A stretch of DNA of 64,000 bases from Immundisolibacterales bacterium. Lineage in GTDB: Bacteria > Pseudomonadota > Gammaproteobacteria > HK1. The stretch is taken from positions 124,001 to 188,000 of the forward strand of contig JAPOPW010000023.1 of the NCBI GenBank assembly GCA_026712715.1, read 5' to 3'. Every line of letters starts with the position of its first letter. The first letter of the stretch is position 1. Under the pieces are notes generated by a model. It was not told the origin of the DNA, ran no database searches, and saw only the letters and a list, made by a program, of their open reading frames with translations. The position numbers and the translations under genes were made by a program. This document shows, one piece after another, positions 1-64,000 of the stretch.

Positions 1-1
1 C

Positions 2-208
2 GCGCGCATCGGCGGTGCCCGCCGCATCGAGGCGACCGCGCTCGGATCGGCCGCAATGTTCCTCGGGGTGATGGTGCTGCCGTCGCTCTTCGGCCTCGCG
101 ATCGCGGCCGGCGGCGGCTATCCGCTCGCCTACGGCGGGGCGGCCGCACTGGCTCTTGCCGGCGCGTTCGCCCTGCTCGCCCCCCGCCGCCCGCGCCCCC
201 GGCCCTGA
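2..208 (+). CDS. MFS transporter, C-terminal fragment (5' end outside window)
   Basis: Open from the window edge and ends at a TGA, giving 68 residues. They form two hydrophobic stretches separated by a short glycine-rich loop, with an Arg/Pro-rich tail. This is the usual look of the last two helices of a 12-helix major facilitator exporter (small residues, a Pro-Ser-x-Phe-Gly motif in the penultimate helix). Substrate cannot be told. The transporter family is an inference from pattern alone; another polytopic permease is possible. Confidence 0.6.
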   Translation, partial: ARIGGARRIEATALGSAAMFLGVMVLPSLFGLAIAAGGGYPLAYGGAAALALAGAFALLAPRRPRPRP

Positions 209-276
209 CCGGCCACCCGACCATGCGCCCTGAAACGCACCGCCCGCGTCCGGCGACGACCTCGTCTACGTTGGTC

Positions 277-290
277 TTGACGTACGTCAA
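277..290. promoter_or_regulatory. 14-bp perfect palindrome, candidate operator
   Basis: TTGACGTACGTCAA is a perfect inverted repeat in the 241-bp gap before the flavin monooxygenase gene at 450. It is AT-richer than its surroundings and its left half also resembles a -35 box. The arrangement fits a dimeric repressor or activator site, but no regulator gene is adjacent. The rest of the gap (209-449) shows no gene. Confidence 0.35.
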
Positions 291-449
291 TATCGGCGTA
301 CGAGTCCTGGAATCGTGAACGGGTCGGGTCGAATCCGGCCCGGTCCGTGAGTTGTACGGCGCTCGTCGCCGGACTTCGCCGGCGGCCCTGCCGATATCAT
401 TCTGCTCCGCTCGCGGGTCCGTGGGGCCCGCGAGAGAGATGACGTACGA

Positions 450-1964
450 ATGGAACCCCGGAACGTGTCGGTGGACGGAACTGACGGACTGGCGAAGCTC
501 GAGGCTGACCTCGCGCGGGACTTCGAACGCCTGAATCATCCCCCGGCCGACTGGGTCCCGCCCCGGGTCGGATCGGACGGTCGGCGGATGACGGATGTGC
601 TGATCGTCGGCGGGGGCATGTGCGGGCTGGCCGCGGCGTTCGCCCTACGCCGGCTCGGGATCTCGAATCTCCGCCACGTCGACCGGAGTCCCGAGGGGCG
701 GGAGGGTCCCTGGCGTACCTACGCACGCATGGAGGTCCTGCGCTCGCCCAAGCACCTGACGGGTCCCGTGCTCGGTCTTCCCGGACTCACTTTCCGGGCC
801 TGGTGGGAGGCGCGCGGGAACGACTGGGAGGGGCTCGGCCGCATTCCGCGGACGGTCTGGATGGACTACCTCGACTGGTACCGCCGGGTCACGGGGGCCC
901 GGATCGAGAACGGGGTCGGGGTGGTCGCGCTCGAGCCCGGGGCGCGACATGAGCCGGCGGCCGGGCGGGGATCAGGGCCGGGGCCGGGGGCAGGAACCGG
1001 AACGGCGGGCGTTCGGGTGCGGCTCCGGAACGCGGACGGAAAGGGGTCGCTTCACGCCCGCCGCGTCGTCCTCGCGACCGGTCGCGAGGGACAGGCCGCG
1101 CCTCGGGTTCCGCGGCCGTTGGCCCCTTTCGTGGGGGGACCGGTCCTGCACAGCTCGCAGGACATCGACTTCGCCGCGCTGCGGAGCCGCAGGGTCGTGG
1201 TGATCGGGCTCGCCGCGTCCGCCTTCGACAACGCCGCCACCGCCCTCGGGGCGGGAGCGGCCGAGGTCGTCCTCGTCGGCCGCGCCCCGGCCCTCCCGCG
1301 CCTCAACAAGATGAAGCAGACCGTCTATCCCGGCTTCACCCACGGCTTTCCGGACCTCCCGGACGCGGAGAAGCTTCGACTCCTCGACCACGTGGTCCGC
1401 TTCCGGATCGCCCCCCCGCGCGACTCGGTGCTGCGGATCGCTTCGAGTCCGAAGGCGCGCCTCATGCTGGGGACGGAGATCCTCGGCGCGACCGGGCACG
1501 GCGACGCGCTCCGGCTCGAGACCACGAAGGGGGCGCTCGTCGCCGATCGGGTGATCCTAGGTACCGGCTTCGCCTTCGACCTCGGCGCGCCGCGCGAGCT
1601 CGCGGCGCTGTCGCCCGAGATTCTGCGCTGGCGCGACCGGGTGCCGGAGGCGAAGGGCGAATGGGGCGAGAGCCCCTATCTCGCTCCCGACTTCTCCTTC
1701 TCGCCGCGCGCGGGATCGGACATCGTCGGGCTCGAACGCCTGCACTGCTTCACGCACGCGTCGCAGCTCAGCCTCGGCAACCTCGCCAACGACATTCCCG
1801 CCGTCTCCGAGGGCGCCGAGCGGCTCGCCCGCGGCATCGCCGCATCGCTCTACGTCGAGGACCGCGAACACCACTGGGAACGCCTTCGGGAATACGCCGA
1901 GCCGGAGCTCTTCGGCGACGAGTGGCCGGGTCTCGACACTTGGTGGCCTCCCGTTTCGCGGTAA
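450..1964 (+). CDS. FAD/NAD(P)-binding flavin monooxygenase-like oxidoreductase
   Basis: A 504-residue protein with a Rossmann FAD-binding start (GGGMCG at residues 54-59) and a second dinucleotide-binding stretch near residue 252. The second reads GLAAS where many relatives have GxGxSA. This two-Rossmann layout belongs to class B flavoprotein monooxygenases and related NAD(P)H oxidoreductases, which oxygenate or oxidise small organic molecules in the cytoplasm. The 46 residues before the FAD motif look like a genuine N-terminal extension (pattern with PPADWVP), so I keep the ATG at 450 rather than the internal ATG at 588. A purine-rich stretch precedes it. It runs convergent to the hyuAB pair downstream. 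Substrate unknown. Confidence 0.8.
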   Translation: MEPRNVSVDGTDGLAKLEADLARDFERLNHPPADWVPPRVGSDGRRMTDVLIVGGGMCGLAAAFALRRLGISNLRHVDRSPEGREGPWRTYARMEVLRSPKHLTGPVLGLPGLTFRAWWEARGNDWEGLGRIPRTVWMDYLDWYRRVTGARIENGVGVVALEPGARHEPAAGRGSGPGPGAGTGTAGVRVRLRNADGKGSLHARRVVLATGREGQAAPRVPRPLAPFVGGPVLHSSQDIDFAALRSRRVVVIGLAASAFDNAATALGAGAAEVVLVGRAPALPRLNKMKQTVYPGFTHGFPDLPDAEKLRLLDHVVRFRIAPPRDSVLRIASSPKARLMLGTEILGATGHGDALRLETTKGALVADRVILGTGFAFDLGAPRELAALSPEILRWRDRVPEAKGEWGESPYLAPDFSFSPRAGSDIVGLERLHCFTHASQLSLGNLANDIPAVSEGAERLARGIAASLYVEDREHHWERLREYAEPELFGDEWPGLDTWWPPVSR

Positions 1965-2129
1965 CGGACGACCCCTGCGGTTCGGCCTGCTCGCTCGTCT
2001 TCCGGGCCGGGAGCGGTAGTCGGCCGAAAGCGGGGGGGGCGGACGGATTCGGACCGGAGGGGCGGAAAGCGAGGCGCGGGCGGGCGGTCGGCCCGAGCGC
2101 GCCCGGCGCGGGAGCGGAGAAGCCCGGCG

Positions 2130-3935
2130 CTACGCCCCGGCGCCGGAATCGAGGCGGTCGTCGGGGGCGTCGTAGTAGCCGCCGCGGTGGAACATCTTCC
2201 CGGGCCGCGCCATCGCCGCCCGGCTTGCCTCGGTTGCCGCCTGGTCCACTTCGTCGCCGGCGAGCACCACGCCGTAGTCTCGCGCGGCCGCCGCCTCGGA
2301 GACGAAGCCGTCCAGCACGTCCGACAGCACGTCGTCGGCCGGCCGATCGACCGGGGCTCCCCAGCCCCCGCCGCCGGGGGTGACGATCCGCACGAGGTCT
2401 CCCTTGCACAGCCGGTTGCCGTCGCTCATGGTGGCGAGCTCGCGGGGGTCCGGGCCGTCCGGGTTGACGACCACCCGTCCCGGACGGCCGCTCATCCCGC
2501 CGTTGACGCCGAACGCGGGCTGGCGGCAGTTGTCGATCCGCATGCCGATGACCGCCTCGTCCGAGAGCACCCGCACGTCGCGCACGATGCCGCAGCCCCC
2601 GCGCCAGCGTCCGGCGCCGCCCGAGTCCCGGTGGATGCGGAACGCCTCGATCTCGACCCCGAACTCCATCTCCGCGAATTCGATGGGATAGTTCTCCTGC
2701 GCGACGTAGTAGACCGCGTCGATCCCGTCCGCGAAGGTGCGCGCGCCGAAGCCGACCGAGAGGCCCTCGATGCAAAGCGGCTCGCTCCCGTCCGCGTTCC
2801 GGCCCCGGAGGTAGTAAAGGACGTAGACAGACGGCGCAGCCGATGCCTTTCCGCCCGTCGCCTGCGCGATCGCGCCGAAGAGCGAGGTGGTCACCCGGAT
2901 CATCGTGTGCGAGCGAAGGCCGAGCGGCGCCGGGAAGCGCGGCGCGACGAGCGTGCCGGGACGGGTGGTGACCGTCTCGACGGCCCGCTCGAACCCGCCG
3001 TTCATTCCGATTCCCGGCTGTTCCATGCACATCCACAGGCCCAGCATGAACTTCGGCACCGAATCGTCCATCACGAAGTTGATCGGTCCCTGCGCCTGCC
3101 GGTCGGAGGCGCTGAAGTCGATCTCGAGCGATCCGTTCGTCTTCCGGAGCACGGTATCGACGAAGTAGGAGCGGTCCGTCACCGCGTCCGAATCGATCCG
3201 GTCGCGGAAGGCGTGCTCGCCGTCGGGAATGCGGTCCGCGATCCGGGCGCGCAGGGCCTGCTCGGTCTCCGTGATCATCGCCTCGAACGCGGCCTCGACC
3301 GCGTCGACCCCGTGGCGCTCGACCGTCTCGGTCAGCCGGCGGACGCCGAGCCGGCAGGCGGCCATGATCGCCTTGAGATCGCCCCGCAGCATGTCCGGAA
3401 AGCGCGAGTTGCGGGTGAGGATGCGGACCACCTCCTCGTTCTCGACACCTTCGCGCATCACCCGCACCGGCGGGATCATGATGCCCTCCTGGAATACGGA
3501 GGTGGCGAAGGGGCTGATCGAGCCCGGCACCGAGCCGCCGACGTCCCAGAGGTGCCCCCACGCCTCGGCGAAGGCGATCAGGCGGCCCTCGTGGAACACC
3601 GGCATGACGAACGCCATGTCGGGCAGGTGGCTGACCGCTCCCCGGGTGCCGTAGCAGTCGTTGTACCAGTAGAGGTCCCCGGCGCGCATGGTCTGCGCCG
3701 GATACTCGTCGAGAATCGCGTCGACGAGGTTGCCGGCGAGGGTGAGGGAGGTCGAGACCACGAGCTCTCCCTTCGGGTTCAGGAAGGCGGTGAAGTAGTC
3801 CTTCTTCTCGCGGATGAAGGGCGACATCGCGGTGCGCGCGACGAGCGCCTCCATCTCGGCGCGGGCGGCGTTGAGGGCGCCCTTGATGAGCTCGAGGGTG
3901 AAGCGGTCGGGAGCGGAATCGGACCTCGGGGTCAT
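2130..3935 (-). CDS. hyuB: Hydantoinase B / oxoprolinase-family beta subunit
   Basis: A 601-residue member of the HyuB family, the partner subunit of ATP-dependent ring-opening amidohydrolases (N-methylhydantoinase, 5-oxoprolinase, caprolactamase) and of acetone/acetophenone carboxylases. Family marks are the opening LELIKGALNAARAEM, the YNDCYGTRGAVSHLPD stretch near residue 110 and a glycine-rich C-terminus (GGGGWGAPVDRP). Length is normal. Its ATG overlaps the stop of the upstream hyuA by four bases (ATGA), so the two are translationally coupled and probably form one complex. The substrate cannot be read from sequence; subunit identity is secure, substrate class is not. Confidence 0.88.
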   Translation of the reverse strand: MTPRSDSAPDRFTLELIKGALNAARAEMEALVARTAMSPFIREKKDYFTAFLNPKGELVVSTSLTLAGNLVDAILDEYPAQTMRAGDLYWYNDCYGTRGAVSHLPDMAFVMPVFHEGRLIAFAEAWGHLWDVGGSVPGSISPFATSVFQEGIMIPPVRVMREGVENEEVVRILTRNSRFPDMLRGDLKAIMAACRLGVRRLTETVERHGVDAVEAAFEAMITETEQALRARIADRIPDGEHAFRDRIDSDAVTDRSYFVDTVLRKTNGSLEIDFSASDRQAQGPINFVMDDSVPKFMLGLWMCMEQPGIGMNGGFERAVETVTTRPGTLVAPRFPAPLGLRSHTMIRVTTSLFGAIAQATGGKASAAPSVYVLYYLRGRNADGSEPLCIEGLSVGFGARTFADGIDAVYYVAQENYPIEFAEMEFGVEIEAFRIHRDSGGAGRWRGGCGIVRDVRVLSDEAVIGMRIDNCRQPAFGVNGGMSGRPGRVVVNPDGPDPRELATMSDGNRLCKGDLVRIVTPGGGGWGAPVDRPADDVLSDVLDGFVSEAAAARDYGVVLAGDEVDQAATEASRAAMARPGKMFHRGGYYDAPDDRLDSGAGA

Positions 3936-6013
3936 GGTGTCCCCTCCGTTACGACGAGGTTCGCGTGGCGGTCGGTGAGCGCGCTCTGACCGGGCAGGAT
4001 GACGACCGTGGAGTCGAGCTGGTCGACGATTGCCGGGCCTTCGATGACGTGGCCGGCGAGCAGCGCCTCACGACGGTAGACGGGGGTCGCGCGCGGCGTG
4101 GCGGCGCCATTCCCGTCCAGGCTCGCCGGGCGTTCTCCGGCGGGCTCGGGGCGCCGCTTCGAGGCGGCCGGGATCTCGGGAAGGACGAGCGTGCCGGTGG
4201 CGCCGACCGCCTCGACCCGCAGGTTCACGATCTCGACCGGCGCGCCGGGGTCGGCGAAGGTGTAGAGCCGCTCGTGCAGCGAGTGGAAGTCCGCGACGAG
4301 GGTCGCGAGCGCAGCCTCGGCGACGGGGCCGCCCGCGGTTACCGGCACCGTCAGCTCCACCCCCTGCTTCGCATAGCGGAGGTCCGCCGCACGCTGGAAC
4401 TCGCGGCTCTCGGGAGGCACGCCGTCCGCTTCGAGCCGCCGGTTGGCGCGGTCGGTCAGCTCGGCGAAGATCGCTTCGGTCGCCGTCGGGTCGTAGGCGT
4501 CGGCCCGTTGCAGCCGGGTCACCGCGAAGTCGTAGCGCAAATCCGCGGTCAACAGTCCGATGGCGCAAAGGATCCCCGGATAGCGGGGCACGAGCAGGCG
4601 TCCGGCCCCGAGGCTTCGCATGAGGTCCGCGCCGTGCGCCGGGCCCGCTCCGCCGAAGGCGGCGAGGGCGAACTCGCGCGGATCGAGCCCCCTCTCGACC
4701 GACATCACCTTGAGCGCCCCGGTCATGTTGGCGTTGACGAGGTCGACGATGCCGCGCGCCGCCGCCACCGTGCCGATGCCGAGCGGCTCGGCGACCCCCG
4801 TCCGGACCGCCCGCTCTGCTGCCGTCCCGTCGAGGGCGACCTCGCCGTCGAGGAGGTGGGGCGGGATCCGTCCGAGCACGAGGTTGGCGTCCGACACGGT
4901 CGCCCGGGTGCCCCCCTTGGCGTAGCAGGCGGGGCCCGGATCGGCTCCCGCGCTCTCCGGGCCGACCCGGATGGACCCCTGCGCGTTGACCGTCGCGACC
5001 GAGCCCCCGCCCGCCCCGATGGTGTGGATGTCGATGATCGGGAGGGCCAGCGGATGTTCGCCGAGCTTGCCGGCCGTGGTCCGCGCCGGCTCTCCGTCGC
5101 GCACGAGCGAGACATCGGCGCTGGTGCCGCCCATGTCGATGCCGAGGAGGTCGTCCATTCCGGCGAGCCGCCCGAGCCAGGCCGCCCCGCGCGCGCCGGC
5201 GGCCGGGCCGGACAGCGCGAGGTGCACCGCCCCCCGGGCCGCCTCGTCCGGCGGGCAGGTGCCGCCGTTCGATTTCATGATGAAGAGCGGAGCGCGGATC
5301 TCGCGCCGGGCGAGGCCCTCGGCGAGCCGCCCGATGTAGTGCCCCACCACCGGCTGCACCGACGCGTTCAAAGTGGTGGCGACCGTCCGCTCGTACTCCC
5401 GGAATACCGGGAGGACGTCGACGGAGAGCGCGATCTCCACCTCGGGCAGGAGGCCGCGCAGGACCTCCCCGACCCGCCGTTCGTGCCGGGGATTGGCATA
5501 GGAGTGGAGCAGCACGACCGCGACCGCATCGAGGCGCGCGGCCGAAATTGCATCCCCGATTCCGCGGAGCGCTCCTTCATCGAGCGGCACCGCCTCGCTC
5601 CCGTCGAGCCGGATCCGCCCGGGCACCTCGAAGATGTGGCGCGCCCGGACGGGGCGTCGCGGCTTGACCCAGGAGAAGAGGTTGGCCTCGCGCGGGATCT
5701 CCGCCCGACCGATCTCCAGCACGTGGCGGAATCCCGCGGTGGTCACGAGGCCGGTCCGCGCGACCTTGCCTTCGAGGATCGCGTTGGTGGCGACGGTGGA
5801 GCCGTGCAGGACCGCGTCGATGGCCTCGGGCGCAACTCCCGAACGGGCCAGTATCCTGTCCATTCCGCCGAAGAAGCCGTCCGCGGGGGCGCTCGGAACG
5901 GACGGCGACTTCGCGACCCGGAGCGCGCCACCCGCCCCATCCGCGAGGATCATGTCGGTGAACGTCCCGCCCACGTCCACCCCGACCCGAAATCCAGCTC
6001 CCGTTTCAGTCAT
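3932..6013 (-). CDS. hyuA: Hydantoinase A / oxoprolinase-family ATP-binding subunit
   Basis: A 693-residue HyuA-family protein. ATP-binding motifs of the actin/hexokinase-like fold are present: GGTFTD (residues 15-20), HGSTVATNA (70-78), SNGG (248-251), DMGGTSAD (293-300) and GAGGGS (333-338). These subunits activate a lactam or ureide with ATP for hydrolysis or carboxylation together with HyuB. The frame is open upstream to 6109, but the ATG at 6013 has a GAGGG ribosome site four bases ahead and places the GGTFTD motif at the usual position. First gene of a hyuA-hyuB pair transcribed leftwards. Confidence 0.9.
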   Translation of the reverse strand: MTETGAGFRVGVDVGGTFTDMILADGAGGALRVAKSPSVPSAPADGFFGGMDRILARSGVAPEAIDAVLHGSTVATNAILEGKVARTGLVTTAGFRHVLEIGRAEIPREANLFSWVKPRRPVRARHIFEVPGRIRLDGSEAVPLDEGALRGIGDAISAARLDAVAVVLLHSYANPRHERRVGEVLRGLLPEVEIALSVDVLPVFREYERTVATTLNASVQPVVGHYIGRLAEGLARREIRAPLFIMKSNGGTCPPDEAARGAVHLALSGPAAGARGAAWLGRLAGMDDLLGIDMGGTSADVSLVRDGEPARTTAGKLGEHPLALPIIDIHTIGAGGGSVATVNAQGSIRVGPESAGADPGPACYAKGGTRATVSDANLVLGRIPPHLLDGEVALDGTAAERAVRTGVAEPLGIGTVAAARGIVDLVNANMTGALKVMSVERGLDPREFALAAFGGAGPAHGADLMRSLGAGRLLVPRYPGILCAIGLLTADLRYDFAVTRLQRADAYDPTATEAIFAELTDRANRRLEADGVPPESREFQRAADLRYAKQGVELTVPVTAGGPVAEAALATLVADFHSLHERLYTFADPGAPVEIVNLRVEAVGATGTLVLPEIPAASKRRPEPAGERPASLDGNGAATPRATPVYRREALLAGHVIEGPAIVDQLDSTVVILPGQSALTDRHANLVVTEGTP

Positions 6014-6264
6014 GTTCCCTCGTTCGTCCCTGCTGCGAAGACCATCCGCCCTGAACTTGCCGAAAACGTTGGCGGAGGCACCGGTGTCTCGGGGGTGTAT
6101 TCGTTTCAATTCTGCCCCGGCGAGGTGCGTCCCGGTCGCGCAGCGCAGGCACCTCGTCGAACCGTCGACTCGGACACCCTTTCCGCCTTCTTGCCGATAT
6201 CGGGATCGGCGCGCGCCGAAGGTTGCGCGTAACCCTCACGCACGTCGTCCGGAACGGCCGACCG

Positions 6265-7299
6265 TCAGCCGAAGTTCGGGTTTGCGCTCTCGCCGGCGCC
6301 GGCCGCCCTTCGCGGCCCGGCGCCGCGCGCGAACCGCCGATCGTTGTAGACCTTGACGGTGGTGGGCGCATAGCGCGCGGGGTGCGCCGGATCCGTGCAC
6401 GTTTCGATGCACGCGATCGAGGCATCGTAGTTCGGCCGCGTGAAGTAGCCGATCGAGAGTCTTCGCGAGCGTGACCGGGCATCGGCTTCGGGTACCGCCA
6501 CCCGGTGCGGGGTCGAGACCCACCGGTCGTTGGTCCATCGCATCAGCAGATCGCCGATGTTGACGATGAAGGTGTCCTCGATGGCCGGGGCGTCGATCCA
6601 GTCGCGCCCGCGCGGGCGCACCTGGAGGCCCCCCGCCGCGGCTTCGTTGCGAAGGATCGTCATCATTCCGAGATCGGTGTGGACCCCGCATCGCAGTTGC
6701 CCGGGCTCGAGCTCGTGCGAGGGGGCTGGATAGTGCAGCAGGCGCAACTGGCTCGCATGGCGGTCGAGCTTGTCGGCGAACCAGTCCGCCGGAAGTCCGA
6801 GGGCGAGGGCCATGCAGCGAGCGAGCCGCCGCGAGAGGTCCTCGAGTGCCAGGAAGTAAATCTTCATGGCCGGCTCGAGGGCGGGAAACGCGCCCGGCCA
6901 GAGGTTGGGCGCGAAGTTCGGATAGGAAAGCTCGTGCGAATGGTATCGGTCGTCCGGGCGGTCGAAGGGCCCGATCGCGAAGACCTCCTTGAAGTCCGGA
7001 GGCGTGTCTGCGCCGTGCATCCGGGCCAGCGTCTCCTCGCCGTAGGGGATGTAGCCGCGATTCTGGTCGTGGTGCGGCCGCCGGACCGTCATCTTCGCGT
7101 CGAGCGGCAGGTCGAAGAAGGAGCGTGCCGCGTCGTGGAGCGCACGCTGGACCCCTTCGCCGACGCCGTGATTCCGGATGACGAGAAAGCCGGTCTCCCG
7201 GCAGATCCCGTCGAGCTCCCGGGCGGCGCCCGCGACCGCCGCCGGGTCCGCGCTCTCGAAGCGCCGCAGGTCGAATACGGGGATGCCGTTCGTCGTCAT
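6265..7299 (-). CDS. 2-oxoglutarate/Fe(II)-dependent dioxygenase (isopenicillin N synthase-like)
   Basis: A 344-residue non-haem iron oxygenase. The facial triad is visible as His207-x-Asp209 and His265, and the 2-oxoglutarate-binding RxS as Arg280-Leu-Ser282 (RLSIGYF). The N-terminus (PVFDLRRF, then GFLVIRNHGV) matches the DIOX_N region of this family. Members hydroxylate or desaturate small molecules at the expense of 2-oxoglutarate. The start at 7299 has AGGAG eight bases upstream; the frame extends further but into an Arg/Gly-rich stretch unlike protein. It lies between two hyuAB pairs on the same strand and may act on the same class of substrate (inference). Confidence 0.85.
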   Translation of the reverse strand: MTTNGIPVFDLRRFESADPAAVAGAARELDGICRETGFLVIRNHGVGEGVQRALHDAARSFFDLPLDAKMTVRRPHHDQNRGYIPYGEETLARMHGADTPPDFKEVFAIGPFDRPDDRYHSHELSYPNFAPNLWPGAFPALEPAMKIYFLALEDLSRRLARCMALALGLPADWFADKLDRHASQLRLLHYPAPSHELEPGQLRCGVHTDLGMMTILRNEAAAGGLQVRPRGRDWIDAPAIEDTFIVNIGDLLMRWTNDRWVSTPHRVAVPEADARSRSRRLSIGYFTRPNYDASIACIETCTDPAHPARYAPTTVKVYNDRRFARGAGPRRAAGAGESANPNFG

Positions 7300-7481
7300 G
7301 ACGCTTCGCTCCTGGACCGGCGGGAAACGTGCGGAGCGGCCATCATGCCATGGCCCACCCCGCGGTGCATGCGGGCCGCCTCGCCCTCCTCGCCCGCGGC
7401 GTCCGGGCTCCCGCAACCGCGTCGCGGACCCGCCGCGTAACCGATCCGTGCCCGGCCGTCAGCGAACCCGGCGTTCGCGGG

Positions 7482-9488
7482 CTACGCGGCCGCGGCCCCA
7501 CCCGCGTCGGAGAGCTCGGGGAACTCGGCGCACAGGGCCGCGAACGCCTGCCGCACGTCCGAACCGTCGCCACGCCGGTCGTCCGGGGACAGGGGCTCGA
7601 GCGCGGCGAATATCCGGTGCTTGGCGTAGAAGCGCCAGTGGACGGGCAGCCGGGCGAGGCACTCGGTCAGCGCCGCGTAGTTGGCATCCGTCCACACCGC
7701 CTCGAAGGCCCGGCATTCGTCGCCGACGTCGTAGAAACGGTTGTCCGTCCCATTGGCCCGCGCGGCGCGAAGGGCGCGGGTCGCGGGGCCGTCCACCGCC
7801 CCTTGCGCAATCACCACCCCGTAGGCGTCGCGCGCGTGCCCGGTGGTCACCCAGCCCCGCCTCCAGTCGAGCAGCACCGCGTCCGGGTCGCGCTCCAACG
7901 GATCGCCCCAGCCCCCGGCGCCGCCGCAGGTCACGTGGATCACGTCCCCCGGGCCGATCGTCAGGATATCGGTGTTGCCAAGGTCGACCTCCCGGTTGGT
8001 GCCGGGGTTCTTGATGAAACGCGACGACGCCCCGGCGCGCCCGCCCGCGATGCCCCAGCCGGTGAAGCGGGTGCGGTCCCGGTTGCGCGCGGTGACCCGA
8101 GTGTTGGGAGAGAACGCCTGAAAGCGCATCTCCGTCGCCATCCCGCCGCGGTGCAGCCCCGGCCCGGCGCTGTCGGGGGAGAGTCCGTAGCGCAGCACCT
8201 TGATCCCCGCCTCGGCCTCGTTGATCTCGACGGGGGTGTTCTTGAGGAAGCCCTGGTTCGCCCCGGAACCGTCCTGTCCATCCTCCCCCGCGCGCCCTCC
8301 CGCGCCCCCGGTCATCGGGTTGATGGCGGCCATGATGCGCCGTCCGGTGCGGTTGTCGGTGGTGTTGACGTTCATGATCGGCCCGCCCGACCCCGGCGAC
8401 CCGGCGAGCCGCTCCGGGGCGGCCGGCGCGAAGGCGCCGAGGATCAGCCCCTGCAGCCGGCTGCACGAGAGGGTCCGCATTCCCACCGCGGCCGGGAACA
8501 CCGGATTCACGATGGTTCCCGAGGGCAGGATGCAGCGGCAGACCCGGCCGACCCCGGAATTCAGGTAGAGGGAGGGGTCCAGCGAGTAGAGGACGTAGGT
8601 CATGCCGACCATCAGGAGGGTGTGACGCTCGTCGCCGCCGGTCGGCATGTTGAGCGAGCTCTCGAGCTGCGGGTCGGAGCCGGTGAAGTCGAAAACGAGC
8701 TCGTCGCCGTCGATGACGAGGGTGAGCGCGAGGCGGCAGGGCCAGCCGTCGACCGAGTCCTCGTCCATGTAGTCCGCGAACGGATACGTTCCGTCCGGCA
8801 GGTTCCGGACGATGGCGCGGGCCTGGGCTTCGGCATAGTCCAGGAGGTCCGCGACCCCTTCGCGAAAGACGTCGACCCCGAAGCGCTCGATCATCTCACG
8901 GACCTTGCGCTCCCCGGTGTTGCAGGCCGCGATCTGGGCCTTGAGGTCGCCCCAGTTCTGGTCGGGAGCCCGGACGTTGGTGAGGAAGAGGTCCAGCACC
9001 TGGCGGTTCAGCTCGCCCTCGACCAGGATCTTCGCGGGCGGGATGCGTATCCCTTCCTGGTGGATCTCCGAAAGGGTCCGCGAAAGCGATGCGGGGACCG
9101 CGCCGCCGACGTCGGTGTTGTGGACGTGCCCGACCGAGAACGCGACGATCTCGTCCTCGTGGAAGATCGGCTTCCAGATGTGCATGTCGGGGGTGTGGGT
9201 GCAGACGAACCCGGAATAGGGGTCGTTGGTGAGGGCGATGTCTCCGGGGCGGTAATCGTCGATCATCTCGATTACCCGCCCGTAGTTCAGCCCCACGAAC
9301 CAGGTGGCCCCGAGCTCGGTCGGCGTCGCGAAGGTCTCCCCGGCGGGGGTGGTCAACCCGGTGGTGAAGTCCTCGGTCTCCTTGACGAAGGTCGAGTGCG
9401 CGGTGCGGTACAGGGTGAACGCCATGCTCTCGGCGGCGGCCCGAGTGTGGTTCTTGAGGATTTCGAGGGTGACCGGGTCGACGGGCAT
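7482..9488 (-). CDS. hyuB: Hydantoinase B / oxoprolinase-family beta subunit (second copy)
   Basis: A 668-residue HyuB-family subunit. It opens with VDPVTLEILKNHTRAAAESM and carries NDPYSGFVCTHTPDMH near residue 95 and a late Gly-rich segment (CGGAGGWGDPLERDP), both typical of the family. It is about 65 residues longer than the first copy at 2130, mainly through a C-terminal extension that includes a stretch with two nearby Trp/Tyr clusters. Its ATG sits just after the stop of hyuA at 9491, with the GGAGG ribosome site inside the end of that gene, so the pair is coupled. Confidence 0.88.
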   Translation of the reverse strand: MPVDPVTLEILKNHTRAAAESMAFTLYRTAHSTFVKETEDFTTGLTTPAGETFATPTELGATWFVGLNYGRVIEMIDDYRPGDIALTNDPYSGFVCTHTPDMHIWKPIFHEDEIVAFSVGHVHNTDVGGAVPASLSRTLSEIHQEGIRIPPAKILVEGELNRQVLDLFLTNVRAPDQNWGDLKAQIAACNTGERKVREMIERFGVDVFREGVADLLDYAEAQARAIVRNLPDGTYPFADYMDEDSVDGWPCRLALTLVIDGDELVFDFTGSDPQLESSLNMPTGGDERHTLLMVGMTYVLYSLDPSLYLNSGVGRVCRCILPSGTIVNPVFPAAVGMRTLSCSRLQGLILGAFAPAAPERLAGSPGSGGPIMNVNTTDNRTGRRIMAAINPMTGGAGGRAGEDGQDGSGANQGFLKNTPVEINEAEAGIKVLRYGLSPDSAGPGLHRGGMATEMRFQAFSPNTRVTARNRDRTRFTGWGIAGGRAGASSRFIKNPGTNREVDLGNTDILTIGPGDVIHVTCGGAGGWGDPLERDPDAVLLDWRRGWVTTGHARDAYGVVIAQGAVDGPATRALRAARANGTDNRFYDVGDECRAFEAVWTDANYAALTECLARLPVHWRFYAKHRIFAALEPLSPDDRRGDGSDVRQAFAALCAEFPELSDAGGAAAA

Positions 9489-9490
9489 GT

Positions 9491-11554
9491 TCAGGCCTCC
9501 GGTTCGAGTACGAGGTTGCCCCAGCCGTCCGTCCGGGCGGCGAAGCCGGGGGGGACGACGGTGGTGCAGTCGTCCTGGGCGATGATCGCGGGGCCGGCGA
9601 AGTGTCGGCCGGGGCGAAGGTCGCCCCGGTCGTGGAGCGCGGCCTCGCGCTCGGCGCCGTCGAGAAAGATGGTCGCCCCGCCCCTGGGCGCGGCGGCTTC
9701 GGGCACGACGGGCTGTTCCCGGAACACGGGCTTCGGCGCGCTGCCGCTCACCACGAGGCGCAGGTTCACGACCTGGACCGGGGCTTCGCGGTCGGCGTGG
9801 TCATAGACGCGCTCGTGGGTGGCGTGGAAGGCTTCCGCGAGGGCTCCGGACCGTCCGGCGGCAATGTCGGATCGGTCGATCACGGTCTCGATCTCGTAGG
9901 ACTGCCCGCGGTAGCGCATGTCGGCGGACCAGACGAGCCGTGCTTCACCGCCGAAACCCTGCTCGTCTCGGAGCCATTCGAGCGCGCGCGTTTCGAGCTC
10001 CCGCGCATGGGCATCCAGCACGCCAAGGCCCTTGGCATCGAGATCGACGAACGCGGTGCGGATGAAGTCGTTGCGGATGTCGGCGATCAGCCCTCCGTAG
10101 GCCGAGAGCACCCCCGGGGTGGGGGGCACGACGGTGCGCCGGATGCCGAGCTCGCGCGCGAGGAGACAGGCGGTCATCGGTCCGGCGCCGCCGAAGGCGA
10201 GGAGGGTGAATGTGCGCGGGTCCGCGCCATGGCGCGACAGGAGCTTGGACACTTCGAGGTACATCCCCGAGACGGCCACCCGGATGATGCTCTCGGCGGT
10301 CTCCGGAAGGGAAAGGCCGAGCGGCTCGGCGAGGGTGGCGACGGCGCGTTCGGCGGCGGGGCGATCGAGGGCGACGGCGCCGTAGCCGAGCTCGCCCGCG
10401 CCGAGCAGGTTCAGCACCGCGAAGGCGTCGGTGATGGTCGCGACGGTGCCGCCCTGGCCGTAGCAGGCCGGGCCCGGATTCGAGCCGGCGCTCTCCGGAC
10501 CCACCTTGAGGACGCCGAAGTCGTCGACCCGCGCGATCGAACCGCCCCCGGCGCCGATCGAGGTGACGGAGACCGTCGGGACGTGGATCGGAAACTCCCC
10601 GACCGTCTCGCCGGTGCCGAAGGCGGGCTTGCCGCCCTGGATCACGGCGACGTCCGCGGAGGTCCCGCCGACGTCGAAGCTGAGCACGTCGGCGGCGCCG
10701 ATCCGGCCCGCGATGTCCGCCGCCCCGATGACCCCGGAGGCGGTTCCCGAGAGCAGCATCGCGATGGGGTCGGTCTTCCCGAGCTCCGCGGCCATGATGC
10801 CGCCGTTCGACTTGGTGATCATCGGCTCGGCGGGCACTCCGGCGTCGCCGAGCGCGCCCTGGAGGGCGCCGATGTACTCCGCGACCCGTCGCTGCACGTA
10901 GCCGGCGACGGTTGCGGTCACCGTGCGCTCGTACTCCCGGATGACGGGCCAGACATCGGAAGACAGGGTGACGGCCATGGCGGGGGCCGCGGCGCGAATC
11001 GCGTCCCGCACCGCGCGCTCGTTCGCCGGGTTGGCATAGGCGTGCAGCAGCGCTACCACGATGGTGTCCGCACCGTCCGCCCGCGCCCGGGCGACCGCGG
11101 CGTGCACGTCCTGCGGCTTCACCGGCGTCTCGATTCCGCCGTCCTTGAGGGTCCGCTCGCCGATGCCGTAGACGCGCTCGCGGGGGGCGAGCGGCGCCGG
11201 GCGTCGCGAGAAGAGGTCGTAGGGGTCGGGCACCTTGAGTCGCGCGACCTCGAGGACGTCCTCGAAACCGCGGGTGGTGAAGAGCGCGAGCGCCGCCCCG
11301 CGGCGCTGGATCACCGTGTTCACCCCGACCGTGGTGCCGTGCGTGAAATAGTCGATCGAGCCGGGCCGCGCCCCGTGACGGCGTTCGAGCTCCGCGATTC
11401 CGTTCATCACTTCCGCGCCCGGTGTCGCGGGTGTCGAGAGGGTCTTGAGGGAGCGCATCTCCCCGGTCACTTCGTCGAAGACGCAAAAGTCGGTGAACGT
11501 GCCACCCACGTCGACCCCAATCCGGTGGCTCGCGTTCGATTCGTTCGTGTTCAC
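9491..11554 (-). CDS. hyuA: Hydantoinase A / oxoprolinase-family ATP-binding subunit (second copy)
   Basis: A 687-residue HyuA-family protein starting at a GTG. GGTFTD lies at residues 17-22, followed by HGTTVGVNTV, TKSNGG, DVGGTSADVAV and IGAGGGSIA in the expected order and spacing. The mark GTASGVIGA replaces the SGPAAG seen in the first copy, so the two copies are not recent duplicates. The ribosome site is weak (GAGAG about a dozen bases upstream). Leftward pair with hyuB at 7482. It probably hydrolyses or carboxylates a cyclic amide or ureide with ATP; the substrate is unknown. Confidence 0.88.
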   Translation of the reverse strand: MNTNESNASHRIGVDVGGTFTDFCVFDEVTGEMRSLKTLSTPATPGAEVMNGIAELERRHGARPGSIDYFTHGTTVGVNTVIQRRGAALALFTTRGFEDVLEVARLKVPDPYDLFSRRPAPLAPRERVYGIGERTLKDGGIETPVKPQDVHAAVARARADGADTIVVALLHAYANPANERAVRDAIRAAAPAMAVTLSSDVWPVIREYERTVTATVAGYVQRRVAEYIGALQGALGDAGVPAEPMITKSNGGIMAAELGKTDPIAMLLSGTASGVIGAADIAGRIGAADVLSFDVGGTSADVAVIQGGKPAFGTGETVGEFPIHVPTVSVTSIGAGGGSIARVDDFGVLKVGPESAGSNPGPACYGQGGTVATITDAFAVLNLLGAGELGYGAVALDRPAAERAVATLAEPLGLSLPETAESIIRVAVSGMYLEVSKLLSRHGADPRTFTLLAFGGAGPMTACLLARELGIRRTVVPPTPGVLSAYGGLIADIRNDFIRTAFVDLDAKGLGVLDAHARELETRALEWLRDEQGFGGEARLVWSADMRYRGQSYEIETVIDRSDIAAGRSGALAEAFHATHERVYDHADREAPVQVVNLRLVVSGSAPKPVFREQPVVPEAAAPRGGATIFLDGAEREAALHDRGDLRPGRHFAGPAIIAQDDCTTVVPPGFAARTDGWGNLVLEPEA

Positions 11555-11706
11555 TCGCGGGAGGCTCTCAGTTTCCGGTTCGAGGCCCGAAGTGTGCCTG
11601 AACTTCGTGGATATCGATCGATGCGAAGAATGTCCGGCCGCACCCGAAGACCGTCCGGGACCACCGCCGGGTCATCCGCGATGCCTCCGCTGCCGCGGAC
11701 CTCGGG

Positions 11707-13026
11707 TCACTTCTCGCCGGGCCCGGCGGCGGCGATTCGGCCGATCCGCCGACGCACGAAGAAGCGCAGGATCGGGTCCGGGGGCAGCAAGGCGGCTCTG
11801 GGAAGGGACAGCATCAGCCGCAGGAGCTCGCTGTCCACCCCGCAGATGTGCTCCGCGAGCAGCTTGCCGGCAATCGCCCCCTTCGTCATCGGCGCCGCAT
11901 CGGACGACATCACCGCCCAGATCCCGTCGCGCACCTCTCCGAAGACGGCGCCCTCGTTGCGGGTGAAGCCGAGGATCCCGCCCCAGGTGCCGGCGAGGGC
12001 CACCTCGCCGAGATCGGGCCAGCGGCGGGCGATGCTGCGGCGGTGGGTGCCGGCCACCTCGTCGATCAGCTCGGGCGCAAAGCGCTTGTCACGGGCATAG
12101 TGGAGGGAGTTGCGCATGAGGATGCGCCGGTCGAGGGTCAGCCGCACCGTGCTGCCGTTGGGGTTGGCGGGGAGCAGGCCGAACTCCCCTTCCGACCCGA
12201 GCTGGCCCATCTGGGCGTCGGACAGGGGCTCGGTGAGGCTTGCGAAGCTCGCGAGCGGAACGATCCGGTGCCTGAGGATCCCCATCTCCTCGGCGAAGAC
12301 GTGGTTGGCAAGCACGATCCGGCACGCCTCGATGGTGCCGTCGGGGCAGGCGATGCGGAACCCCCCGGTCGTCCCGATCTCGAGCACCGGGCTCTCCTCG
12401 TACAAGGTGACGTTCGCGGGCAGGGTGGCGGCGAGACCGCGCATCATGGCCGCGGGCTGGACGAGGGCGGAGCCGCCGGCGCGAACCCCCCGCCGGTAGA
12501 AGCGCGAGCCGGTCACCCCTTCGAGCTCGTCCCGGCCGAGCCCCTGCCACGGCACTTCAAGGGCATCGAAGCCGTCGGAGACGGCCTTCAAATCCGTTTC
12601 GGCGGCGTCCTCGGCGGCGACGTAGATGCGTCCCCAGTCGCTCCACTGGCATCGGATCTGGTGTTTCTGCACGAGATCGCGGAGATGGGCGGTTCCCGCC
12701 GCGAACAGCCGATCGTTCTTGCGCGCCGTTTCGAAATGCCGCATGCCGCCGTGGCTGTGATGGTCCAGCATGAAGCCCGCATTGCGCCCGGAGGTTCCGT
12801 AGCCGACCCGTGCCGCCTCGACGAGCGCGACGGTCTCGTCCGGGCGCAGCTCGCCGAGGCGCCGCGCCGCCGCGCAGCCGCAGGTCCCGGCCCCGATCAC
12901 CGCGAAGTCAACCCGTTTCCGGCCAGTGACCCGCCGCGCGGGCGGCGGCGGGGGCAACGTCTCGTACCAGCCGTTGCGCGGCCCGTCGTCCGGCAGCCTC
13001 CGGGCCTTGAACGTCCGTGCCGCCAT
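11707..13026 (-). CDS. FAD-dependent oxidoreductase of the D-amino-acid oxidase/DadA type
   Basis: A 439-residue flavoprotein. The FAD-binding motif GAGTCG (residues 45-50) is followed by TSGRNAGFML, the characteristic Gly-Arg-Asn-x-Gly turn of the DAO superfamily (sarcosine oxidase, DadA, PuuB-like gamma-glutamylputrescine oxidase). A Pro-rich N-terminal segment with W20-YETLPPPPP resembles the N-terminus of PuuB-type oxidases, so oxidation of a secondary or primary amine is likely. ATG 13026 is supported by GGAGA seven bases ahead. It follows the second hyuAB pair on the same strand with a 152-bp gap and could share a pathway with it. No signal peptide. Confidence 0.82.
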   Translation of the reverse strand: MAARTFKARRLPDDGPRNGWYETLPPPPPARRVTGRKRVDFAVIGAGTCGCAAARRLGELRPDETVALVEAARVGYGTSGRNAGFMLDHHSHGGMRHFETARKNDRLFAAGTAHLRDLVQKHQIRCQWSDWGRIYVAAEDAAETDLKAVSDGFDALEVPWQGLGRDELEGVTGSRFYRRGVRAGGSALVQPAAMMRGLAATLPANVTLYEESPVLEIGTTGGFRIACPDGTIEACRIVLANHVFAEEMGILRHRIVPLASFASLTEPLSDAQMGQLGSEGEFGLLPANPNGSTVRLTLDRRILMRNSLHYARDKRFAPELIDEVAGTHRRSIARRWPDLGEVALAGTWGGILGFTRNEGAVFGEVRDGIWAVMSSDAAPMTKGAIAGKLLAEHICGVDSELLRLMLSLPRAALLPPDPILRFFVRRRIGRIAAAGPGEK

Positions 13027-13125
13027 GCTGCGTTCTCCAAGGTCCCTTCGATTCGCCCAGCATGCCGGCCATCCGGCCCGGCCGCAACGCCGTTCGGCCC
13101 CCGGCAACGGGTCACCGGGCTCGGG

Positions 13126-13872
13126 CTAAGGGCCGCCCATGACGGCCAGGGTCTGGCCGGTGATCCAGCCGGCGTGGCCGGAGGCGAGGAAGAGCACCGC
13201 GCCCGCGATGTCGGCCGGGCGCCCGAGGCGGCGCATCGCGGTGCCTTCGATGAGGGCTCGCTGCCCGGCCTCGCCATAGCCCTCCCACTGGCGAACGTAG
13301 TCGGGCGACGTCGGCATGAAGCCGGGGGCGACGGTGTTGACCGTGATTCCGTGCGGCCCGAGCTCCGAGGCGAGCTGGCGCGCGAGCCCGATCTGGGCCG
13401 TCTTCGCGGTGCCGTAGCTGTGGATGCCGGTGCGCGAGACCCTGAGCCCCGCCCCCGAGGAGATGATCACGATGCGGCCCTCGCCCCGCGTCTTCATCCC
13501 CGGGGCGACCGCCCGGGCGAGGTGGAAGGCCCCGTCCACGTTGACGGCCTGGATCGCGCGCCAGTCCGTGTCGGAGGTCTCTTCGAGCGGCCGGGCGGTC
13601 TGCCCGAGCACGCCGCCCGCGACGTGGACCGCGATGTCGACGGATCCAATCCGCGCGACCAGGGTGTCGACGGCGGACGAGTCGGTGACGTCGAGCGAGT
13701 GGGTCCAAACGGGTGAAGGCGCCTCCGCGGCCACCTTGCGGAGCGCTCCCTCGTCGACGTCGGTGGCGTGAACCTCCGCCCCTTCCTCCGCGAAGGCGTG
13801 GACGATGGCCCGTCCGATTCCACGCGCGGCTCCGGTGACGAGGACGCGTTTCCCGGGGAACGAGATCTCCAT
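13126..13872 (-). CDS. Short-chain dehydrogenase/reductase (SDR)
   Basis: A 248-residue classical SDR. The nucleotide-binding TGAARGIG is at residues 13-20, Ser in IISSG near 138-139, and the catalytic Tyr153-x3-Lys157 is intact. The usual NNAG is replaced by HVAGG. Such enzymes interconvert alcohols and ketones with NAD(P). The frame is open far upstream, but the N-terminal SDR fold begins at the ATG at 13872, where no clear Shine-Dalgarno sequence is seen. Divergent from the SDR at 14047, leaving 174 bp between the two starts. Confidence 0.85.
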   Translation of the reverse strand: MEISFPGKRVLVTGAARGIGRAIVHAFAEEGAEVHATDVDEGALRKVAAEAPSPVWTHSLDVTDSSAVDTLVARIGSVDIAVHVAGGVLGQTARPLEETSDTDWRAIQAVNVDGAFHLARAVAPGMKTRGEGRIVIISSGAGLRVSRTGIHSYGTAKTAQIGLARQLASELGPHGITVNTVAPGFMPTSPDYVRQWEGYGEAGQRALIEGTAMRRLGRPADIAGAVLFLASGHAGWITGQTLAVMGGP

Positions 13873-14046
13873 CGCTACGCGAACTGCGCCGGGAGGCACG
13901 GCGGCGCGGAGCCCGGTCCGGCGCCTTTCACGGGTTCCTTCATGGGGGTTCGGCGGTACGAATCGATGGGTGGGCGAAGATTGACCTTGCGCCGATGCCT
14001 CGTCAAGATCGAGACGAATCCGGCCTGTTCGGGCGGGGAGGGGCGA

Positions 14047-14799
14047 GTGGACCGCAGGGTGGCGATCGTCACCGGAGGCGCGCGCGGCATTGGCCGCGGA
14101 TGCGCCCACGCGCTCGCCGAACGGGGGCTTGCCGTCGCCCTCGTCGACGTGCTGGCGGCGGAGATGGCGAACACGAAGGCCGAGATCGAGGCCCTCGGCG
14201 CACCCTGTCTGACCTTCGAGGCCGACGTCGCCGAGCACACGCGCGCGAAGGAGGTCGCGGCCGGGGTGCTCGCGGAATGGGGCCGGATCGACGTGCTCGT
14301 CAACAACGCCGGCCGGCCCATGCCGGTCGGGATCCTCGACATCTCGGAAGAGCAGTGGGACGCCACCATCGACGTCAACCTGAAGAGCTGCTTCAACTAT
14401 ATCCAGGCGGTGGCGCCCGCGATGCTCGCACGCGGGCACGGGCGGATCGTCTCGATGTCGTCGCTGAACGCCCACTCCGGGGGGGTCACCGCGGCGGTCT
14501 CCCGCTTCGCCTACGGCGCGGCCAAGGCCGGCATCATCGGGATGACGCGGGCGCTCGCGAAGGAGCTCGGGCCGCACATCGCCGTCAACTGCATCTGCCC
14601 CGGGCTCATCAAGACCGAGCTCACGTCCAAGAACCCCGTCATCGCGGAGCGCGAGCCGGAGCTGATCGAGGGCATCGCGCTCCGGCGCACGGGCTCGCCC
14701 CGCGACGTGGCGGAGCTGGTCGCGTTCCTCGCCACCGCGGAGCCGATGTTCATCACCGGCCAGGACATCACGATCGACGGCTTCCAATGGAACCGTTGA
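14047..14799 (+). CDS. Short-chain dehydrogenase/reductase (SDR)
   Basis: A 250-residue classical SDR with TGGARGIG (9-16), NNAG (86-89), catalytic Ser139 and Tyr156-x3-Lys160, and the C-terminal FITGQDITIDG typical of the family. GTG at 14047 is chosen because a GGGGAGGGG ribosome site lies just ahead and the Rossmann strand begins immediately; upstream in-frame sequence is not protein-like. It precedes the peptide ABC transporter by 85 bp on the same strand and may be in its operon. Substrate not inferable. Confidence 0.87.
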   Translation: MDRRVAIVTGGARGIGRGCAHALAERGLAVALVDVLAAEMANTKAEIEALGAPCLTFEADVAEHTRAKEVAAGVLAEWGRIDVLVNNAGRPMPVGILDISEEQWDATIDVNLKSCFNYIQAVAPAMLARGHGRIVSMSSLNAHSGGVTAAVSRFAYGAAKAGIIGMTRALAKELGPHIAVNCICPGLIKTELTSKNPVIAEREPELIEGIALRRTGSPRDVAELVAFLATAEPMFITGQDITIDGFQWNR

Positions 14800-14884
14800 G
14801 GCGCTCGCCCGGGGTCGGCTCGGGCTTCGGCGGCGGCGGGCGGACCCCGGCGCCGCATTGGGACCACAACCTGGAGACACGCAC

Positions 14885-16456
14885 ATGAGACTGTTCGACC
14901 ATTCACCCCGGCTGGTACGGCTCGCCGCTGCGGCGGTCCTTGCGGCCGGCGCCGCCGTGGCCGCGCCGGCCCAGGCGGGGGGCAAGTTCATCTTCGCCAA
15001 CTCGTCGGCCTACGACACCCTGGACCCGCACGCCATCTTCGACGTCGGCCGAGTCGCCTCGCGGATCAACCTCTACGACGGGCTGATGCGCTGGTTCGAC
15101 AACCCGCCCCACCTGGAGCCGTGGCTCGCCGAGAAGGTCGACATCTCCGATGACGGGCTGACCTACACGTTCACCCTGCGCGACGCGAAGTTCCACGACG
15201 GCTCGCCGGTCGAGGCCTCGGACGTCGCCTACTCCATCGACCGCATCCTCGAGATGAAGAAAGGGGCCTACTCGCTCTTCGAGGGCACCGTCGCGCCGGG
15301 ATCGACCAAGGCGCCGGACGCGAAGACGGTGGTCTTCACCTTGTCGAAACCGTCGGCGATCTTCCTCGCCACCGTGCCCGAGATCCACGTCGTCAACGAG
15401 GAGCTGGTCCGCGCGAACGAAGCCGACGGCGACCTCGGCACCGCGTGGCTCTCGAAGAACGATGCCGGCTCGGGCTCGTTCCGGCTCACGCGCTACGACC
15501 CGGCCATCGGCTGGCAGGCGACCCGCTTCGAGGATCACTTCTTCGGCTGGGACATGGTCGAGGATCCCCTCGACACGATCGAGTTCCGGACCGTCGTCGA
15601 GATCAACTCGCGGGTGCTCGGCCTGATGAACGGCGATTTCCACGGCACGGACGGCTATCTGCCGCAGGACCAGGTGAAGCGCCTCGCGGCGAGCGAGAAC
15701 GTCGTGGTCGACGAGCAGGAGTCCATGCGGATCTTCTACTCGATCATCCACAACGGTCGCCCGCCGATGAACGACGTGAACTTCCGCAAGGCGCTTTCCT
15801 ACTCCTTCGACTACGACGGGTTCATCGACAACATCCTGTCCGGCTCCGTCGCCCGCGATCCGGTCCCGCTGCCGAACAACATGTGGGGCGCGCCGGCGGA
15901 CGTCGAGGGCTACACCTACGACCTCGAGAAGGCGAAGGAGCACCTCGCCATGGTCAAGGAAGAGGTGCGCGAGATCACCCTCGGCGCGCTCGCCGGCTAC
16001 GGTCAGACCGAGCAGGCGGCGGCCCTCCTGCAGAACGGGCTCAACAAGATCGGCATCGAGTCGAAGATCGTCTCCGAGACCTGGCCGGTGGCGTCGGGCA
16101 AGATGCGCGACGAGGAGCAGATGTACGACCCCCTGTTCCTGTGGAAGTCGACCTACTACGCGGACCCGAACAACTGGCTGGGCGAGATGTACGCCTGCGA
16201 GCAGATCGGCGCCCGCAACAACTCGTGGTACTGCAACGAGGAGGTCGACGCCCTGCTGAGCGAGGCCCGGACCTCGACCGACCAGGCGTTGCGCAAGGCC
16301 AACTACGAGAAGGCCAACCGGCTGCTGATGGAGGATGCGGCCGGGATCTTCGTCTACAACACCAAGTGGTTCGGCCCGTTCAACAAGGACGTCAAGGGCG
16401 TGCGCTTCAGCCCGATCGGCAACGGCCAGGAGATGCGCTGGGTGTCCATGGACTAG
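14885..16456 (+). CDS. Peptide/nickel-type ABC transporter substrate-binding protein (SBP family 5)
   Basis: A 523-residue periplasmic binding protein. Residues 1-31 form a signal peptide ending AAPAQA. The mature part has the family-5 signature around DGLTYTFTLRDAKFHDGSPV, and the C-terminal lobe has the usual MYDPLF and YADPNNW segments. It captures oligopeptides, opines or related polar compounds for the permeases that follow. ATG 14885 has GGAG nearby. First gene of a complete SBP-permease-permease-ATPase-ATPase operon (14885-20516). The ligand cannot be assigned; the neighbouring HyuAB and amine oxidase genes suggest a nitrogenous compound. Confidence 0.9.
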   Translation: MRLFDHSPRLVRLAAAAVLAAGAAVAAPAQAGGKFIFANSSAYDTLDPHAIFDVGRVASRINLYDGLMRWFDNPPHLEPWLAEKVDISDDGLTYTFTLRDAKFHDGSPVEASDVAYSIDRILEMKKGAYSLFEGTVAPGSTKAPDAKTVVFTLSKPSAIFLATVPEIHVVNEELVRANEADGDLGTAWLSKNDAGSGSFRLTRYDPAIGWQATRFEDHFFGWDMVEDPLDTIEFRTVVEINSRVLGLMNGDFHGTDGYLPQDQVKRLAASENVVVDEQESMRIFYSIIHNGRPPMNDVNFRKALSYSFDYDGFIDNILSGSVARDPVPLPNNMWGAPADVEGYTYDLEKAKEHLAMVKEEVREITLGALAGYGQTEQAAALLQNGLNKIGIESKIVSETWPVASGKMRDEEQMYDPLFLWKSTYYADPNNWLGEMYACEQIGARNNSWYCNEEVDALLSEARTSTDQALRKANYEKANRLLMEDAAGIFVYNTKWFGPFNKDVKGVRFSPIGNGQEMRWVSMD

Positions 16457-16481
16457 CCCGGGAGACCCGAGAGACCTTCGT

Positions 16482-16503
16482 GGCCCGCCCCTTGCGGCGG
16501 GCC
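16482..16503 (+). terminator. Hairpin with short U tract between SBP and permease genes
   Basis: GGCCCGCC and GGCGGGCC form an 8-bp perfect stem with a 6-base loop, followed within a few bases by TTTT (16509-16512). Position right after the SBP stop suggests partial termination or 3'-end protection, so that the binding protein is made in excess over the membrane subunits. Confidence 0.6.
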
Positions 16504-16522
16504 GCGGACTTTTCGATCCCCG

Positions 16523-17527
16523 ATGCGCGCGCTCGTCCTCACCGTCAACCGCCTTGCGTGGTTCGTGCCGACGTTGCTCGGCCTGCTCGCGATCACGTTC
16601 ACCATCAGCCACCTCATTCCCGCCGATCCCATCGCGTTCATCGCGGGCGACAACGCCACCGCCGAGCAGATTGCCGCCCTCAAGGCGAAGTTCGGCGTCG
16701 ACAAGCCGATTCCGGTGCAGCTCTGGAATTACGTGCTCGGGGTTGCCCAGGGCGATTTCGGAGTCAGCCTCTACACCCAGCGCCCGATCGTCGACGACCT
16801 CGTCGGCCGGCTTCCGGCGACCCTCGAGCTGGCGTTCGTGTCGATCGTCGCGTCCGCGATCCTCGGCATTCCGCTCGGCGTCCTCGCCGCCGTCCGGCGC
16901 AACTCGTGGCTCGACCACGCGCTGCGGGTGTTCACGGTCTCCGGACTCGCCATCGCCGCGTTCTGGCTCGCGATCCTGTTCCAGCTCCTCTTCGCCATGC
17001 GCCTCGGGTGGACCCCGCTCCAGGGACGGGTGGACGGCTGGGGGCCGGACGTCATCACCGGCTTCTTCCTCATCGATTCGGCGGTCGCGGGCGACTGGGG
17101 GGTGTTCCGGGACGTGGTCGCGCACATGATCCTTCCCGCGGTGACGCTCGGCTTCCCGGCCATGGCGACCGTGATGCGCTTCACCCGGGCCGGGGTGCTG
17201 GACGCGATCAACTCGAACTACGTCGACTACCAGCTTGCCATGGGGGTTCCGCACCGGGTGGTGATCTGGCGCTACGTGCTCCGCAATGCCCTCATCGGCA
17301 CGGTCACCCAGCTCGGTCTCATCCTGGGCAACCTGATTGCCAACGCGGTGGTGGTCGAGGCGGTCTTCGACTGGCCGGGGCTCGGGCTCTACGCGGTCAA
17401 CTCGATCCTGCAGTCCGACTACAACGCCATCATGGGGTTCACCCTCGTCATCGGGGCCGTCTTCATCATCGCCAACCTGCTGGTGGACGTCACCCACGGT
17501 CTCATCGACCCGCGCGAGTCCCATTGA
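16523..17527 (+). CDS. Peptide ABC transporter permease (DppB/OppB type)
   Basis: A 334-residue inner-membrane permease with six predicted helices. The first helix is near residues 10-30, followed by the long periplasmic segment ending LPATLELA that is typical of DppB proteins. The cytoplasmic coupling region near NYVDYQLAMGVPHRVVIWRYVLRNAL corresponds to the EAA motif that contacts the ATPases. It pairs with the permease at 17613. Starts 67 bp after the SBP stop, beyond a hairpin. Confidence 0.9.
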   Translation: MRALVLTVNRLAWFVPTLLGLLAITFTISHLIPADPIAFIAGDNATAEQIAALKAKFGVDKPIPVQLWNYVLGVAQGDFGVSLYTQRPIVDDLVGRLPATLELAFVSIVASAILGIPLGVLAAVRRNSWLDHALRVFTVSGLAIAAFWLAILFQLLFAMRLGWTPLQGRVDGWGPDVITGFFLIDSAVAGDWGVFRDVVAHMILPAVTLGFPAMATVMRFTRAGVLDAINSNYVDYQLAMGVPHRVVIWRYVLRNALIGTVTQLGLILGNLIANAVVVEAVFDWPGLGLYAVNSILQSDYNAIMGFTLVIGAVFIIANLLVDVTHGLIDPRESH

Positions 17528-17612
17528 ACGAGGGTGTCCCACCGAGCCGGTCCATGAGCGAGCCTGGAGAAACGAGCGCGATGATCGGGCGGAATGGGCC
17601 GAGGCTCCGGTA

Positions 17613-18470
17613 GTGGCGACCTTCCGGTTCCTGCTGCGAAAGCTCGCCGCCGACCGAACGGCGGCCCTCGGGGCGCTCATCGTCGTGCTGCTCGTCGCGG
17701 TCGCGATCGCCGCGCCGGTGCTCTCCACCCACCCGGAGGACGTGACCGAGTTCCACCCCCCGGAACGCCTGCTCGGTCCTTCGGGGGACCACTACTTCGG
17801 CACCGATCGGATGGGCTCGGACGTCTACTCGCGGATCCTCTTCGGCGCGCGCATCACCATCTCGATCGCGGTCATCGCGATCGGGGTGAGCGTGCTCATC
17901 GGGGTGCCGGTCGGCCTCGTCGCGGGCTACTACCGCAACTGGGCGTCGGACGCCCTGATGCGGGTCTCGGACATCTTCCTCGCCGTGCCCCAGATCGTCC
18001 TCGCGATCGCCATCGCCCAGACCCTCGGGCCATCCATCGAGAACGTCATCCTGGCCCTCTCCGCGACGTACTGGCCGTTCTGGGCGCGGCTCGTCTACGC
18101 GGAGACGCGCTCCGCCCTCAACGAGACCTACGTCGAGGCGTCGATCGCGCTCGGAGCGTCGCCCTGGCGGGTGATGCTGCTGCACGTGCTGCCGAACATC
18201 TCGTCCTCGCTCATCGTGCGCACCACCATCGGCATGGGGGGCACCATCCTCACCGCGGCGGTGCTCGGCTTCCTCGGCCTCGGGCCGCCCGCCCCGAGCC
18301 CCGAATGGGGGCGCACGATCGCGGAGAGCCGCGAGTTCCTTCCCGAGGCGTGGTGGTACGCGACCGCGCCCGGACTCGCCATCTTCCTGGTGGTGATGGG
18401 CTTCAACCTGCTCGGGGACGGCCTGCGCGACATTCTCGACCCCCGCACCCGGCGCTCGACCGATGGGTGA
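17613..18470 (+). CDS. Peptide ABC transporter permease (DppC/OppC type)
   Basis: A 285-residue permease with the DppC signature HYFGTDRMGSDVYSRILFGAR and an EAA-like loop (YVEASIALGASPWRVMLLHVLPN). Six helices are predicted. I take GTG 17613, which has GAGG upstream and begins directly at the usual N-terminus; the frame is open upstream over the end of the previous gene but that part has no permease character. The Walker-type ATPases follow immediately, the first overlapping or abutting its stop. Confidence 0.87.
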   Translation: MATFRFLLRKLAADRTAALGALIVVLLVAVAIAAPVLSTHPEDVTEFHPPERLLGPSGDHYFGTDRMGSDVYSRILFGARITISIAVIAIGVSVLIGVPVGLVAGYYRNWASDALMRVSDIFLAVPQIVLAIAIAQTLGPSIENVILALSATYWPFWARLVYAETRSALNETYVEASIALGASPWRVMLLHVLPNISSSLIVRTTIGMGGTILTAAVLGFLGLGPPAPSPEWGRTIAESREFLPEAWWYATAPGLAIFLVVMGFNLLGDGLRDILDPRTRRSTDG

Positions 18471-18486
18471 GCCGGCGGGAGGGCGC

Positions 18487-19512
18487 ATGGACGGCCTCCT
18501 GGCGGTCACCGACCTCGAGGTCGGTTTCGCCACCGAGAGCGGGCTCGCGCGGGTGCTCGACCACGTCAACTTCCGGATCGGGCGGGGCGAGATCGTCGGC
18601 CTGGTGGGGGAGTCCGGCTGCGGCAAGACGACGCTCGCGCGCGCGATCCTCGGCGTGCTGCCCGCGAACTCGGCCCGGATCGGCTCGGGGGCGATCGACT
18701 TCGAGGGGCGGAACCTGCTGGACGAGGATACGGCCTCCCTCGCCGACGACGTGCGGGGCCGCCAGATCACCTTCGTTCCCCAGGACCCGTTCTCGTCGTT
18801 CAACCCGGTCTTCACCATCGGTGCCCAGATCGACGAGCTGATGAAGTGGAAGTCGCCGGCGGCGGAGCACGGAGGGGGCATGCGGCGCTATCCGAGGGCC
18901 CGCCGGCGGGCCGACCGCGAGCGGGTGCTCGAGCTGCTGCGCACGGTGCAGCTCCCCGATCCGGAGGCGATCCTGCGCAAGTACCCGCACGAGGTCTCCG
19001 GGGGACAGCGCCAGCGGCTCATGATCGCCCTCGCGCTCCTCCCCGAGCCGAAGCTCATCATCGCGGACGAGCCGACCACCGCCCTCGACGTCACCATCCA
19101 GGCGCAGATCCTCAAGCTCCTTCGCCGCCTCGCGACCGACCGCCGGGTGTCGGTGCTCTTCACCACCCACGACCTCGGCACGGCCTACGAGATCTGCGAC
19201 CGGATCACGGTGATGTACGCCGGGCAGGAGGTCGAGAGCGCTCCGTCCGACGAGTTCTTCGCCGCGCCGCGCCACGTCTACACGACGCGTCTGCTCCAGA
19301 GCCTGCCGAGCCGCGAGCACGGAATCAGCGGGATTCCGGGCCAGATTCCCGGGTTGGTCGAGCCGCCCTCGGGCTGCCGCTTCCATCCGCGTTGCGACTC
19401 CGCGTCCGCGATCTGCCGCGCCGGCCGTCCGGGAGTCACCGTCGTCGGGCCGGATCACCTGGTGCGCTGCTACCACCCCGTGGAGGGCGGTGCAGGGGAG
19501 GCGGCGGCGTGA
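18487..19512 (+). CDS. Peptide ABC transporter ATP-binding protein (DppD/OppD type)
   Basis: A 341-residue ATPase with Walker A GESGCGKTT (41-49), signature VSGGQRQRL, Walker B LIIADEPTTALD, and the C-terminal oligopeptide/dipeptide region with the Cys-rich CRFHPRCDSASAIC segment seen in this subfamily. ATG 18487 is preferred over ATG 18463 (which overlaps the previous stop) because a GGGAGGG ribosome site lies just before it. Works with DppF at 19509 to drive uptake. Confidence 0.9.
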   Translation: MDGLLAVTDLEVGFATESGLARVLDHVNFRIGRGEIVGLVGESGCGKTTLARAILGVLPANSARIGSGAIDFEGRNLLDEDTASLADDVRGRQITFVPQDPFSSFNPVFTIGAQIDELMKWKSPAAEHGGGMRRYPRARRRADRERVLELLRTVQLPDPEAILRKYPHEVSGGQRQRLMIALALLPEPKLIIADEPTTALDVTIQAQILKLLRRLATDRRVSVLFTTHDLGTAYEICDRITVMYAGQEVESAPSDEFFAAPRHVYTTRLLQSLPSREHGISGIPGQIPGLVEPPSGCRFHPRCDSASAICRAGRPGVTVVGPDHLVRCYHPVEGGAGEAAA

Positions 19513-20516
19513 ACCGCGTGAGCGGCGCGACCGGCGCGAACGGGTCCGGCGGCGATCTGCTGCGGATCGAGGGGCTGAAGAAGTACTTTCCGATCCGCAA
19601 TGCCTGGAAGCGGCGCATCGGCTGGCTGAGGGCCCTCGACGACGTCTCGCTGACGGTCGCCAAGGGCGAGATCCTGGGGGTCGTCGGCGAGAGCGGCTGC
19701 GGCAAGTCCACCCTCGGCAAGACGGTGATGGGCATCCATCGCCCGAGCGGAGGGCGGGTCGTCTTCGAGGGCAACGACATCACCGACACCACGCCCTACG
19801 AGGCGCGGAGCCTTCGCCGCGACCTCCAGTACACGTACCAGGACCCGGGCGCGTCGCTCGACCCGCGCTGGAAGATCGGCCGGTCGCTCGACGAGCCCCT
19901 CGTCATCCACACCAATCTGGACCGGGCGGCTCGGCGCGCCGCCGTGCGCGGCATCCTGGAGGCGGTCGGCCTTCCCGAGGGTCATCTCGACCTCTACCCG
20001 CACGAGATCTCGGGCGGGCAGCAGCGGCGGGTGGGGCTCGCCCGCATCCTCACCCTGCAGCCCACCCTGGTGGTGCTGGACGAGCCGACCTCCGGGCTCG
20101 ACGTCTCCGTGCAGGCGACGATCCTGAACCTGTTCCTCGATCTCCAGAAACAGTTCGATCTCACGTACGTCTTCATCAGCCACGACCTCGCGGTGGTGCG
20201 CATGATCTGCGACCGGGTGGCCGTCATGTACCTGGGGAAGGTCGTCGAGCTCGGTCGGACCGAGCAGGTCTTCGACCGCCCCCGACACCCCTACACCCAG
20301 TCGTTGCTGGCCGCCATCCCGCAGATCGGAAAGGGCCGGATCACCGAGACGTTCTGGCTGGAGGGCGAGCCGCCCGACCCCGGAAACCTGCCTTCGGGGT
20401 GCCGTTTCCGGACCCGGTGCCCGCGCGCCGAGCCGCGCTGCGCCGATGCGGTGCCGCCGCTCGTCGAGCACGTCGCGGGTCAGGCGGACGCCTGCCTCCT
20501 CTCCGCGGGCGGCTGA
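19509..20516 (+). CDS. Peptide ABC transporter ATP-binding protein (DppF/OppF type)
   Basis: A 335-residue ATPase with Walker A GESGCGKST (60-68), signature ISGGQQRRV, Walker B LVVLDEPTSGLD, and a C-terminal Cys-containing CRFRTRCPRAEPRC segment. The start is a GTG whose last two bases are part of the TGA of the preceding ATPase (GTGA), so the two ATPases are translationally coupled. Last gene of the operon; a GC-rich hairpin follows. Confidence 0.9.
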   Translation: MNRVSGATGANGSGGDLLRIEGLKKYFPIRNAWKRRIGWLRALDDVSLTVAKGEILGVVGESGCGKSTLGKTVMGIHRPSGGRVVFEGNDITDTTPYEARSLRRDLQYTYQDPGASLDPRWKIGRSLDEPLVIHTNLDRAARRAAVRGILEAVGLPEGHLDLYPHEISGGQQRRVGLARILTLQPTLVVLDEPTSGLDVSVQATILNLFLDLQKQFDLTYVFISHDLAVVRMICDRVAVMYLGKVVELGRTEQVFDRPRHPYTQSLLAAIPQIGKGRITETFWLEGEPPDPGNLPSGCRFRTRCPRAEPRCADAVPPLVEHVAGQADACLLSAGG

Positions 20517-20520
20517 TCCC

Positions 20521-20557
20521 GCCCCCCGCCCGCGCTCGTCGTCGGGCGCCTCGGGGC
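20521..20557. terminator. Candidate bidirectional terminator hairpin
   Basis: CGCCCG and CGGGCG make a 6-bp stem with a 10-base loop, and outer GCCCC/GGGGC can extend it past a small bulge. It sits between the convergent dppF-like gene and the deacetylase gene. No U tract, so a Rho-independent function is uncertain. The rest of 20558-20747 shows nothing recognisable. Confidence 0.35.
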
Positions 20558-20747
20558 GGCCGGTACACGGTCCCGATCCGGATGGAGCAGGTCCGGCGCG
20601 AGACGCGAGCGGTACTCTCGCTCCCGAGGTGCCGTTTCCGCGCGGACGCCGCTCCCGCCGGACGCGGCTCCGGGAACGCACCGGTTCGCGTGGCTCCCGG
20701 CGCCCGGGTTCCCCCGGGGAAATGCCCCTCCGGCGGGTCCGGGGCGC

Positions 20748-21665
20748 CTACATTCCCGCCTGTTCCCGGCAGTGCCGCGCGACGTCCGCGTGAGTCGCGA
20801 ACCACACGTCGGCGTGGGAGCGGATGTAGCGGATCAGCTCCTCCAGCACCTGGATGCGGGAGCGGTGGCCGATGAAGTGCGGGTGCATCGTGAGGAGGAA
20901 GAGCCCCTCCTCGGCGTAGGCGCCGTCGAACTCGCGCGAAAATACCTCGAGCACGCCCCCGGGGGGGGTGTACGGCCGCAGTCCGGAGAAGCGGTCCATC
21001 GCCCAGTACGGCGCGTCGTCGCGGATCCACTCGACGGGGAGCTCCACGATCCCGGTCGCCTCGCCGTCCTCGACGAGCTCGTAGGGCTCGTCGTCCGCCA
21101 TGAGCGAGGAGTCGTAGAGGAGACCCATCTCGCGGGTGATCGCGAGGGTGTGCTCGGAGAAGTCCCAGGAAGGGGTGCGGATGCCGACGGGACGCTGGCC
21201 GGAGATCTCCTCGAGCTTGTCCGCGGCCCGCATCTGGAGGTCGCGCTCGTCAGCCGGCGGCAGGGCCGAGTTGAGCTCGTGGATCCACGAGTGGATGCCG
21301 ATTTCGTGGCCCGCACCGACCACTGCGCGCTGCTCCTGCGGGTGGAGCATCGCAATCACCGCCGGCACGAAGAACGTGGACGGCGCGTCGTATCGGTCGA
21401 GCAGCTTCAATATGCGCGGCACCCCGACCCGGGCGCCGTACTCGCCCTGGCTGAGCTTCCCCGGGGAGCGCTCCCCCCAGCGCAGGGTCTGGGTCTCGTG
21501 GTCGGAGTCGAAGGAGAGGGCGACCGCGCAGCGCGCCCCGCCGGGCCACGCGGCGGGCTTGAGCGACCGCCCCGCGCGGACCTTCTCGACGATGGGGCGC
21601 CAGCGCGACTCGGGCCAGGTCCAGGTGTCGGGCTGGGCGGGATTGGAGTTCGCGGATCGACTCAT
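20748..21665 (-). CDS. Polysaccharide deacetylase-family hydrolase (PuuE allantoinase-like)
   Basis: A 305-residue NodB-fold metal-dependent hydrolase. Metal ligands are visible as SFDSDHE (Asp53/Asp55 region) and His120...His125 (GHEIGIHSW), with RTPSWDFSEHT and the late MHPHFIGHRSR motif. Proteins with the long SFDSDHETQ opening and MHPHFIGHRSR belong to the peptidoglycan deacetylase/PuuE branch, which includes cofactor-free allantoinases. Given the surrounding HyuAB ring-opening enzymes, a C-N hydrolase of a small ring compound is as likely as a sugar deacetylase. ATG 21665 has GAGGA nine bases upstream. Cytoplasmic (no signal peptide). Confidence 0.82.
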   Translation of the reverse strand: MSRSANSNPAQPDTWTWPESRWRPIVEKVRAGRSLKPAAWPGGARCAVALSFDSDHETQTLRWGERSPGKLSQGEYGARVGVPRILKLLDRYDAPSTFFVPAVIAMLHPQEQRAVVGAGHEIGIHSWIHELNSALPPADERDLQMRAADKLEEISGQRPVGIRTPSWDFSEHTLAITREMGLLYDSSLMADDEPYELVEDGEATGIVELPVEWIRDDAPYWAMDRFSGLRPYTPPGGVLEVFSREFDGAYAEEGLFLLTMHPHFIGHRSRIQVLEELIRYIRSHADVWFATHADVARHCREQAGM

Positions 21666-22242
21666 GGGAAAGGGTCCTCATGTCGGGGCGGGGCCGCCGG
21701 AAGGCTCCGCCGGGCGGGCGCCCTATCATGGCGAGCTTGCTCCCCGCCCGCAATTCTCTTTGCGGCTCCCGATCGTCGCAGGGGAAGGGCCGCGAGAGGT
21801 CGCGAAATCCTGACTCACTATCGGCGGCGACCACGACATCCCAGCGCGCCTCCAGCTCCTTGACGATCGCCCGCATGTGGCGAATCGGGCCTGCCTCGAG
21901 ACTGAAGGCCGACGGGATGGACGGCGCGATATCCGGCGCTGGTCCCGGGGAGGCGCAGCGCGGTGCGTTCCCGACCGCGCGCCTTTCGGGACCGGTGCAG
22001 CGGATGCCGATCAACGAGGTCGAGCTCGTTCGTGACCGGGAAGCGCTCCATGCCCTCCGGGCTCCGGCCGGAGGGTCGGACAAGTCACGGACTTGACGGG
22101 GCGGCGGGACGGACATGCACCGGCATGCGGTGCCGGAGCCCGTGATAGTCTCTGTTGACAAGTGACAATATCGATTCCGCCCCTGCACCGGCGGCACGGA
22201 TTTCGCCGCCGTACTCCAAACACCCCAAACAGGAGTCACGCC
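21666..22242. other. 577-bp divergent intergenic region with a possible gene remnant
   Basis: Separates the leftward deacetylase from the rightward amino-acid binding-protein gene. Most of it is unremarkable. On the minus strand, about 21800-21935 reads as a stretch with G/C-rich third positions (IPSAFSLEAGPIRHMRAIV and onward) without a start, a stop-bounded family match or a ribosome site; it may be a decayed gene fragment. Near the right end (22155-22173) lies a TTGAC-N4-GACAATATCG element listed separately. Confidence 0.3.
22155..22173. promoter_or_regulatory. TTGAC-N4-GACAATATCG element before the amino-acid SBP gene
   Basis: The 19-base element has an AT-rich core in GC-rich DNA and matches the palindrome region 277-295 at 14 of 19 positions (TTGAC-N4-G(T/A)CAATATCG). 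It lies about 70 bp upstream of the SBP start. It could be an operator or a -35 region (TTGACA at 22155-22160), but no good -10 follows at 16-18 bp. Confidence 0.25.
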
Positions 22243-23097
22243 GTGAGAATCTCATTCCCAACCCTCCGGAACGTCACCTCCGCCGGATTCGGCGCCGCGT
22301 TCGTGCTCGCCCTCGCCGTGCCGTCCTCGACGGCGCTGGCCGGCGCCCTCGACGACATCAAGGCGCGCGGCGAGTTCACCTACGGCCTCGAAGCGCAGTA
22401 CCGGCCGTTCGAGTTCCGCGATGAAAACAACGACATCATCGGCTACGACATCGACGTCGCCAACGAGATCGGCGAGCGCCTCGGCGTCAAGGCCAACCCG
22501 GTCGACACGAACTGGGCGGCGGTGATCCAGTCGCTCAATTCGGGGCAGTTCGACCTCATCCTCGGGGGCATGACCGCCACCCCGGAACGCTTCAAGCGGG
22601 TGAACTTCTCGTACCCCTACATGGAGGCGAGCTCCGGTCTGCTCGTCAATGCGGACAGCGGGATCGCGGATGCGAGCGGCCTCAGCGACAAGGTCGTCGG
22701 CGCGGGCGCCGGGACGCCGTCGATCAAGATGCTCCAGATGTCGGCGGAAGAGCATGGCCATTCGTTTGATGGCGACATCAAGACCTACGACGACGACGCG
22801 GTCGCCTACGAGGCCATGCGGGCCGGTCGGGTCGAGGCCTACGCGTCGTCGATCGTGAGCCTGATGGAGTTCGCCAAGACCGCCGACGGGGAGTTCGCCG
22901 TCGTCCCCTTCACGTCGAAGCACTGGGGGCAGGAGTTCACCTGCATGGCCTTCCGCAAGGAGGACGAGGACCTGCGCGGAGCGTTCAACGACATCATCGC
23001 GGAGATGAAGGCCGACGGCACCCTCGAGGCGCTGCAGAACAAGTGGTTCGGGCAGTCCTTCGTGGACCTGCTTCCCAACGTCGCCCCCGAGTGGTGA
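22243..23097 (+). CDS. Amino-acid ABC transporter substrate-binding protein (SBP family 3)
   Basis: A 284-residue periplasmic protein. The signal peptide runs to about residue 34 (STALAG). The mature protein shows the family-3 pattern: YRPFEFRDENNDIIGYDIDVA, the central FDLILGGMTATPERFKRVNFSYPY and the C-terminal LEALQNKWFG. Such proteins bind polar or charged amino acids. GTG 22243 has AGGAG eight bases ahead; an in-frame ATG further upstream would add a non-signal-like leader. Two permease genes follow, but no ATP-binding subunit lies in the cluster. Confidence 0.9.
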   Translation: MRISFPTLRNVTSAGFGAAFVLALAVPSSTALAGALDDIKARGEFTYGLEAQYRPFEFRDENNDIIGYDIDVANEIGERLGVKANPVDTNWAAVIQSLNSGQFDLILGGMTATPERFKRVNFSYPYMEASSGLLVNADSGIADASGLSDKVVGAGAGTPSIKMLQMSAEEHGHSFDGDIKTYDDDAVAYEAMRAGRVEAYASSIVSLMEFAKTADGEFAVVPFTSKHWGQEFTCMAFRKEDEDLRGAFNDIIAEMKADGTLEALQNKWFGQSFVDLLPNVAPEW

Positions 23098-23101
23098 GCA
23101 G

Positions 23102-23136
23102 CGTGCCTGACGGCGGCCGCCGCCATGGCCGGCACG
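23102..23136 (+). other. GC-rich stem-loop between SBP and permease genes
   Basis: CGTGCC/GGCACG (6 bp) encloses GGCGG-CCG-CCGCC (5 bp, 3-base loop) across an internal loop. It begins five bases after the SBP stop, in the same position as the hairpins after the three other binding-protein genes of the window. No U tract. Confidence 0.4.
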
Positions 23137-23146
23137 ACGGCTCGCG

Positions 23147-23830
23147 GTGGACTTCGGCTACATGATCGAGGTGGTCCCGAGGCTCCTCCCGGGCCTCCGG
23201 ATCACCATCGAAGTGAGCGCCATCTCCCTGGTGCTCGCCACCCTGATCGGCATCTGGCTGGGCGTGATCCGGGCCTACACCAAGGCCCGGAATCCGCTCA
23301 ACTGGGTGCTGGACGCGTACGTGTTCTTCGTGCGCGGCACCCCGATCATCGTCCAGATCTTCGTCCTGTTCTTCCTCGCGCCTGAGCTCGGCCTCCGGAT
23401 CGACCCCTACTGGGTCGGGATCATCGCCCTCACCTTCAACTCGGCGGGCTACCAGATCGAGATCGGGAGGGCCGCGGTCGGGTCGGTCGGCGCGGCGCAG
23501 TTCGACGCGTCGCTCGCGCTCGGCTTCTCGCGGCGGCAGACCATCTGGCTCGTGATCCTGCCCCAGGCCGTCCGCCGCATGATCGCGCCGCTCACCAACG
23601 AGATGTCGCAGCTCATCAAGGCTTCGTCGGTGCTGTCGGTCATCACCGTGTTCGAGCTGCACAAGGCGGCGAACGCCATCTCCTCGGCGAGCTTCAAGTA
23701 CGTCGAGCTGCTTGCCCTCCAGGCCGTCTTCTATCTCGTTCTGATCCTCTCCGTCAGCCGCTTCGCTCGCTGGATCGAGACCTCGGTCCTTGGCGCCGGC
23801 GAAGGGGCGGCGGACTTCCAGGTGCGCTGA
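23147..23830 (+). CDS. Amino-acid ABC transporter permease (His/Glu/Gln/Arg/opine family)
   Basis: A 227-residue permease starting at GTG. The family signature is present as FFVRGTPIIVQIFVLFF, then GYQIEIGRAAVGSVGAAQFDASLALGFSRRQTIWLVILPQA with the ATPase-coupling loop, and SSVLSVITVFEL. About five helices are predicted. It pairs with the permease at 23838 to form the membrane channel for the binding protein at 22243. Confidence 0.9.
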   Translation: MDFGYMIEVVPRLLPGLRITIEVSAISLVLATLIGIWLGVIRAYTKARNPLNWVLDAYVFFVRGTPIIVQIFVLFFLAPELGLRIDPYWVGIIALTFNSAGYQIEIGRAAVGSVGAAQFDASLALGFSRRQTIWLVILPQAVRRMIAPLTNEMSQLIKASSVLSVITVFELHKAANAISSASFKYVELLALQAVFYLVLILSVSRFARWIETSVLGAGEGAADFQVR

Positions 23831-23837
23831 GCGAACC

Positions 23838-24494
23838 ATGACCACCGGCCTCGACACGCAGTTCATGCTCGACATCCTCCCGAAGCTTCTTCGGGCGACC
23901 TGGATCACGATTCAGATCAGCGTGTTGACGGTCATCTTGAGCTGCGTCTTCGGGGGCCTGCTCTCGGCGTGGCGGATCCTCGGCGGGCGGGTCGTCCGGG
24001 CCGTCATCTACGGCTTTGTGGAGTTCACCCGCGGAGTGCCCCCACTGGTCCAGATCGCGCTCATCTACTTCGCCCTGCCCCGGTTCGGCGTCGTGCTGAA
24101 CGAGTTCTGGACCGGCGTCGCGGCGCTCACGTTCATCGGCGTGGGGTACACCATCGAGATCGTGCGCGCCCAGGTGGAGTCGCTCGGCCGCGGGCAAAGC
24201 GACGCGTCGCTCGGTCTCGGCCTCAGCCCGTGGCAGACGCTGTTCCTCGTGCTGGTGCCGCAGGCGATGCGGCGGATCCTGCCGCCCCTGACCAACGAGC
24301 TCGTCAACGTGATCAAGGCATCGGCGCTGCTTTCCGTGATTTCCGTCAACGAGCTCACCAAGGTTGCCAACGAATTGATATTCATACATTTCGTGGTGAT
24401 CGAGGTCCTGATCGAGCTGACGTTCCTGTACCTCGTCGTGGTCGGGAGCCTGATGTGGTTGTCGCGCTGGCTGGAACGCCGAAGCGCGACGTGA
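23838..24494 (+). CDS. Amino-acid ABC transporter permease (second subunit)
   Basis: A 218-residue permease of the same family, with FVEFTRGVPPLVQIALIYF, GYTIEIVRAQVESLGRGQSDASLGLGLSPWQTLFLVLVPQAMRR and the ASALLSVISVNEL segment. ATG 23838 lies eight bases after the stop of the first permease; the frame is open upstream inside that gene but the extra residues are not helix-like. In most operons of this type an ATPase gene would come next; here the racemase-like/RidA fusion follows after 16 bp. Confidence 0.88.
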   Translation: MTTGLDTQFMLDILPKLLRATWITIQISVLTVILSCVFGGLLSAWRILGGRVVRAVIYGFVEFTRGVPPLVQIALIYFALPRFGVVLNEFWTGVAALTFIGVGYTIEIVRAQVESLGRGQSDASLGLGLSPWQTLFLVLVPQAMRRILPPLTNELVNVIKASALLSVISVNELTKVANELIFIHFVVIEVLIELTFLYLVVVGSLMWLSRWLERRSAT

Positions 24495-24510
24495 GGAGAG
24501 GAGTCGGGAG

Positions 24511-25677
24511 ATGGCATCGATTACTCGGGGAGACCGCGGGCGGATCGGCTTCCTCCTGCCGGCGGACGGACTCACCGACGACGAGTACTGGAGCTGCCTT
24601 CCCGACGGGGTCGCCCTGCTCGCGGCGCGATACGTGGTCGCGGGGGGTCTTTCGCTCGAGGAGCTCGAGTCGGATACGGACACCGGGCCGATCCTCGATG
24701 CGGTCGAGCTCGTTCGCCAGGCCCAGGCCGACGTGGCGGCGCTCGCCGACTGCGCGGGTGCGGTCGTCGGCGGGCTCGACTATGAACGCGACCTGGTGGA
24801 CCGGGTGGCGGCGAAGCTGGGCCGGCCGGCGACCTCGACGCCGCGCGCGATCGCGGCTGCGCTCCATGCGCTCGGGGCTCGGCGCATCGTCCTCGCCGCG
24901 CCCTATCTCGATGTCGTGGTCGAGAAATTCGCCGGCTTCCTCGCCGGCTTCGGCATCGAGACGCTCGAGTCGAAGGCCATCGCGTTCGCGGCGGAGACCG
25001 AGATCGCCGAGCTCGGCCCGGAGCGCTGGCGGGCCGTCGCAAAGGAGGTCGATCGGACCGAGGCGGATGCCATCGTGCTCGGCGGAGGCGGTATCCGCGC
25101 TGCCGCGGCGCTGGAGGCGACCGAACGCGATCTCGGAAAGCCGGTCGTCGCCGCTCCGGCCGCGCTCATCTGGCACGCGAGCCGCCTCGCGGGAGCCGAC
25201 GCGACCCGCTCCGGGCTGGGCCGCCTGTTCTCCGAGTGCGGCGCCTCGCCCGCCGGGCCGGCCGCCGCAGGGACTGGCGGACGGAGAATGACGCGGCGGA
25301 GGATCTTCACCGGGGGAGCCTTCGAAGACATTGCGGGCTACGCCCGGGCGGTGGTGGACGGAGAGTGGATCTTCGTCTCGGGCACCACCGGGTACGACTA
25401 CGCGACCGGCGAAATCGCCGACGACCCCGTGGAGCAGACCCGCCAGTGCTTCCGCAACATCTCGTGGGCGCTCGGGGAGGCGGGAGCGAGCCTCGATGAC
25501 GTGGTCCGGGTGGTGGCCTACGTGGCGGAGCCGGAATCGTTCTCCGACATCGCGAAGGTGTTCGGGGAGCACTTCGCCGACATCCGTCCCGCGAACACGA
25601 CGGTCATCAGCCGGCTCGTCAGCCCGGAAATGAAGATCGAGATCGAGGTCACCGCTCGCCGGCGCCCCGCGACCTGA
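24511..25677 (+). CDS. Fusion: Asp/Glu-racemase-superfamily-like domain + RidA (YjgF) domain
   Basis: A 388-residue protein. Residues 10-240 resemble the arylmalonate decarboxylase/maleate isomerase branch of the Asp/Glu racemase superfamily (GRIGFLLPADG; ALGARRIVLAAPYLD; GKPVVAAPAALIWH). Residues 261-388 are RidA-like, ending ISRLVSPEMKIEIEV; Arg368 sits where RidA enzymes have their imine-binding Arg. In the first domain the second-half cysteine (SCTN or SACV in relatives) is replaced by GGGGIR (191-196), and the only early Cys (81) is off the usual motif. A Gly/Ala/Pro linker joins the domains. ATG 25288 at the junction overlaps TGA in another frame (ATGA), so two ancestral genes, or a frameshift, are possible. 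Followed by hyuAB. Confidence 0.75.
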   Translation: MASITRGDRGRIGFLLPADGLTDDEYWSCLPDGVALLAARYVVAGGLSLEELESDTDTGPILDAVELVRQAQADVAALADCAGAVVGGLDYERDLVDRVAAKLGRPATSTPRAIAAALHALGARRIVLAAPYLDVVVEKFAGFLAGFGIETLESKAIAFAAETEIAELGPERWRAVAKEVDRTEADAIVLGGGGIRAAAALEATERDLGKPVVAAPAALIWHASRLAGADATRSGLGRLFSECGASPAGPAAAGTGGRRMTRRRIFTGGAFEDIAGYARAVVDGEWIFVSGTTGYDYATGEIADDPVEQTRQCFRNISWALGEAGASLDDVVRVVAYVAEPESFSDIAKVFGEHFADIRPANTTVISRLVSPEMKIEIEVTARRRPAT

Positions 25678-25796
25678 GCGATGCACCGCGGCGGGGTCAT
25701 CGCCCGGGTTCGCCCTCGGATAGAATCGGTGCCGCGCGAAATTTCAGGAATCAGCCGGTCTTCCGGAGGGGCGGCCGGGCGGAGCTTTCATCGATC

Positions 25797-27983
25797 ATGA
25801 GTCAATCGCGAGTACGTTGTCGCCTTGCCGTGGATGTCGGCGGGACCTTCACGGATGTGGCCCTCGAGCTCGGCGCCGGCGGTGGCGTGGTCACCGCCAA
25901 GGTGCTGACGACGCCGCATGCTCCGGAGGAAGGGGTGGTCGCGGCGGTCGGGCAGGCAATCCGCGAGGCGGGGGTCGGTGCCGGTGACGTCGGCCTGCTC
26001 ATCCACGGGACGACCCTTGCGACCAATGCGCTCATCGAACGCACCGGGGCGAAGACCGCGCTCCTCGTAACGGAGGGTTTCCGGGACTCGGTCGAAATGG
26101 CCCTCGAGAACCGGTTCGAGCAGTACGACATCTCCATCGACCGGCCGGCTCCCCTCGTGCCGCGGCACCTGCGATGGCCGGTCACCGAGCGGATGAACCA
26201 TGTGGGCGAGGTGCTGGTTCCTCTCGACGAGCGTTCGGTGCGGGCGCTCCTCCCCCGCTTCGAGCGGCACGGGATCGAGGCGATCGCGGTCGGCCTGCTT
26301 CATTCCTACGCGAATCCGGGCCACGAGCAGCGGGTCGGGGAGATCCTCGCCGGCGCTTTGCCGGACGTCCGCATCACGCTCTCGAGCGAGGTGTGTCCCG
26401 AGATCCGGGAGTACGAACGCCAGTCGACGGCCTGCGCGAACGCCTACGTCCAGCCTCGGATGTCGGGTTACCTCACCCGTCTCGAGGCCGAGCTCCGTGC
26501 TCTCGGCCTCGCGTGCCCGCTTCTCCTCATGACTTCGGGGGGCGGCCTCACCACCCTCGCCAACGCGACCCGCTTTCCCATCCGGCTCGTCGAGTCGGGA
26601 CCCGCCGGCGGCGCGATACTCGCGACGGAGATCGCCCGCGAGTGCGGCGACGAGAACGCGGTCTCCTTCGACATGGGCGGGACGACGGCCAAGATCTGCC
26701 TCATCGACGGCTACGAGCCGCAGTCCACTCGGACCTTCGAGGTGGCGCGGGCCTACCGCAACCTCAAGGGGAGCGGCCTGCCGGTGCGCATTCCGGCCAT
26801 CGAGATGGTCGAGATCGGGGCCGGGGGCGGGTCCATCGCGGCCATCGACGGGATGGGCCGCCTCGACGTGGGTCCGGCGAGCGCGGGAGCCGATCCGGGG
26901 CCGGCCTGCTACGGACACGGCGGCCAACATCCCACCGTGACCGACGCCGACGTCGTGCTTGGCCGCATCGGTCCCGACGATTTCGCGGGAGGTTCGATCC
27001 GGCTCGACCCGGTTCGAGCGCGCAATGCGATCGGAAATGCGGTGGGAGAGCCGCTCGACCTCGCCGGTCCGCTCGCGGCGCTCTCCATCTCCGAGATGGT
27101 CGACGAGAACATGGCGAACGCGGCCCGGGTCCACGCCGTCGAATGGGGCAAGGACATTTCCGCCCGCACGATGATTGCGTTCGGCGGAGCGGCGCCGCTG
27201 CACGCGGCCCGCCTCGCCCAGAAGCTCGGCCTTCGCCGCGTGATCGTGCCGGCCGGAGCGGGAGTCGGCTCCGCAATCGGGATGCTGCGCGCGGCGGTGT
27301 CCTACGAGGTGGTGCGAAGCCGCTACGTTCGCCTTGCCGAGTTCGACCCGGGGGTGGTGAATGCGCTGCTTGGCGAGATGAACGAGGAGGCGCGCGCGGT
27401 CGTCGTGGCCGGGGCCGGAGACGCGGAGCTCGAGGAGGTCCGGCACGCATTCATGCGCTACGTCGGCCAGGGGCACGAGATCGTGGTGCCGCTGCCGGTG
27501 CGGACGCTCGAGACAGGCGATGGCGAGACCCTCGCGGCCGCGTTCGACGCCGAGTACGCCCGCCTCTACGGCCGCACGATTCCAGGGCAGGAACGCGAGG
27601 TCCTGAGCTGGACCCTGACCATCACGGCGCGAAGGGAGCCGTCGCCCGAAGGCGACCCTTCCTCCGTGAATGCCGGCGTACCTCGTGCGCCGGCGGCGCA
27701 TTCCGGGGCCCACCACCCTTGCGCGGACGCGGCTTTGGACCGGACCGCACCGGCCGAGCCCCTGGCGGGGACGGACGGCGCCCGCCACCTGTTCGATCCG
27801 GTGCTCGCCGACTACCGGGGCGCTGCGGTATACCGGCGCGAGACGTTCGATCCCCTGGACGACGTAATGGGGTCGGCGGTAATCGTCGAGGATCAGACCA
27901 CCACCGTCGTGCCGGAGGGATTCCAGGTCTCCGTCAATGCGTTCGGCCATCTCGTCCTCGAACGCACGGACGGATCGGCCTGA
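25797..27983 (+). CDS. hyuA: Hydantoinase A / oxoprolinase-family ATP-binding subunit (third copy)
   Basis: A 728-residue HyuA-family protein with GGTFTD (15-20), HGTTLATNAL, TSGGGLTTL, ESGPAGGA, DMGGTTAKICL and IGAGGGSIAAID. TTAK in place of the TSAD of the other two copies puts it in a different subgroup. A low-complexity insert around residues 615-660 (Ala/Pro/His-rich) precedes the C-terminal domain and is absent from the other copies. GGAG lies 12 bases before the ATG. A TAGAAT box at 25721-25726 could serve as a -10, but no matching -35 is seen. The stop falls inside a tandem repeat shared with the start of hyuB. Confidence 0.9.
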   Translation: MSQSRVRCRLAVDVGGTFTDVALELGAGGGVVTAKVLTTPHAPEEGVVAAVGQAIREAGVGAGDVGLLIHGTTLATNALIERTGAKTALLVTEGFRDSVEMALENRFEQYDISIDRPAPLVPRHLRWPVTERMNHVGEVLVPLDERSVRALLPRFERHGIEAIAVGLLHSYANPGHEQRVGEILAGALPDVRITLSSEVCPEIREYERQSTACANAYVQPRMSGYLTRLEAELRALGLACPLLLMTSGGGLTTLANATRFPIRLVESGPAGGAILATEIARECGDENAVSFDMGGTTAKICLIDGYEPQSTRTFEVARAYRNLKGSGLPVRIPAIEMVEIGAGGGSIAAIDGMGRLDVGPASAGADPGPACYGHGGQHPTVTDADVVLGRIGPDDFAGGSIRLDPVRARNAIGNAVGEPLDLAGPLAALSISEMVDENMANAARVHAVEWGKDISARTMIAFGGAAPLHAARLAQKLGLRRVIVPAGAGVGSAIGMLRAAVSYEVVRSRYVRLAEFDPGVVNALLGEMNEEARAVVVAGAGDAELEEVRHAFMRYVGQGHEIVVPLPVRTLETGDGETLAAAFDAEYARLYGRTIPGQEREVLSWTLTITARREPSPEGDPSSVNAGVPRAPAAHSGAHHPCADAALDRTAPAEPLAGTDGARHLFDPVLADYRGAAVYRRETFDPLDDVMGSAVIVEDQTTTVVPEGFQVSVNAFGHLVLERTDGSA

Positions 27984-28082
27984 TTGAAGGAGAATGCGCA
28001 ACATGGACGCAATTGACCGAATCCGACGGAACGGCTTGATTGGAGGAGCATGCGCAACATGAACGCACTTGACCGGATCCGG
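27969..28082 (+). repeat. Tandem direct repeat, 56-bp period, spanning the hyuA stop and hyuB start
   Basis: Positions 27969-28026 match 28025-28082 at 50 of 58 sites without gaps. Each copy contains a purine-rich ribosome site (AAGGAG or GGAGGAG) followed by ATGCGCAACATG and the first codons of hyuB. The first copy is out of frame with hyuB (56 is not a multiple of 3): from its ATGs the reading frame stops at 28060-28062, overlapping the true start. It looks like a duplication of the translation-initiation region, with the upstream copy decaying. Confidence 0.85.
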
Positions 28083-29795
28083 ATGCAGATCCAGTGGAAC
28101 CGGCTGCTCTCGGTCGTCGAGGAGCAGGCCCAGACCCTGGTCCGCACCGCCTTCAGCACCTCGGCGCGCGAAGCCGGCGACATCTCCGCCGGCGCCTTCG
28201 ACACCACCGGCCGGATGCTGGCCCAGGCGGTGACCGGCACCCCGGGCCACGTGAACGCGATGGCCGCATCGGTGAAGAGCTTCCTCGAGAAGTACCCGCT
28301 CGAGGCGATGGAGGAGGGCGACGTGTTCCTCACCAACGATCCGTGGCTCGGCACCGGTCACCTCAACGACTTCACCGCCGTGACCCCGACGTTCCACGGG
28401 GGCCGGATCGTGGCCCTCTTCGCCTCCACGACCCACGTGGTGGACATCGGCGGTCGCGGCTTCGGGCCGGACGGACGGCAGGTCTACGAGGAAGGCCTCA
28501 ACATCCCGATCCTGCCCCTCGCGAAGCGCGGCGAGTTCAACTCCCTCGTGCTCGAGATCGTGCGTGCGAACGTCCGCAACCCGGTCGAGGTCGAAGGCGA
28601 TCTCTACTCGCTCGCGGCCTGCAACGAGGTCGGGGGGCGGCGCCTCGTCGACATGATGAACGAGTTCTCGCTCTCGGACCTCGACGACATTTCGCGCTAC
28701 GTGATCGACGCGTCGAGGGAGGGAATGCTCGCCGAGGTCCGTGCCCTCCCGCACGGCACGTACCGGAACTCGATGCGGATCGACGGCTACGAGCGCGAGC
28801 TCGACCTCGTGGCCGCGGTCACCATCGACGAGACGGGACTCGCCGTCGACTTCGACGGCACATCCCCGGTGTCGAGCTACGGCATCAACGTGCCGATCAC
28901 CTACACCGAGGCGTACGCGAGCTTCGGTGTTCGCTGCGTCATCGGCTCGCGCATTCCGAACAACGCGGGGTCGCTCGCCCCGGTGCGGGTCACCGCGCCG
29001 GTCGGCACGATCCTCAACGCCCCGCATCCCTGCGCGGTGACCGGGCGGCACGTCATCGGGCAGATGCTCCCCGACGTGGTGCTGGGGTGCCTCGGACAGA
29101 TCATTCCCGACCGGGTACCGGCCGAGGGCACCTCGTGCCTCTGGAACCCGGTCCTGCTCGGTGGGCACGGCATGACCGGCGACGACCTCCAGAGCGGGCC
29201 GGCGTTCGCGATGAACACCTTCCATACCGGGGGGACCGGAGGGCGCCCGGGAAAGGACGGCCTCGACGCGACGGCATTCCCCTCCGGCGTGCGCAACACC
29301 CCGATCGAGGTGAACGAAACCATCGCGCCGCTCGTCTTCTGGCGCAAGGAGTACCGCGAGGACTCCGGCGGTCCGGGCGCGTTCCGGGGAGGCACCGGAC
29401 AGATCATGGAGGTCGCTCACGCGGGCGACAACGCGTTCGCGATCAACTCGATGTTCGACCGGGTGGTCCATCCGCCCCGGGGCCGGAACGGCGGCGGCGC
29501 CGGTCAGACGGGGCGCCTCTACCTCAAGTCGGGCGCGGCCGAGTTCAGGGGCAAGGGGCGCCAGACCATCCCGCGGGGCGAGCGCCTCGTGCTCGAGATG
29601 CCGGGCGGGGGCGGGCTCGGCGATCCCCTCGAACGGGACCCCGAGCGGGTGGCGGACGATGTCCTGAACGGCCTCGTCTCGGCGGAGCGTGCCCTGGCCG
29701 ACTACGGGGTCGTCATCGGAGCGGACGATCGCCTCGACCGCGAAGCGACAGTGAGCGAACGGCACGCGCGGCGAGCCCCCGCCGCCGCGGACTGA
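28059..29795 (+). CDS. hyuB: Hydantoinase B / oxoprolinase-family beta subunit (third copy)
   Basis: A 578-residue HyuB-family subunit with RIRMQIQWNRLLSVVEEQAQTLVRTAFS, TNDPWLGTGHLNDF and a closing GGGGLGDPLERDPERV, at the normal length of the short HyuB type. Two in-frame ATGs compete: at 28050 the GGAGGAG ribosome site ends one base away, too close, while at 28059 the spacing is ten bases, so I prefer 28059 (protein begins MNALDRIR). A duplicated, out-of-frame copy of this start lies 56 bp upstream. The partner hyuA ends at 27983. Confidence 0.88.
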   Translation: MNALDRIRMQIQWNRLLSVVEEQAQTLVRTAFSTSAREAGDISAGAFDTTGRMLAQAVTGTPGHVNAMAASVKSFLEKYPLEAMEEGDVFLTNDPWLGTGHLNDFTAVTPTFHGGRIVALFASTTHVVDIGGRGFGPDGRQVYEEGLNIPILPLAKRGEFNSLVLEIVRANVRNPVEVEGDLYSLAACNEVGGRRLVDMMNEFSLSDLDDISRYVIDASREGMLAEVRALPHGTYRNSMRIDGYERELDLVAAVTIDETGLAVDFDGTSPVSSYGINVPITYTEAYASFGVRCVIGSRIPNNAGSLAPVRVTAPVGTILNAPHPCAVTGRHVIGQMLPDVVLGCLGQIIPDRVPAEGTSCLWNPVLLGGHGMTGDDLQSGPAFAMNTFHTGGTGGRPGKDGLDATAFPSGVRNTPIEVNETIAPLVFWRKEYREDSGGPGAFRGGTGQIMEVAHAGDNAFAINSMFDRVVHPPRGRNGGGAGQTGRLYLKSGAAEFRGKGRQTIPRGERLVLEMPGGGGLGDPLERDPERVADDVLNGLVSAERALADYGVVIGADDRLDREATVSERHARRAPAAAD

Positions 29796-29803
29796 ATCCG
29801 TCC

Positions 29804-29832
29804 CCGGCCGCCCGCCCGCGAAGGGCGGCCGG
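29804..29832. terminator. Bidirectional terminator hairpin
   Basis: CCGGCCGCCC and GGGCGGCCGG form a perfect 10-bp stem with a 9-base loop, in the 64-bp gap between convergent hyuB and the MaoC-like gene. No T run on either side. Confidence 0.5.
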
Positions 29833-29859
29833 CCCCGGGTGGAGCCGGCCGGCGGATCG

Positions 29860-30276
29860 TCAGCCGGCCGCGATGGCGGTGGCCGTTCCGGTGAGGACGG
29901 TCTCTCCGTTCTGGTTGGTGGTGGTGACCGAGAAGTCGACGAGCCGCTCGCCCCCCTCCTCGCGAACCGCATCGACCCGGGTGGCGGCGGTGAGCGTATC
30001 GCCCGGCCACACCTGGCTGGTGAACCGCACCCCGAACCTGCGCACGTTCTCCGCGCCGACGAGGTTGGTGATCGCGCGTCCGGTCATCCCCATCGTCAGC
30101 ATCCCGTGCGCGAACACCCCCGGATAGCCGGCCGCCTCACGGGTGTAGAGCTCGTCGGTGTGGATCGGGTTGTAGTCGCCGGACGCGCCCGAGTACATCA
30201 CGAGCTGGGTGCGGGTGAGGTCCTCCACGAGCACCTCCTCGTGGACGTCGCCGATCTTGAATTCTCTCGTCGTCAT
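29860..30276 (-). CDS. MaoC-family hotdog-fold dehydratase
   Basis: A 138-residue single-hotdog protein. The hydratase-2 signature appears as YSGASGDYNPIHTDELY, with the Asp and His of the catalytic pair, followed by FAHGMLTMGMTGRAI. MaoC proteins hydrate enoyl-CoA thioesters or dehydrate 3-hydroxyacyl-CoA. It lies 32 bp downstream of the hotdog protein at 30308 on the same strand; the two likely form a heteromeric hydratase as in other split MaoC pairs (inference). GAGGAG is upstream of the ATG, somewhat distant. Confidence 0.87.
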   Translation of the reverse strand: MTTREFKIGDVHEEVLVEDLTRTQLVMYSGASGDYNPIHTDELYTREAAGYPGVFAHGMLTMGMTGRAITNLVGAENVRRFGVRFTSQVWPGDTLTAATRVDAVREEGGERLVDFSVTTTNQNGETVLTGTATAIAAG

Positions 30277-30307
30277 CGCGGGTCTCGAGCTCCTCTTCAG
30301 CCCCCGT

Positions 30308-30799
30308 TCAGCCCTGGTCTACCGGGCGCTCGGTCGTGACCGTGACGCTTCGCGCCCGGCACACGAGCTCGCCGTCCGGGTCGTGGTAGTCGACGAACCG
30401 CTCCGTGAACTCGAGCCGCCCGGCCCGTCGGCTCTGCTTCTCCCACGACTCCCCGTCCCGGTAGGTCGCGGTCAGCACGTCCCCGGGCCGGAGGGGGCGC
30501 CGGTACTCGAAGTGCTGCTCGGCATGCAGCCCGCCCGAGGCGGGCGGGTCGCCGTCGATCCCGCTCGGGGTCGCGCCCGAACCGAACCACTTCTCGCCCG
30601 GCTTGGGGCGGGTCGGGTGCTCGGGGGCGAACTGCGCCACCGCCTGGGCGAACGTCGGGGGCGCGACGATGCCGCCTGCCGTGGTCATCTTCGCCGCTTC
30701 GGCGTCGTGGTAGGCGGGATTGGTGTCCCCGATGGCGCGCGCGAACATCATGATGTGCGACGCTTCGACCGGAAACGTGACCTTCTTGGATTCGGACAC
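30308..30799 (-). CDS. MaoC-like hotdog protein (dehydratase N-terminal-type domain)
   Basis: A 163-residue protein with the N-terminal MaoC-like pattern: VEASHIMMFARAIGDTNPAYHD, then IVAPPTFAQ and the EQHFEYRRPLRPGDVL strand. In split hydratases this kind of domain is the non-catalytic partner of a catalytic MaoC subunit such as the one at 29860. GTG 30799 has GAGGA about ten bases ahead; the frame is open far upstream through the neighbouring gene on the same strand, but only this part has hotdog features. Gene order suggests co-transcription with the TIM-barrel gene at 30970. Confidence 0.82.
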   Translation of the reverse strand: MSESKKVTFPVEASHIMMFARAIGDTNPAYHDAEAAKMTTAGGIVAPPTFAQAVAQFAPEHPTRPKPGEKWFGSGATPSGIDGDPPASGGLHAEQHFEYRRPLRPGDVLTATYRDGESWEKQSRRAGRLEFTERFVDYHDPDGELVCRARSVTVTTERPVDQG

Positions 30800-30969
30800 T
30801 CGTTGGTTCCTCGCAGGTCCTGGGCCGCGCGGGCCGAAGGCGGTCCGCGACGGCGCAATTATCGGTGGAATGTGGCGGCGGTCCAACCCTGATCCGGACC
30901 GGAACCGATCACCTTCGGACCACCTCGCGGCGGGTCCCGGGAAGACCGGTGGCGGCGCCGCGCGGGCCG

Positions 30970-31839
30970 CTAGCCGAAGAGCTCCCGGAAGCGTCCCACG
31001 CAGGCGCGGAATCCGTCCTCGAAGGTGCCGCCGTCCGGGCGGTAGACCGCCTCGAGGGAGATCGCGCCCGCGTAGCCGACCTGTCCGAGCCACTCCGCCA
31101 TCGGTTCGAGCGAGGACGCGAGCTGGCCGGACCCGAGCTCGCACACGCGAAGGTGCGCGGCCGGCATGTCCGCCACCACGTCCTTGACGTGCAGGTGCCC
31201 CAGGGCGGCTCCGTCGCCGAGGGCCTCGATCCCGAGCGGGTGGGGCGGCTCGCTCGCGAACATGCAGTTGGCGGGATCCCAGAGCACCTTGAGGCGCTCC
31301 GAGCCGATCTCGTCGACCAGGCGACGGCCGGTCCGGGCCGAGCAGATCGTTCCCCCGTTCCCGGTCTCGACGACCAGGGTGACCCCCTCGCGCTCCGCCA
31401 TCTCGACCGCCGGCAGCACCAGCGCCTTGAGGCCGTCCCAGGCCCCGTGCGCGACGTTCCACTGGTCCGCTCCGTTCTCCCCGAAGAGGATCATCTCGCG
31501 GCGTCCGGACATGATTCGGACAAACCCGCAGTCGAGCCGGTGGGCGAGGTCGATGCAGCTCGCGAGCTTGTCGAGGTGCGCTCGATGCTCGTCTCCGCCG
31601 GGCTCGGTCTCGCGCACGAGGAGACCGCCGAAGATGTGCCGGGAGACGCACGAGACCGGCATCTTCGCCTCGCGGACCAGGGAGACGACCCTTTCGGTCT
31701 CGTCCGCGTCCAGGTCCCCGACCTCCCGGTCCCATACGTATTGGAGCTCGATCTCGTCGAGCCCCGCGTCGCGGGCGACCCGGAGCGCGTGCCCGAGGTC
31801 GCGGCTGATTCCGTCCGAGATGACGCCGAGGCGGCTCAT
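30970..31839 (-). CDS. Sugar phosphate isomerase/epimerase-like TIM-barrel protein
   Basis: A 289-residue AP-endonuclease-2/xylose-isomerase-like barrel. Metal-ligand candidates are ETGNG (Glu in the middle strand), KVLWDPAN, GHLHVKDV and the late SLEAVY. Members isomerise or epimerise sugars, inosose or hydroxypyruvate-type compounds; some act on non-sugar substrates. No signal peptide. Transcribed away from the thiolase-like gene at 31911, with only 71 bp between the start codons, so the two share a short divergent promoter region. Substrate unknown. Confidence 0.82.
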   Translation of the reverse strand: MSRLGVISDGISRDLGHALRVARDAGLDEIELQYVWDREVGDLDADETERVVSLVREAKMPVSCVSRHIFGGLLVRETEPGGDEHRAHLDKLASCIDLAHRLDCGFVRIMSGRREMILFGENGADQWNVAHGAWDGLKALVLPAVEMAEREGVTLVVETGNGGTICSARTGRRLVDEIGSERLKVLWDPANCMFASEPPHPLGIEALGDGAALGHLHVKDVVADMPAAHLRVCELGSGQLASSLEPMAEWLGQVGYAGAISLEAVYRPDGGTFEDGFRACVGRFRELFG

Positions 31840-31910
31840 GCTTCTGTCCTCGCTCTCGGGTCCGCGATTCGGACCGATCCCGGAGAGGCTATCACGATAC
31901 GATCGCGGTC

Positions 31911-33083
31911 ATGGGTGCAGGGGTCCGACAGCCGTATCGCGACGTGGTGGTCACCGTCCCGGTGACCATTGCGTACGAGCGCTATTCCATTCGCAGCGCT
32001 CACTGGTATCTCGGCCGTTCGCTTGCCGAGCTGCTTTCCGGTTCGGGTCTTGCGAAGGCCGAGGTCGACGGCGTGTGCGTTTCGAGCTTCACCCTGCCGC
32101 CCGACAACGCGATCGGCCTCATGCAGTACCTCGGCATGTCGCCCCGCTGGCTCGACGCAATCAACCTCGGGGGGGCGTGCGGGGTGGTGGCGCTCAGGCG
32201 CGCGGCGCGCGCGGTGCAGGCCGGGGACGCTCGGGTCGTCGCGTGCATCGCGGGCGATACCAACCACGTGTATTCGTTCCGCCACAACGTCTCGAACTTC
32301 AGCCAGTTCGCGCGCGATGCGGTGTATCCCTACGGCTCCGGCGGGCCGAACGCGAGCTTCGCCTTTCTCACCGACTACTACATGCGGCACTTCGGGGCGA
32401 CCCGGGAGGACTTCGGGAGACTCTGCATCGCGCAGCGCGAGAACGCCCTTCGCTTCCCCCACGCACTGATGAAGCGCCCGCTCACGATGGACCAGTACCT
32501 CGGCGCGCGTCTCATTGCGGAGCCGCTCCGGCTCTTCGACTGCGTCATGCCTTGCGCGGGCGGGGAGGGCTTCCTCGTCATGCGCCGGCAGCAGGCGGAG
32601 GACCTGGGACTTGGCCACGCCCGCATCCTCGGCACCATCGAACGTCACAACGCGTTCCCGGACGACCCCATCCAGATGCGGGGCGGCTGGGCGCTCGATC
32701 GGGACGACCTCTACGCGATGGCGGGGGTCGGGCCGGCGGACATCGACGTTCTCGAGACCTACGACGACTATCCCGTCATCTCCCTCATGCAGATCGAGGA
32801 TCTCGGCTTTTGCGGGAAGGGGGATGGGCCGGAGTTCGTCCGGGAGCGGACGTTCACGGCGGACGGGGACTTCCCGGTGAACACCTCCGGCGGCCAGCTC
32901 TCGGTGGGGCAGGCCGGCATCGCGGGGGGCTACCTCGGCCTCGTGGAAGCGGTGCGGCAGGTTACGGGGGAGACGCTCGGCGCCGCGGTGCCGAATGCGA
33001 AGGTCGCGCTCGTCTCCGGGTTCGGAATGATCAACTACGACCGGGGGCTCTGCTCGGCGGCCGCGATCCTCGCCGCCGCCTGA
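31911..33083 (+). CDS. Thiolase-superfamily protein (SCP-x/Ltp2-like) lacking canonical catalytic residues
   Basis: A 390-residue thiolase-fold protein. NLGGACGVVAL corresponds to the nucleophile elbow (NNNCATGSTAL in SCP-x thiolases), which puts Gly where the nucleophilic Cys should be, although a Cys lies two residues on. The later NTSGGQLSVGQAG reads GQ where active thiolases have GH, and the C-terminal Cys-Gly motif is Ser-Gly (VSGFGM). Such changes occur in Ltp2-type retro-aldolases, which work with a DUF35 OB-fold partner; a DUF35-containing gene lies at 35500. No Shine-Dalgarno sequence is visible; TACGAT at 31898-31903 ends eight bases before the ATG, so the mRNA may be leaderless. 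Confidence 0.78.
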   Translation: MGAGVRQPYRDVVVTVPVTIAYERYSIRSAHWYLGRSLAELLSGSGLAKAEVDGVCVSSFTLPPDNAIGLMQYLGMSPRWLDAINLGGACGVVALRRAARAVQAGDARVVACIAGDTNHVYSFRHNVSNFSQFARDAVYPYGSGGPNASFAFLTDYYMRHFGATREDFGRLCIAQRENALRFPHALMKRPLTMDQYLGARLIAEPLRLFDCVMPCAGGEGFLVMRRQQAEDLGLGHARILGTIERHNAFPDDPIQMRGGWALDRDDLYAMAGVGPADIDVLETYDDYPVISLMQIEDLGFCGKGDGPEFVRERTFTADGDFPVNTSGGQLSVGQAGIAGGYLGLVEAVRQVTGETLGAAVPNAKVALVSGFGMINYDRGLCSAAAILAAA

Positions 33084-33138
33084 ATCGGTGGGGCTCGCGT
33101 CCACCCGCGCCGGGGCCGGAGGAAGACGCTCGGCAGTG

Positions 33139-33170
33139 GCGCCCGGCCCGTCGGACGACGGACCGGGCGC
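33139..33170. terminator. Strong bidirectional terminator hairpin
   Basis: Two 14-base arms pair at 13 positions with a 4-base loop (GGAC); the right arm is followed by TTCGTTCT. It lies in the gap between the convergent thiolase-like gene and the amt-linked small gene. Confidence 0.65.
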
Positions 33171-33212
33171 TTCGTTCTCGTCAGCCGGCGGACGTCCCGC
33201 CCGCCGGGCCGC

Positions 33213-33425
33213 TCAGTCTCCCTGCGTCTTGCTCAAGGTTCCGGCCTTGAGCCGCTGCTCCTGATCGGCGAGGGACTGGTTCTCGTTGCCGAGCTGTCGC
33301 ACGTGCCAGACGATCCAGTACACGACGCCGATCAGCACGAACAGCCATTCCGCACCTACGAAGGGGTAGATCGGACCGATTTCGGCGATGTTGCCGGCCC
33401 AGTTCTCGAAGCTTCCGGTTGACAT
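33213..33425 (-). CDS. Small single-helix membrane protein co-transcribed with amt
   Basis: A 70-residue protein with one hydrophobic helix (WLFVLIGVVYWIVWHV, about residues 27-42) followed by a charged, possibly coiled tail. An excellent GGAGGAGG ribosome site lies nine bases before the ATG, and the gene is 24 bp downstream of amt, so it is very probably real and in the same transcript. I do not recognise a named family. Position suggests an accessory of the ammonium transporter, in the place where glnK is often found; this is inference from context only. Confidence 0.65.
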   Translation of the reverse strand: MSTGSFENWAGNIAEIGPIYPFVGAEWLFVLIGVVYWIVWHVRQLGNENQSLADQEQRLKAGTLSKTQGD

Positions 33426-33449
33426 GGTCGGGTCCTCCTCCGCGCGCGC

Positions 33450-34823
33450 CTACGTGAGACGGGCCGCGCTCTCGTTCTCGGCATCGACGATTGCCTGCTC
33501 GTCCGCCTCCACTTCCGCGCGAACCGCGGAATCGAGGCCGGCGATCTCCACCGCCTCCGGGATTCGCAGGATGCCGGAGGCATGGAGGATGCGGGCGATG
33601 ATCCACCCCGGCAGGAAGCCGAGCACGCCGAACATGATGATCGCGCCCGCGATCTGGCCGAGCGGGTTGATGCTCGTGTACGACGGGTCCGGCGACGAGG
33701 GGTAGCCCCAGAGCACGAAGCCGGCGATGACCACGCCGAAGACGCCGGCGTAGCCGTGCACCGCGACCGCCCCCACCGCGTCGTCGACCCGGAACCGGCG
33801 CTCCACCCAGCCATGCATCTTGTACATGAAGATGACCCCGACGATGGCGATGATCATCGCCTGGATCGGGTGGTAGAGGTCGTTCCCGGCCGATGCGGCG
33901 ATGATGCCCGCGAGGCCCGAGGAATAAGTCCAGAACGGGTCGCCCTTCGATATCCAGTATCCCGCCAGCAGGCCGCCCGCCAGCGACATCAGGAAGTTGA
34001 AGGTGATAGCGCTCAGGGTGGTCGGCCCCAGGTAGATGTTGGTGGCCGAATAGAACACGCCGTCGCCGGACTGGACGTCCCAGATGGGAATGTTGCACGC
34101 CACGTAGAAGCCCCAGAAGCCGGTATAGATCAGGAACAGTCCGATCGCGACCAGCCAGGGATTTCGGGGATGGATGTTGCGTGGCGTGCCGTCGGCCGCG
34201 AACTTGCCGATCCGTGGGCCGAGGACCACCAGGATGCCGAGCGCGAATCCGCCCGCGATTGCGTGGATCACTCCGGAGGCGTAGGCATCATGGTAGCCGA
34301 GGAGCTGGACCATCCAGCCCTCCGCGTGCCAGCCCCAGGCCGCGTCGATGATCCAGAACACCGAGCCGATGGCGACGGCAAGGATCCAGAACGCGCCGGA
34401 TCGGATGCGTTCGATCACCGAGCCCGAAACGATGGATGCGGCGGTCCAGGAGAACAGCAGGAACGCGGCCCAGAACACGCCGTTGATGCGCGCCCAGCCG
34501 TTTTCCGCGTCGTCCGCGCCGCCCATGTGCGCCCCCATCACGTTGCTCCAGGGAACCGCGTGGGGTGCCTCCACCAGGCCGCCGGTGAAACCCGGGCCGT
34601 TGGGGAGAGCGAAGTAGATCCACCACCCGAAGAAGAAAAACGTTATCGTCACCAGCGGGATCAGCATGGTGTTCTTCATCAGGGTGTGCATGTGATTCTT
34701 GTGCCGGGATGCACCTACTTCGTACATGCAGAACCCGACGTGAATCAGGAACATGATCACGACCGTGAGCCAGTAGTAGAACTCCGTGAAGATCGTGACC
34801 AGGGCAGACAGTTGGTCGGTCAT
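33450..34823 (-). CDS. amt: Ammonium transporter (Amt/MEP/Rh family)
   Basis: A 457-residue channel with about eleven helices. The twin histidines of the conduction pore are His187 (GVIHAIAGG) and His356 (AVHGYAG), and the conserved Asp160 lies in WIIDAAWGW. It moves ammonium, and often methylammonium, into the cytoplasm. The C-terminal tail is long, acidic and unlike the usual GlnK-contacting tail. No PII gene lies in the window; instead the small membrane protein gene follows. A candidate promoter on the minus strand pairs TTGCCC with CATACT at 17 bp (roughly 34900-34930). It may also serve the methylamine-type operon at 40246 (inference). Confidence 0.92.
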   Translation of the reverse strand: MTDQLSALVTIFTEFYYWLTVVIMFLIHVGFCMYEVGASRHKNHMHTLMKNTMLIPLVTITFFFFGWWIYFALPNGPGFTGGLVEAPHAVPWSNVMGAHMGGADDAENGWARINGVFWAAFLLFSWTAASIVSGSVIERIRSGAFWILAVAIGSVFWIIDAAWGWHAEGWMVQLLGYHDAYASGVIHAIAGGFALGILVVLGPRIGKFAADGTPRNIHPRNPWLVAIGLFLIYTGFWGFYVACNIPIWDVQSGDGVFYSATNIYLGPTTLSAITFNFLMSLAGGLLAGYWISKGDPFWTYSSGLAGIIAASAGNDLYHPIQAMIIAIVGVIFMYKMHGWVERRFRVDDAVGAVAVHGYAGVFGVVIAGFVLWGYPSSPDPSYTSINPLGQIAGAIIMFGVLGFLPGWIIARILHASGILRIPEAVEIAGLDSAVRAEVEADEQAIVDAENESAARLT

Positions 34824-35499
34824 CTCTCACCTCGCGTCAGTGCAAAGCCGAGTCGTCACTTCCTGTTCAATTTCCCTCTCGCCCTTTTCAACCCTTCGAG
34901 TATGGCCCAAGATTGGTGTTCGGGCAAATCTCCTTCGCAATCAACCGTCGACCAAGAGTGCAACGCGTAGTGTCGGCGAACCTCGGAAGCGACGGAATCG
35001 GAGCGCGCGAAATTCCCCCGAAACGGCGGCACGACGTTCCCGAGATTCCTTGCCATTTCGATCGAATTCTTGCAGAACGAAGAATCTCGCGTACCGTGAA
35101 CAATAATTTCAATTGCTTCGCGAATGAATCGATTGTCCATGTTCATCAATTGATTGCGAAGAACGGGGCCGGCTTCGAAGGTTCCTTCACCGCACCGGCA
35201 CGTCCGGGGGAGGACGATTCGTCGAGCTGATGAACGACCATGAACCGCCCGCTACGAAACTGCGAGAACGCAATACGACGCGCGGCTCCGGAGTATCGGT
35301 TGCGACGGGTTTTCCGGCATTCGCGTCGTGCGGGCAATCGGACAGCTCCGAGTCGACCGGCGCGCGAAGGGCGCCGTTTGCATCGCCCGGACGGTGCCCG
35401 CGTTCGCATCGGCCCCGGCGAGGGTTCGTGTCCGTCCTCGTCCGGCCCCGATCTCGGGCTTCGCATCGGCTCCGCGCCGCGCGGCGATACACTGTCGGC
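34824..35499. other. 676-bp intergenic region with atypically low GC
   Basis: Lies between the divergent amt and Zn-ribbon/SDR genes. About 34840-35240 is markedly richer in A and T than the rest of the window, with many AATT and GAAT words, and shows no third-position GC bias in any frame. It may hold the amt promoter region, or be a remnant of acquired DNA. From 35240 on, composition returns to normal without a recognisable gene. Confidence 0.45.
34856..35149 (-). CDS. Doubtful small open frame in the low-GC region
   Basis: An open frame of 97 codons starting at TTG with no ribosome site. The translation has mixed composition and no transmembrane or family feature. Third codon positions are not G/C-biased as in all neighbouring genes, so it is either a foreign gene or chance in AT-richer DNA. 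I list it only because the region is otherwise empty. Confidence 0.13.
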   Translation of the reverse strand: MMNMDNRFIREAIEIIVHGTRDSSFCKNSIEMARNLGNVVPPFRGNFARSDSVASEVRRHYALHSWSTVDCEGDLPEHQSWAILEGLKRARGKLNRK

Positions 35500-36744
35500 A
35501 TGACCACTCCGCTCCCCCGGCCGAAGCGCAAGGACCCGATCAAGCGCACCCGGCTCCCGGCCCTGCCGCCCGCGCCGCGCAGTCGCGAGGCGCTCGGTCT
35601 TACCGCGGTCGCGGCCGAGGGGCGGTTCGCGCTCCAGCGCTGCGAGGAATGCGGCCGTGTCCAGTACCCGCCACGGCAGCTTTGCGGAGGGTGCCTCTCG
35701 GCGGAGCTCGCGTGGCGGGACGTTCCGGACCACGGCACCCTGATCGCCGGCACCACCTTGCACCACAGCAACGACGTGTACTTCCGCGAGCGCCTTCCCT
35801 GGCGGCTCGGACTGGTCGGACTCGACTGCGGTCCCGCCATCGTCGCGCACGTGATGGAGGACTGCCGCATCGGCGACCGGGTGCGGATGTCGGTGCGCCT
35901 CGACCGGAGTGGCCGCGCGGTCATGCTCGCCATGCCCCCCGGAGATGAGGTCCCGAACATGGAAGACGATCTCGAGCTTCGCGAGACCACGTGCCACCCC
36001 CGGCACCGCCGGGTGCTCGTGACCAACGGCAAGACCCCGGCCGGTCAGGCCCTCGTGCGCGCGGTGGCCGCGACGGGCGCGCGCGAGGTGTACGTGGGAA
36101 ACCCGGAGCCCTGGCACGCGAGCCCCCCGCTCGCGGCCCTCGCCGAGATCCCGGCGGTCACGGTCTTCCCGCTCGACGTGACGGACTCGCAGTCCGTGCA
36201 CGAGCTCGCGGGCCGGATCGGGGCCAAGGTCGAGATCCTCGTCAACAATGGCTATCACCTGCGCCCGGGCGGGATCCGGGGCCGCCGGGACATCAACAAC
36301 CCGCGTGCGGAAATGGACGTCACCTACTTCGGGCTGCTGCGCCTTGCCCGGGAGTTCGGCCCGGTGCTGCGCGAGCGAGGCGCCGACGGGCCGTTCGGGG
36401 CCTGCGCGTGGGTCAACGTGCTGTCGGTCTACGCCCTCGTGAACAACCCCGCGTTCGCCACCTGGTCCGCCTCCCTCGCCGCCGCCCATTCCCTTTCGCA
36501 GTGTCTGCGAACCGATCTCCTGGAAGGCGGGGTGAAGGTCGTCAACGTGTACCCGGGCCCCCTCGAGGACGAGTGGCAGCAGCTTCTCCCGCCCCCGAAG
36601 CTCACCCCGGAAGCGCTCGCGAACGCGGTGGTGAAGGCGCTCGTGGACGGCGTGGAGGAGGTGTACCCGGGAGCGGTCGCGCAGGAGATCCACGCGCGCA
36701 TGCGCGAGAATCCGAAGGAGGTCGAACGGGAGCTGTCGCTGTGA
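35500..36744 (+). CDS. Fusion: DUF35 Zn-ribbon/OB-fold domain + degenerate SDR domain
   Basis: A 414-residue two-domain protein. Residues 40-150 are a DUF35 unit: a zinc ribbon (Cys48, Cys51, Cys62, Cys65) and an OB-fold (LIAGTTLHHS...RIGDRVRMSVRL). Residues 170-400 follow the SDR fold, but TGxxxGxG is TNGKTPAG (175-182), NNAG is NNGY, and the catalytic Tyr-Ser-Ala-Ser-Lys is WSASL (Trp322, Leu326). DUF35 proteins chaperone or complete thiolase-like enzymes, and such a thiolase lies at 31911. The ATG has no ribosome site; TACACT (35488-35493) ends seven bases ahead, so a leaderless start is possible. The following cyclase gene overlaps it by GTGA. Confidence 0.78.
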   Translation: MTTPLPRPKRKDPIKRTRLPALPPAPRSREALGLTAVAAEGRFALQRCEECGRVQYPPRQLCGGCLSAELAWRDVPDHGTLIAGTTLHHSNDVYFRERLPWRLGLVGLDCGPAIVAHVMEDCRIGDRVRMSVRLDRSGRAVMLAMPPGDEVPNMEDDLELRETTCHPRHRRVLVTNGKTPAGQALVRAVAATGAREVYVGNPEPWHASPPLAALAEIPAVTVFPLDVTDSQSVHELAGRIGAKVEILVNNGYHLRPGGIRGRRDINNPRAEMDVTYFGLLRLAREFGPVLRERGADGPFGACAWVNVLSVYALVNNPAFATWSASLAAAHSLSQCLRTDLLEGGVKVVNVYPGPLEDEWQQLLPPPKLTPEALANAVVKALVDGVEEVYPGAVAQEIHARMRENPKEVERELSL

Positions 36745-37580
36745 GCACGATTGCCGAAGCCGCCACGGGGGCCGTGGCTCGGGACCCGGAGGCCGCGAGG
36801 ACCCTCGCCCGGTTCCTCGCCGATCTCCTCGCCGGCCGGATCCGGGTCGTGGACCTCACCGAGACCCTGGAGCCCGGGTTTCCGACCATCATCCTGCCCC
36901 CCGAGCTCGGGCAGTGCTGGCCGTTCCGCTCCGAGGAGATTTCGCGTTACGACGAACGCGGCCCCGGCTGGTACTGGAACAACTTCTCCTGTGGAGAGCA
37001 TACCGGGACCCACTTCGACGCTCCGATTCACTGGGTTTCGGGCAAGGACCTGCCGAACAACGCCACGGACACCATCCCGGTCGAGAACTTCATTGCGGAG
37101 GCCTGCGTGCTCGACTGCTCGCGCGAGTGCGAGGACGATCCCGACTTCCTCCTCACCATCGACTTCGTCGAGGCGTGGGAGGCGGAGCACGGAACGATCC
37201 CGCCGCGCGCGTGGGTGTTCATGCGCTCCGACTGGTCGAAGCGGCGCGACCCCGCCGCCTACCTCAACATGCTGGAGGACGGCCAGCACACCCCGGGACC
37301 GGACGAGGAGGTGGTGCCGTGGCTCATCGCCATGCGCGACGTGCACGGCTTCGGCACCGAGTCGGTCGGGACGGACGCGGGGCAGGCCATCCACTTCTCC
37401 GAGCCCTTCCCGTGCCACTACTACATGCACCGCAACAACCGATACGGGCTTCAGTGCATGACCAACCTCGACCTGCTCCCCGCGCGAGGGGCGGTGATCC
37501 TGAGCGCGCCGCTCAAGATCGAGCAGGGCTCGGGCAGCCCGACCCGCGTGCTCGCCCTGGTTCCCGCGCCGGCGGGCTGA
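36741..37580 (+). CDS. Cyclase-family metal-dependent hydrolase (kynurenine formamidase-like)
   Basis: A 279-residue protein with the cyclase/KynB signature: VVDLTETLEPGFP near residue 35 and the metal-binding HTGTHFDAPIH near residue 90, in which the His and Asp residues bind zinc or manganese. Members hydrolyse N-formylkynurenine, isatin or related amides and lactones. Starts at a GTG that overlaps the stop of the upstream fusion gene (GTGA), so the two are coupled. The gene ends 25 bp before the stop of the convergent protease gene. Confidence 0.86.
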   Translation: MSTIAEAATGAVARDPEAARTLARFLADLLAGRIRVVDLTETLEPGFPTIILPPELGQCWPFRSEEISRYDERGPGWYWNNFSCGEHTGTHFDAPIHWVSGKDLPNNATDTIPVENFIAEACVLDCSRECEDDPDFLLTIDFVEAWEAEHGTIPPRAWVFMRSDWSKRRDPAAYLNMLEDGQHTPGPDEEVVPWLIAMRDVHGFGTESVGTDAGQAIHFSEPFPCHYYMHRNNRYGLQCMTNLDLLPARGAVILSAPLKIEQGSGSPTRVLALVPAPAG

Positions 37581-37605
37581 CCGTCCGGCCCTTGGCTCGC
37601 CGGAG

Positions 37606-39975
37606 TCAGAAGGCCTGGCGCCAGCCGGCGAGGAGGGCGAGGCTCGGGTCCGCGGCGGCGCGGTGGCCGGGCTCATGGGTCCAGACCGCGCCGAGGCGAA
37701 GCTCGCCCGCGTCCTTCCACCGCCGGTGCCAGCGGGCCGCTACGTCGATCTGCCGTCCGGTGGGTGCAAGGTCGGCGCTCACCGGGTGGCGGAGAACCTC
37801 GCCGCCCTTGGTGCGGCCCGCGGGAACGGAGAGCGTCGCCTCCCCGGACTCGACCCGGAGCGGTTGCGCGACCGAAAGGCTGAATCCGCGGTCGGTTCCG
37901 AGGGGTCGGGTCGCCCGGAGCGCGAACGCGCTCGTCGTCAACGGCGTGAGGTCGGCGATGAGTCCAACGCTCTGCTCGGCAGTGACCGTGCCGAGCTCGG
38001 CGCCGCCGAACAGCCGCCAGCCGCCGATGCCTGCTTCGGCGTCGATGCCGGCGAAGACGGCGTCGGCCGAAAGGCCGCCGAACGCGCCTTGCGCCGTGGT
38101 TCCTAGCAAAGCCTCGCGCTCTCCCAGCCAGCCGGCCCGAAGGGCGAATGGGGTGCCCCGCGCGCGCCACGACAGCAGGCCGCCGGTAGCGGGCGGCACG
38201 CCGTCCGTTCCTTCGGTCGAGAAGGCGGTCGCGAGGAGGCCGCCCGGGCCGCCCAGGCTGAGGGTCAGGGCGTGCTCGGCGAGCCCGAGATGCCCACCCG
38301 TGGCGCCGGCCGGAGTATCCAGGAGCCCGAGCTGCAATCCGCCCCGATACTCGTTCGCGGGGACCCACGTGCCGTGCTCGTGACGAAGTGAGAGAACCGG
38401 CCGCGCGCCAAGGCCGTCCAGCCCCGGGGTCGGGGCCATGAAGTTGCGAAGCGGCGAGGCCGTCGAAGGTACGGTCCGTTCGGATGCGAAGTCGCCGAGG
38501 TCGAACCAGAACGGCGCGCCGAGAGAGTCGAAGGCGGCAACCTCGTGCCCTGCGAACGAGTGGGAGAAGCCGTCGCCGAGGGCGCCGCCGGAGGTGAGGC
38601 CGGTCGACGACAACGGGGTGCCGCCGCCTTCCACCGTGCCCGAGAGCGCGATCTCGGTCGTTCCGACCGGCGAGGTGGCGGTGCCGAGGTCCATCAGCCC
38701 CTGGCCGTAGACCACCGCGTCCGCATAGATGCCGGTCCGATCGGCGGTTTCCAGGAGACGCACCGCGAGGTCGGTGTTCGGGAGCTGGTCCCGGAAGTAG
38801 TGCTTCAGCACCGCGAGCCCGCCGGTCACCATCGGCGCCGCGAACGAAGTACCGGAAAAGCGGCCCAGCCACCGTTCTCCCGGGGTGCCGTCGTTCGCCG
38901 GTCCGAAATAGGCGGTCAGAACCCGGGCGCCCGGTGCCGCGAGGCACCACTTGGCGGCGCTGCCGCAGCGATTGGAGAAGTTGGCGATGCTGCCGTCCAG
39001 GCCTATGGCGACGACGGCGAGGCTGTGCCCTCGCATCTCCTCGAAGTACACCGGGAGACCGGCGGTGATTCCGGGCGAGGACGCGTCGACCGTGCCCTCT
39101 CCGTCCGTCCTCTCGACGCACCAGGCTTCATCCTGGGTGCACTTGCGGCCATGCGCGTTGCCGGCGGCCCACACGAGGATGGTCTTCTCGTCGACGTCCC
39201 CTTGCGCCAGCACACCGATCGTCTCGCCGTAGCTGGACCGAAGCTCGGCTTCGGGGTAGATGTCGACGAGGCTGGAGTATCCCAGGCTGAGATTGAGGAA
39301 GTCGAGCCGTCCTCGGTCGTCCTCCCACTCGAAGATGTGCCGGTACAGGTCCGCGTCCGCGGAGTCCACGGTCGCAAGCGCCTCGACGGTGACGGGGTTG
39401 AAGTACTCCGGCGCGGTTCCGAGCGGAATCGCGAAGACCGCGAGATCGGCGCCCCAGGCCACCCCGTGCGGGAGCAGGTCCAATCCGGGAACACGTCTGG
39501 CGGCGATGACCCCCGCCACCGCCGTGCCATGCGAGTACTCGTCGCCAATCTCGTCCTCGGCGTCTTCCAGAAACTCCTCGGTGATCTTCGCCCCGCGGAG
39601 CAGCAGGTGCTCGGGGTCGATCCCGGTGTCGAGGACGCCGATGGTTTGGCCCGCGCCCGGCTCCACGTCGCCGCCTTCGACGAGCGCGAGACGCCCGTAC
39701 GCCTCGTAGGCGTTGATCATCGTGGCGAATGGCCACTGACTGGAGAGGGCCGATTCGTTACGTAGATTCTCCGCGAGAGCGGTCGACTTCTCCTCGAACT
39801 CCTCGGCGGAAAGGCAACCTTCTTCGTGGGTGGCAATGCAATCGGGCGAGGCGTACTTGCTACCGCCGGCGCAGGCCGAAAGGAGCAGGGCCGCGGCCAG
39901 CATTCCGGCCAGGGTTCCGGCGGGACCGTGAAAGGCCGCGCGGATGGCGACGAGGGTGGCGTGTTGTCGATTCAT
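37606..39975 (-). CDS. Subtilisin-family (S8) lipoprotein autotransporter protease
   Basis: A 789-residue secreted protease. A lipoprotein signal ends in LSAC (Cys35). The S8 triad is Asp116 (VLDTGID), His149 (YSHGTAVAGV) and Ser377 (SGTSFAAP), with oxyanion Asn273. The last 270 or so residues alternate polar and hydrophobic positions and end LLAGWRQAF, with the terminal aromatic of an outer-membrane beta-barrel. Architecture resembles NalP-type lipidated autotransporters, which reach the cell surface. ATG 39975 is chosen over 40011 because the candidate promoter (40034-40007) would start transcription near 40000. Several Cys pairs suggest disulfides. Confidence 0.87.
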   Translation of the reverse strand: MNRQHATLVAIRAAFHGPAGTLAGMLAAALLLSACAGGSKYASPDCIATHEEGCLSAEEFEEKSTALAENLRNESALSSQWPFATMINAYEAYGRLALVEGGDVEPGAGQTIGVLDTGIDPEHLLLRGAKITEEFLEDAEDEIGDEYSHGTAVAGVIAARRVPGLDLLPHGVAWGADLAVFAIPLGTAPEYFNPVTVEALATVDSADADLYRHIFEWEDDRGRLDFLNLSLGYSSLVDIYPEAELRSSYGETIGVLAQGDVDEKTILVWAAGNAHGRKCTQDEAWCVERTDGEGTVDASSPGITAGLPVYFEEMRGHSLAVVAIGLDGSIANFSNRCGSAAKWCLAAPGARVLTAYFGPANDGTPGERWLGRFSGTSFAAPMVTGGLAVLKHYFRDQLPNTDLAVRLLETADRTGIYADAVVYGQGLMDLGTATSPVGTTEIALSGTVEGGGTPLSSTGLTSGGALGDGFSHSFAGHEVAAFDSLGAPFWFDLGDFASERTVPSTASPLRNFMAPTPGLDGLGARPVLSLRHEHGTWVPANEYRGGLQLGLLDTPAGATGGHLGLAEHALTLSLGGPGGLLATAFSTEGTDGVPPATGGLLSWRARGTPFALRAGWLGEREALLGTTAQGAFGGLSADAVFAGIDAEAGIGGWRLFGGAELGTVTAEQSVGLIADLTPLTTSAFALRATRPLGTDRGFSLSVAQPLRVESGEATLSVPAGRTKGGEVLRHPVSADLAPTGRQIDVAARWHRRWKDAGELRLGAVWTHEPGHRAAADPSLALLAGWRQAF

Positions 39976-40006
39976 GAATGGTTTCCGATCCGTGCCGCGC
40001 TCAAAA

Positions 40007-40034
40007 CTCATACTCTACTCGAAGAACGAGTCAA
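40007..40034 (-). promoter_or_regulatory. Sigma70-type promoter of the autotransporter gene, with inverted repeat
   Basis: On the minus strand TTGACT (40034-40029) and TATGAG (40012-40007) are separated by 16 bp, matching consensus at 5 and 4 of 6 sites. The spacer contains ACTCG-N5-CGAGT (40017-40031), a perfect inverted repeat that could bind a regulator. Predicted start near 40000, 25 bases before the ATG. Confidence 0.5.
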
Positions 40035-40203
40035 TTGACCGAGGGAGGAGGCGAGCCGCCGCGACGGTCGTGCCGGCAACCGGTCGTGAACGGCCGGGGC
40101 CGAACTGACGCACCCGGGCGCCGGCCATCCCGCGACCGTCCTGCCCCCTTGCCCGGCCGGCCGCTTGGCGCGCGGGGAAGGATGGCGGGACGCGGTGCGG
40201 AAG

Positions 40204-40212
40204 TGATATAAG
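40204..40212 (+). promoter_or_regulatory. Extended -10 promoter before the mgsA-like gene
   Basis: TGATATAAG carries the TGn extension directly before TATAAG. A start near 40219 would leave a leader of about 27 bases containing AGGGGAGAGG. No clear -35. The remainder of 40035-40203 shows no gene. Confidence 0.4.
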
Positions 40213-40245
40213 CGCACGCTGGCAGGGGAGAGGCCACGCGCCCTC

Positions 40246-41151
40246 ATGTGCGGAATCGTCGGACTCTACGCAAAGAACCCCGAGCTCCGCCCGCGGCTCG
40301 GTGAGCTCGTGTCGCCGATGCTGGTCGAGCTCGGCGACCGCGGCCCGGACAGCGCCGGGATCGCCTTCTACCGGCGGCCCGTGGCGGGCGGCGGCTCCAA
40401 GATCACCGTGCATCACGTGGACCCCGGGTACGAATGGGGCTCGCTCCGCGACGCGTTTGCGGCGCGGTGCGGCGCGGACGTGGAGATGGAAGTGCGGGGG
40501 AGCCACGCGACGCTTGCGAGCCCGCTGCCCCCGGCCGACGTCGAGCGATGGTTCGGCGAGCGGCATCCCGAGCTCCGGGTGATGAGCGTGGGCGACACCA
40601 TCGAGCTCTACAAGGAGAAGGGGCTTCCGGTGGACGTGGTGGACCGCTTCGGGTTCCGGGACATCGACGGCAGCCATGCCCTCGGCCACACCCGGATGGC
40701 GACCGAGAGCGCAGTCACCACCGAGCACTCGCATCCCTTCTCGACCGGTCTCGATCTCTGCCTCGTGCACAACGGATCGCTCTCGAACCACAACCGCCTG
40801 CGCCGGAATCTGCGCCGCGAGGGAATTGCGTTCCAGACCGACAACGACACCGAGGTCGCCGCGGGCTATCTCACCTGGCGGCTCCGCGAGGGCGACTCCC
40901 TCGACGAAGCGCTCGAGGCGGCCAACGACGATCTCGACGGCTTCTACACCTTCGCGGTCGCGACCCGGGACGGCTTCGCGGTGCTCCGCGATCCCATCGC
41001 CTGCAAGCCCGCGGTGCTCGCGGAGACCGAGGACTGGGTGGCGATGGGGTCGGAGTTCCGGGCCATCGCGCCCCTGCCGGGTGCCGATCGGGCCGAGATC
41101 TGGGAACCGACCCCGGGACGGGTGTACCACTGGGGCGGCGCCACGACGTGA
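40246..41151 (+). CDS. mgsA: Class II glutamine amidotransferase, N-methylglutamate synthase subunit A-like
   Basis: A 301-residue Ntn hydrolase. It begins Met-Cys-Gly-Ile, so Cys2 is the N-terminal nucleophile after Met removal, and contains GDRGPDSAGIA, GHTRMATES and HNGSLSNHNRLR, all typical of the glutaminase domain of glutamate synthase. In methylotrophs and many proteobacteria three separate genes (mgsABC) split glutamate synthase into amidotransferase, GXGXG and FMN domains and make N-methylglutamate; the same gene set is called glxBCD in rhizobia. It is first of such a set here. Function as NMG synthase is inferred from order with the gmaS-like gene. Confidence 0.82.
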   Translation: MCGIVGLYAKNPELRPRLGELVSPMLVELGDRGPDSAGIAFYRRPVAGGGSKITVHHVDPGYEWGSLRDAFAARCGADVEMEVRGSHATLASPLPPADVERWFGERHPELRVMSVGDTIELYKEKGLPVDVVDRFGFRDIDGSHALGHTRMATESAVTTEHSHPFSTGLDLCLVHNGSLSNHNRLRRNLRREGIAFQTDNDTEVAAGYLTWRLREGDSLDEALEAANDDLDGFYTFAVATRDGFAVLRDPIACKPAVLAETEDWVAMGSEFRAIAPLPGADRAEIWEPTPGRVYHWGGATT

Positions 41152-41849
41152 GCAACCTTCCGGAGCCCGTGGACTTCGATCTCGCGGGCGGCGACCGGCG
41201 CTCCCTCAACCGTTCGCTCCATGCGCTCGCAGGCGACGGGGCCGGCGCGCGCTGGAACATCCGCAATCCCGGCGGCCGTCACGCCCTTTGCGTCGGCATG
41301 GCGGCCGAGGCCGAGCTCGCCATCCACGGGCACGTCGGCTACTACTGCGCCGGCATGAACCGGTCGGCGAACATCGTGATTCACGGAAACGCCGGCCCCG
41401 GGGTGGCGGAGAACATGATGTCGGGATCGGTGCGGGTGAAGGGCAACGCCTCGCAGTCCGCCGGCGCGTCCGGACGCGGCGGACTGCTCGTGATCGAAGG
41501 AAACGCGAGCGCCCGCTGCGGCATCTCCATGAAGGGGATCGACATCGTGGTGGCGGGCTCGGTCGGGCACATGAGCGCGTTCATGGCCCAGGCCGGACAC
41601 CTCGTGGTGTGTGGGGAGGCGGGAGCCGATCTCGGCGACTCGATCTACGAAGCGGTGCTGTACGTGCGGGGCCCGGTCGCGTCGCTCGGGGCGGATTGCG
41701 TCGAGAAGGAGATGACCGATGCGCACCGCGAGCGGGTCGGCGGGCTGCTCGCGGCGGCCGGAGTCGAGGCCGATCCCGGCTCGTTCCGGCGCTACGGATC
41801 GGCCCGGCGGCTCTACAACTTCAACGTGGACCGGGCCGATGAATACTGA
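41148..41849 (+). CDS. mgsB: Glutamate synthase GXGXG-domain protein, N-methylglutamate synthase subunit B-like
   Basis: A 233-residue right-handed beta-helix protein, equivalent to the C-terminal GXGXG domain of glutamate synthase. Repeating Val/Ile-rich turns with Gly are visible (IVIHGNAGPGV, VRVKGNAS, LLVIEGNAS, IVVAGSVGHMS, LVVCGEAGADLGDS, LYVRGPVASLG). GTG 41148 overlaps the stop of the amidotransferase gene by GTGA, so the subunits are coupled and probably made in equal amounts. The domain links the glutaminase and synthase sites. Confidence 0.83.
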   Translation: MSNLPEPVDFDLAGGDRRSLNRSLHALAGDGAGARWNIRNPGGRHALCVGMAAEAELAIHGHVGYYCAGMNRSANIVIHGNAGPGVAENMMSGSVRVKGNASQSAGASGRGGLLVIEGNASARCGISMKGIDIVVAGSVGHMSAFMAQAGHLVVCGEAGADLGDSIYEAVLYVRGPVASLGADCVEKEMTDAHRERVGGLLAAAGVEADPGSFRRYGSARRLYNFNVDRADEY

Positions 41850-41990
41850 GCCGCGCCGCGCCGGTCGCGGATGTCGTCCGGCGTGCTCCGGCGCCGCCGG
41901 CACCTCGCGGGCCCGCGCCGGGGTGACCGCCAACCGGCCGCCGCGCTGCATGCGTGCGGGGCTCCACCGCGGCACGAGGTACCGGACACC

Positions 41991-43313
41991 GTGAGCGGCG
42001 CACCGCCCGATCGGCGCTGGCTCCGGGCCTCCGCCTCCTTCCCCGCCCCCGTCATCGCGGAGATCCATCGCGCGGCGGACGAGGGGGTGTACGACATCCG
42101 GGGCTTCGGCGCGAAGCGCCACCTCCCGACCTTCGACGATCTCCTGCTGCTCGGCGCCTCGATGTCGCGCTACCCCCTCGAGGGCTACCGCGAGAGGTGC
42201 GAGACCTCCGTCACCATCGGCACCCGCTTCGCCCGCCGTCCGCTCGAGCTCGCGATCCCGATCACGATCGCGGGGATGAGCTTCGGGGCCCTCGGCGCGA
42301 ACGCGAAGCGGGCGATCGGGATGGCGGCGAGCGCGATGGGCACGAGCACCACCACCGGCGACGGCGGCATGTCGCCGGAAGAGCGCGAGGCTTCGAAGCT
42401 GCTCGTCTACCAGGTTCTGCCGTCTCGCTACGGCCTCGACCCCGATCATCTTCGGGCCTGCGACGCGATCGAGGTGGTGGTCGGGCAGGGCGCCAAGCCG
42501 GGCGGCGGAGGGATGCTGCTCGGGCAGAAGATCACGGAGCGCATCGCGGGGATGCGGGACCTCCCGGTCGGCATCGACCAGCGAAGCGCCTGCCGCCATC
42601 CCGACTGGACGGGGCCCGACGACCTCGAGATCAAGATCCAGGAGCTGCGCGAGATCACCGACTGGGAGCTTCCGGTCTACGTCAAGGTCGGCGCCGCTCG
42701 AGTGGGCTTCGACGTCGCCCTCGCGGTCAAGGCGGGGGCGGACGCGGTGGTCGTCGACGGCATGCAGGGGGGGACCGCGGCCACCCAGGACATCTTCATC
42801 GAGCACGCCGGGGTCCCCACCCTGCCCGCCGTCCGCCAGGCGGTCGAGGCGCTCCAGGAGCTCGGCATGCACCGCAAGGTGCAGCTCATCGTCTCGGGCG
42901 GCATCCGCCACGGGGCGGACGTCGCGAAGGCGCTCGCCCTCGGGGCGGACGCGGTATCGCTCGGGACCGCATCGCTCATCGCCCTCGGCTGCAACCGGCC
43001 GGACTACGTCGAGGACTACCACGCGCTCGGGACCGAGCCCGGCTTCTGCCACCACTGCCATACCGGACGGTGCCCGGTCGGGATTACCACCCAGGATGCC
43101 GACCTCGAGACGCGGCTCCACCCCGAGCAGGGCGCGCGGCGGCTGCGCAACTACCTCACCACCATGACCCTCGAGCTCCAGACCCTCGCGCGGGCGTGCG
43201 GCAAGAGCCATGTGCTCAACCTCGAGCCCGAGGACCTTGCGGCGGTCACCGTGGAGGCGGCGGCGATGGCCCAGGTGCCCCTCGCCGGCACCAACTGGAT
43301 ACCGGGCCGGTAG
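41991..43313 (+). CDS. mgsC: FMN/Fe-S glutamate synthase domain protein, N-methylglutamate synthase subunit C-like
   Basis: A 440-residue (beta/alpha)8 synthase domain. TSTTTGDGGMSPEER, VGQGAKPGGGGMLLGQKI, PVYVKVGAARV and VVDGMQGGTAATQ match the FMN-binding central domain of glutamate synthase. CHHCHTGRCPVGITTQ supplies the Cys cluster of the 3Fe-4S centre. It would catalyse transfer to 2-oxoglutarate or glutamate chemistry in the assembled complex. GTG 41991 has GAGG about 12 bases upstream and starts just before conserved sequence; the frame is open back to 41871 but is Arg/Pro-rich there. The gap to mgsB is 141 bp. Confidence 0.83.
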   Translation: MSGAPPDRRWLRASASFPAPVIAEIHRAADEGVYDIRGFGAKRHLPTFDDLLLLGASMSRYPLEGYRERCETSVTIGTRFARRPLELAIPITIAGMSFGALGANAKRAIGMAASAMGTSTTTGDGGMSPEEREASKLLVYQVLPSRYGLDPDHLRACDAIEVVVGQGAKPGGGGMLLGQKITERIAGMRDLPVGIDQRSACRHPDWTGPDDLEIKIQELREITDWELPVYVKVGAARVGFDVALAVKAGADAVVVDGMQGGTAATQDIFIEHAGVPTLPAVRQAVEALQELGMHRKVQLIVSGGIRHGADVAKALALGADAVSLGTASLIALGCNRPDYVEDYHALGTEPGFCHHCHTGRCPVGITTQDADLETRLHPEQGARRLRNYLTTMTLELQTLARACGKSHVLNLEPEDLAAVTVEAAAMAQVPLAGTNWIPGR

Positions 43314-43418
43314 CGCGCGCGGGCGAACGACCCCGGCGCCGGTCGGCGGCCGCCCCGCGTCCGGGGTGGCGTGGCGGCCCGGACCGGAACACGAAGAAGA
43401 CTCTCGGAGGCTGAAATC

Positions 43419-44726
43419 ATGACGACGGATCTCGCTCGAGTCGCGAAGGACGAAGGAATTCGCTACTTCCTCATCTGCTTCGCCGACCTCTTCGGAACGC
43501 TTCGCTCCAAGCTCGTGCCGGCGCGCGCGATCGGCGACATGCAGCGCGACGGGGCGGGCTTCGCCGGCTTCGCGGCGTGGCTCGACATGACCCCGGCCGA
43601 CCCCGACATGTTCGCGATGCCGGACGCGGAGAGCCTCGTCCGCCTGCCCTGGCGGCCCGAGGTCGCATGGCTCCCGGCGGATCTCCGGATGAACGGGAAG
43701 GAGGTCGAGGCATCGCCCCGCGTCGTCCTCAAGCGCCAGGTCGAGGCGGCGGCGAAGCGGGGCTTCCGGCTGCGGACGGGGGTCGAGTGCGAGTTCTTCC
43801 TCGTCAACGCGGACGGCACCGCGATCTCCGACGGACGGGACACCCAGGAGAAGCCCTGCTACGACCAGGGCGCGCTCATGCGCCGCTACGACGTAATCAG
43901 CGAGATCTGCGACTACATGGTGGAGCTCGGCTGGAACCCGTACCAGAACGACCACGAGGATGCGAACGGGCAGTTCGAGATGAACTGGGAGTACACCGAC
44001 TGCCTCGGCACCGCGGATCGCCATGCCTTCTTCCGGTTCATGGTGAAGTCGGTGGCGGAGAAGCACGGACTCAGGGCCACGTTCATGCCGAAGCCGTTCC
44101 TCGACCTCACCGGCAACGGGTGCCATGCGCACGTGTCGCTCTGGGACGCGGCGGGGGAGCGGAACCTCTTCCTCGACGAGAGCGACGAGATGGGGCTCTC
44201 ACGGACCGCATACCACTTTCTCGGCGGGGTCCTCCACCAGGCGGACGCCCTGTGCTCCGTGTTCAACCCGACGGTCAACAGCTACAAGCGGATCAACGCC
44301 CCGGTGACCTCGTCGGGCGCCACCTGGTCGCCGAACGCGGTGAGCTGGTCCGGCAACAACCGCACCCACATGGTGCGGATCCCGGAGGCGGGGCGGTTCG
44401 AGCTGAGGTTGATGGACGGGGCGGTGAACCCCTACCTCCTGCAGGCGGGGCTCCTCGCGGCGGGCCTCGACGGGATCGCGGCGGAGCGTGATCCCGGGCG
44501 GCGCCTCGACATCAACATGTACGAGGAAGGCGGCCGGCTGAGGGGTGTCAAACGGCTGCCGCTCAACCTCCTCGACGCCATCCGCCTCACGCAGAAGAGC
44601 CGGACCCTGCGCGCGGCGCTCGGGGCCGAGTTCGTCGACAGCTACGCAAAGCTCAAGCTCGCGGAGTGGGACAGCTACACCCGGCACCTCACCCAGTGGG
44701 AGCGCGACCACACCCTGGACGTGTAA
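43419..44726 (+). CDS. gmaS: Type III glutamine synthetase-like ligase, probable gamma-glutamylmethylamide synthetase
   Basis: A 435-residue member of the glutamine synthetase superfamily, GlnT/GMAS branch: GVECEFFLVN (metal ligand Glu), NGQFEMNWEYTDCLGTADRH, TFMPKPFLDLTGNGCHAHVSLWD, and NRTHMVRIPEAGRFELRLMDGAVNPYL. These enzymes join glutamate with methylamine or ammonia using ATP. Directly after an mgsABC-like set, GMAS is the most likely role, as in the N-methylglutamate pathway. ATG 43419 has GGAGG nine bases ahead. Glutamine synthetase III (glnT) remains the alternative; the N-methylglutamate dehydrogenase genes are not in the window. Confidence 0.8.
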   Translation: MTTDLARVAKDEGIRYFLICFADLFGTLRSKLVPARAIGDMQRDGAGFAGFAAWLDMTPADPDMFAMPDAESLVRLPWRPEVAWLPADLRMNGKEVEASPRVVLKRQVEAAAKRGFRLRTGVECEFFLVNADGTAISDGRDTQEKPCYDQGALMRRYDVISEICDYMVELGWNPYQNDHEDANGQFEMNWEYTDCLGTADRHAFFRFMVKSVAEKHGLRATFMPKPFLDLTGNGCHAHVSLWDAAGERNLFLDESDEMGLSRTAYHFLGGVLHQADALCSVFNPTVNSYKRINAPVTSSGATWSPNAVSWSGNNRTHMVRIPEAGRFELRLMDGAVNPYLLQAGLLAAGLDGIAAERDPGRRLDINMYEEGGRLRGVKRLPLNLLDAIRLTQKSRTLRAALGAEFVDSYAKLKLAEWDSYTRHLTQWERDHTLDV

Positions 44727-44778
44727 CCCCTTCGCTTTCTCGATCGACGAGGACGGGACCGATGCGCGGCGCCTCGGG

Positions 44779-46122
44779 GTGAGGACCTGGATCCGGAACC
44801 CCCTCGCCATCCTCGCCGATGAGGACGCGGCGGGCGGGTTCGTCGTCGACGGCGCGCGCATCGCCGAATGCCTGCCTGCGGGGGCGGTGCCGGTCGCGCC
44901 CTGCGAACGGGTCTTCGACGCTTCGGAGCACGTGGTGCTGCCGGGGCTCGTCAACACCCATCACCATTTCTACCAGACCCTGACCCGCGCCCACGGCCCC
45001 GCCCTCGGCAAGGAGCTCTTCGACTGGTTGAAGGCGCTCTACCCGGTTTGGGCCGGATTGACGGCGGACCGTCTCGACGCGGCGACGCGTCTCGCCCTCG
45101 CCGAGCTGCTGCTCTCCGGCTGCACCACCGCCGCGGACCATCACTACGTGTTCCCGGCCGGGCTCGAGCACGCGATCGACGTCCAGGCCGCGGCTGCCCG
45201 CGACCTGGGAGTCCGGGTGACCCTGACCCGGGGCTCCATGAATCTCTCGGTCGCGGACGGCGGCCTTCCGCCGGAATCGGTGGTGCAGGACGCGGACACC
45301 ATCTTCGCCGACAGCGAGCGGGTGATCGACGCCTTCCACGAGCCCGGGGACGGCGCCTTCGTGCAGATCGCGCTCGCGCCGTGCTCGCCGTTCTCGGTGA
45401 CCCCCGGGATCATGCGGGACACGGCCCGGCTTGCGGCGCAAAGGGGGGTCCGCCTCCACACCCATCTCGGGGAGACGAGGGACGAGAACGCGTTCTGCGA
45501 GGGGCGCTTCGGGTGCCGGCCCCTCGACTACCTCGAGGAGGCGGGGTGGCTCACGGATCGGACCTGGCTCGCCCACGGCATCCACTTCACCGCGGAGGAG
45601 ATCGCGCGTCTGGGGCGGGCGGGAACGGCGGTTGCCCACTGTCCGGGTTCCAACATGGTGCTCGCCTCGGGACTCTGTCCGGCGATGGATCTCGCCGCGG
45701 CGCGCGTGCCGGTCGGAATCGGGGTCGACGGTTCGGCGTCCGAGGATGCGTCGAACCTGATGCAGGAGGTGCGCCAGGCGCTCCAGGTGCAGCGCCTTCG
45801 CTACGGCGCGGCCCGGGTCGGGCACCTGGACGTGCTGCGCTGGGCCACGGCCGGGTCCGCGGCCTGCCTCGGGCGCGACGACATCGGCCGGATCGCGCCC
45901 GGCAAGCAGGCGGATCTCGCGCTCTTCAAGCTCGACGAGCCCCGCTTCTCGGGGGCGGGGGACCCGCTCGCCGCGCTGGTCCTTTGCGGCGCGCACCGGG
46001 CCGATCGGGTGATGGTCGGCGGCGCGTGGCGCGTGCGGGACGGAGAGGTCGTCGATCTCGACCTCGAGGCGCTGATGGTCCGCCACCGCGAGGCGGCCCG
46101 TTCCCTGGCCCTCGCCGCCTGA
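44779..46122 (+). CDS. Amidohydrolase, 8-oxoguanine deaminase-like
   Basis: A 447-residue TatD/ATZ-type amidohydrolase. Metal motifs are the His-x-His of HHH (61-63, NTHHHFYQTLTRA), LHTHLGETRDE, LAHGIHF and GVDGSASED. The N-terminal VRTWIRNPLAILADEDAAGGFVVDGARI matches the opening of 8-oxoguanine deaminases and related purine or triazine hydrolases. The frame is open upstream into the gmaS gene, but GTG 44779 begins exactly at the conserved N-terminus. The 52-bp gap suggests one operon with mgsABC-gmaS. It would release ammonia from a nitrogenous ring; the exact base is uncertain. Confidence 0.82.
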   Translation: MRTWIRNPLAILADEDAAGGFVVDGARIAECLPAGAVPVAPCERVFDASEHVVLPGLVNTHHHFYQTLTRAHGPALGKELFDWLKALYPVWAGLTADRLDAATRLALAELLLSGCTTAADHHYVFPAGLEHAIDVQAAAARDLGVRVTLTRGSMNLSVADGGLPPESVVQDADTIFADSERVIDAFHEPGDGAFVQIALAPCSPFSVTPGIMRDTARLAAQRGVRLHTHLGETRDENAFCEGRFGCRPLDYLEEAGWLTDRTWLAHGIHFTAEEIARLGRAGTAVAHCPGSNMVLASGLCPAMDLAAARVPVGIGVDGSASEDASNLMQEVRQALQVQRLRYGAARVGHLDVLRWATAGSAACLGRDDIGRIAPGKQADLALFKLDEPRFSGAGDPLAALVLCGAHRADRVMVGGAWRVRDGEVVDLDLEALMVRHREAARSLALAA

Positions 46123-46213
46123 CCGGCGTCCTCGCACCCGTTCGGGGCGTTCCGGTTCGCGCGTGCAGCGGGGTTTATGATGGCGGCGATCATGCGCCAT
46201 CGGGGGGGATCCA

Positions 46214-46645
46214 ATGTCCGCATTCATCTCCAGGTTCGCAATCGCGGCCGTGTTGATGCACGCGGCTTCGGCGGCGTTCGCGAACGACATAGTCGGCCGG
46301 TGGGAGACCGGCGAGAGCCGGGTGGACATCTATGCCTGCGGCGACCTCCTGTGCGGTCGGATCGCGGAGCTCGACGAGCCGCTCGACGAGAACGGCAAGC
46401 CGAAGCTCGACGTGAACAACCCCGATACGGCCCTCCGGTCGCGTCCCATCCTCGGCATGGATCTCATCGCCGGGTTCTCCCGCGCGGGGAAGAGGAAGTG
46501 GGAGGACGGCACCATATACGACCCCCGTGACGGCAAGACCTACAAGTGCGTCATCAAGCTCCAGCGGAACGGGTCGCTCAAGGTGCGGGGCTACGTCGGG
46601 ATTCCCCTTCTCGGAAAGACGGTGGTCTGGACCCGCGCCGAGTAG
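46214..46645 (+). CDS. Secreted DUF2147-family protein
   Basis: A 143-residue exported protein. Signal peptide residues 1-23 end ASAAFA. The mature part has the DUF2147 pattern: IVGRWETGESRVDIYACGDLLCGRIAELDEP, GMDLIAGF, WEDGTIYDPRDGKTYKC and GYVGIPLLGKTVVW. Two Cys (near residues 42 and 47) are conserved in such proteins. Function of the family is unknown; most are lone periplasmic proteins. A TATGAT box (46176-46181) precedes the start by 32 bp. Confidence 0.85.
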   Translation: MSAFISRFAIAAVLMHAASAAFANDIVGRWETGESRVDIYACGDLLCGRIAELDEPLDENGKPKLDVNNPDTALRSRPILGMDLIAGFSRAGKRKWEDGTIYDPRDGKTYKCVIKLQRNGSLKVRGYVGIPLLGKTVVWTRAE

Positions 46646-46674
46646 CGCCGGCGGCCGCGGGCGCTACTCGGCGC
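46635..46674. terminator. Perfect 15-bp bidirectional terminator overlapping a stop codon
   Basis: The arms at 46635-46649 and 46660-46674 are perfectly complementary with a 10-base loop. The left arm contains the TAG of the DUF2147 gene (46643-46645), and the convergent gene stops at 46684. No T run. Confidence 0.6.
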
Positions 46675-46683
46675 CGGTCCGCG

Positions 46684-47121
46684 TCAGCCGGCGGCGGGCG
46701 GCGGGACCCCGAGGCGAAGCTCCGTCGGCGTCCAGCGGTCGCGGCGGCGCGCGCGGCGGCCCGCGGCCGCTTCCGGTCCGTAGGTGACCGCCGCCCCCGC
46801 TCGTTCATGGTGCGCGGTTGCGCGGAGGTTCAGGGTCGAGAGGCCGCCCACGTCTTCTTCCTCGGCATACGCTCCGATGTAGACCCCGCAGCCGCCGCAC
46901 ACCAGGAACTGCGCCGTGCGAAGCCCGAACCGGTAACGGATCAGCCGGTCGGGGTCGGCGACGAACACCGTGGCGTTGCCGGCCGGGTCCGATACGCAGC
47001 GGGTCGCGTGCGCGCGGCAGAACGAGCAGTCGCACTCCCTCGGTCCGATGGTCTCCCAGGTCCGTTCGGTCTCCAACTCGAAACCGAGGTTGCCGCAGTG
47101 GCATCGCCCCTCGATCCGCAT
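46684..47121 (-). CDS. GFA (glutathione-dependent formaldehyde-activating)/CENP-V domain protein
   Basis: A 145-residue zinc-binding protein. Cys7 and Cys9 (CHCG), Cys30/Cys32/Cys35 (CDCSFC) and Cys75/Cys78 (CGGCG) form the two zinc sites of the GFA fold. Some members promote the addition of glutathione to formaldehyde, though many have no known role. ATG 47121 has GAGGAG nine bases upstream. If the upstream mgs/gmaS genes handle methylamine, a formaldehyde-linked role would fit, but that is speculative. The C-terminal 25 residues are Arg-rich and not conserved-looking. Confidence 0.8.
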   Translation of the reverse strand: MRIEGRCHCGNLGFELETERTWETIGPRECDCSFCRAHATRCVSDPAGNATVFVADPDRLIRYRFGLRTAQFLVCGGCGVYIGAYAEEEDVGGLSTLNLRATAHHERAGAAVTYGPEAAAGRRARRRDRWTPTELRLGVPPPAAG

Positions 47122-47356
47122 CGCACGACTCCTCATCCGGTCAATTCACAAGGACTGCCGCGAGTATAGGGGAGGCGGCGCGCGGCGCTGCCCGGCCATG
47201 TCTTGGCGACCTTCCCGCTCCGGCCGACGAACGAGGTTGACTGCGGTCCCCGCCGATGCGGCGGCGTCGAGTCGGCACGCTCTTTCGTTCGTCCTTCGTG
47301 CGCCGGGAAACGGAGCCGGGCGGTGAACGGGGCGGCGCGCCGTGGGGAGTCGCGGC

Positions 47357-47587
47357 AGCCGGTTCGTTATGCTTGTCGCTTTCCCGCCGGTCCGTCCGGC
47401 GGGGGCATTCGGGCCGCGACGGCGGCGGGGAGACAGGAGCGGGGCGCGGGAACCGGGGGGCGGGCGGTGGCGGGGGCGGGGCGCCGGGGGGGGCGGCGGG
47501 AGCCGTTTCGTTTTGCTTGCCTCTTCCCCGCCGGTCCGTCCGGCGGGAGCATTCGGTCCGCGACGGCGTCGGAGAGACATGAGCGAG
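47357..47587 (+). repeat. Duplicated leader segment before MFS gene (144-bp offset), each copy with a hairpin
   Basis: About 87 bases at 47357-47443 match 47501-47587 without gaps. Each copy contains an 8-bp stem (CCCGCCGG/CCGGCGGG, 5-base loop) and ends in a ribosome-site-like GGGGAGACA or GGAGAGACA. In the second copy the next bases are ATGAGC, the true MFS start (47579); in the first the corresponding codon reads AGG, so no start remains. The offset is a multiple of three, so the repeat also reads as a repeated peptide in an open frame upstream, but that stretch is Arg/Gly/Pro-rich and I regard it as untranslated. Nothing else is visible in 47122-47356. Confidence 0.8.
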
Positions 47588-48796
47588 GCGAGCGCAGGAG
47601 CGCGACGAAAGCTGACCCTGGCGGCGTGCTGCGCGACGCACAGCGTGCAGGACGGCCTCACCGCCTCGATCTACATTCTGCTCCCGATACTCGCCCAGGC
47701 ATTCGGTCTCAGCTTCGCCCAGGTCGGACTGGTGCGCGCCGCGCACAGCGGCGCGATGGGGCTGCTCGAGCTTCCGGCCGGCGTGCTTTCCGAGCGGTTG
47801 GGGCAGCGCCGGCTGCTTGCGTTCGGACTCCTTTGCGCCGGCACCGGCTACGTCACGGTCTCGATGTCGGGCGGGTTCACCGGGCTCCTCATCGGGCTGT
47901 GCATCGCGGGGAGCGGAGCCGCGTTCCAGCACGCGCTCTCTTCGTCGCTCGTCAGCGCCACCTTCTCGGGCCCGGACCGGCGTACCGCGCTCGGTGCGTA
48001 CAACTCGAGTGGCGACGCCGGAAAGCTCCTGTTCACGGGTCTTCTCACCACCTTGCTCGGCGCCGGGGCGGCCTGGCCGCAGGTCGCGGCCGGGTACGGG
48101 TCGCTCGCCATCGCGGCGGGAATCGTTCTCTTTCTCCTGCTTCGCACGCTCCGGGTCGGCGGTCCGGCGGCCGTTGCGGAACGGCGGTCCCCGCTTGGTG
48201 GCGCGGATTGGGGCATCCGCAATCGCAGGGGGTTCGCGACTCTCGCCGCAATCGTGCTGCTCGACCTCGCGGTGCAGGACGCATTCCTGGTCTTCATCGC
48301 CTTTCTGATGGTGGCCAAGCAGGTACCCGTCGGACTCGCGGGATTCGCGGTCGTGCTGACCCTCGCCGGCGGGATCGCGGGAAAGTTCGGGTGCGGGCTG
48401 CTGGCCGCGCGAGTGGGGCCGGTACGCGCCCTCGTCGCGGTCGAGATCGTGAGCGCGGCCGCGATCCTGGCCGTCCTGGCCGCACCCGCCATGGTCGCGC
48501 TGTGCCTGTTGCCGCTCGCCGGGCTCGTGCTGCAGGGCTCGTCCTCCATCACTTACGGGACGGTGGGCGACCTCGTCGACGAACGTCGGCAGTCGCGGGG
48601 GTTCGCCCTCGTCTACACGCTCTCGAGCGTGGCATCCATCGTCGGTCCGGTCGGATTCGGGCTCGTCAGCGACCGCTTCGGCCTCGAGGCCGCAATGCTG
48701 GTCATGGCCTTCGTCGTCGTGCTGCCGGCGCCGCTCGCCCTGCTGCTGCGCGGGCCGCTTCGCCAGGTCCGGCTTTCGCAGGCGAGCACCGCCTGA
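47579..48796 (+). CDS. MFS transporter
   Basis: A 405-residue, 12-helix permease. The loop 2-3 signature lies near residue 65 (GVLSERLGQRRLLAFG), and a repeat of it occurs in the second half (GLVSDRFGLEAA). The N-terminal pattern THSVQDGLTASIYILLPILAQAFGLSFAQVGL resembles fosmidomycin-resistance-type exporters, so drug or metabolite efflux is plausible. ATG 47579 has GGAGAGAC immediately upstream; the longer open frame (from 47342) covers the duplicated leader and is unlikely to be translated. Confidence 0.85.
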   Translation: MSEASAGARRKLTLAACCATHSVQDGLTASIYILLPILAQAFGLSFAQVGLVRAAHSGAMGLLELPAGVLSERLGQRRLLAFGLLCAGTGYVTVSMSGGFTGLLIGLCIAGSGAAFQHALSSSLVSATFSGPDRRTALGAYNSSGDAGKLLFTGLLTTLLGAGAAWPQVAAGYGSLAIAAGIVLFLLLRTLRVGGPAAVAERRSPLGGADWGIRNRRGFATLAAIVLLDLAVQDAFLVFIAFLMVAKQVPVGLAGFAVVLTLAGGIAGKFGCGLLAARVGPVRALVAVEIVSAAAILAVLAAPAMVALCLLPLAGLVLQGSSSITYGTVGDLVDERRQSRGFALVYTLSSVASIVGPVGFGLVSDRFGLEAAMLVMAFVVVLPAPLALLLRGPLRQVRLSQASTA

Positions 48797-48919
48797 GCGC
48801 TCGCCCGCCCGCCCCGAGGCCGCCCGGGAGGCGGGCACTCCCGCGCGCCGGCGGAACGCGCGAACCGGAACTTCGGCCCGGAAGGGGCGGGTTCGGGCGG
48901 TGAGGGAGCGTCGGCGATA

Positions 48920-49879
48920 ATGGGCGGCATGGACCGGGACACCGCCGAGGATTCCTGCGAGCGTGTCTCGGGGCGCGGTCGGTCGGGCGGGCGCCCGCCG
49001 GCCGCGAAGGGCACTCTCCCGGTCAGCCTTCGCGGGGTGCTCTGGATGCTGCTCGGGATGTCGTGCATCGGCATCCTCGACGGCGCCGCGAAGTATCTCG
49101 GACTGCGCCTCAACGGACTCGAGGTTGCGTGGGGCTACTTCCTCGCCACCTTCGCCTGCGTCGTGGGGTACGCGCTCGCGACCGGGGTGCCGCCGTCCCG
49201 GCTCGTCCGTTCCCGCCGACCATGGCTCCAGGCGGGACGCGCCGCCTGTCTCGTCGCGTCACTGTCGTGCCTCTTCGTGTCCCTCACCTACCTTCCGCTC
49301 GCCGAGGCGACCGCAATCAACTTCACCGGGCCGCTCTTCATCGTGGCCCTGTCGGGGCCGCTCCTCGGCGAGCGGATCGACCCGGGGCGTTGGCTCGCGG
49401 TGGCGGTGGGGATGTGCGGCGCGCTCATCGTCGTCCGCCCCGGCGCGGAGGTGTTCCACTGGGCGTCCCTGCTGCCGCTCGCCGGCGCGTTCTTCTTCGC
49501 ATTGCTGAACATCATCACCCGGCTCCAGCGTTCGGCCGATCCGACGCTCACGACCCTTGCCCATACCTTCGGCATCGGGAGCGCTCTCATGAGTCTCGCG
49601 CTGCCCTTCGTCTGGGTTGCGCCGACTCCCGCGGAGTGGGCCGTATTCGCCGGGAGCGGCGTGCTCGGATTCGCCGCTCACTTCTCGATCGTGCGGTCGC
49701 TCGAGATCGCCGACGCCTCGACGGTGGCGCCGCTCAACTACGTGCGGCTCGTGTGGGCGATCGGAATCGGATTCGTGGTCTTCGGGAACGTTCCCGGGGC
49801 CGCGACCCTGGTGGGCGGTGCGATCATCGTCGCCTCCGGCCTCTACGTGGTCCTCCGCGAGGCCGACCCGGCCCGTTGA
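48920..49879 (+). CDS. DMT-superfamily transporter (EamA family)
   Basis: A 319-residue protein with ten predicted helices in two EamA halves; the half-boundaries show ATAINFTGPLFIVALSGPLLGERI and APLNYVRLVWAIGIGFVVFGNVP, the typical helix ends of each repeat. Exports metabolites or amino-acid-like compounds. The N-terminal 30 residues are polar. Two starts compete: ATG 48920 with GAGGGAG 11 bases upstream, or ATG 48929, eight bases after a GATAAT box (48916-48921). I keep 48920. A weak GC hairpin lies in 48800-48840 after the preceding MFS gene. Confidence 0.85.
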   Translation: MGGMDRDTAEDSCERVSGRGRSGGRPPAAKGTLPVSLRGVLWMLLGMSCIGILDGAAKYLGLRLNGLEVAWGYFLATFACVVGYALATGVPPSRLVRSRRPWLQAGRAACLVASLSCLFVSLTYLPLAEATAINFTGPLFIVALSGPLLGERIDPGRWLAVAVGMCGALIVVRPGAEVFHWASLLPLAGAFFFALLNIITRLQRSADPTLTTLAHTFGIGSALMSLALPFVWVAPTPAEWAVFAGSGVLGFAAHFSIVRSLEIADASTVAPLNYVRLVWAIGIGFVVFGNVPGAATLVGGAIIVASGLYVVLREADPAR

Positions 49880-50186
49880 GGCAGACGGGAATTCTCGCCA
49901 ACCTTCGTCCCTCGCAGCGCAAAGCCGGTGCGACGTCCGGGCCGGAACGGGCCCGGCCCCGGCCGGTGGCGGAGACGTGCGCAATGAGCCGTTCCGGCCG
50001 GCGGCAACCGCGCGCGCGCCGGGCGACTGCCGGCCGCCGGCCCGGCCCTGCGCCGCCTCTCGAGACGGGTTTGCCGGGCGGTGAAGCCGTCGCGCGCGGG
50101 GGCGGCCCGAACGGCCCCCGCCGGTTGCGGCGCCGGGCGCTCTCGGCGAACATGAAGGCTGCGAAATCGACTATGGATGAGGTGAA
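49880..50186 (+). other. 307-bp gap without recognisable gene
   Basis: GC-rich sequence between the DMT gene and the LLM oxidoreductase gene. I see no conserved frame, strong hairpin or clear promoter. The end (50150-50186) becomes AT-richer (GAAATCGACTATGGATGAGG) and supplies the GATGAGG ribosome site of the next gene. Confidence 0.5.
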
Positions 50187-51470
50187 ATGAAGCTGCTCTG
50201 GTTCCACCTGATGCCCTATACCGAGCTGCCGGACGACTTCCGGGAAAAGAATCCTTCGGTGTGGGTGGACATCGACTCGGGCCTGTTCGACCCCCGGCGC
50301 GCCCACCACATGTACAACGATTTCATGGACGAGCTCGAGTTCGCGTCCCAGTGGGGCTTCGACGGGGTGTGCGTAAACGAGCACCACTCGAACGGCTACG
50401 GGCTCATGCCGTCTCCGAACCTCATCGCCTCCACTCTCGCCCGGCGCACCGAGGACACCGCGATCTGCGTCATGGGCAACAGCCTCGCCCTCTACAACCC
50501 TCCGACCCGGGTGGCGGAAGAGTTCGCGATGCTCGACTGCATCTCGGGGGGGCGCCTCATTGCGGGCTTCCCGGTCGGTTCACCGATGGACACCTGCTAC
50601 GCGTTCGGCCAGAACCCGAGCCTTCTCCGACCCCGCTACCTCGAGGCGCACGATCTCGTCATGCGCGCGTGGACGACTCCGGAGCCGTTCGCGTTCAACG
50701 GCCGGTTCAACCAGCAGCGCTACGTCAACATCTGGCCGCGCCCGATCCAGGACCCGCATCCGCCCATCTGGATCCCGGGCGGCGGATCGGTCGAGACCTG
50801 GCAATGGTGCGCGAAGATGGACTACGTCTACTCGTACCTGTCCTACTTCGGCTACAAGGCGGGGCGCCGCACCGTGCACGGGTTCTGGAAGGAGATGGAC
50901 CGCCTCGGCAAGGACCGGAACCCGTACCGGGCGGGCTTCCTCCAGTTCGTCGGGGTGGCCGAGACCGCGCGCCAGGCCAAGGAGCTCTACCGGGAGGCGG
51001 CGGAATACTTCTACGGGCGCTGCCTGCACGTGGACTCGCGCTTCGCGGCGCCCCCCGGCTACACGACCGAGGCGACGGTGCGCGCGCGGGTCGAGTCGCA
51101 GGTGGTCAAGGCGGCCTCGAAGGCGATCGGACGCTACGACGTCGCCATCACCTTCGAGGAGATCCTCGACAAGGGCTACGTCATCGTCGGCACCCCGGAC
51201 GAGGTGGCGGCGCGCCTGCGCGAGCTCGCCCTCGATCTCAACATCGGCCAGCTCATGATGCTGCTCCAGTACGGCAACATGCCGAAGGACCTCGTCGCGT
51301 ACAACACGAAGCTCTTCGCGGAGGAAGTGATGCCCCAGATCTCCGGCCTTTTCGACGACGAGTGGGAGAACCGCTGGTGGCCGAACCCGATGCCGACCCA
51401 GCAGCGGGCCGTGCCCCAGGCGCTTCCCGAATCGCTTTCGCAGCCGTCGCCCGGGGCGCGGCTGCAGTGA
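50187..51470 (+). CDS. LLM-class flavin-dependent monooxygenase (luciferase-like)
   Basis: A 427-residue TIM-barrel flavoprotein of the bacterial luciferase superfamily. Family marks are WGFDGVCVNEHHSNGYGLMPSPNLIAS, NPPTRVAEEFAMLDCISGGRLIAGFPVG and the C-terminal IVGTPDEVAARLREL. These enzymes use FMNH2 from a partner reductase to oxygenate aldehydes, amines, sulfonates or aminopolycarboxylates. It overlaps the alpha/beta hydrolase by GTGA and precedes the liv transporter; together they look like uptake plus oxidative and hydrolytic attack on one compound. No flavin reductase gene is present nearby. Confidence 0.87.
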   Translation: MKLLWFHLMPYTELPDDFREKNPSVWVDIDSGLFDPRRAHHMYNDFMDELEFASQWGFDGVCVNEHHSNGYGLMPSPNLIASTLARRTEDTAICVMGNSLALYNPPTRVAEEFAMLDCISGGRLIAGFPVGSPMDTCYAFGQNPSLLRPRYLEAHDLVMRAWTTPEPFAFNGRFNQQRYVNIWPRPIQDPHPPIWIPGGGSVETWQWCAKMDYVYSYLSYFGYKAGRRTVHGFWKEMDRLGKDRNPYRAGFLQFVGVAETARQAKELYREAAEYFYGRCLHVDSRFAAPPGYTTEATVRARVESQVVKAASKAIGRYDVAITFEEILDKGYVIVGTPDEVAARLRELALDLNIGQLMMLLQYGNMPKDLVAYNTKLFAEEVMPQISGLFDDEWENRWWPNPMPTQQRAVPQALPESLSQPSPGARLQ

Positions 51471-52273
51471 CCCGGGGAGGCGCCGGAGGGGCGGACGGAG
51501 TCGGCGCACGGACGGTCGAGGTCAACGGCCGGAGTTGCCGGGTCTGGGAGAAGGGCGCGGGCGAGCCGGTCGGCTTTCTCGCCGGAATCGGCGGGCTTGG
51601 CGGCTGGACCCCGTTTCTCGATCGACTCGCGGAGCGCCGCCGGGTGATCGTTCCGTCCCTCCCCGGGTTTCCGGGGGCGCAAGGGCATGACCTCCTCGAT
51701 ACCCAGCTCGACTGGATCCTCGCCGTCCAGGACCTCCTCGAGGCGGCAGGGCTCGCGGGGGCCGACCTCGTCGGCTCGTCGGTGGGCGCCGCTCTCGCGG
51801 CGGACGTGGCGGCGTGCGGGCGGGGCATGGTCCGTCGGCTCGTGCTGATCGGACCCCTCGGCGTCTTCGACGAGGCGGAGCCGATCGCGGACGTGTGGGC
51901 GCAGCGCCCGGGCGACCTGCCGGGGATGGTGTGCGCGGAGCCGGCGAACTTCCAGGCGGCGGTCGCCGCCCCCGAAGGCGAGGACGCGATCGAGGCGCAG
52001 GTGCTCCTGCTCCGCGCCCACGAGGCGGCCGCCCGACTGCTGTGGCCGCTCAGCGACACCGGGCTCGCCAGACGGCTTCCGCGAGTCCGCGCACGGGTGA
52101 TGCTGGTCTGGGGCGAGGCGGACCGGGTGGTGCCGTTCGGTTACGCTTCCCGGTTCTCCGAGCTGCTCCGTGGCGAGACACGCATCGAGCGCGTGCCGGG
52201 GGCCGGCCACCTCGCGGAGCTGGACGCTCCGGATGACGTTGCGGGGCGGATCCACGCGTTCCTGGATAGCTGA
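51467..52273 (+). CDS. Alpha/beta-hydrolase fold protein
   Basis: A 268-residue hydrolase. The nucleophile elbow is Gly-Ser-Ser-Val-Gly (near residue 105), the acid is probably Asp in WGEADRVVP, and the His is in GAGHLAELDAPDD. This triad layout is shared by esterases, lactonases and C-C hydrolases. GTG 51467 overlaps the stop of the LLM gene (GTGA), so the two are translationally coupled. A 207-bp gap with a candidate promoter separates it from the liv genes. Confidence 0.84.
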   Translation: MTRGGAGGADGVGARTVEVNGRSCRVWEKGAGEPVGFLAGIGGLGGWTPFLDRLAERRRVIVPSLPGFPGAQGHDLLDTQLDWILAVQDLLEAAGLAGADLVGSSVGAALAADVAACGRGMVRRLVLIGPLGVFDEAEPIADVWAQRPGDLPGMVCAEPANFQAAVAAPEGEDAIEAQVLLLRAHEAAARLLWPLSDTGLARRLPRVRARVMLVWGEADRVVPFGYASRFSELLRGETRIERVPGAGHLAELDAPDDVAGRIHAFLDS

Positions 52274-52381
52274 CTCCGCTCCCCCGGGCACCGGTCCGCA
52301 GGCGGTGAGACGTGCGGTTCGGGAGTTCTTCCCGGTTGCCGTGGGACTTCTTCCGCGGACACCGGGCCGGCCACGGGGCTG

Positions 52382-52390
52382 TGGTATAAC
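52382..52390 (+). promoter_or_regulatory. Extended -10 promoter of the liv-type operon
   Basis: TGGTATAAC has the TGn extension before TATAAC (5 of 6). A start near 52397 would leave about 84 bases of leader before livF. No convincing -35. Confidence 0.4.
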
Positions 52391-52480
52391 TGCCGCCCCC
52401 GGGCAAGTCTCGGGGAGACCGGATCGTGCCCCAAGCCATGTCTCGGGGGCCGACCCGAGGGATTGGGAAGAGGTTAGAGA

Positions 52481-53221
52481 GTGCTGTCGATTCAAGGAGT
52501 TATAACCGGATACGGCAAGGTGCAGATCCTGCGTGGGATCGACATGTCCGTGTCGCAGGGCCAGATCGTGGCCCTCCTTGGCGGCAATGGCACCGGCAAG
52601 TCGACCCTCCTCAAGGCGATCTCCGGCCTCCTGCCGGTCTGGGACGGCGCCATCGAATTCGAGGGGGAGCCCATCCAGAACCGCCGGCCCAACGAGATCG
52701 TGAAGCGCGGCCTCACCCAGGTCACGCAAGGCAAGGACATGTACCCGGCCATGACGGTGGAGGAGAACCTTCGCATCGGTGCGTACACGCGGAGCGACCG
52801 GGCCGGGGTCCTCGCCGACATGGGCAAGGTGTTCGACTATTTTCCGGTCCTCGGCGAACGCCGCAGCCAGCTCGCCGCCACCCTGAGCGGGGGCGAGGTG
52901 CAGATGCTGGTCATCGGCCGGGGCCTGATGGCCCGGCCGAAGCTCATCATGCTCGACGAGCCGAGCTCCGCCCTCGCGCCGCGCATCGTTCTCGACATCT
53001 TCAGCATCGTGAATCGGATCAGCCGCAACGAGGGCATCACCATCCTGCTCGTCGAGCAGAACGTGCGCATGGCCCTGCTGCTCGCGGAGTACGGCTACGT
53101 GATTCGGGACGGGGTCGTCCACATCGAGGGCGCGTCGCGCGAACTCATCAACGACGACAACGTGCGCTTGGCGTACCTCGGCGGCACGGTCACCGACGCC
53201 GGCGCCGAGCTCGCCCACTAG
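52481..53221 (+). CDS. livF: Branched-chain-type ABC transporter ATP-binding protein LivF-like
   Basis: A 246-residue ATPase of the HAAT family. Walker A is GGNGTGKST (34-42), where relatives usually have GANGAGKST; signature LSGGEVQML and Walker B LIMLDEPSSALAP are also slightly unusual (most have LSGGEQQML and DEPSLGLAP). It starts at GTG after an AGAGG-type ribosome site. It heads the operon livF-H-K-M-G, an order in which the two ATPases sit at opposite ends. Energises uptake through LivH/LivM. Confidence 0.87.
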   Translation: MLSIQGVITGYGKVQILRGIDMSVSQGQIVALLGGNGTGKSTLLKAISGLLPVWDGAIEFEGEPIQNRRPNEIVKRGLTQVTQGKDMYPAMTVEENLRIGAYTRSDRAGVLADMGKVFDYFPVLGERRSQLAATLSGGEVQMLVIGRGLMARPKLIMLDEPSSALAPRIVLDIFSIVNRISRNEGITILLVEQNVRMALLLAEYGYVIRDGVVHIEGASRELINDDNVRLAYLGGTVTDAGAELAH

Positions 53222-53241
53222 CCCGGTCCGGAGAGGGAACG

Positions 53242-54132
53242 ATGGAGCTGCTGCTCGATTTCGTCATCGTCGGGGTCTCCATCGGGATCGTCTACGGCCT
53301 CGTCGCGCTCGGCATTTCGCTCATCTTCTCCGGGCTCGACATCGTGCATTTCGCGCACGGCGAGTTTTACATGATCGGTTCCTTCCTCGGGATTGCGGTG
53401 ATCCTCTTTACCGGCGCCCCGTACTTCTGGGCGCTCATCGGGGCGATGATCATCTCCGGGGTGCTCGGCGTCGTCGTGGAGCGGGTGTTCTACCGGCGGC
53501 TGACGCGCGGCGGGGGGGGCTACACGGTTGCCGGCATGGGGATGATCATCTGCGGCTTCGGGATGTCCGTCGCCCTCCAGAACGTCGCCTACCTCCTCTG
53601 GGGCGCCGCCCCCCATCCGTATCCGGTGGGCTTCGGAATGCCAATCTTCCTCGGCAACATCGCCCTCCCGAAGTCCTACTTCTACATCCTCATCTGCGCG
53701 CTCGTGCTGATGACGGTGCTGCACACCTTTCTCACCCGCACCAAGCTCGGGCTCGCGGTGCGGGCCGTCGCCTACAACAAGGACACCTCGTATCTCATGG
53801 GGGTGAACGTGCCGGTGATGATCTCGCTCATCTTCGGCGTCGCGTGCGCGATGGCCGCCGCGGCAGGCGTGCTCATCGGCCCGATCAACTACGTGCAGAT
53901 CGAGATGGGCTACCTGATGCTGCTCAAGGCGTTCGCCGCCGCGGTCGTCGGCGGGTTCGGGAGCCTTCCGGGGGCCCTCCTCGGGGGCATCGTGGTGGGC
54001 CTGTTCGAGACTCTCTGCGCGGGCTACCTCATTGCGAGCTACAAGGACATCTACGCCTTTCTCCTCCTCATCGTGGTGCTCATGGTGCGGCCGACCGGCC
54101 TCCTCGGCATCCTGGTGAAGGTGAAGGCATAG
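53242..54132 (+). CDS. livH: Branched-chain-type ABC transporter permease LivH-like
   Basis: A 296-residue permease with about eight helices. LivH marks are GLVALGISLIFSGLDIVHFAHGEFYMIGSF near the N-terminus and AFAAAVVGGFGSLPGALLGGIVVGLFE near residue 240. GGAGAGGGAAC lies just before the ATG, 20 bp after the livF stop. Together with LivM it forms the inner-membrane channel for hydrophobic or polar amino acids, amides or urea, depending on the binding protein. Confidence 0.9.
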   Translation: MELLLDFVIVGVSIGIVYGLVALGISLIFSGLDIVHFAHGEFYMIGSFLGIAVILFTGAPYFWALIGAMIISGVLGVVVERVFYRRLTRGGGGYTVAGMGMIICGFGMSVALQNVAYLLWGAAPHPYPVGFGMPIFLGNIALPKSYFYILICALVLMTVLHTFLTRTKLGLAVRAVAYNKDTSYLMGVNVPVMISLIFGVACAMAAAAGVLIGPINYVQIEMGYLMLLKAFAAAVVGGFGSLPGALLGGIVVGLFETLCAGYLIASYKDIYAFLLLIVVLMVRPTGLLGILVKVKA

Positions 54133-54224
54133 CACGGGGGCTCCGGCCCGCGTGCCGGAGTCGAATCCGCCGGGCACCCTTCATCGAGGGGCGCGCGGCA
54201 ATATGGAAGAACAGGGAGACCAAA

Positions 54225-55502
54225 ATGAACCGACATCTTCCGAAAAAAACCGGACACGGGGTTCGCAATGCGCTCGCCGCCTGCGCCGCCGCGTCCATGC
54301 TGGCCGTCTCGGGGGCGGCTTCCGCCGGGGTGATCAAGGTCGGCGTCAGCCTGCGCATGAAGACCGAGACCGGCGAGAAGTACGGCCAGATGGTCGTCGA
54401 CGAATTCGAGGCGATCAACGCCGCGGGCGGCATCAACGGCCACACCTTCGAGGTCAAGCTGCTCAACGACGAATGCAAGTCCGACATCGGGGTCGCCAAC
54501 GCGACCAAGTTCGCCTACCAGGACAACGTGCACCTGTTCATCGGCTCCTCCTGCAGCTCGGTCTCGCTGCCGATCGTGGACGTCCTGCACAAGGCGGGGG
54601 TTCCGATGCTGATCCCGCACTCCACCAACTACAAGATCACGCTCAAGGGCAGCCCGTGGGTGTACCGGGTGCCGATCTCCTCGCGCTTCTCCGCGGCGGC
54701 GGCCGCGAAGTACACGGCCGAGAACATCGGCACGAAGATCGCCTACATCTGGGCGTCCGACGCCGCCTCGCAGGCCGACGCGCAGAAGTTCTTCGAGTAC
54801 ATCGAGACCTTCCACGGTGAGGGGCCGGTGTACGCCGAGCAGTTCCAGGAGGGCGAGCTCGACCTGCGAGCGCATCTGCTGAAGATCAAGGCCATGAAGC
54901 CCGAGGCGCTGATGATCTCTGCGCAGTCGCAGGACTTCGCGCGCGGTCTCGTCCAGTCCTACGAGGTCGGGATTCCTCCGTCGGTCAAGCGCATCGGTGG
55001 TTCGGCGGCCTCCAACCGTCCGGCCCCGATCCTCTCCGGCGACGCGATCAAGGGCGTCTTCTTCCATGCCGCCTTCTCCTATGCGGACCCGGATCCGAAG
55101 GTGGCGGAGTTCGTGAAGATGACGGCCGAGCGTTACGGCGTCGCGAACCCGGACCATGACTTCTCGCAGGCCTGGGACAGCGTGCACGTGGCGAGAATCG
55201 CGATTGAAGGCGCGGAGCTCACCCTCACCGATGACTCGCTGGCCGCCGACCGGGCCGCAATCCGCGATGCGCTCGGATCCGTCACCGGCTACGTCACCCT
55301 CGGTGGTGGGGTGGTCGACTTCTGCGCCGACGCGACGCCCGAGTGCCGCGACGGCAACAAGACCCCGGTGCTCATCGAGTACACCAAGGGCGGCGAGGAC
55401 TACGAGATCCGCGTGATCGGCAAGACGACGTTCGGCGCCGACTTCGGTCTCGCGAGCATGGCGGAAGAGGCCGAGAAGCTCCGGGAGTCGCTCGACAACT
55501 AG
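54225..55502 (+). CDS. livK: Branched-chain-type ABC transporter substrate-binding protein LivK-like
   Basis: A 425-residue periplasmic protein of the peripla_BP_6 family. The signal peptide ends near residue 34 (SGAASA). The mature part shows INAAGGINGHTFEVKLLNDECKSD, the FIGSSCSSVSLPIVDVLHKAGVPMLIP lobe and DFSQAWDSVHVARIAIEG. Cys pairs near residues 84, 107, 366 and 373 could form disulfides. Ligand specificity is not readable; the neighbouring LLM monooxygenase argues for something other than simple leucine/isoleucine. ATG 54225 has GGGAG ahead; a hairpin follows the stop. Confidence 0.88.
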   Translation: MNRHLPKKTGHGVRNALAACAAASMLAVSGAASAGVIKVGVSLRMKTETGEKYGQMVVDEFEAINAAGGINGHTFEVKLLNDECKSDIGVANATKFAYQDNVHLFIGSSCSSVSLPIVDVLHKAGVPMLIPHSTNYKITLKGSPWVYRVPISSRFSAAAAAKYTAENIGTKIAYIWASDAASQADAQKFFEYIETFHGEGPVYAEQFQEGELDLRAHLLKIKAMKPEALMISAQSQDFARGLVQSYEVGIPPSVKRIGGSAASNRPAPILSGDAIKGVFFHAAFSYADPDPKVAEFVKMTAERYGVANPDHDFSQAWDSVHVARIAIEGAELTLTDDSLAADRAAIRDALGSVTGYVTLGGGVVDFCADATPECRDGNKTPVLIEYTKGGEDYEIRVIGKTTFGADFGLASMAEEAEKLRESLDN

Positions 55503-55542
55503 TGGCGTTGCACGGAGCGTAACCGGCCGGGAGGGCGCGGCC

Positions 55543-55569
55543 CGGGCGGATCCTTGATGGACCCGCCCG
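55543..55569 (+). terminator. Intra-operon hairpin after livK-like gene
   Basis: CGGGCGGATCC and GGACCCGCCCG pair at 10 of 11 positions with a 5-base loop; outer GAGGGCG/CGCCCTC arms can extend it. It lies between the binding-protein gene and livM and may stabilise the upstream mRNA or reduce read-through. Confidence 0.55.
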
Positions 55570-55646
55570 TTCCCGCCCTCGTGGCCCGGCCCGGGCCCGG
55601 AGCCCCGGCCGGCCGACCTCAACCCTAACCCTGACGGCGGACCCAC

Positions 55647-56699
55647 ATGATGGCGGAACCGGCGGCAAGCCTGCGATTCGTGGACTCGGTGGAGCGGGGC
55701 CTCGCGCGTCTGCGGGCGATCCACCCCCTCATGCCGTGGGTAATCGCGGCCCTCGTGCTAGCCCCACTGCCGTGGGTCCTCGTCAACACCTATCACGTCT
55801 ATCTCGCGAACTTCATCTGCCTCATGATCCTCCTGTCGGTGGGACTCAACATCGTCAAGGGGTTCTGCGGACAGGTGACGGTGGGCCATGTCGGGCTCTA
55901 CGCCATCGGCGCCTACACCGCGGCGGTGATGTCGGTGAACTTCGGCACCCCGTTCTGGATCTCGCTCCCGATCGCGGTCGGGGTGACCCTGCTTGCCGGA
56001 ATGGTGGTCGGGATCCCTTCGTTCCGGCTCGAGGGTGCATATCTCGCCCTGGTGACCCTCGGGCTCGGGGAGTCGGTCCGGCTCTTCATCAGCGCCACCG
56101 AGTACCTCGGCGCGACCAACGGTTTCAGCGGCGTCCCGGCTCCCCGGATCGGCGAGTTCCGCTTCGACACGTACCAGAAGTACTACTTCCTCGTGATGCC
56201 GGTGATGCTGCTCGGGGTGTTCTTCTCGTTCCAGATCCTGCGTTCGCGCCTCGGGCGCGCCTTCATGGCGGTGCGCGAGGATCCGGTGGCGGCGGCCGCG
56301 TCCGGGGTCAACGTCCGTCGACACAAGATGATCGCATTCATGATCAGCGCCGCCTACGCCGGATTCGCGGGCGCCCTCTACGCCCACATGATCCCTGGCT
56401 ACCTCAACCCCCGGAACTTCACCGTCATCGAGATGGTCACCCTGCTCCTCATGGTGGTGCTGGGCGGCCTGGGCCACATCTGGGGCGGGATCATCGGGGC
56501 GATCGTCGTCACCATCGTCTACGACATCACCAAGGACTATTACCACTACTCGCTGCTGATGTTCGGCATGGTGATCGTGCTGACGGTGCTCTTCATGCCG
56601 AAGGGGATCGGGGGGATCATCGACCGCTTCATCGCGACGCGGCGCTTCATCGCCATTCGCGAGCGCCAGGCGGAGGCGGCGCGGGATGAGGCGGACTAG
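55647..56699 (+). CDS. livM: Branched-chain-type ABC transporter permease LivM-like
   Basis: A 350-residue permease with about ten helices. LivM marks are LSVGLNIVKGFCGQVTVGHVGLYAIGAYTAAV, SFRLEGAYLALVTLGLGE and VREDPVAAAASGVNVRRHKMIAFMISAAYAGFAGALYAH. Two adjacent ATGs (55647 and 55650) compete; I keep the first. It is separated from the binding-protein gene by a strong hairpin and from livG by 18 bp. Confidence 0.88.
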   Translation: MMAEPAASLRFVDSVERGLARLRAIHPLMPWVIAALVLAPLPWVLVNTYHVYLANFICLMILLSVGLNIVKGFCGQVTVGHVGLYAIGAYTAAVMSVNFGTPFWISLPIAVGVTLLAGMVVGIPSFRLEGAYLALVTLGLGESVRLFISATEYLGATNGFSGVPAPRIGEFRFDTYQKYYFLVMPVMLLGVFFSFQILRSRLGRAFMAVREDPVAAAASGVNVRRHKMIAFMISAAYAGFAGALYAHMIPGYLNPRNFTVIEMVTLLLMVVLGGLGHIWGGIIGAIVVTIVYDITKDYYHYSLLMFGMVIVLTVLFMPKGIGGIIDRFIATRRFIAIRERQAEAARDEAD

Positions 56700-56717
56700 G
56701 GTAGGGGGGCTCGGGCG

Positions 56718-57515
56718 ATGCTGCTCAGGACCGAGAAGCTGACGAAGCACTTCGGCGGGCTCCGGGCCGTCGACGGGATCGACTTCGATCTCGAGGCCGG
56801 CGAGGTTCGCGGGCTCATCGGTCCCAACGGATCGGGGAAGAGCACGTTCTTCAACCTCGTTTCCGGTATCTACCGGGCCGACGAAGGGAGCCGGGTCTTC
56901 ATCGACGGGGAGGAGACCACCCTCGAGGAGCCGCACGAGATCGCGGCCCGCGGGGTGGCACGCACGTTCCAGCTCCTGCGGGTGTTCGCGGAGATGACGG
57001 TGCTCGAGAATCTGATGATCGGCCACCACCTGCACGTCGACTACAGCTCGTTTGCAGCCGCCCTCGGAACCCGCGGAGTGCGCGACCGCGAGCGGGAGGT
57101 GCGCGAGGAGATGCTGGACCTTCTCGCGTTCATCGGCCTTGCCGACTTTGAGGCCATGCCCGCTTCGGAGCTCTCGGTCGGACAGCGGCGCCTCCTCGCC
57201 CTCGGGCGGGCGATGGCCCAGCGCCCGCGCCTCCTCCTTCTCGACGAGCCGGCCGCGGGGCTCTCCCCGGTGAACGTGGACAACCTCCTTCGCATCATCC
57301 TCGGCTTGAAGGAGCGCTACGGTCTCACGGTGGTGATCGTCGAGCACATCCTCCGGGTGGTGATGGACACCTGCGGCATCGTGACCGTGCTCGACCACGG
57401 CCAGAAGATCGCCGAGGGCTCGCCGGACGAGGTCAAGAACGACCACGCGGTCATCGAAGCCTATCTCGGTCGCGAGATGGACGACGCGGAGGTGCGTGCC
57501 GCCCTCCAGGCCTGA
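56718..57515 (+). CDS. livG: Branched-chain-type ABC transporter ATP-binding protein LivG-like
   Basis: A 265-residue ATPase with Walker A GPNGSGKST (35-43), signature LSVGQRRLL (LSVGQ rather than LSYGQ), Walker B LLLLDEPAAGLSP and the LivG-type insert HHLHVDYSSFAAALG between them. GVARTFQLLRVFAEMTVLEN matches the Q-loop region of LivG. Last gene of the operon. A short CCGGG/CCCGG inverted repeat follows the stop but is weak. Confidence 0.9.
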   Translation: MLLRTEKLTKHFGGLRAVDGIDFDLEAGEVRGLIGPNGSGKSTFFNLVSGIYRADEGSRVFIDGEETTLEEPHEIAARGVARTFQLLRVFAEMTVLENLMIGHHLHVDYSSFAAALGTRGVRDREREVREEMLDLLAFIGLADFEAMPASELSVGQRRLLALGRAMAQRPRLLLLDEPAAGLSPVNVDNLLRIILGLKERYGLTVVIVEHILRVVMDTCGIVTVLDHGQKIAEGSPDEVKNDHAVIEAYLGREMDDAEVRAALQA

Positions 57516-57613
57516 TCCGGGCCTGACCCGGCCCGATTCCCATCAGCGCTTCGGCACCGGTCATCCGTTCCCCGAAACGGGATCGAAGCGCGAGCTGCCG
57601 GTCAAGGATCTGC

Positions 57614-57649
57614 TTGCAAAGTGCTGTCACGGACTGCATAGTGCTTTCA
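57614..57649 (+). promoter_or_regulatory. vapB promoter with overlapping direct repeats; leaderless start likely
   Basis: TTGCAA and CATAGT are 17 bp apart and would start transcription at or next to the ATG (57649). Two 15-base direct repeats, TGCAAAGTGCTGTCA and TGCATAGTGCTTTCA, match at 13 of 15 sites with a 20-bp offset, about two helical turns, and span the promoter up to the start codon. This fits autorepression by the VapBC complex. Confidence 0.5.
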
Positions 57650-57885
57650 TGGCAGTGCAGATAACCATCAGGGGTGTCCCCGAGGCGGTGCGTGACGAAT
57701 TGGCGGTGCGCGCGGCGGCGCAGCGCAAGTCCATGCAGGAATACCTGCGGAGCGAGCTTGAGCGGATCGCGTCCAGGCCTTCCCTGGAAGCGTGGCTGCA
57801 ACAGGTCCGCGAGCGCAAGGAGGCGGCGGGAACCCGAATCCGGACATCCAGTATTCTCAGCGTCCGAGATGCGGACCGCACGTGA
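57649..57885 (+). CDS. vapB: FitA/VapB-type ribbon-helix-helix antitoxin
   Basis: A 78-residue protein. The first 42 residues (QITIRGVPEAVRDELAVRAAAQRKSMQEYLRSELERI) match the ribbon-helix-helix DNA-binding fold of FitA-like antitoxins; the C-terminal part would wrap the PIN toxin. The following gene overlaps by GTGA, the classic layout of type II pairs. No ribosome site precedes the ATG, which lies seven bases after a -10-like box. Confidence 0.87.
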   Translation: MAVQITIRGVPEAVRDELAVRAAAQRKSMQEYLRSELERIASRPSLEAWLQQVRERKEAAGTRIRTSSILSVRDADRT

Positions 57886-58283
57886 CGGTAGTCGCGGACG
57901 CGTCCGTGCTCGTCGCGATGCTGGTCGACTCCGGGCGAACGGGCACCTGGGCGGAGTCCGTGGTTGCCGATGCCCCCCTGGTCGGTCCCGAGTTGGCATT
58001 GATCGAGACGACCAACGTCCTCCGCCGGCTGGAACGCTCCAGCGAGATCTCGCGACTCGAGGCTACCAGCGCCTTCCGGGACCTCCTCCGCCTCGAAATC
58101 TTCTTGTACCCCCTTGCGCCGCTCGCCGACCGCATCTGGGAGCTGCGGAGCAATCTGACAAGCTACGACGCTTGGTACGTTGCGCTGGCGGAGGCTCTCG
58201 GCTGCCCGCTCCTCACGCTCGACGCCAAGCTCGGTCGGGCCAGCGGCCCGCGCTGTGAAATCGTCATGCCGCCTCGGCCATGA
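57882..58283 (+). CDS. vapC: PIN-domain ribonuclease toxin
   Basis: A 133-residue PIN protein. The acidic active-site residues are Asp6 (VADAS), Glu42, Asp96 (SYDAWY) and Asp114 (LTLDAKL), all present, so the toxin should be active. VapC toxins cleave tRNA or rRNA when free of antitoxin. It starts at GTG inside the antitoxin stop. Its two-gene unit lies between two ABC-transporter operons and is the only stress-module in the window. Confidence 0.9.
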   Translation: MTVVADASVLVAMLVDSGRTGTWAESVVADAPLVGPELALIETTNVLRRLERSSEISRLEATSAFRDLLRLEIFLYPLAPLADRIWELRSNLTSYDAWYVALAEALGCPLLTLDAKLGRASGPRCEIVMPPRP

Positions 58284-58352
58284 ACCGGAATTCGCCGTCT
58301 GATCGGAAGCCCGGGTTCGTGGGGTCCGGTCCCAATATCCCGCGCGTGGGGT

Positions 58353-59456
58353 TCAGCGCTCGAGGACGCGGCCGCTCTCGGGGTCGATGAGGTGCAGGTG
58401 GGCGGTGTCGACCACGGCGGTGAGCCGATCGCCGGGCCGCGGGTGAAGCTCCGGATCGCAGCGCGCGACCACCTCCGCCCCCGCGACGGTGGTGAAGACG
58501 AGGGTTTCCGCGCCGAGCGGCTCGACGACCTCGACCGGGAAGGGGAAGCTTCGTCCCGGCTCGGTGTCTTCGCCGGGAGTCCGCATCGAGAGGTGCTCCG
58601 GCCGGAGACCGATCTCGACGTCTTCGCCGAGTCGTCCCGCCAGGGCGTCCGAGGCGGGCAGCCGGATCTCCGCCTCTCCTTCCCCGATCCGAAGGCTGAG
58701 CGCACCGTTCTCGGCGGCGAGCCGCGCCGGCAGGAAGTTCATCTTTGGCGCACCGATGAAGCCGGCAACGAACCGGTCGACGGGCTGCCGGTAGACCTCC
58801 TCGGGCGGGCCCGACTGCACGATCACGCCGTCGCGCATCACGACGATGCGGTCCGCGAGGGTCATCGCCTCCACCTGGTCGTGGGTGACGTAGACCACGG
58901 TGGTCCGGAGCTGGCTGTGCAGGCGCTTGATCTCGACCCGCATCTGCGCCCGGAGGTTCGCGTCTAGATTGCTGAGCGGCTCGTCGAAGAGGAACGCCCG
59001 CGGTTGGCGGACGATCGCCCGCCCCATCGCGACCCGCTGGCGCTGGCCGCCGGAGAGCTCCCGGGGCCGGCGTCGGAGCAGCTCAGAGATGTTGAGCAGC
59101 TCGGCCGCCGCCCGTACCCGCTCCCCGATCTGGGCCCGGTCCACGCCGGAGAGCCGGAGGCCGAACGCCATGTTCGCGAACACCGTCATGTGCGGATAGA
59201 GGGCGTAGGACTGGAACACCATCGCGATGTCGCGACCCTTCGGCGGGAGGCGGTTGACCTCCTCGCCGTCGAAGGCGATGGCGCCGCCCGACACCGACTC
59301 GAGCCCCGCGATCATGCGAAGGGTCGTCGTCTTGCCGCACCCCGACGGGCCCACGAGGACGATGAACTCGCCGTCCGTGATGGCGAGATCGATGCCCCGC
59401 ACCGCCGGCACGTCGCCGAAGCTCTTGGAGAGATTGCGCAGTTCAATCGAGGACAT
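58353..59456 (-). CDS. Sugar-type ABC transporter ATP-binding protein (MalK/UgpC family)
   Basis: A 367-residue ATPase with Walker A GPSGCGKTT (36-44), LSGGQ signature (134-138), Walker B FLFDEP (155-160) and a C-terminal TOBE/OB regulatory domain from about residue 240 (MNFLPARL...EIGLRPEHL). The ATG lies 17 bp past a low-structure leader. Last gene of the leftward CUT1 operon: binding protein, two permeases, ATPase. Substrate could be a sugar, polyol or glycerophosphodiester. Confidence 0.9.
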   Translation of the reverse strand: MSSIELRNLSKSFGDVPAVRGIDLAITDGEFIVLVGPSGCGKTTTLRMIAGLESVSGGAIAFDGEEVNRLPPKGRDIAMVFQSYALYPHMTVFANMAFGLRLSGVDRAQIGERVRAAAELLNISELLRRRPRELSGGQRQRVAMGRAIVRQPRAFLFDEPLSNLDANLRAQMRVEIKRLHSQLRTTVVYVTHDQVEAMTLADRIVVMRDGVIVQSGPPEEVYRQPVDRFVAGFIGAPKMNFLPARLAAENGALSLRIGEGEAEIRLPASDALAGRLGEDVEIGLRPEHLSMRTPGEDTEPGRSFPFPVEVVEPLGAETLVFTTVAGAEVVARCDPELHPRPGDRLTAVVDTAHLHLIDPESGRVLER

Positions 59457-59542
59457 GGAGTGAAATTTCCCTGAGCTCCCTTGGTCGCGTCGTGTCCTGT
59501 CCGCCCGGCGGCCTGCGCGCGCCCGGCGGGTCCTGCCTCACC

Positions 59543-60385
59543 CTATCCCTTGACCGCGCCCGCGCCCCAGCCGGCGATGAGGTAGCGCTGCACCAGTATG
59601 AAGAAGACGAGAGCGGGGATGGTGATGACCACCCCTCCCGCCATCATCATCCCCCAGTCCGTGACCGTCGCGTTGTAGAGGTCGTCCATCCCGATGGGGA
59701 GCGTCTTCAGCTCGTTGTCGTTGATGAGCACTCGTGCAAAGAGATAGTCGTTCCAAGCGACGATGAACGTGAAGATGGAGACCGCGATCACCCCGGGGAG
59801 GGCGAGCGGCACGATGACGAGGGCCACCGCCTTCGGCCGCGAGGCACCGTCGGTCATCGCCGCCTCCTCGAGGTCGAGGGGGATCGACTGGAAGAATGCG
59901 CGGAGCAGCCACATGCTGAACGGCAGCGAGAAGGTCGTATAGGCGAACACGAGGCCCAGCTTGCTGTTCACGAGCCCGGCGGACCGCATGAGGATGTAGA
60001 ACGGAACGATGATGAGGATGGGCGCGAACATGTAGGTGAACAGCATCCCCGCCGCGATCGCGTTCCGGCCCCCGAAGCGGAACCGGGTGATGCCGTAGGC
60101 GGCGAGGGTCGCGACGAAGATGGTGAAAAGGGTGGCGCTGCCGGCGACGGTGATGCTGTTCACGAAGTAGATGTGGAAGTCGGTGAGGTCGAACAGGTTG
60201 ACGTAGTGCTGCCAGTGGTAGTCGAATGACCAGAACTTCGGGGTGGCGGTCAGGATGTCCCGGTCCGGGCGGACGGAGGTGAGCACCATCCAGAGGAGCG
60301 GAAAGCCGCAGACCAGGGCGATGAGCGCCGCCCCGAAGTAGAGGGCGATCTGGCTGAAGACCTGTCGCCAGTCGATGTCGATCAT
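59543..60385 (-). CDS. Sugar-type ABC transporter permease (MalG/UgpE type)
   Basis: A 280-residue permease with six predicted helices. The coupling loop is LEEAAMTDGASRPKAVALVIVPLALPG (EAA-like), and the preceding NSITVAGSATLFTIFVATLAAYGITR marks helix two. It ends GAVKG, close to the family terminus. It pairs with the permease at 60515, 129 bp upstream; that gap is GC-rich without a recognisable signal. Confidence 0.9.
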   Translation of the reverse strand: MIDIDWRQVFSQIALYFGAALIALVCGFPLLWMVLTSVRPDRDILTATPKFWSFDYHWQHYVNLFDLTDFHIYFVNSITVAGSATLFTIFVATLAAYGITRFRFGGRNAIAAGMLFTYMFAPILIIVPFYILMRSAGLVNSKLGLVFAYTTFSLPFSMWLLRAFFQSIPLDLEEAAMTDGASRPKAVALVIVPLALPGVIAVSIFTFIVAWNDYLFARVLINDNELKTLPIGMDDLYNATVTDWGMMMAGGVVITIPALVFFILVQRYLIAGWGAGAVKG

Positions 60386-60514
60386 GGCCGCGCGCCGGCG
60401 GCCGCCGCGGCGGCGAATTGGTGTGGGCGAAGCAACGGGGCCGCGTCCGCAGTGCAGGGCGGCCGAGAAGTCCCGGCTGGAACGCGACGAGTCATGCGGG
60501 TGCCGGACATGCGC

Positions 60515-61456
60515 TCAGATGTCCTCGTCACGGCGGAACACCCGGAAGTAGACCATCGCGAAGCACACCAGCATGAGGAACATGAACATCGACATCGCCG
60601 CTCCGGCTCCAACCTGGAGCTGCCCGAAGGTCTTGATGTACGTGTAGATGGGGAGGGTGCGCGTGTAGTAGCCGACTCCGCTCGAGCCGTTCAGCAGCCA
60701 GATGACGTCGAACTTCGTGAACATGAACATGAAGCGGAGCAGGATGACCACGAACAGCACGTTTCGAAGCTGCGGCAGGGTCACGTGGATGAACCGGCGC
60801 ACCACCCCCGCCCCGTCCACCTTGGCCGCCGCGTAGAGTTCCGGATCGATGGTCTGGAGCCGGGCGAGGGTGCCGATGACCACGAAGGGGAAGAACGTCC
60901 AGGTGCTGATGAGGATCACGGTCAGCATCACGTGCGTGGTGTCGAGCCAGAGGATGTCCTCGCCGATGCCGATCGTCTTCAGAATGTACGGAAGGACTCC
61001 ATAGGCGTCGTTGAGGATCCACTTCATCAGGATTACGACCACCACGGTGGGGACCATGTAGGGGAAGAGGGCCACCCCGCGAATGAACGTCCGCCCGATG
61101 AAAGTCTCGTTGAGCAGGAGGGCCGCCGAGACCCCGACCACGATCTGGAGCCCGACCGAGCCGATGCCGTAGATCGCGCCGAGCTCGATGGAACGCCAGA
61201 ACTCGCCGTCGCCGAACATGTTGGCGAAGTTCGAGAAGCCGATGAAGGTCTCGATGGGCAGGTAGGCGTGCTTGTTGTGGAAGCTGAGCCACCCGGAGTA
61301 GACCACCGGGTACAGGATGAGCCCGAGCACGAGCAGCACCGCGGGGAGGATGAGGAGGTACCCCCAGGTCGATTCGGGGAGACGGCGCGGCTGGGTGGAC
61401 AGCGCGCGCCGGCGCACTGGAACGGCGAGAACCTGATCGGGGAGAACGGCGGCCAC
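60515..61456 (-). CDS. Sugar-type ABC transporter permease (MalF/UgpA type)
   Basis: A 313-residue permease starting at GTG. The first 30 residues are cytoplasmic and basic. Then follow six helices, with the coupling loop PELYAAAKVDGAGVVRRFIHVTLPQLRN (EAA motif) near residue 225. A GGAG lies upstream of the start. The 194-bp gap to the binding-protein gene contains a very large hairpin. An overlapping open frame on the same strand has no membrane pattern and is a shadow. Confidence 0.88.
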   Translation of the reverse strand: MAAVLPDQVLAVPVRRRALSTQPRRLPESTWGYLLILPAVLLVLGLILYPVVYSGWLSFHNKHAYLPIETFIGFSNFANMFGDGEFWRSIELGAIYGIGSVGLQIVVGVSAALLLNETFIGRTFIRGVALFPYMVPTVVVVILMKWILNDAYGVLPYILKTIGIGEDILWLDTTHVMLTVILISTWTFFPFVVIGTLARLQTIDPELYAAAKVDGAGVVRRFIHVTLPQLRNVLFVVILLRFMFMFTKFDVIWLLNGSSGVGYYTRTLPIYTYIKTFGQLQVGAGAAMSMFMFLMLVCFAMVYFRVFRRDEDI

Positions 61457-61541
61457 GCGGTTGCTCCAATTCCTGAAATTCAGACCCGGACGGGTCCGGG
61501 TGTCGACTCCGGGTACCGGCCGCGTCCTTCGCGAGACGCCG

Positions 61542-61602
61542 GCCGCCGCTTCTCCCCTGGGCCGGTCCGGAAGGGCTCCGGGCCGGCCCGGGGAGAGGCG
61601 GC
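61542..61602 (-). terminator. Large intra-operon hairpin after the sugar-type SBP gene
   Basis: About 27 base pairs in two blocks (outer GCCGCC/GGCGGC, inner about 21 bp with one bulge and one G-U type pair) close a 7-base loop. It lies between the stop of the binding-protein gene (61651) and the first permease gene (61456). A second smaller inverted repeat, ACCCGGAC/GTCCGGGT, follows at about 61483-61500. Confidence 0.6.
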
Positions 61603-61650
61603 AGCCGATCGCGGCCGCAGCCGGGTGGTCGTTCTAGCCGACCGCTGCAG

Positions 61651-63012
61651 CTACCAGTTCTTGTAGCCGAGCTGGGTGATGAGTTCCTCCGCCCGCTCCT
61701 GGGCGCGGGCCGCCGCGTCCGTCGGCGAGACGTCGCGATCCACCACGTCCGTCACCATGTCGATGAGAATGCCCGAACTCGCGAGCTCCTGCACGAACGG
61801 CAGCTCGAGATCGTCCCACTCGGTGATCATGAGCGGCTTCGGATCGTGGTTCTGGATGACGTTGAGCTGCGCGTCGCGCCAGCCGCCCCACTTCTCGAAC
61901 GCCGCGGTCGCGAGGTACGCCGGATCCGCCTGCATCGACTTCCTGATCGGGAAGAAGTGGATGGGTACCGACTGGATGTACGGGAGGTAGTTCTCGGGCT
62001 GGTAGAAGAACTTGAGGAAGTCGATGGCTTCCTGCGGGTGCTTTCCGTCCTTGAACACCATCCACGGCTCGCAGTCGAACTGGGTTAGGAACTCCGTTCC
62101 GCTCGGGCCGATCGGCTTCGTGGGGAAGATCCCGATGTCGCCCGCGTCGACCGCCTCCGGTGCGTACTTCTCGAAGTAGTCGGTTCCGCGGCCCCAGCCG
62201 TAGATGCTGGCCACCTTGCCGGTCGCGAGCATGGCGAAGGTGTCGAGATAGCCGTGGCTCAGCCAGTCGGGCGCGAGGCAGCAGTCCGCGAGCTCCTTCC
62301 AGAACGCGAGCATCTCGAGGACCGGCGCCTCGGTGAAGGTCGGACGGTGGTTGTCGGCGAAGAGCCGCCCGCCGTTCGAGCCGGTCCACATGTAGACCTC
62401 CTCGTTGATGAAGAAGCCGGGTCCGGCGAGACCGAGCCCAAAGCGGTCGTTCTTGCCGTCGCCGTCGGTGTCGACGGTGAGCGCCTTGAGCTGCTCGAGC
62501 CATTCGGCCCACGTCGCGGCCGGCTTCTCCGGGTCGAGGCCCGCCTCGCGATAGAAGTCCTTGCGGTAGACGATGAGGTCGGTTCCGACCGCGTGGGCGA
62601 TGCCGTAGCAGTTGCCGTCGGGGTGGCAGTTGAGCCTTTTCACCACGTCGTACAGGTCGTCTTCGCCGATCGAGTCGTAGATGGCGTTGACCGGGACGAG
62701 CAGACCCTTGGCCGAGAGGGAACGCTCCACGTAGGCCTGGCCGTGCGAAGCGTCGGGGGGCGCGCCGGCCGCGAGCGCAGCCTGAAGCTTCGTGTCGAGG
62801 TTGCCCCAGGCGATCGGCTCCTGCTTGATCTTGATGCCCGGGTTCATCGCTTCGTACTTGGCGATGGTCGCGTCCATGACCGCGACGGTGCGGGGATTGG
62901 GCTCGGTGTGCCAGAGGGTGACCACCTTGTCCTCGGCCAGGGATGTGGTGGAGAGCCCCATCCCTGCCGCGAGCGCGGCAGCGGCGGGAAGGGTGTGCAG
63001 AATTCTCCTCAT
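61651..63012 (-). CDS. Sugar-type ABC transporter substrate-binding protein (SBP family 1)
   Basis: A 453-residue periplasmic protein. The signal peptide ends near residue 26 (STTSLA). The mature part has VTLWHTEPNPRTVAVMDATIAKYEAMNPGIKI and later AVGTDLIVYRKDFYREAGLDPEKPAATWAEWLEQLKAL, typical of SBP family 1, with NDRFGLGLAG and GRLFADN near the hinge. Ligand unknown. ATG 63012 has GGAG about eight bases upstream; the longer frame starting at 63069 has no signal-peptide start. First gene of the operon, divergent from the MFS gene at 63307; the 294-bp gap between them shows nothing certain. Confidence 0.88.
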   Translation of the reverse strand: MRRILHTLPAAAALAAGMGLSTTSLAEDKVVTLWHTEPNPRTVAVMDATIAKYEAMNPGIKIKQEPIAWGNLDTKLQAALAAGAPPDASHGQAYVERSLSAKGLLVPVNAIYDSIGEDDLYDVVKRLNCHPDGNCYGIAHAVGTDLIVYRKDFYREAGLDPEKPAATWAEWLEQLKALTVDTDGDGKNDRFGLGLAGPGFFINEEVYMWTGSNGGRLFADNHRPTFTEAPVLEMLAFWKELADCCLAPDWLSHGYLDTFAMLATGKVASIYGWGRGTDYFEKYAPEAVDAGDIGIFPTKPIGPSGTEFLTQFDCEPWMVFKDGKHPQEAIDFLKFFYQPENYLPYIQSVPIHFFPIRKSMQADPAYLATAAFEKWGGWRDAQLNVIQNHDPKPLMITEWDDLELPFVQELASSGILIDMVTDVVDRDVSPTDAAARAQERAEELITQLGYKNW

Positions 63013-63306
63013 TTTCGTTTCTCCGTCTGGGGTTGGCGGACTCGGGGCGCCGGAAGCTCCGGTCGGCACACCTTCATCGAAGTCGAATCCGAGTCCCGAG
63101 TTTACCGTGAACCGACCGCGACGGCACGCACAGCATTGCGCGGTTGCTCGATTCTGCGGCGGTTGCCGTTTCCCCGGGCGGGCGGAACGTGCGCACGCAC
63201 CCGGCGGCCGCTCGCGCGCGGCCGGTCGGCGGCACGCCCGGTCCCGGACCGTCTACAGTACGGGGCGCCGCCCGCCCCGAGCGCCCCCACCCTTCTCAAG
63301 GCCCCG

Positions 63307-64000
63307 ATGTCCGCTCCACTGCCGAAGAACCCGCGCCGCCATGCGCTCCTCGACGACTGGTCGGGAGTGCTGAAGGACGGCTGGCGGAGCCCGCAGGTCC
63401 TGCTCCTCCTCTTCGCGGCCGCGTTGCCGATCGCCTTCGAGACCTGGTCGGTGCTCATCAACAACTTCGTGGTCGAGAGGGCAAGCTTCACGGGGCGCGA
63501 GATCGGCATGCTCCAGGGCCTTCGCGAGGTGCCGGGCTTCCTCGCGTTCACCGTGGTCTTCATGCTCCTCGTGTGGCGGCAGCAAACCTTCGCAATCCTC
63601 TCCCTCGCCGTCATGGGGGTCGGTGTCGCCCTCGTCGGCTTCCTGCCCTCGGTGTGGGGCATCTACTTCACGACCGTGCTGATGTCGGTCGGGTTCCACT
63701 ACCTCGCGACGATGGAACAGTCCCTCGCCATGCAGTGGACGGACACCCGTGAGCTGCCGGTGGTGCTCGGGCGCATGACGGCCGTCGGCTCGTTCGCCTC
63801 GCTCGTGACGTACGGGCTCGTGTTCGGGGCGCTGACCCTGGCGAACCTCTCCTATCTCCAGGTGTTCCTCACCGGCGGGGTGGTCACTTTCGGCATCGCG
63901 GCCGCATGCCGGTTCGGCTTTCCGCATTTCCGCAACCCCGTGCATCAGAACACGACGCTCGTGTTCCGCCGGCGCTACTGGCTCTTCTACGCGCTCGAGT
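63307..64000 (+). CDS. MFS transporter, N-terminal part (3' end outside window)
   Basis: 231 complete codons run to the window edge. They contain about six helices: a hydrophobic segment at 31-48 (QVLLLLFAAALPIAFETW), then REIGMLQGLREVPGFLAFTVVFMLLVW and further helices, with a cytoplasmic basic stretch near the end (RRRYWLFYAL). This is the N-terminal half of a major facilitator-type protein. ATG 63307 starts a polar N-terminus (PKNPRRHALLDDW). Substrate unknown. No upstream ribosome site of good quality is visible. Confidence 0.72.
   Translation, partial: MSAPLPKNPRRHALLDDWSGVLKDGWRSPQVLLLLFAAALPIAFETWSVLINNFVVERASFTGREIGMLQGLREVPGFLAFTVVFMLLVWRQQTFAILSLAVMGVGVALVGFLPSVWGIYFTTVLMSVGFHYLATMEQSLAMQWTDTRELPVVLGRMTAVGSFASLVTYGLVFGALTLANLSYLQVFLTGGVVTFGIAAACRFGFPHFRNPVHQNTTLVFRRRYWLFYALE

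Follow-up and report, generated by a model that had tools for sequence, protein, structure and literature searches.

The junction between a hyuA-type and a hyuB-type gene in the analysed 64,000-nucleotide stretch of Immundisolibacterales DNA (the window) carries a tandem duplication of 56 bp, which is probably an ordinary, lineage-specific event that left an incidental leader frame between the two genes. Two adjoining copies fill positions 27969-28080 and are identical at 49 of 56 sites in an ungapped comparison; the match at 50 of 58 columns given in the original prediction was reproduced in the same way. TRF delimited the repeat as 27969-28081, with period 56, 2.0 copies, 87% matches and a score of 177. 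The segment is a short tandem duplication in the plain sense, with two similar copies lying adjacent and head to tail. Only two near-tandem repeats with a period of 25-299 and at least 75% identity were present in the whole window, this one and another at approximately 47317-47590, so the 56-bp repeat lies far beyond chance and is real.

Each unit runs from the last four hyuA codons and the stop, through a Shine-Dalgarno motif and two ATGs, into the first HyuB codons. The presence in both copies of a ribosome site, a start and the first hyuB codons, as predicted, was confirmed (ATGCGCAACATG at 27994-28005 and 28050-28061). The original description as a duplicated ribosome-binding site and start codon was correct but too narrow, as the unit also holds the hyuA tail and is a whole gene junction rather than a start alone. 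The features of the region are:

25797..27983, + strand: hyuA-type gene (Hydantoinase_A / oxoprolinase family), from Pfam PF05378, PF01968 and PF19278 and translation; its TGA at 27981-27983 lies within copy 1.
27969..28024, + strand: copy 1 of the 56-bp unit, with the live hyuA tail (DGSA) and stop, then a Shine-Dalgarno motif followed by a hyuB-like start that is out of frame.
27987..27992, + strand: Shine-Dalgarno-like AAGGAG of copy 1, 10 nt 5′ of ATG 28003.
28003..28062, + strand: candidate upstream frame of 19 codons (22 if read from 27994), the stop of which overlaps hyuB ATG 28059 as ATGA.
28025..28080, + strand: copy 2 of the 56-bp unit, with a dead hyuA tail (DGTA, then TGA 28037-28039), the live Shine-Dalgarno motif and the hyuB start.
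28042..28048, + strand: Shine-Dalgarno-like GGAGGAG of copy 2, within the upstream frame and 10 nt 5′ of ATG 28059.
28059..29795, + strand: hyuB-type gene (Hydantoinase_B family; PF02538, E 1.8e-144), with the likelier start at 28059 and the longest open reading frame from 28050.

In this arrangement hyuA takes its tail from copy 1 and hyuB takes its start from copy 2. The leftover middle consists of the hyuB-like start of copy 1 and the dead hyuA tail of copy 2, with its old-frame stop at 28037-28039. The two products were assigned to the broad Pfam families Hydantoinase_A and Hydantoinase_B only. Annotation of the pair as a caprolactamase (CapA/CapB) was rejected, because the NCBIfam equivalog scores reach 452 and 193 bits where each model requires 1000.

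Because 56 leaves a remainder of 2 on division by 3, the start in copy 1 is out of frame and its frame closes over the hyuB ATG at 28059. Translation confirmed this frame, MRNMDAIDRIRRNGLIGGACAT followed by the TGA at 28060-28062, as originally described. The second ATG of each copy (28003 and 28059) is preceded by a Shine-Dalgarno motif at an aligned spacing of 8, counted against the generally known anti-Shine-Dalgarno sequence; before the first ATG (27994 and 28050) the motif is too close, at an aligned spacing of -1 to 2. This spacing favours 28059 over 28050 as the likelier hyuB start and 28003 as the start of the upstream frame. The 22-codon frame that had been proposed is indeed open from 27994, but a 19-codon frame at 28003-28062 is more likely by the same measure. 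That segment has the form of a leader ORF (uORF), a short frame with its own start and Shine-Dalgarno motif that ends over the next start. In both genus relatives the motif stands at an aligned spacing of 6 before the first ATG (MSNM.. or MRNM..), and compared with them both window copies lack a few bases between motif and first ATG, a loss that, being common to both copies, most simply predates the duplication.

We compared the junction across relatives, the genus of the window comprising the source genome and two others, G001 and G002. Comparison with close relatives, which had been suggested as a check, indicated that the duplication is lineage-specific, as it is missing from both. At the G001 junction a single copy is present and the spacer measures 22 nt (L011, from this genome, and L039 have the same junction DNA). 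In G002 the spacer is 205 nt long and has no 56-bp repeat; any self-similarity in it is weak, no more than 71% over 41 bp (L010, from this genome, and L040 again have the same junction DNA). A DNA search with 27940-28110 against 15 genomes, the source genome included, gave one match each in G001 and G002, from 28050 on, and neither the upstream frame nor its start was found conserved in these two genomes. The 205-nt spacer of G002 (L010 / L040) is GC-rich, and its length against the 22 nt of G001 indicates that the hyuA-hyuB junction is quick to change within the genus.

A wider HyuB search of 55 genomes (source genome included) matched 36 of them. The loci with a HyuB match then numbered 117, of which 113 were scanned for repeats near the hyuB start and 4, at an edge or partial, were left out. 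The hyuB start was repeated only in the window's own two loci, and a family-wide repeated junction was not found among the 113. Two other loci reached 85% in the scan: L037 (offset 24, 87% over 30), where the repeat lies off the hyuB start, and L096 (58 bp, exact). The latter lies at 2846-2965 of JAKLKW010000008.1, from an alphaproteobacterial MAG. Its tandem repeat takes in the stop of hyuA and the spacer but misses the hyuB start, and is an event independent of that in the window. A search of the source genome found no copies of the unit elsewhere, only HyuB-like relatives. This genome (G000, about 5 Mb) has at least 24 HyuB-like places, all 24 of the candidates scored out of 43 having matched; the count is likewise at least 24 in G001, G002 and G016. 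In L041-L045, from MAGs labelled Alphaproteobacteria, HyuB is 87-89% identical to that of the window and no adjacent hyuA was found; the genus relatives are labelled Gammaproteobacteria, and transfer, naming or binning differences could each account for the discrepancy.

Spacing was compared over 62 distinct junctions with an adjacent hyuA and a found ATG, window included; the remaining 55 loci were duplicates, lay at edges, had no adjacent hyuA or had no start found. The two genes are separated by 25 nt or less in 59 of the 62, and 28 have a 4-base overlap. The three longer spacers are those of the window (66 nt to the first ATG), L096 (133 nt) and L010 (205 nt).

The two copies have 7 mismatches over 56 sites, or 12.5% (95% interval 5-24%). 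At four-fold sites in a codon alignment, the hyuB of the window differs from that of L039 at 111 of 332 and from that of L040 at 116 of 333 (33-35%). Set against about 34% between species, 12.5% between copies points to a lineage-specific but not very fresh duplication, which looks younger than the species split yet not very recent. The original claim of a recent duplication thus stands as to lineage, relatives being single-copy, and only in part as to age. The polarity of the differences was judged by eye; for the two in the hyuA tail this was because the MAFFT junction alignment misplaces the L039 hyuA tail. With L039, L040 and more distant starts as the reference, copy 1 has changed at 27987, 28006, 28012 and 28020 in its spare start and copy 2 at 28036 in its dead hyuA tail; the change at 27975 affects the live hyuA tail, and the 27993/28049 difference is ambiguous. 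Within the hyuB-codon part of the unit all three differences are copy 1 changes relative to the relatives, and two of the three alter the amino acid. Decay of the upstream copy, as had been suggested, fits the five of six polarised changes that fall in the dead middle, but the excess is not significant (one-sided sign test, approximately 0.11, by hand; 0.23 for five of seven, with the ambiguous difference counted against).

The reading that we favour is that a single 56-bp tandem duplication over the hyuA-hyuB junction arose after the split from the known genus relatives. With hyuA retaining the tail in copy 1 and hyuB the start in copy 2, neither protein was damaged, and on this reading the middle became spare DNA gathering substitutions. 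The spare out-of-frame start is most likely a harmless leftover giving a very short extra frame; with its Shine-Dalgarno motif kept, it may be translated to some degree as a predicted 19-codon leader overlapping the hyuB start, and the overlap itself would be a by-product of the duplication length of 56. Both the neutrality of the spare DNA and the translation of the leader are what we infer from the arrangement. In a simulation of 2018 duplications of 30-90 bp at the junction, each including the Shine-Dalgarno motif and ATG, an upstream frame with the exact ATGA overlap arose in 664 (33%), so the overlap does not point to selection. Several points run counter to an incidental leftover. Despite the 12.5% divergence, copy 1 still has both its ATGs and a six-base match to the Shine-Dalgarno motif, the frame has stayed open up to the overlap (over a very short sequence), and one polarised difference, 27975, falls in the live hyuA tail. 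Moreover, with 59 of 62 junctions at 25 nt or less, a gap of 66-75 nt should entail a loss of coupling and so give selection something to act on.

In an alternative that we consider unlikely, the upstream frame would act as a relay that keeps the genes coupled across the longer gap. Ribosomes ending hyuA would restart at ATG 28003, 19 nt past the stop, and translate 19 codons, passing over the second Shine-Dalgarno motif; termination at the ATGA would then be followed by a further restart, on hyuB. Coupling is described as strongest at short spacing, and short upstream frames as able to deliver ribosomes, in the sections consulted of PMC12548453 and PMC4833913, and those of PMC5972666 describe AUGA overlaps in coupling; such published behaviour makes a relay possible. 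The anatomy allows it, with a motif at an aligned spacing of 8 before both 28003 and 28059 and an ATGA overlap, and a tight or overlapping arrangement of the genes, as found for 59 of the 62 junctions (28 of them at -4), suits it. However, the overlap that suggested a retained uORF coupling hyuA termination to hyuB initiation appears in roughly one in three simulated duplications and no signal of selection accompanies it: the arrangement is present in one genome only, two of three changes in the peptide part alter amino acids, the gap in the sister genome G002 is 205 nt and the duplication is absent there, and hyuB has its own Shine-Dalgarno motif. It is quite doubtful that the duplication turned, in one step, a directly spaced pair into a three-part relay of hyuA, 19-codon leader and hyuB with coupling kept, which would be a natural way for a bicistronic-design leader to originate.

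Two further explanations concern the repeat itself, and we regard both as very improbable. One is an assembly artefact in an organism with a single copy, conceivable for a genome in 82 contigs that is probably a MAG. Against this, mismatches stand at 7 of the 56 sites, and the longest exact run common to the copies is 12 bases; the usual assembly word is longer than that, and with no common 13-mer a k-mer graph is not expected to create or tie the copies. The other holds that the original duplication was of 57 bp, between CGGA tetramers (27967 and 28080), that it gave HyuB an in-frame N-terminal extension, and that later loss of a base, or a sequencing error, at 28024/28025 made the upstream frame. 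The tetramers do stand at both ends at the right distance, and one base (N) inserted at the join opens the frame from 28003 into hyuB, but a 56-bp duplication whose ends overlap by one base (G) would suffice without any later event.

Tandem repeats as such are not rare in this genome: with a period of at least 25 and a score of at least 50, they occurred at 10 places in 464 kb sampled (the window plus 400 kb from three contigs, overlapping rows merged by eye). Of the 10, the 56-bp repeat alone had a period not divisible by three, and multiples of three at the other places would fit a location of most of them within reading frames. The second tandem duplication of the window, at 47317-47590, has a 144-bp period and 84% matches and ends at 47578, where an MFS-type gene has its likely ATG; same-genus genomes match this region only from about that ATG on. 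Lineage-specific duplication before genes has thus occurred at least twice in this window. Searches for regulatory elements at the junction gave no Rfam match with E up to 1 in 27500-28500, no promoter-like site for an internal promoter, and as a terminator one weak minus-strand site against a mean of 0.3 (sd 0.6) in shuffles.

The arrangement can be set beside three known systems. An engineered bicistronic design places, after a promoter, a Shine-Dalgarno motif, a short leader cistron holding a second Shine-Dalgarno motif and an overlapping stop and start. The junction resembles it in the motif, the short leader with a second motif inside and the stop/start overlap; unlike that design, it is natural and apparently accidental, and it lies between operon genes instead of following a promoter. 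It also shares with ATGA/TGATG termination-reinitiation coupling (PMC12548453, PMC5972666, PMC6728339) the overlap of an upstream stop with the next start, in this case that of hyuB, as ATGA, although here the upstream frame is a putative 19-codon by-product of duplication and not a gene. In Neisseria elongata, short tandem duplications were selected in rpmH and near rpsC, and from the part of that report consulted (PMC8758062) they are likewise single head-to-tail copies of a short stretch, some intergenic beside a gene; those duplications are fresh and laboratory-selected, whereas the 56-bp repeat is 12.5% diverged and is not known to have any effect. A literature phrase search found no paper on duplicated or tandem Shine-Dalgarno motifs, ribosome-binding sites or start codons, and one on hydantoinase genes found none on hyuA-hyuB translational coupling in the portions of text it reached.

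Together, these results make the junction a clear example of how a duplication over a gene boundary can leave both proteins whole and yield an overlapping upstream frame free of cost, and they warn that ATGA-overlapping frames are not to be taken as selected. If the relay were true, such duplications would offer a plausible route by which leader ORFs originate between operon genes.
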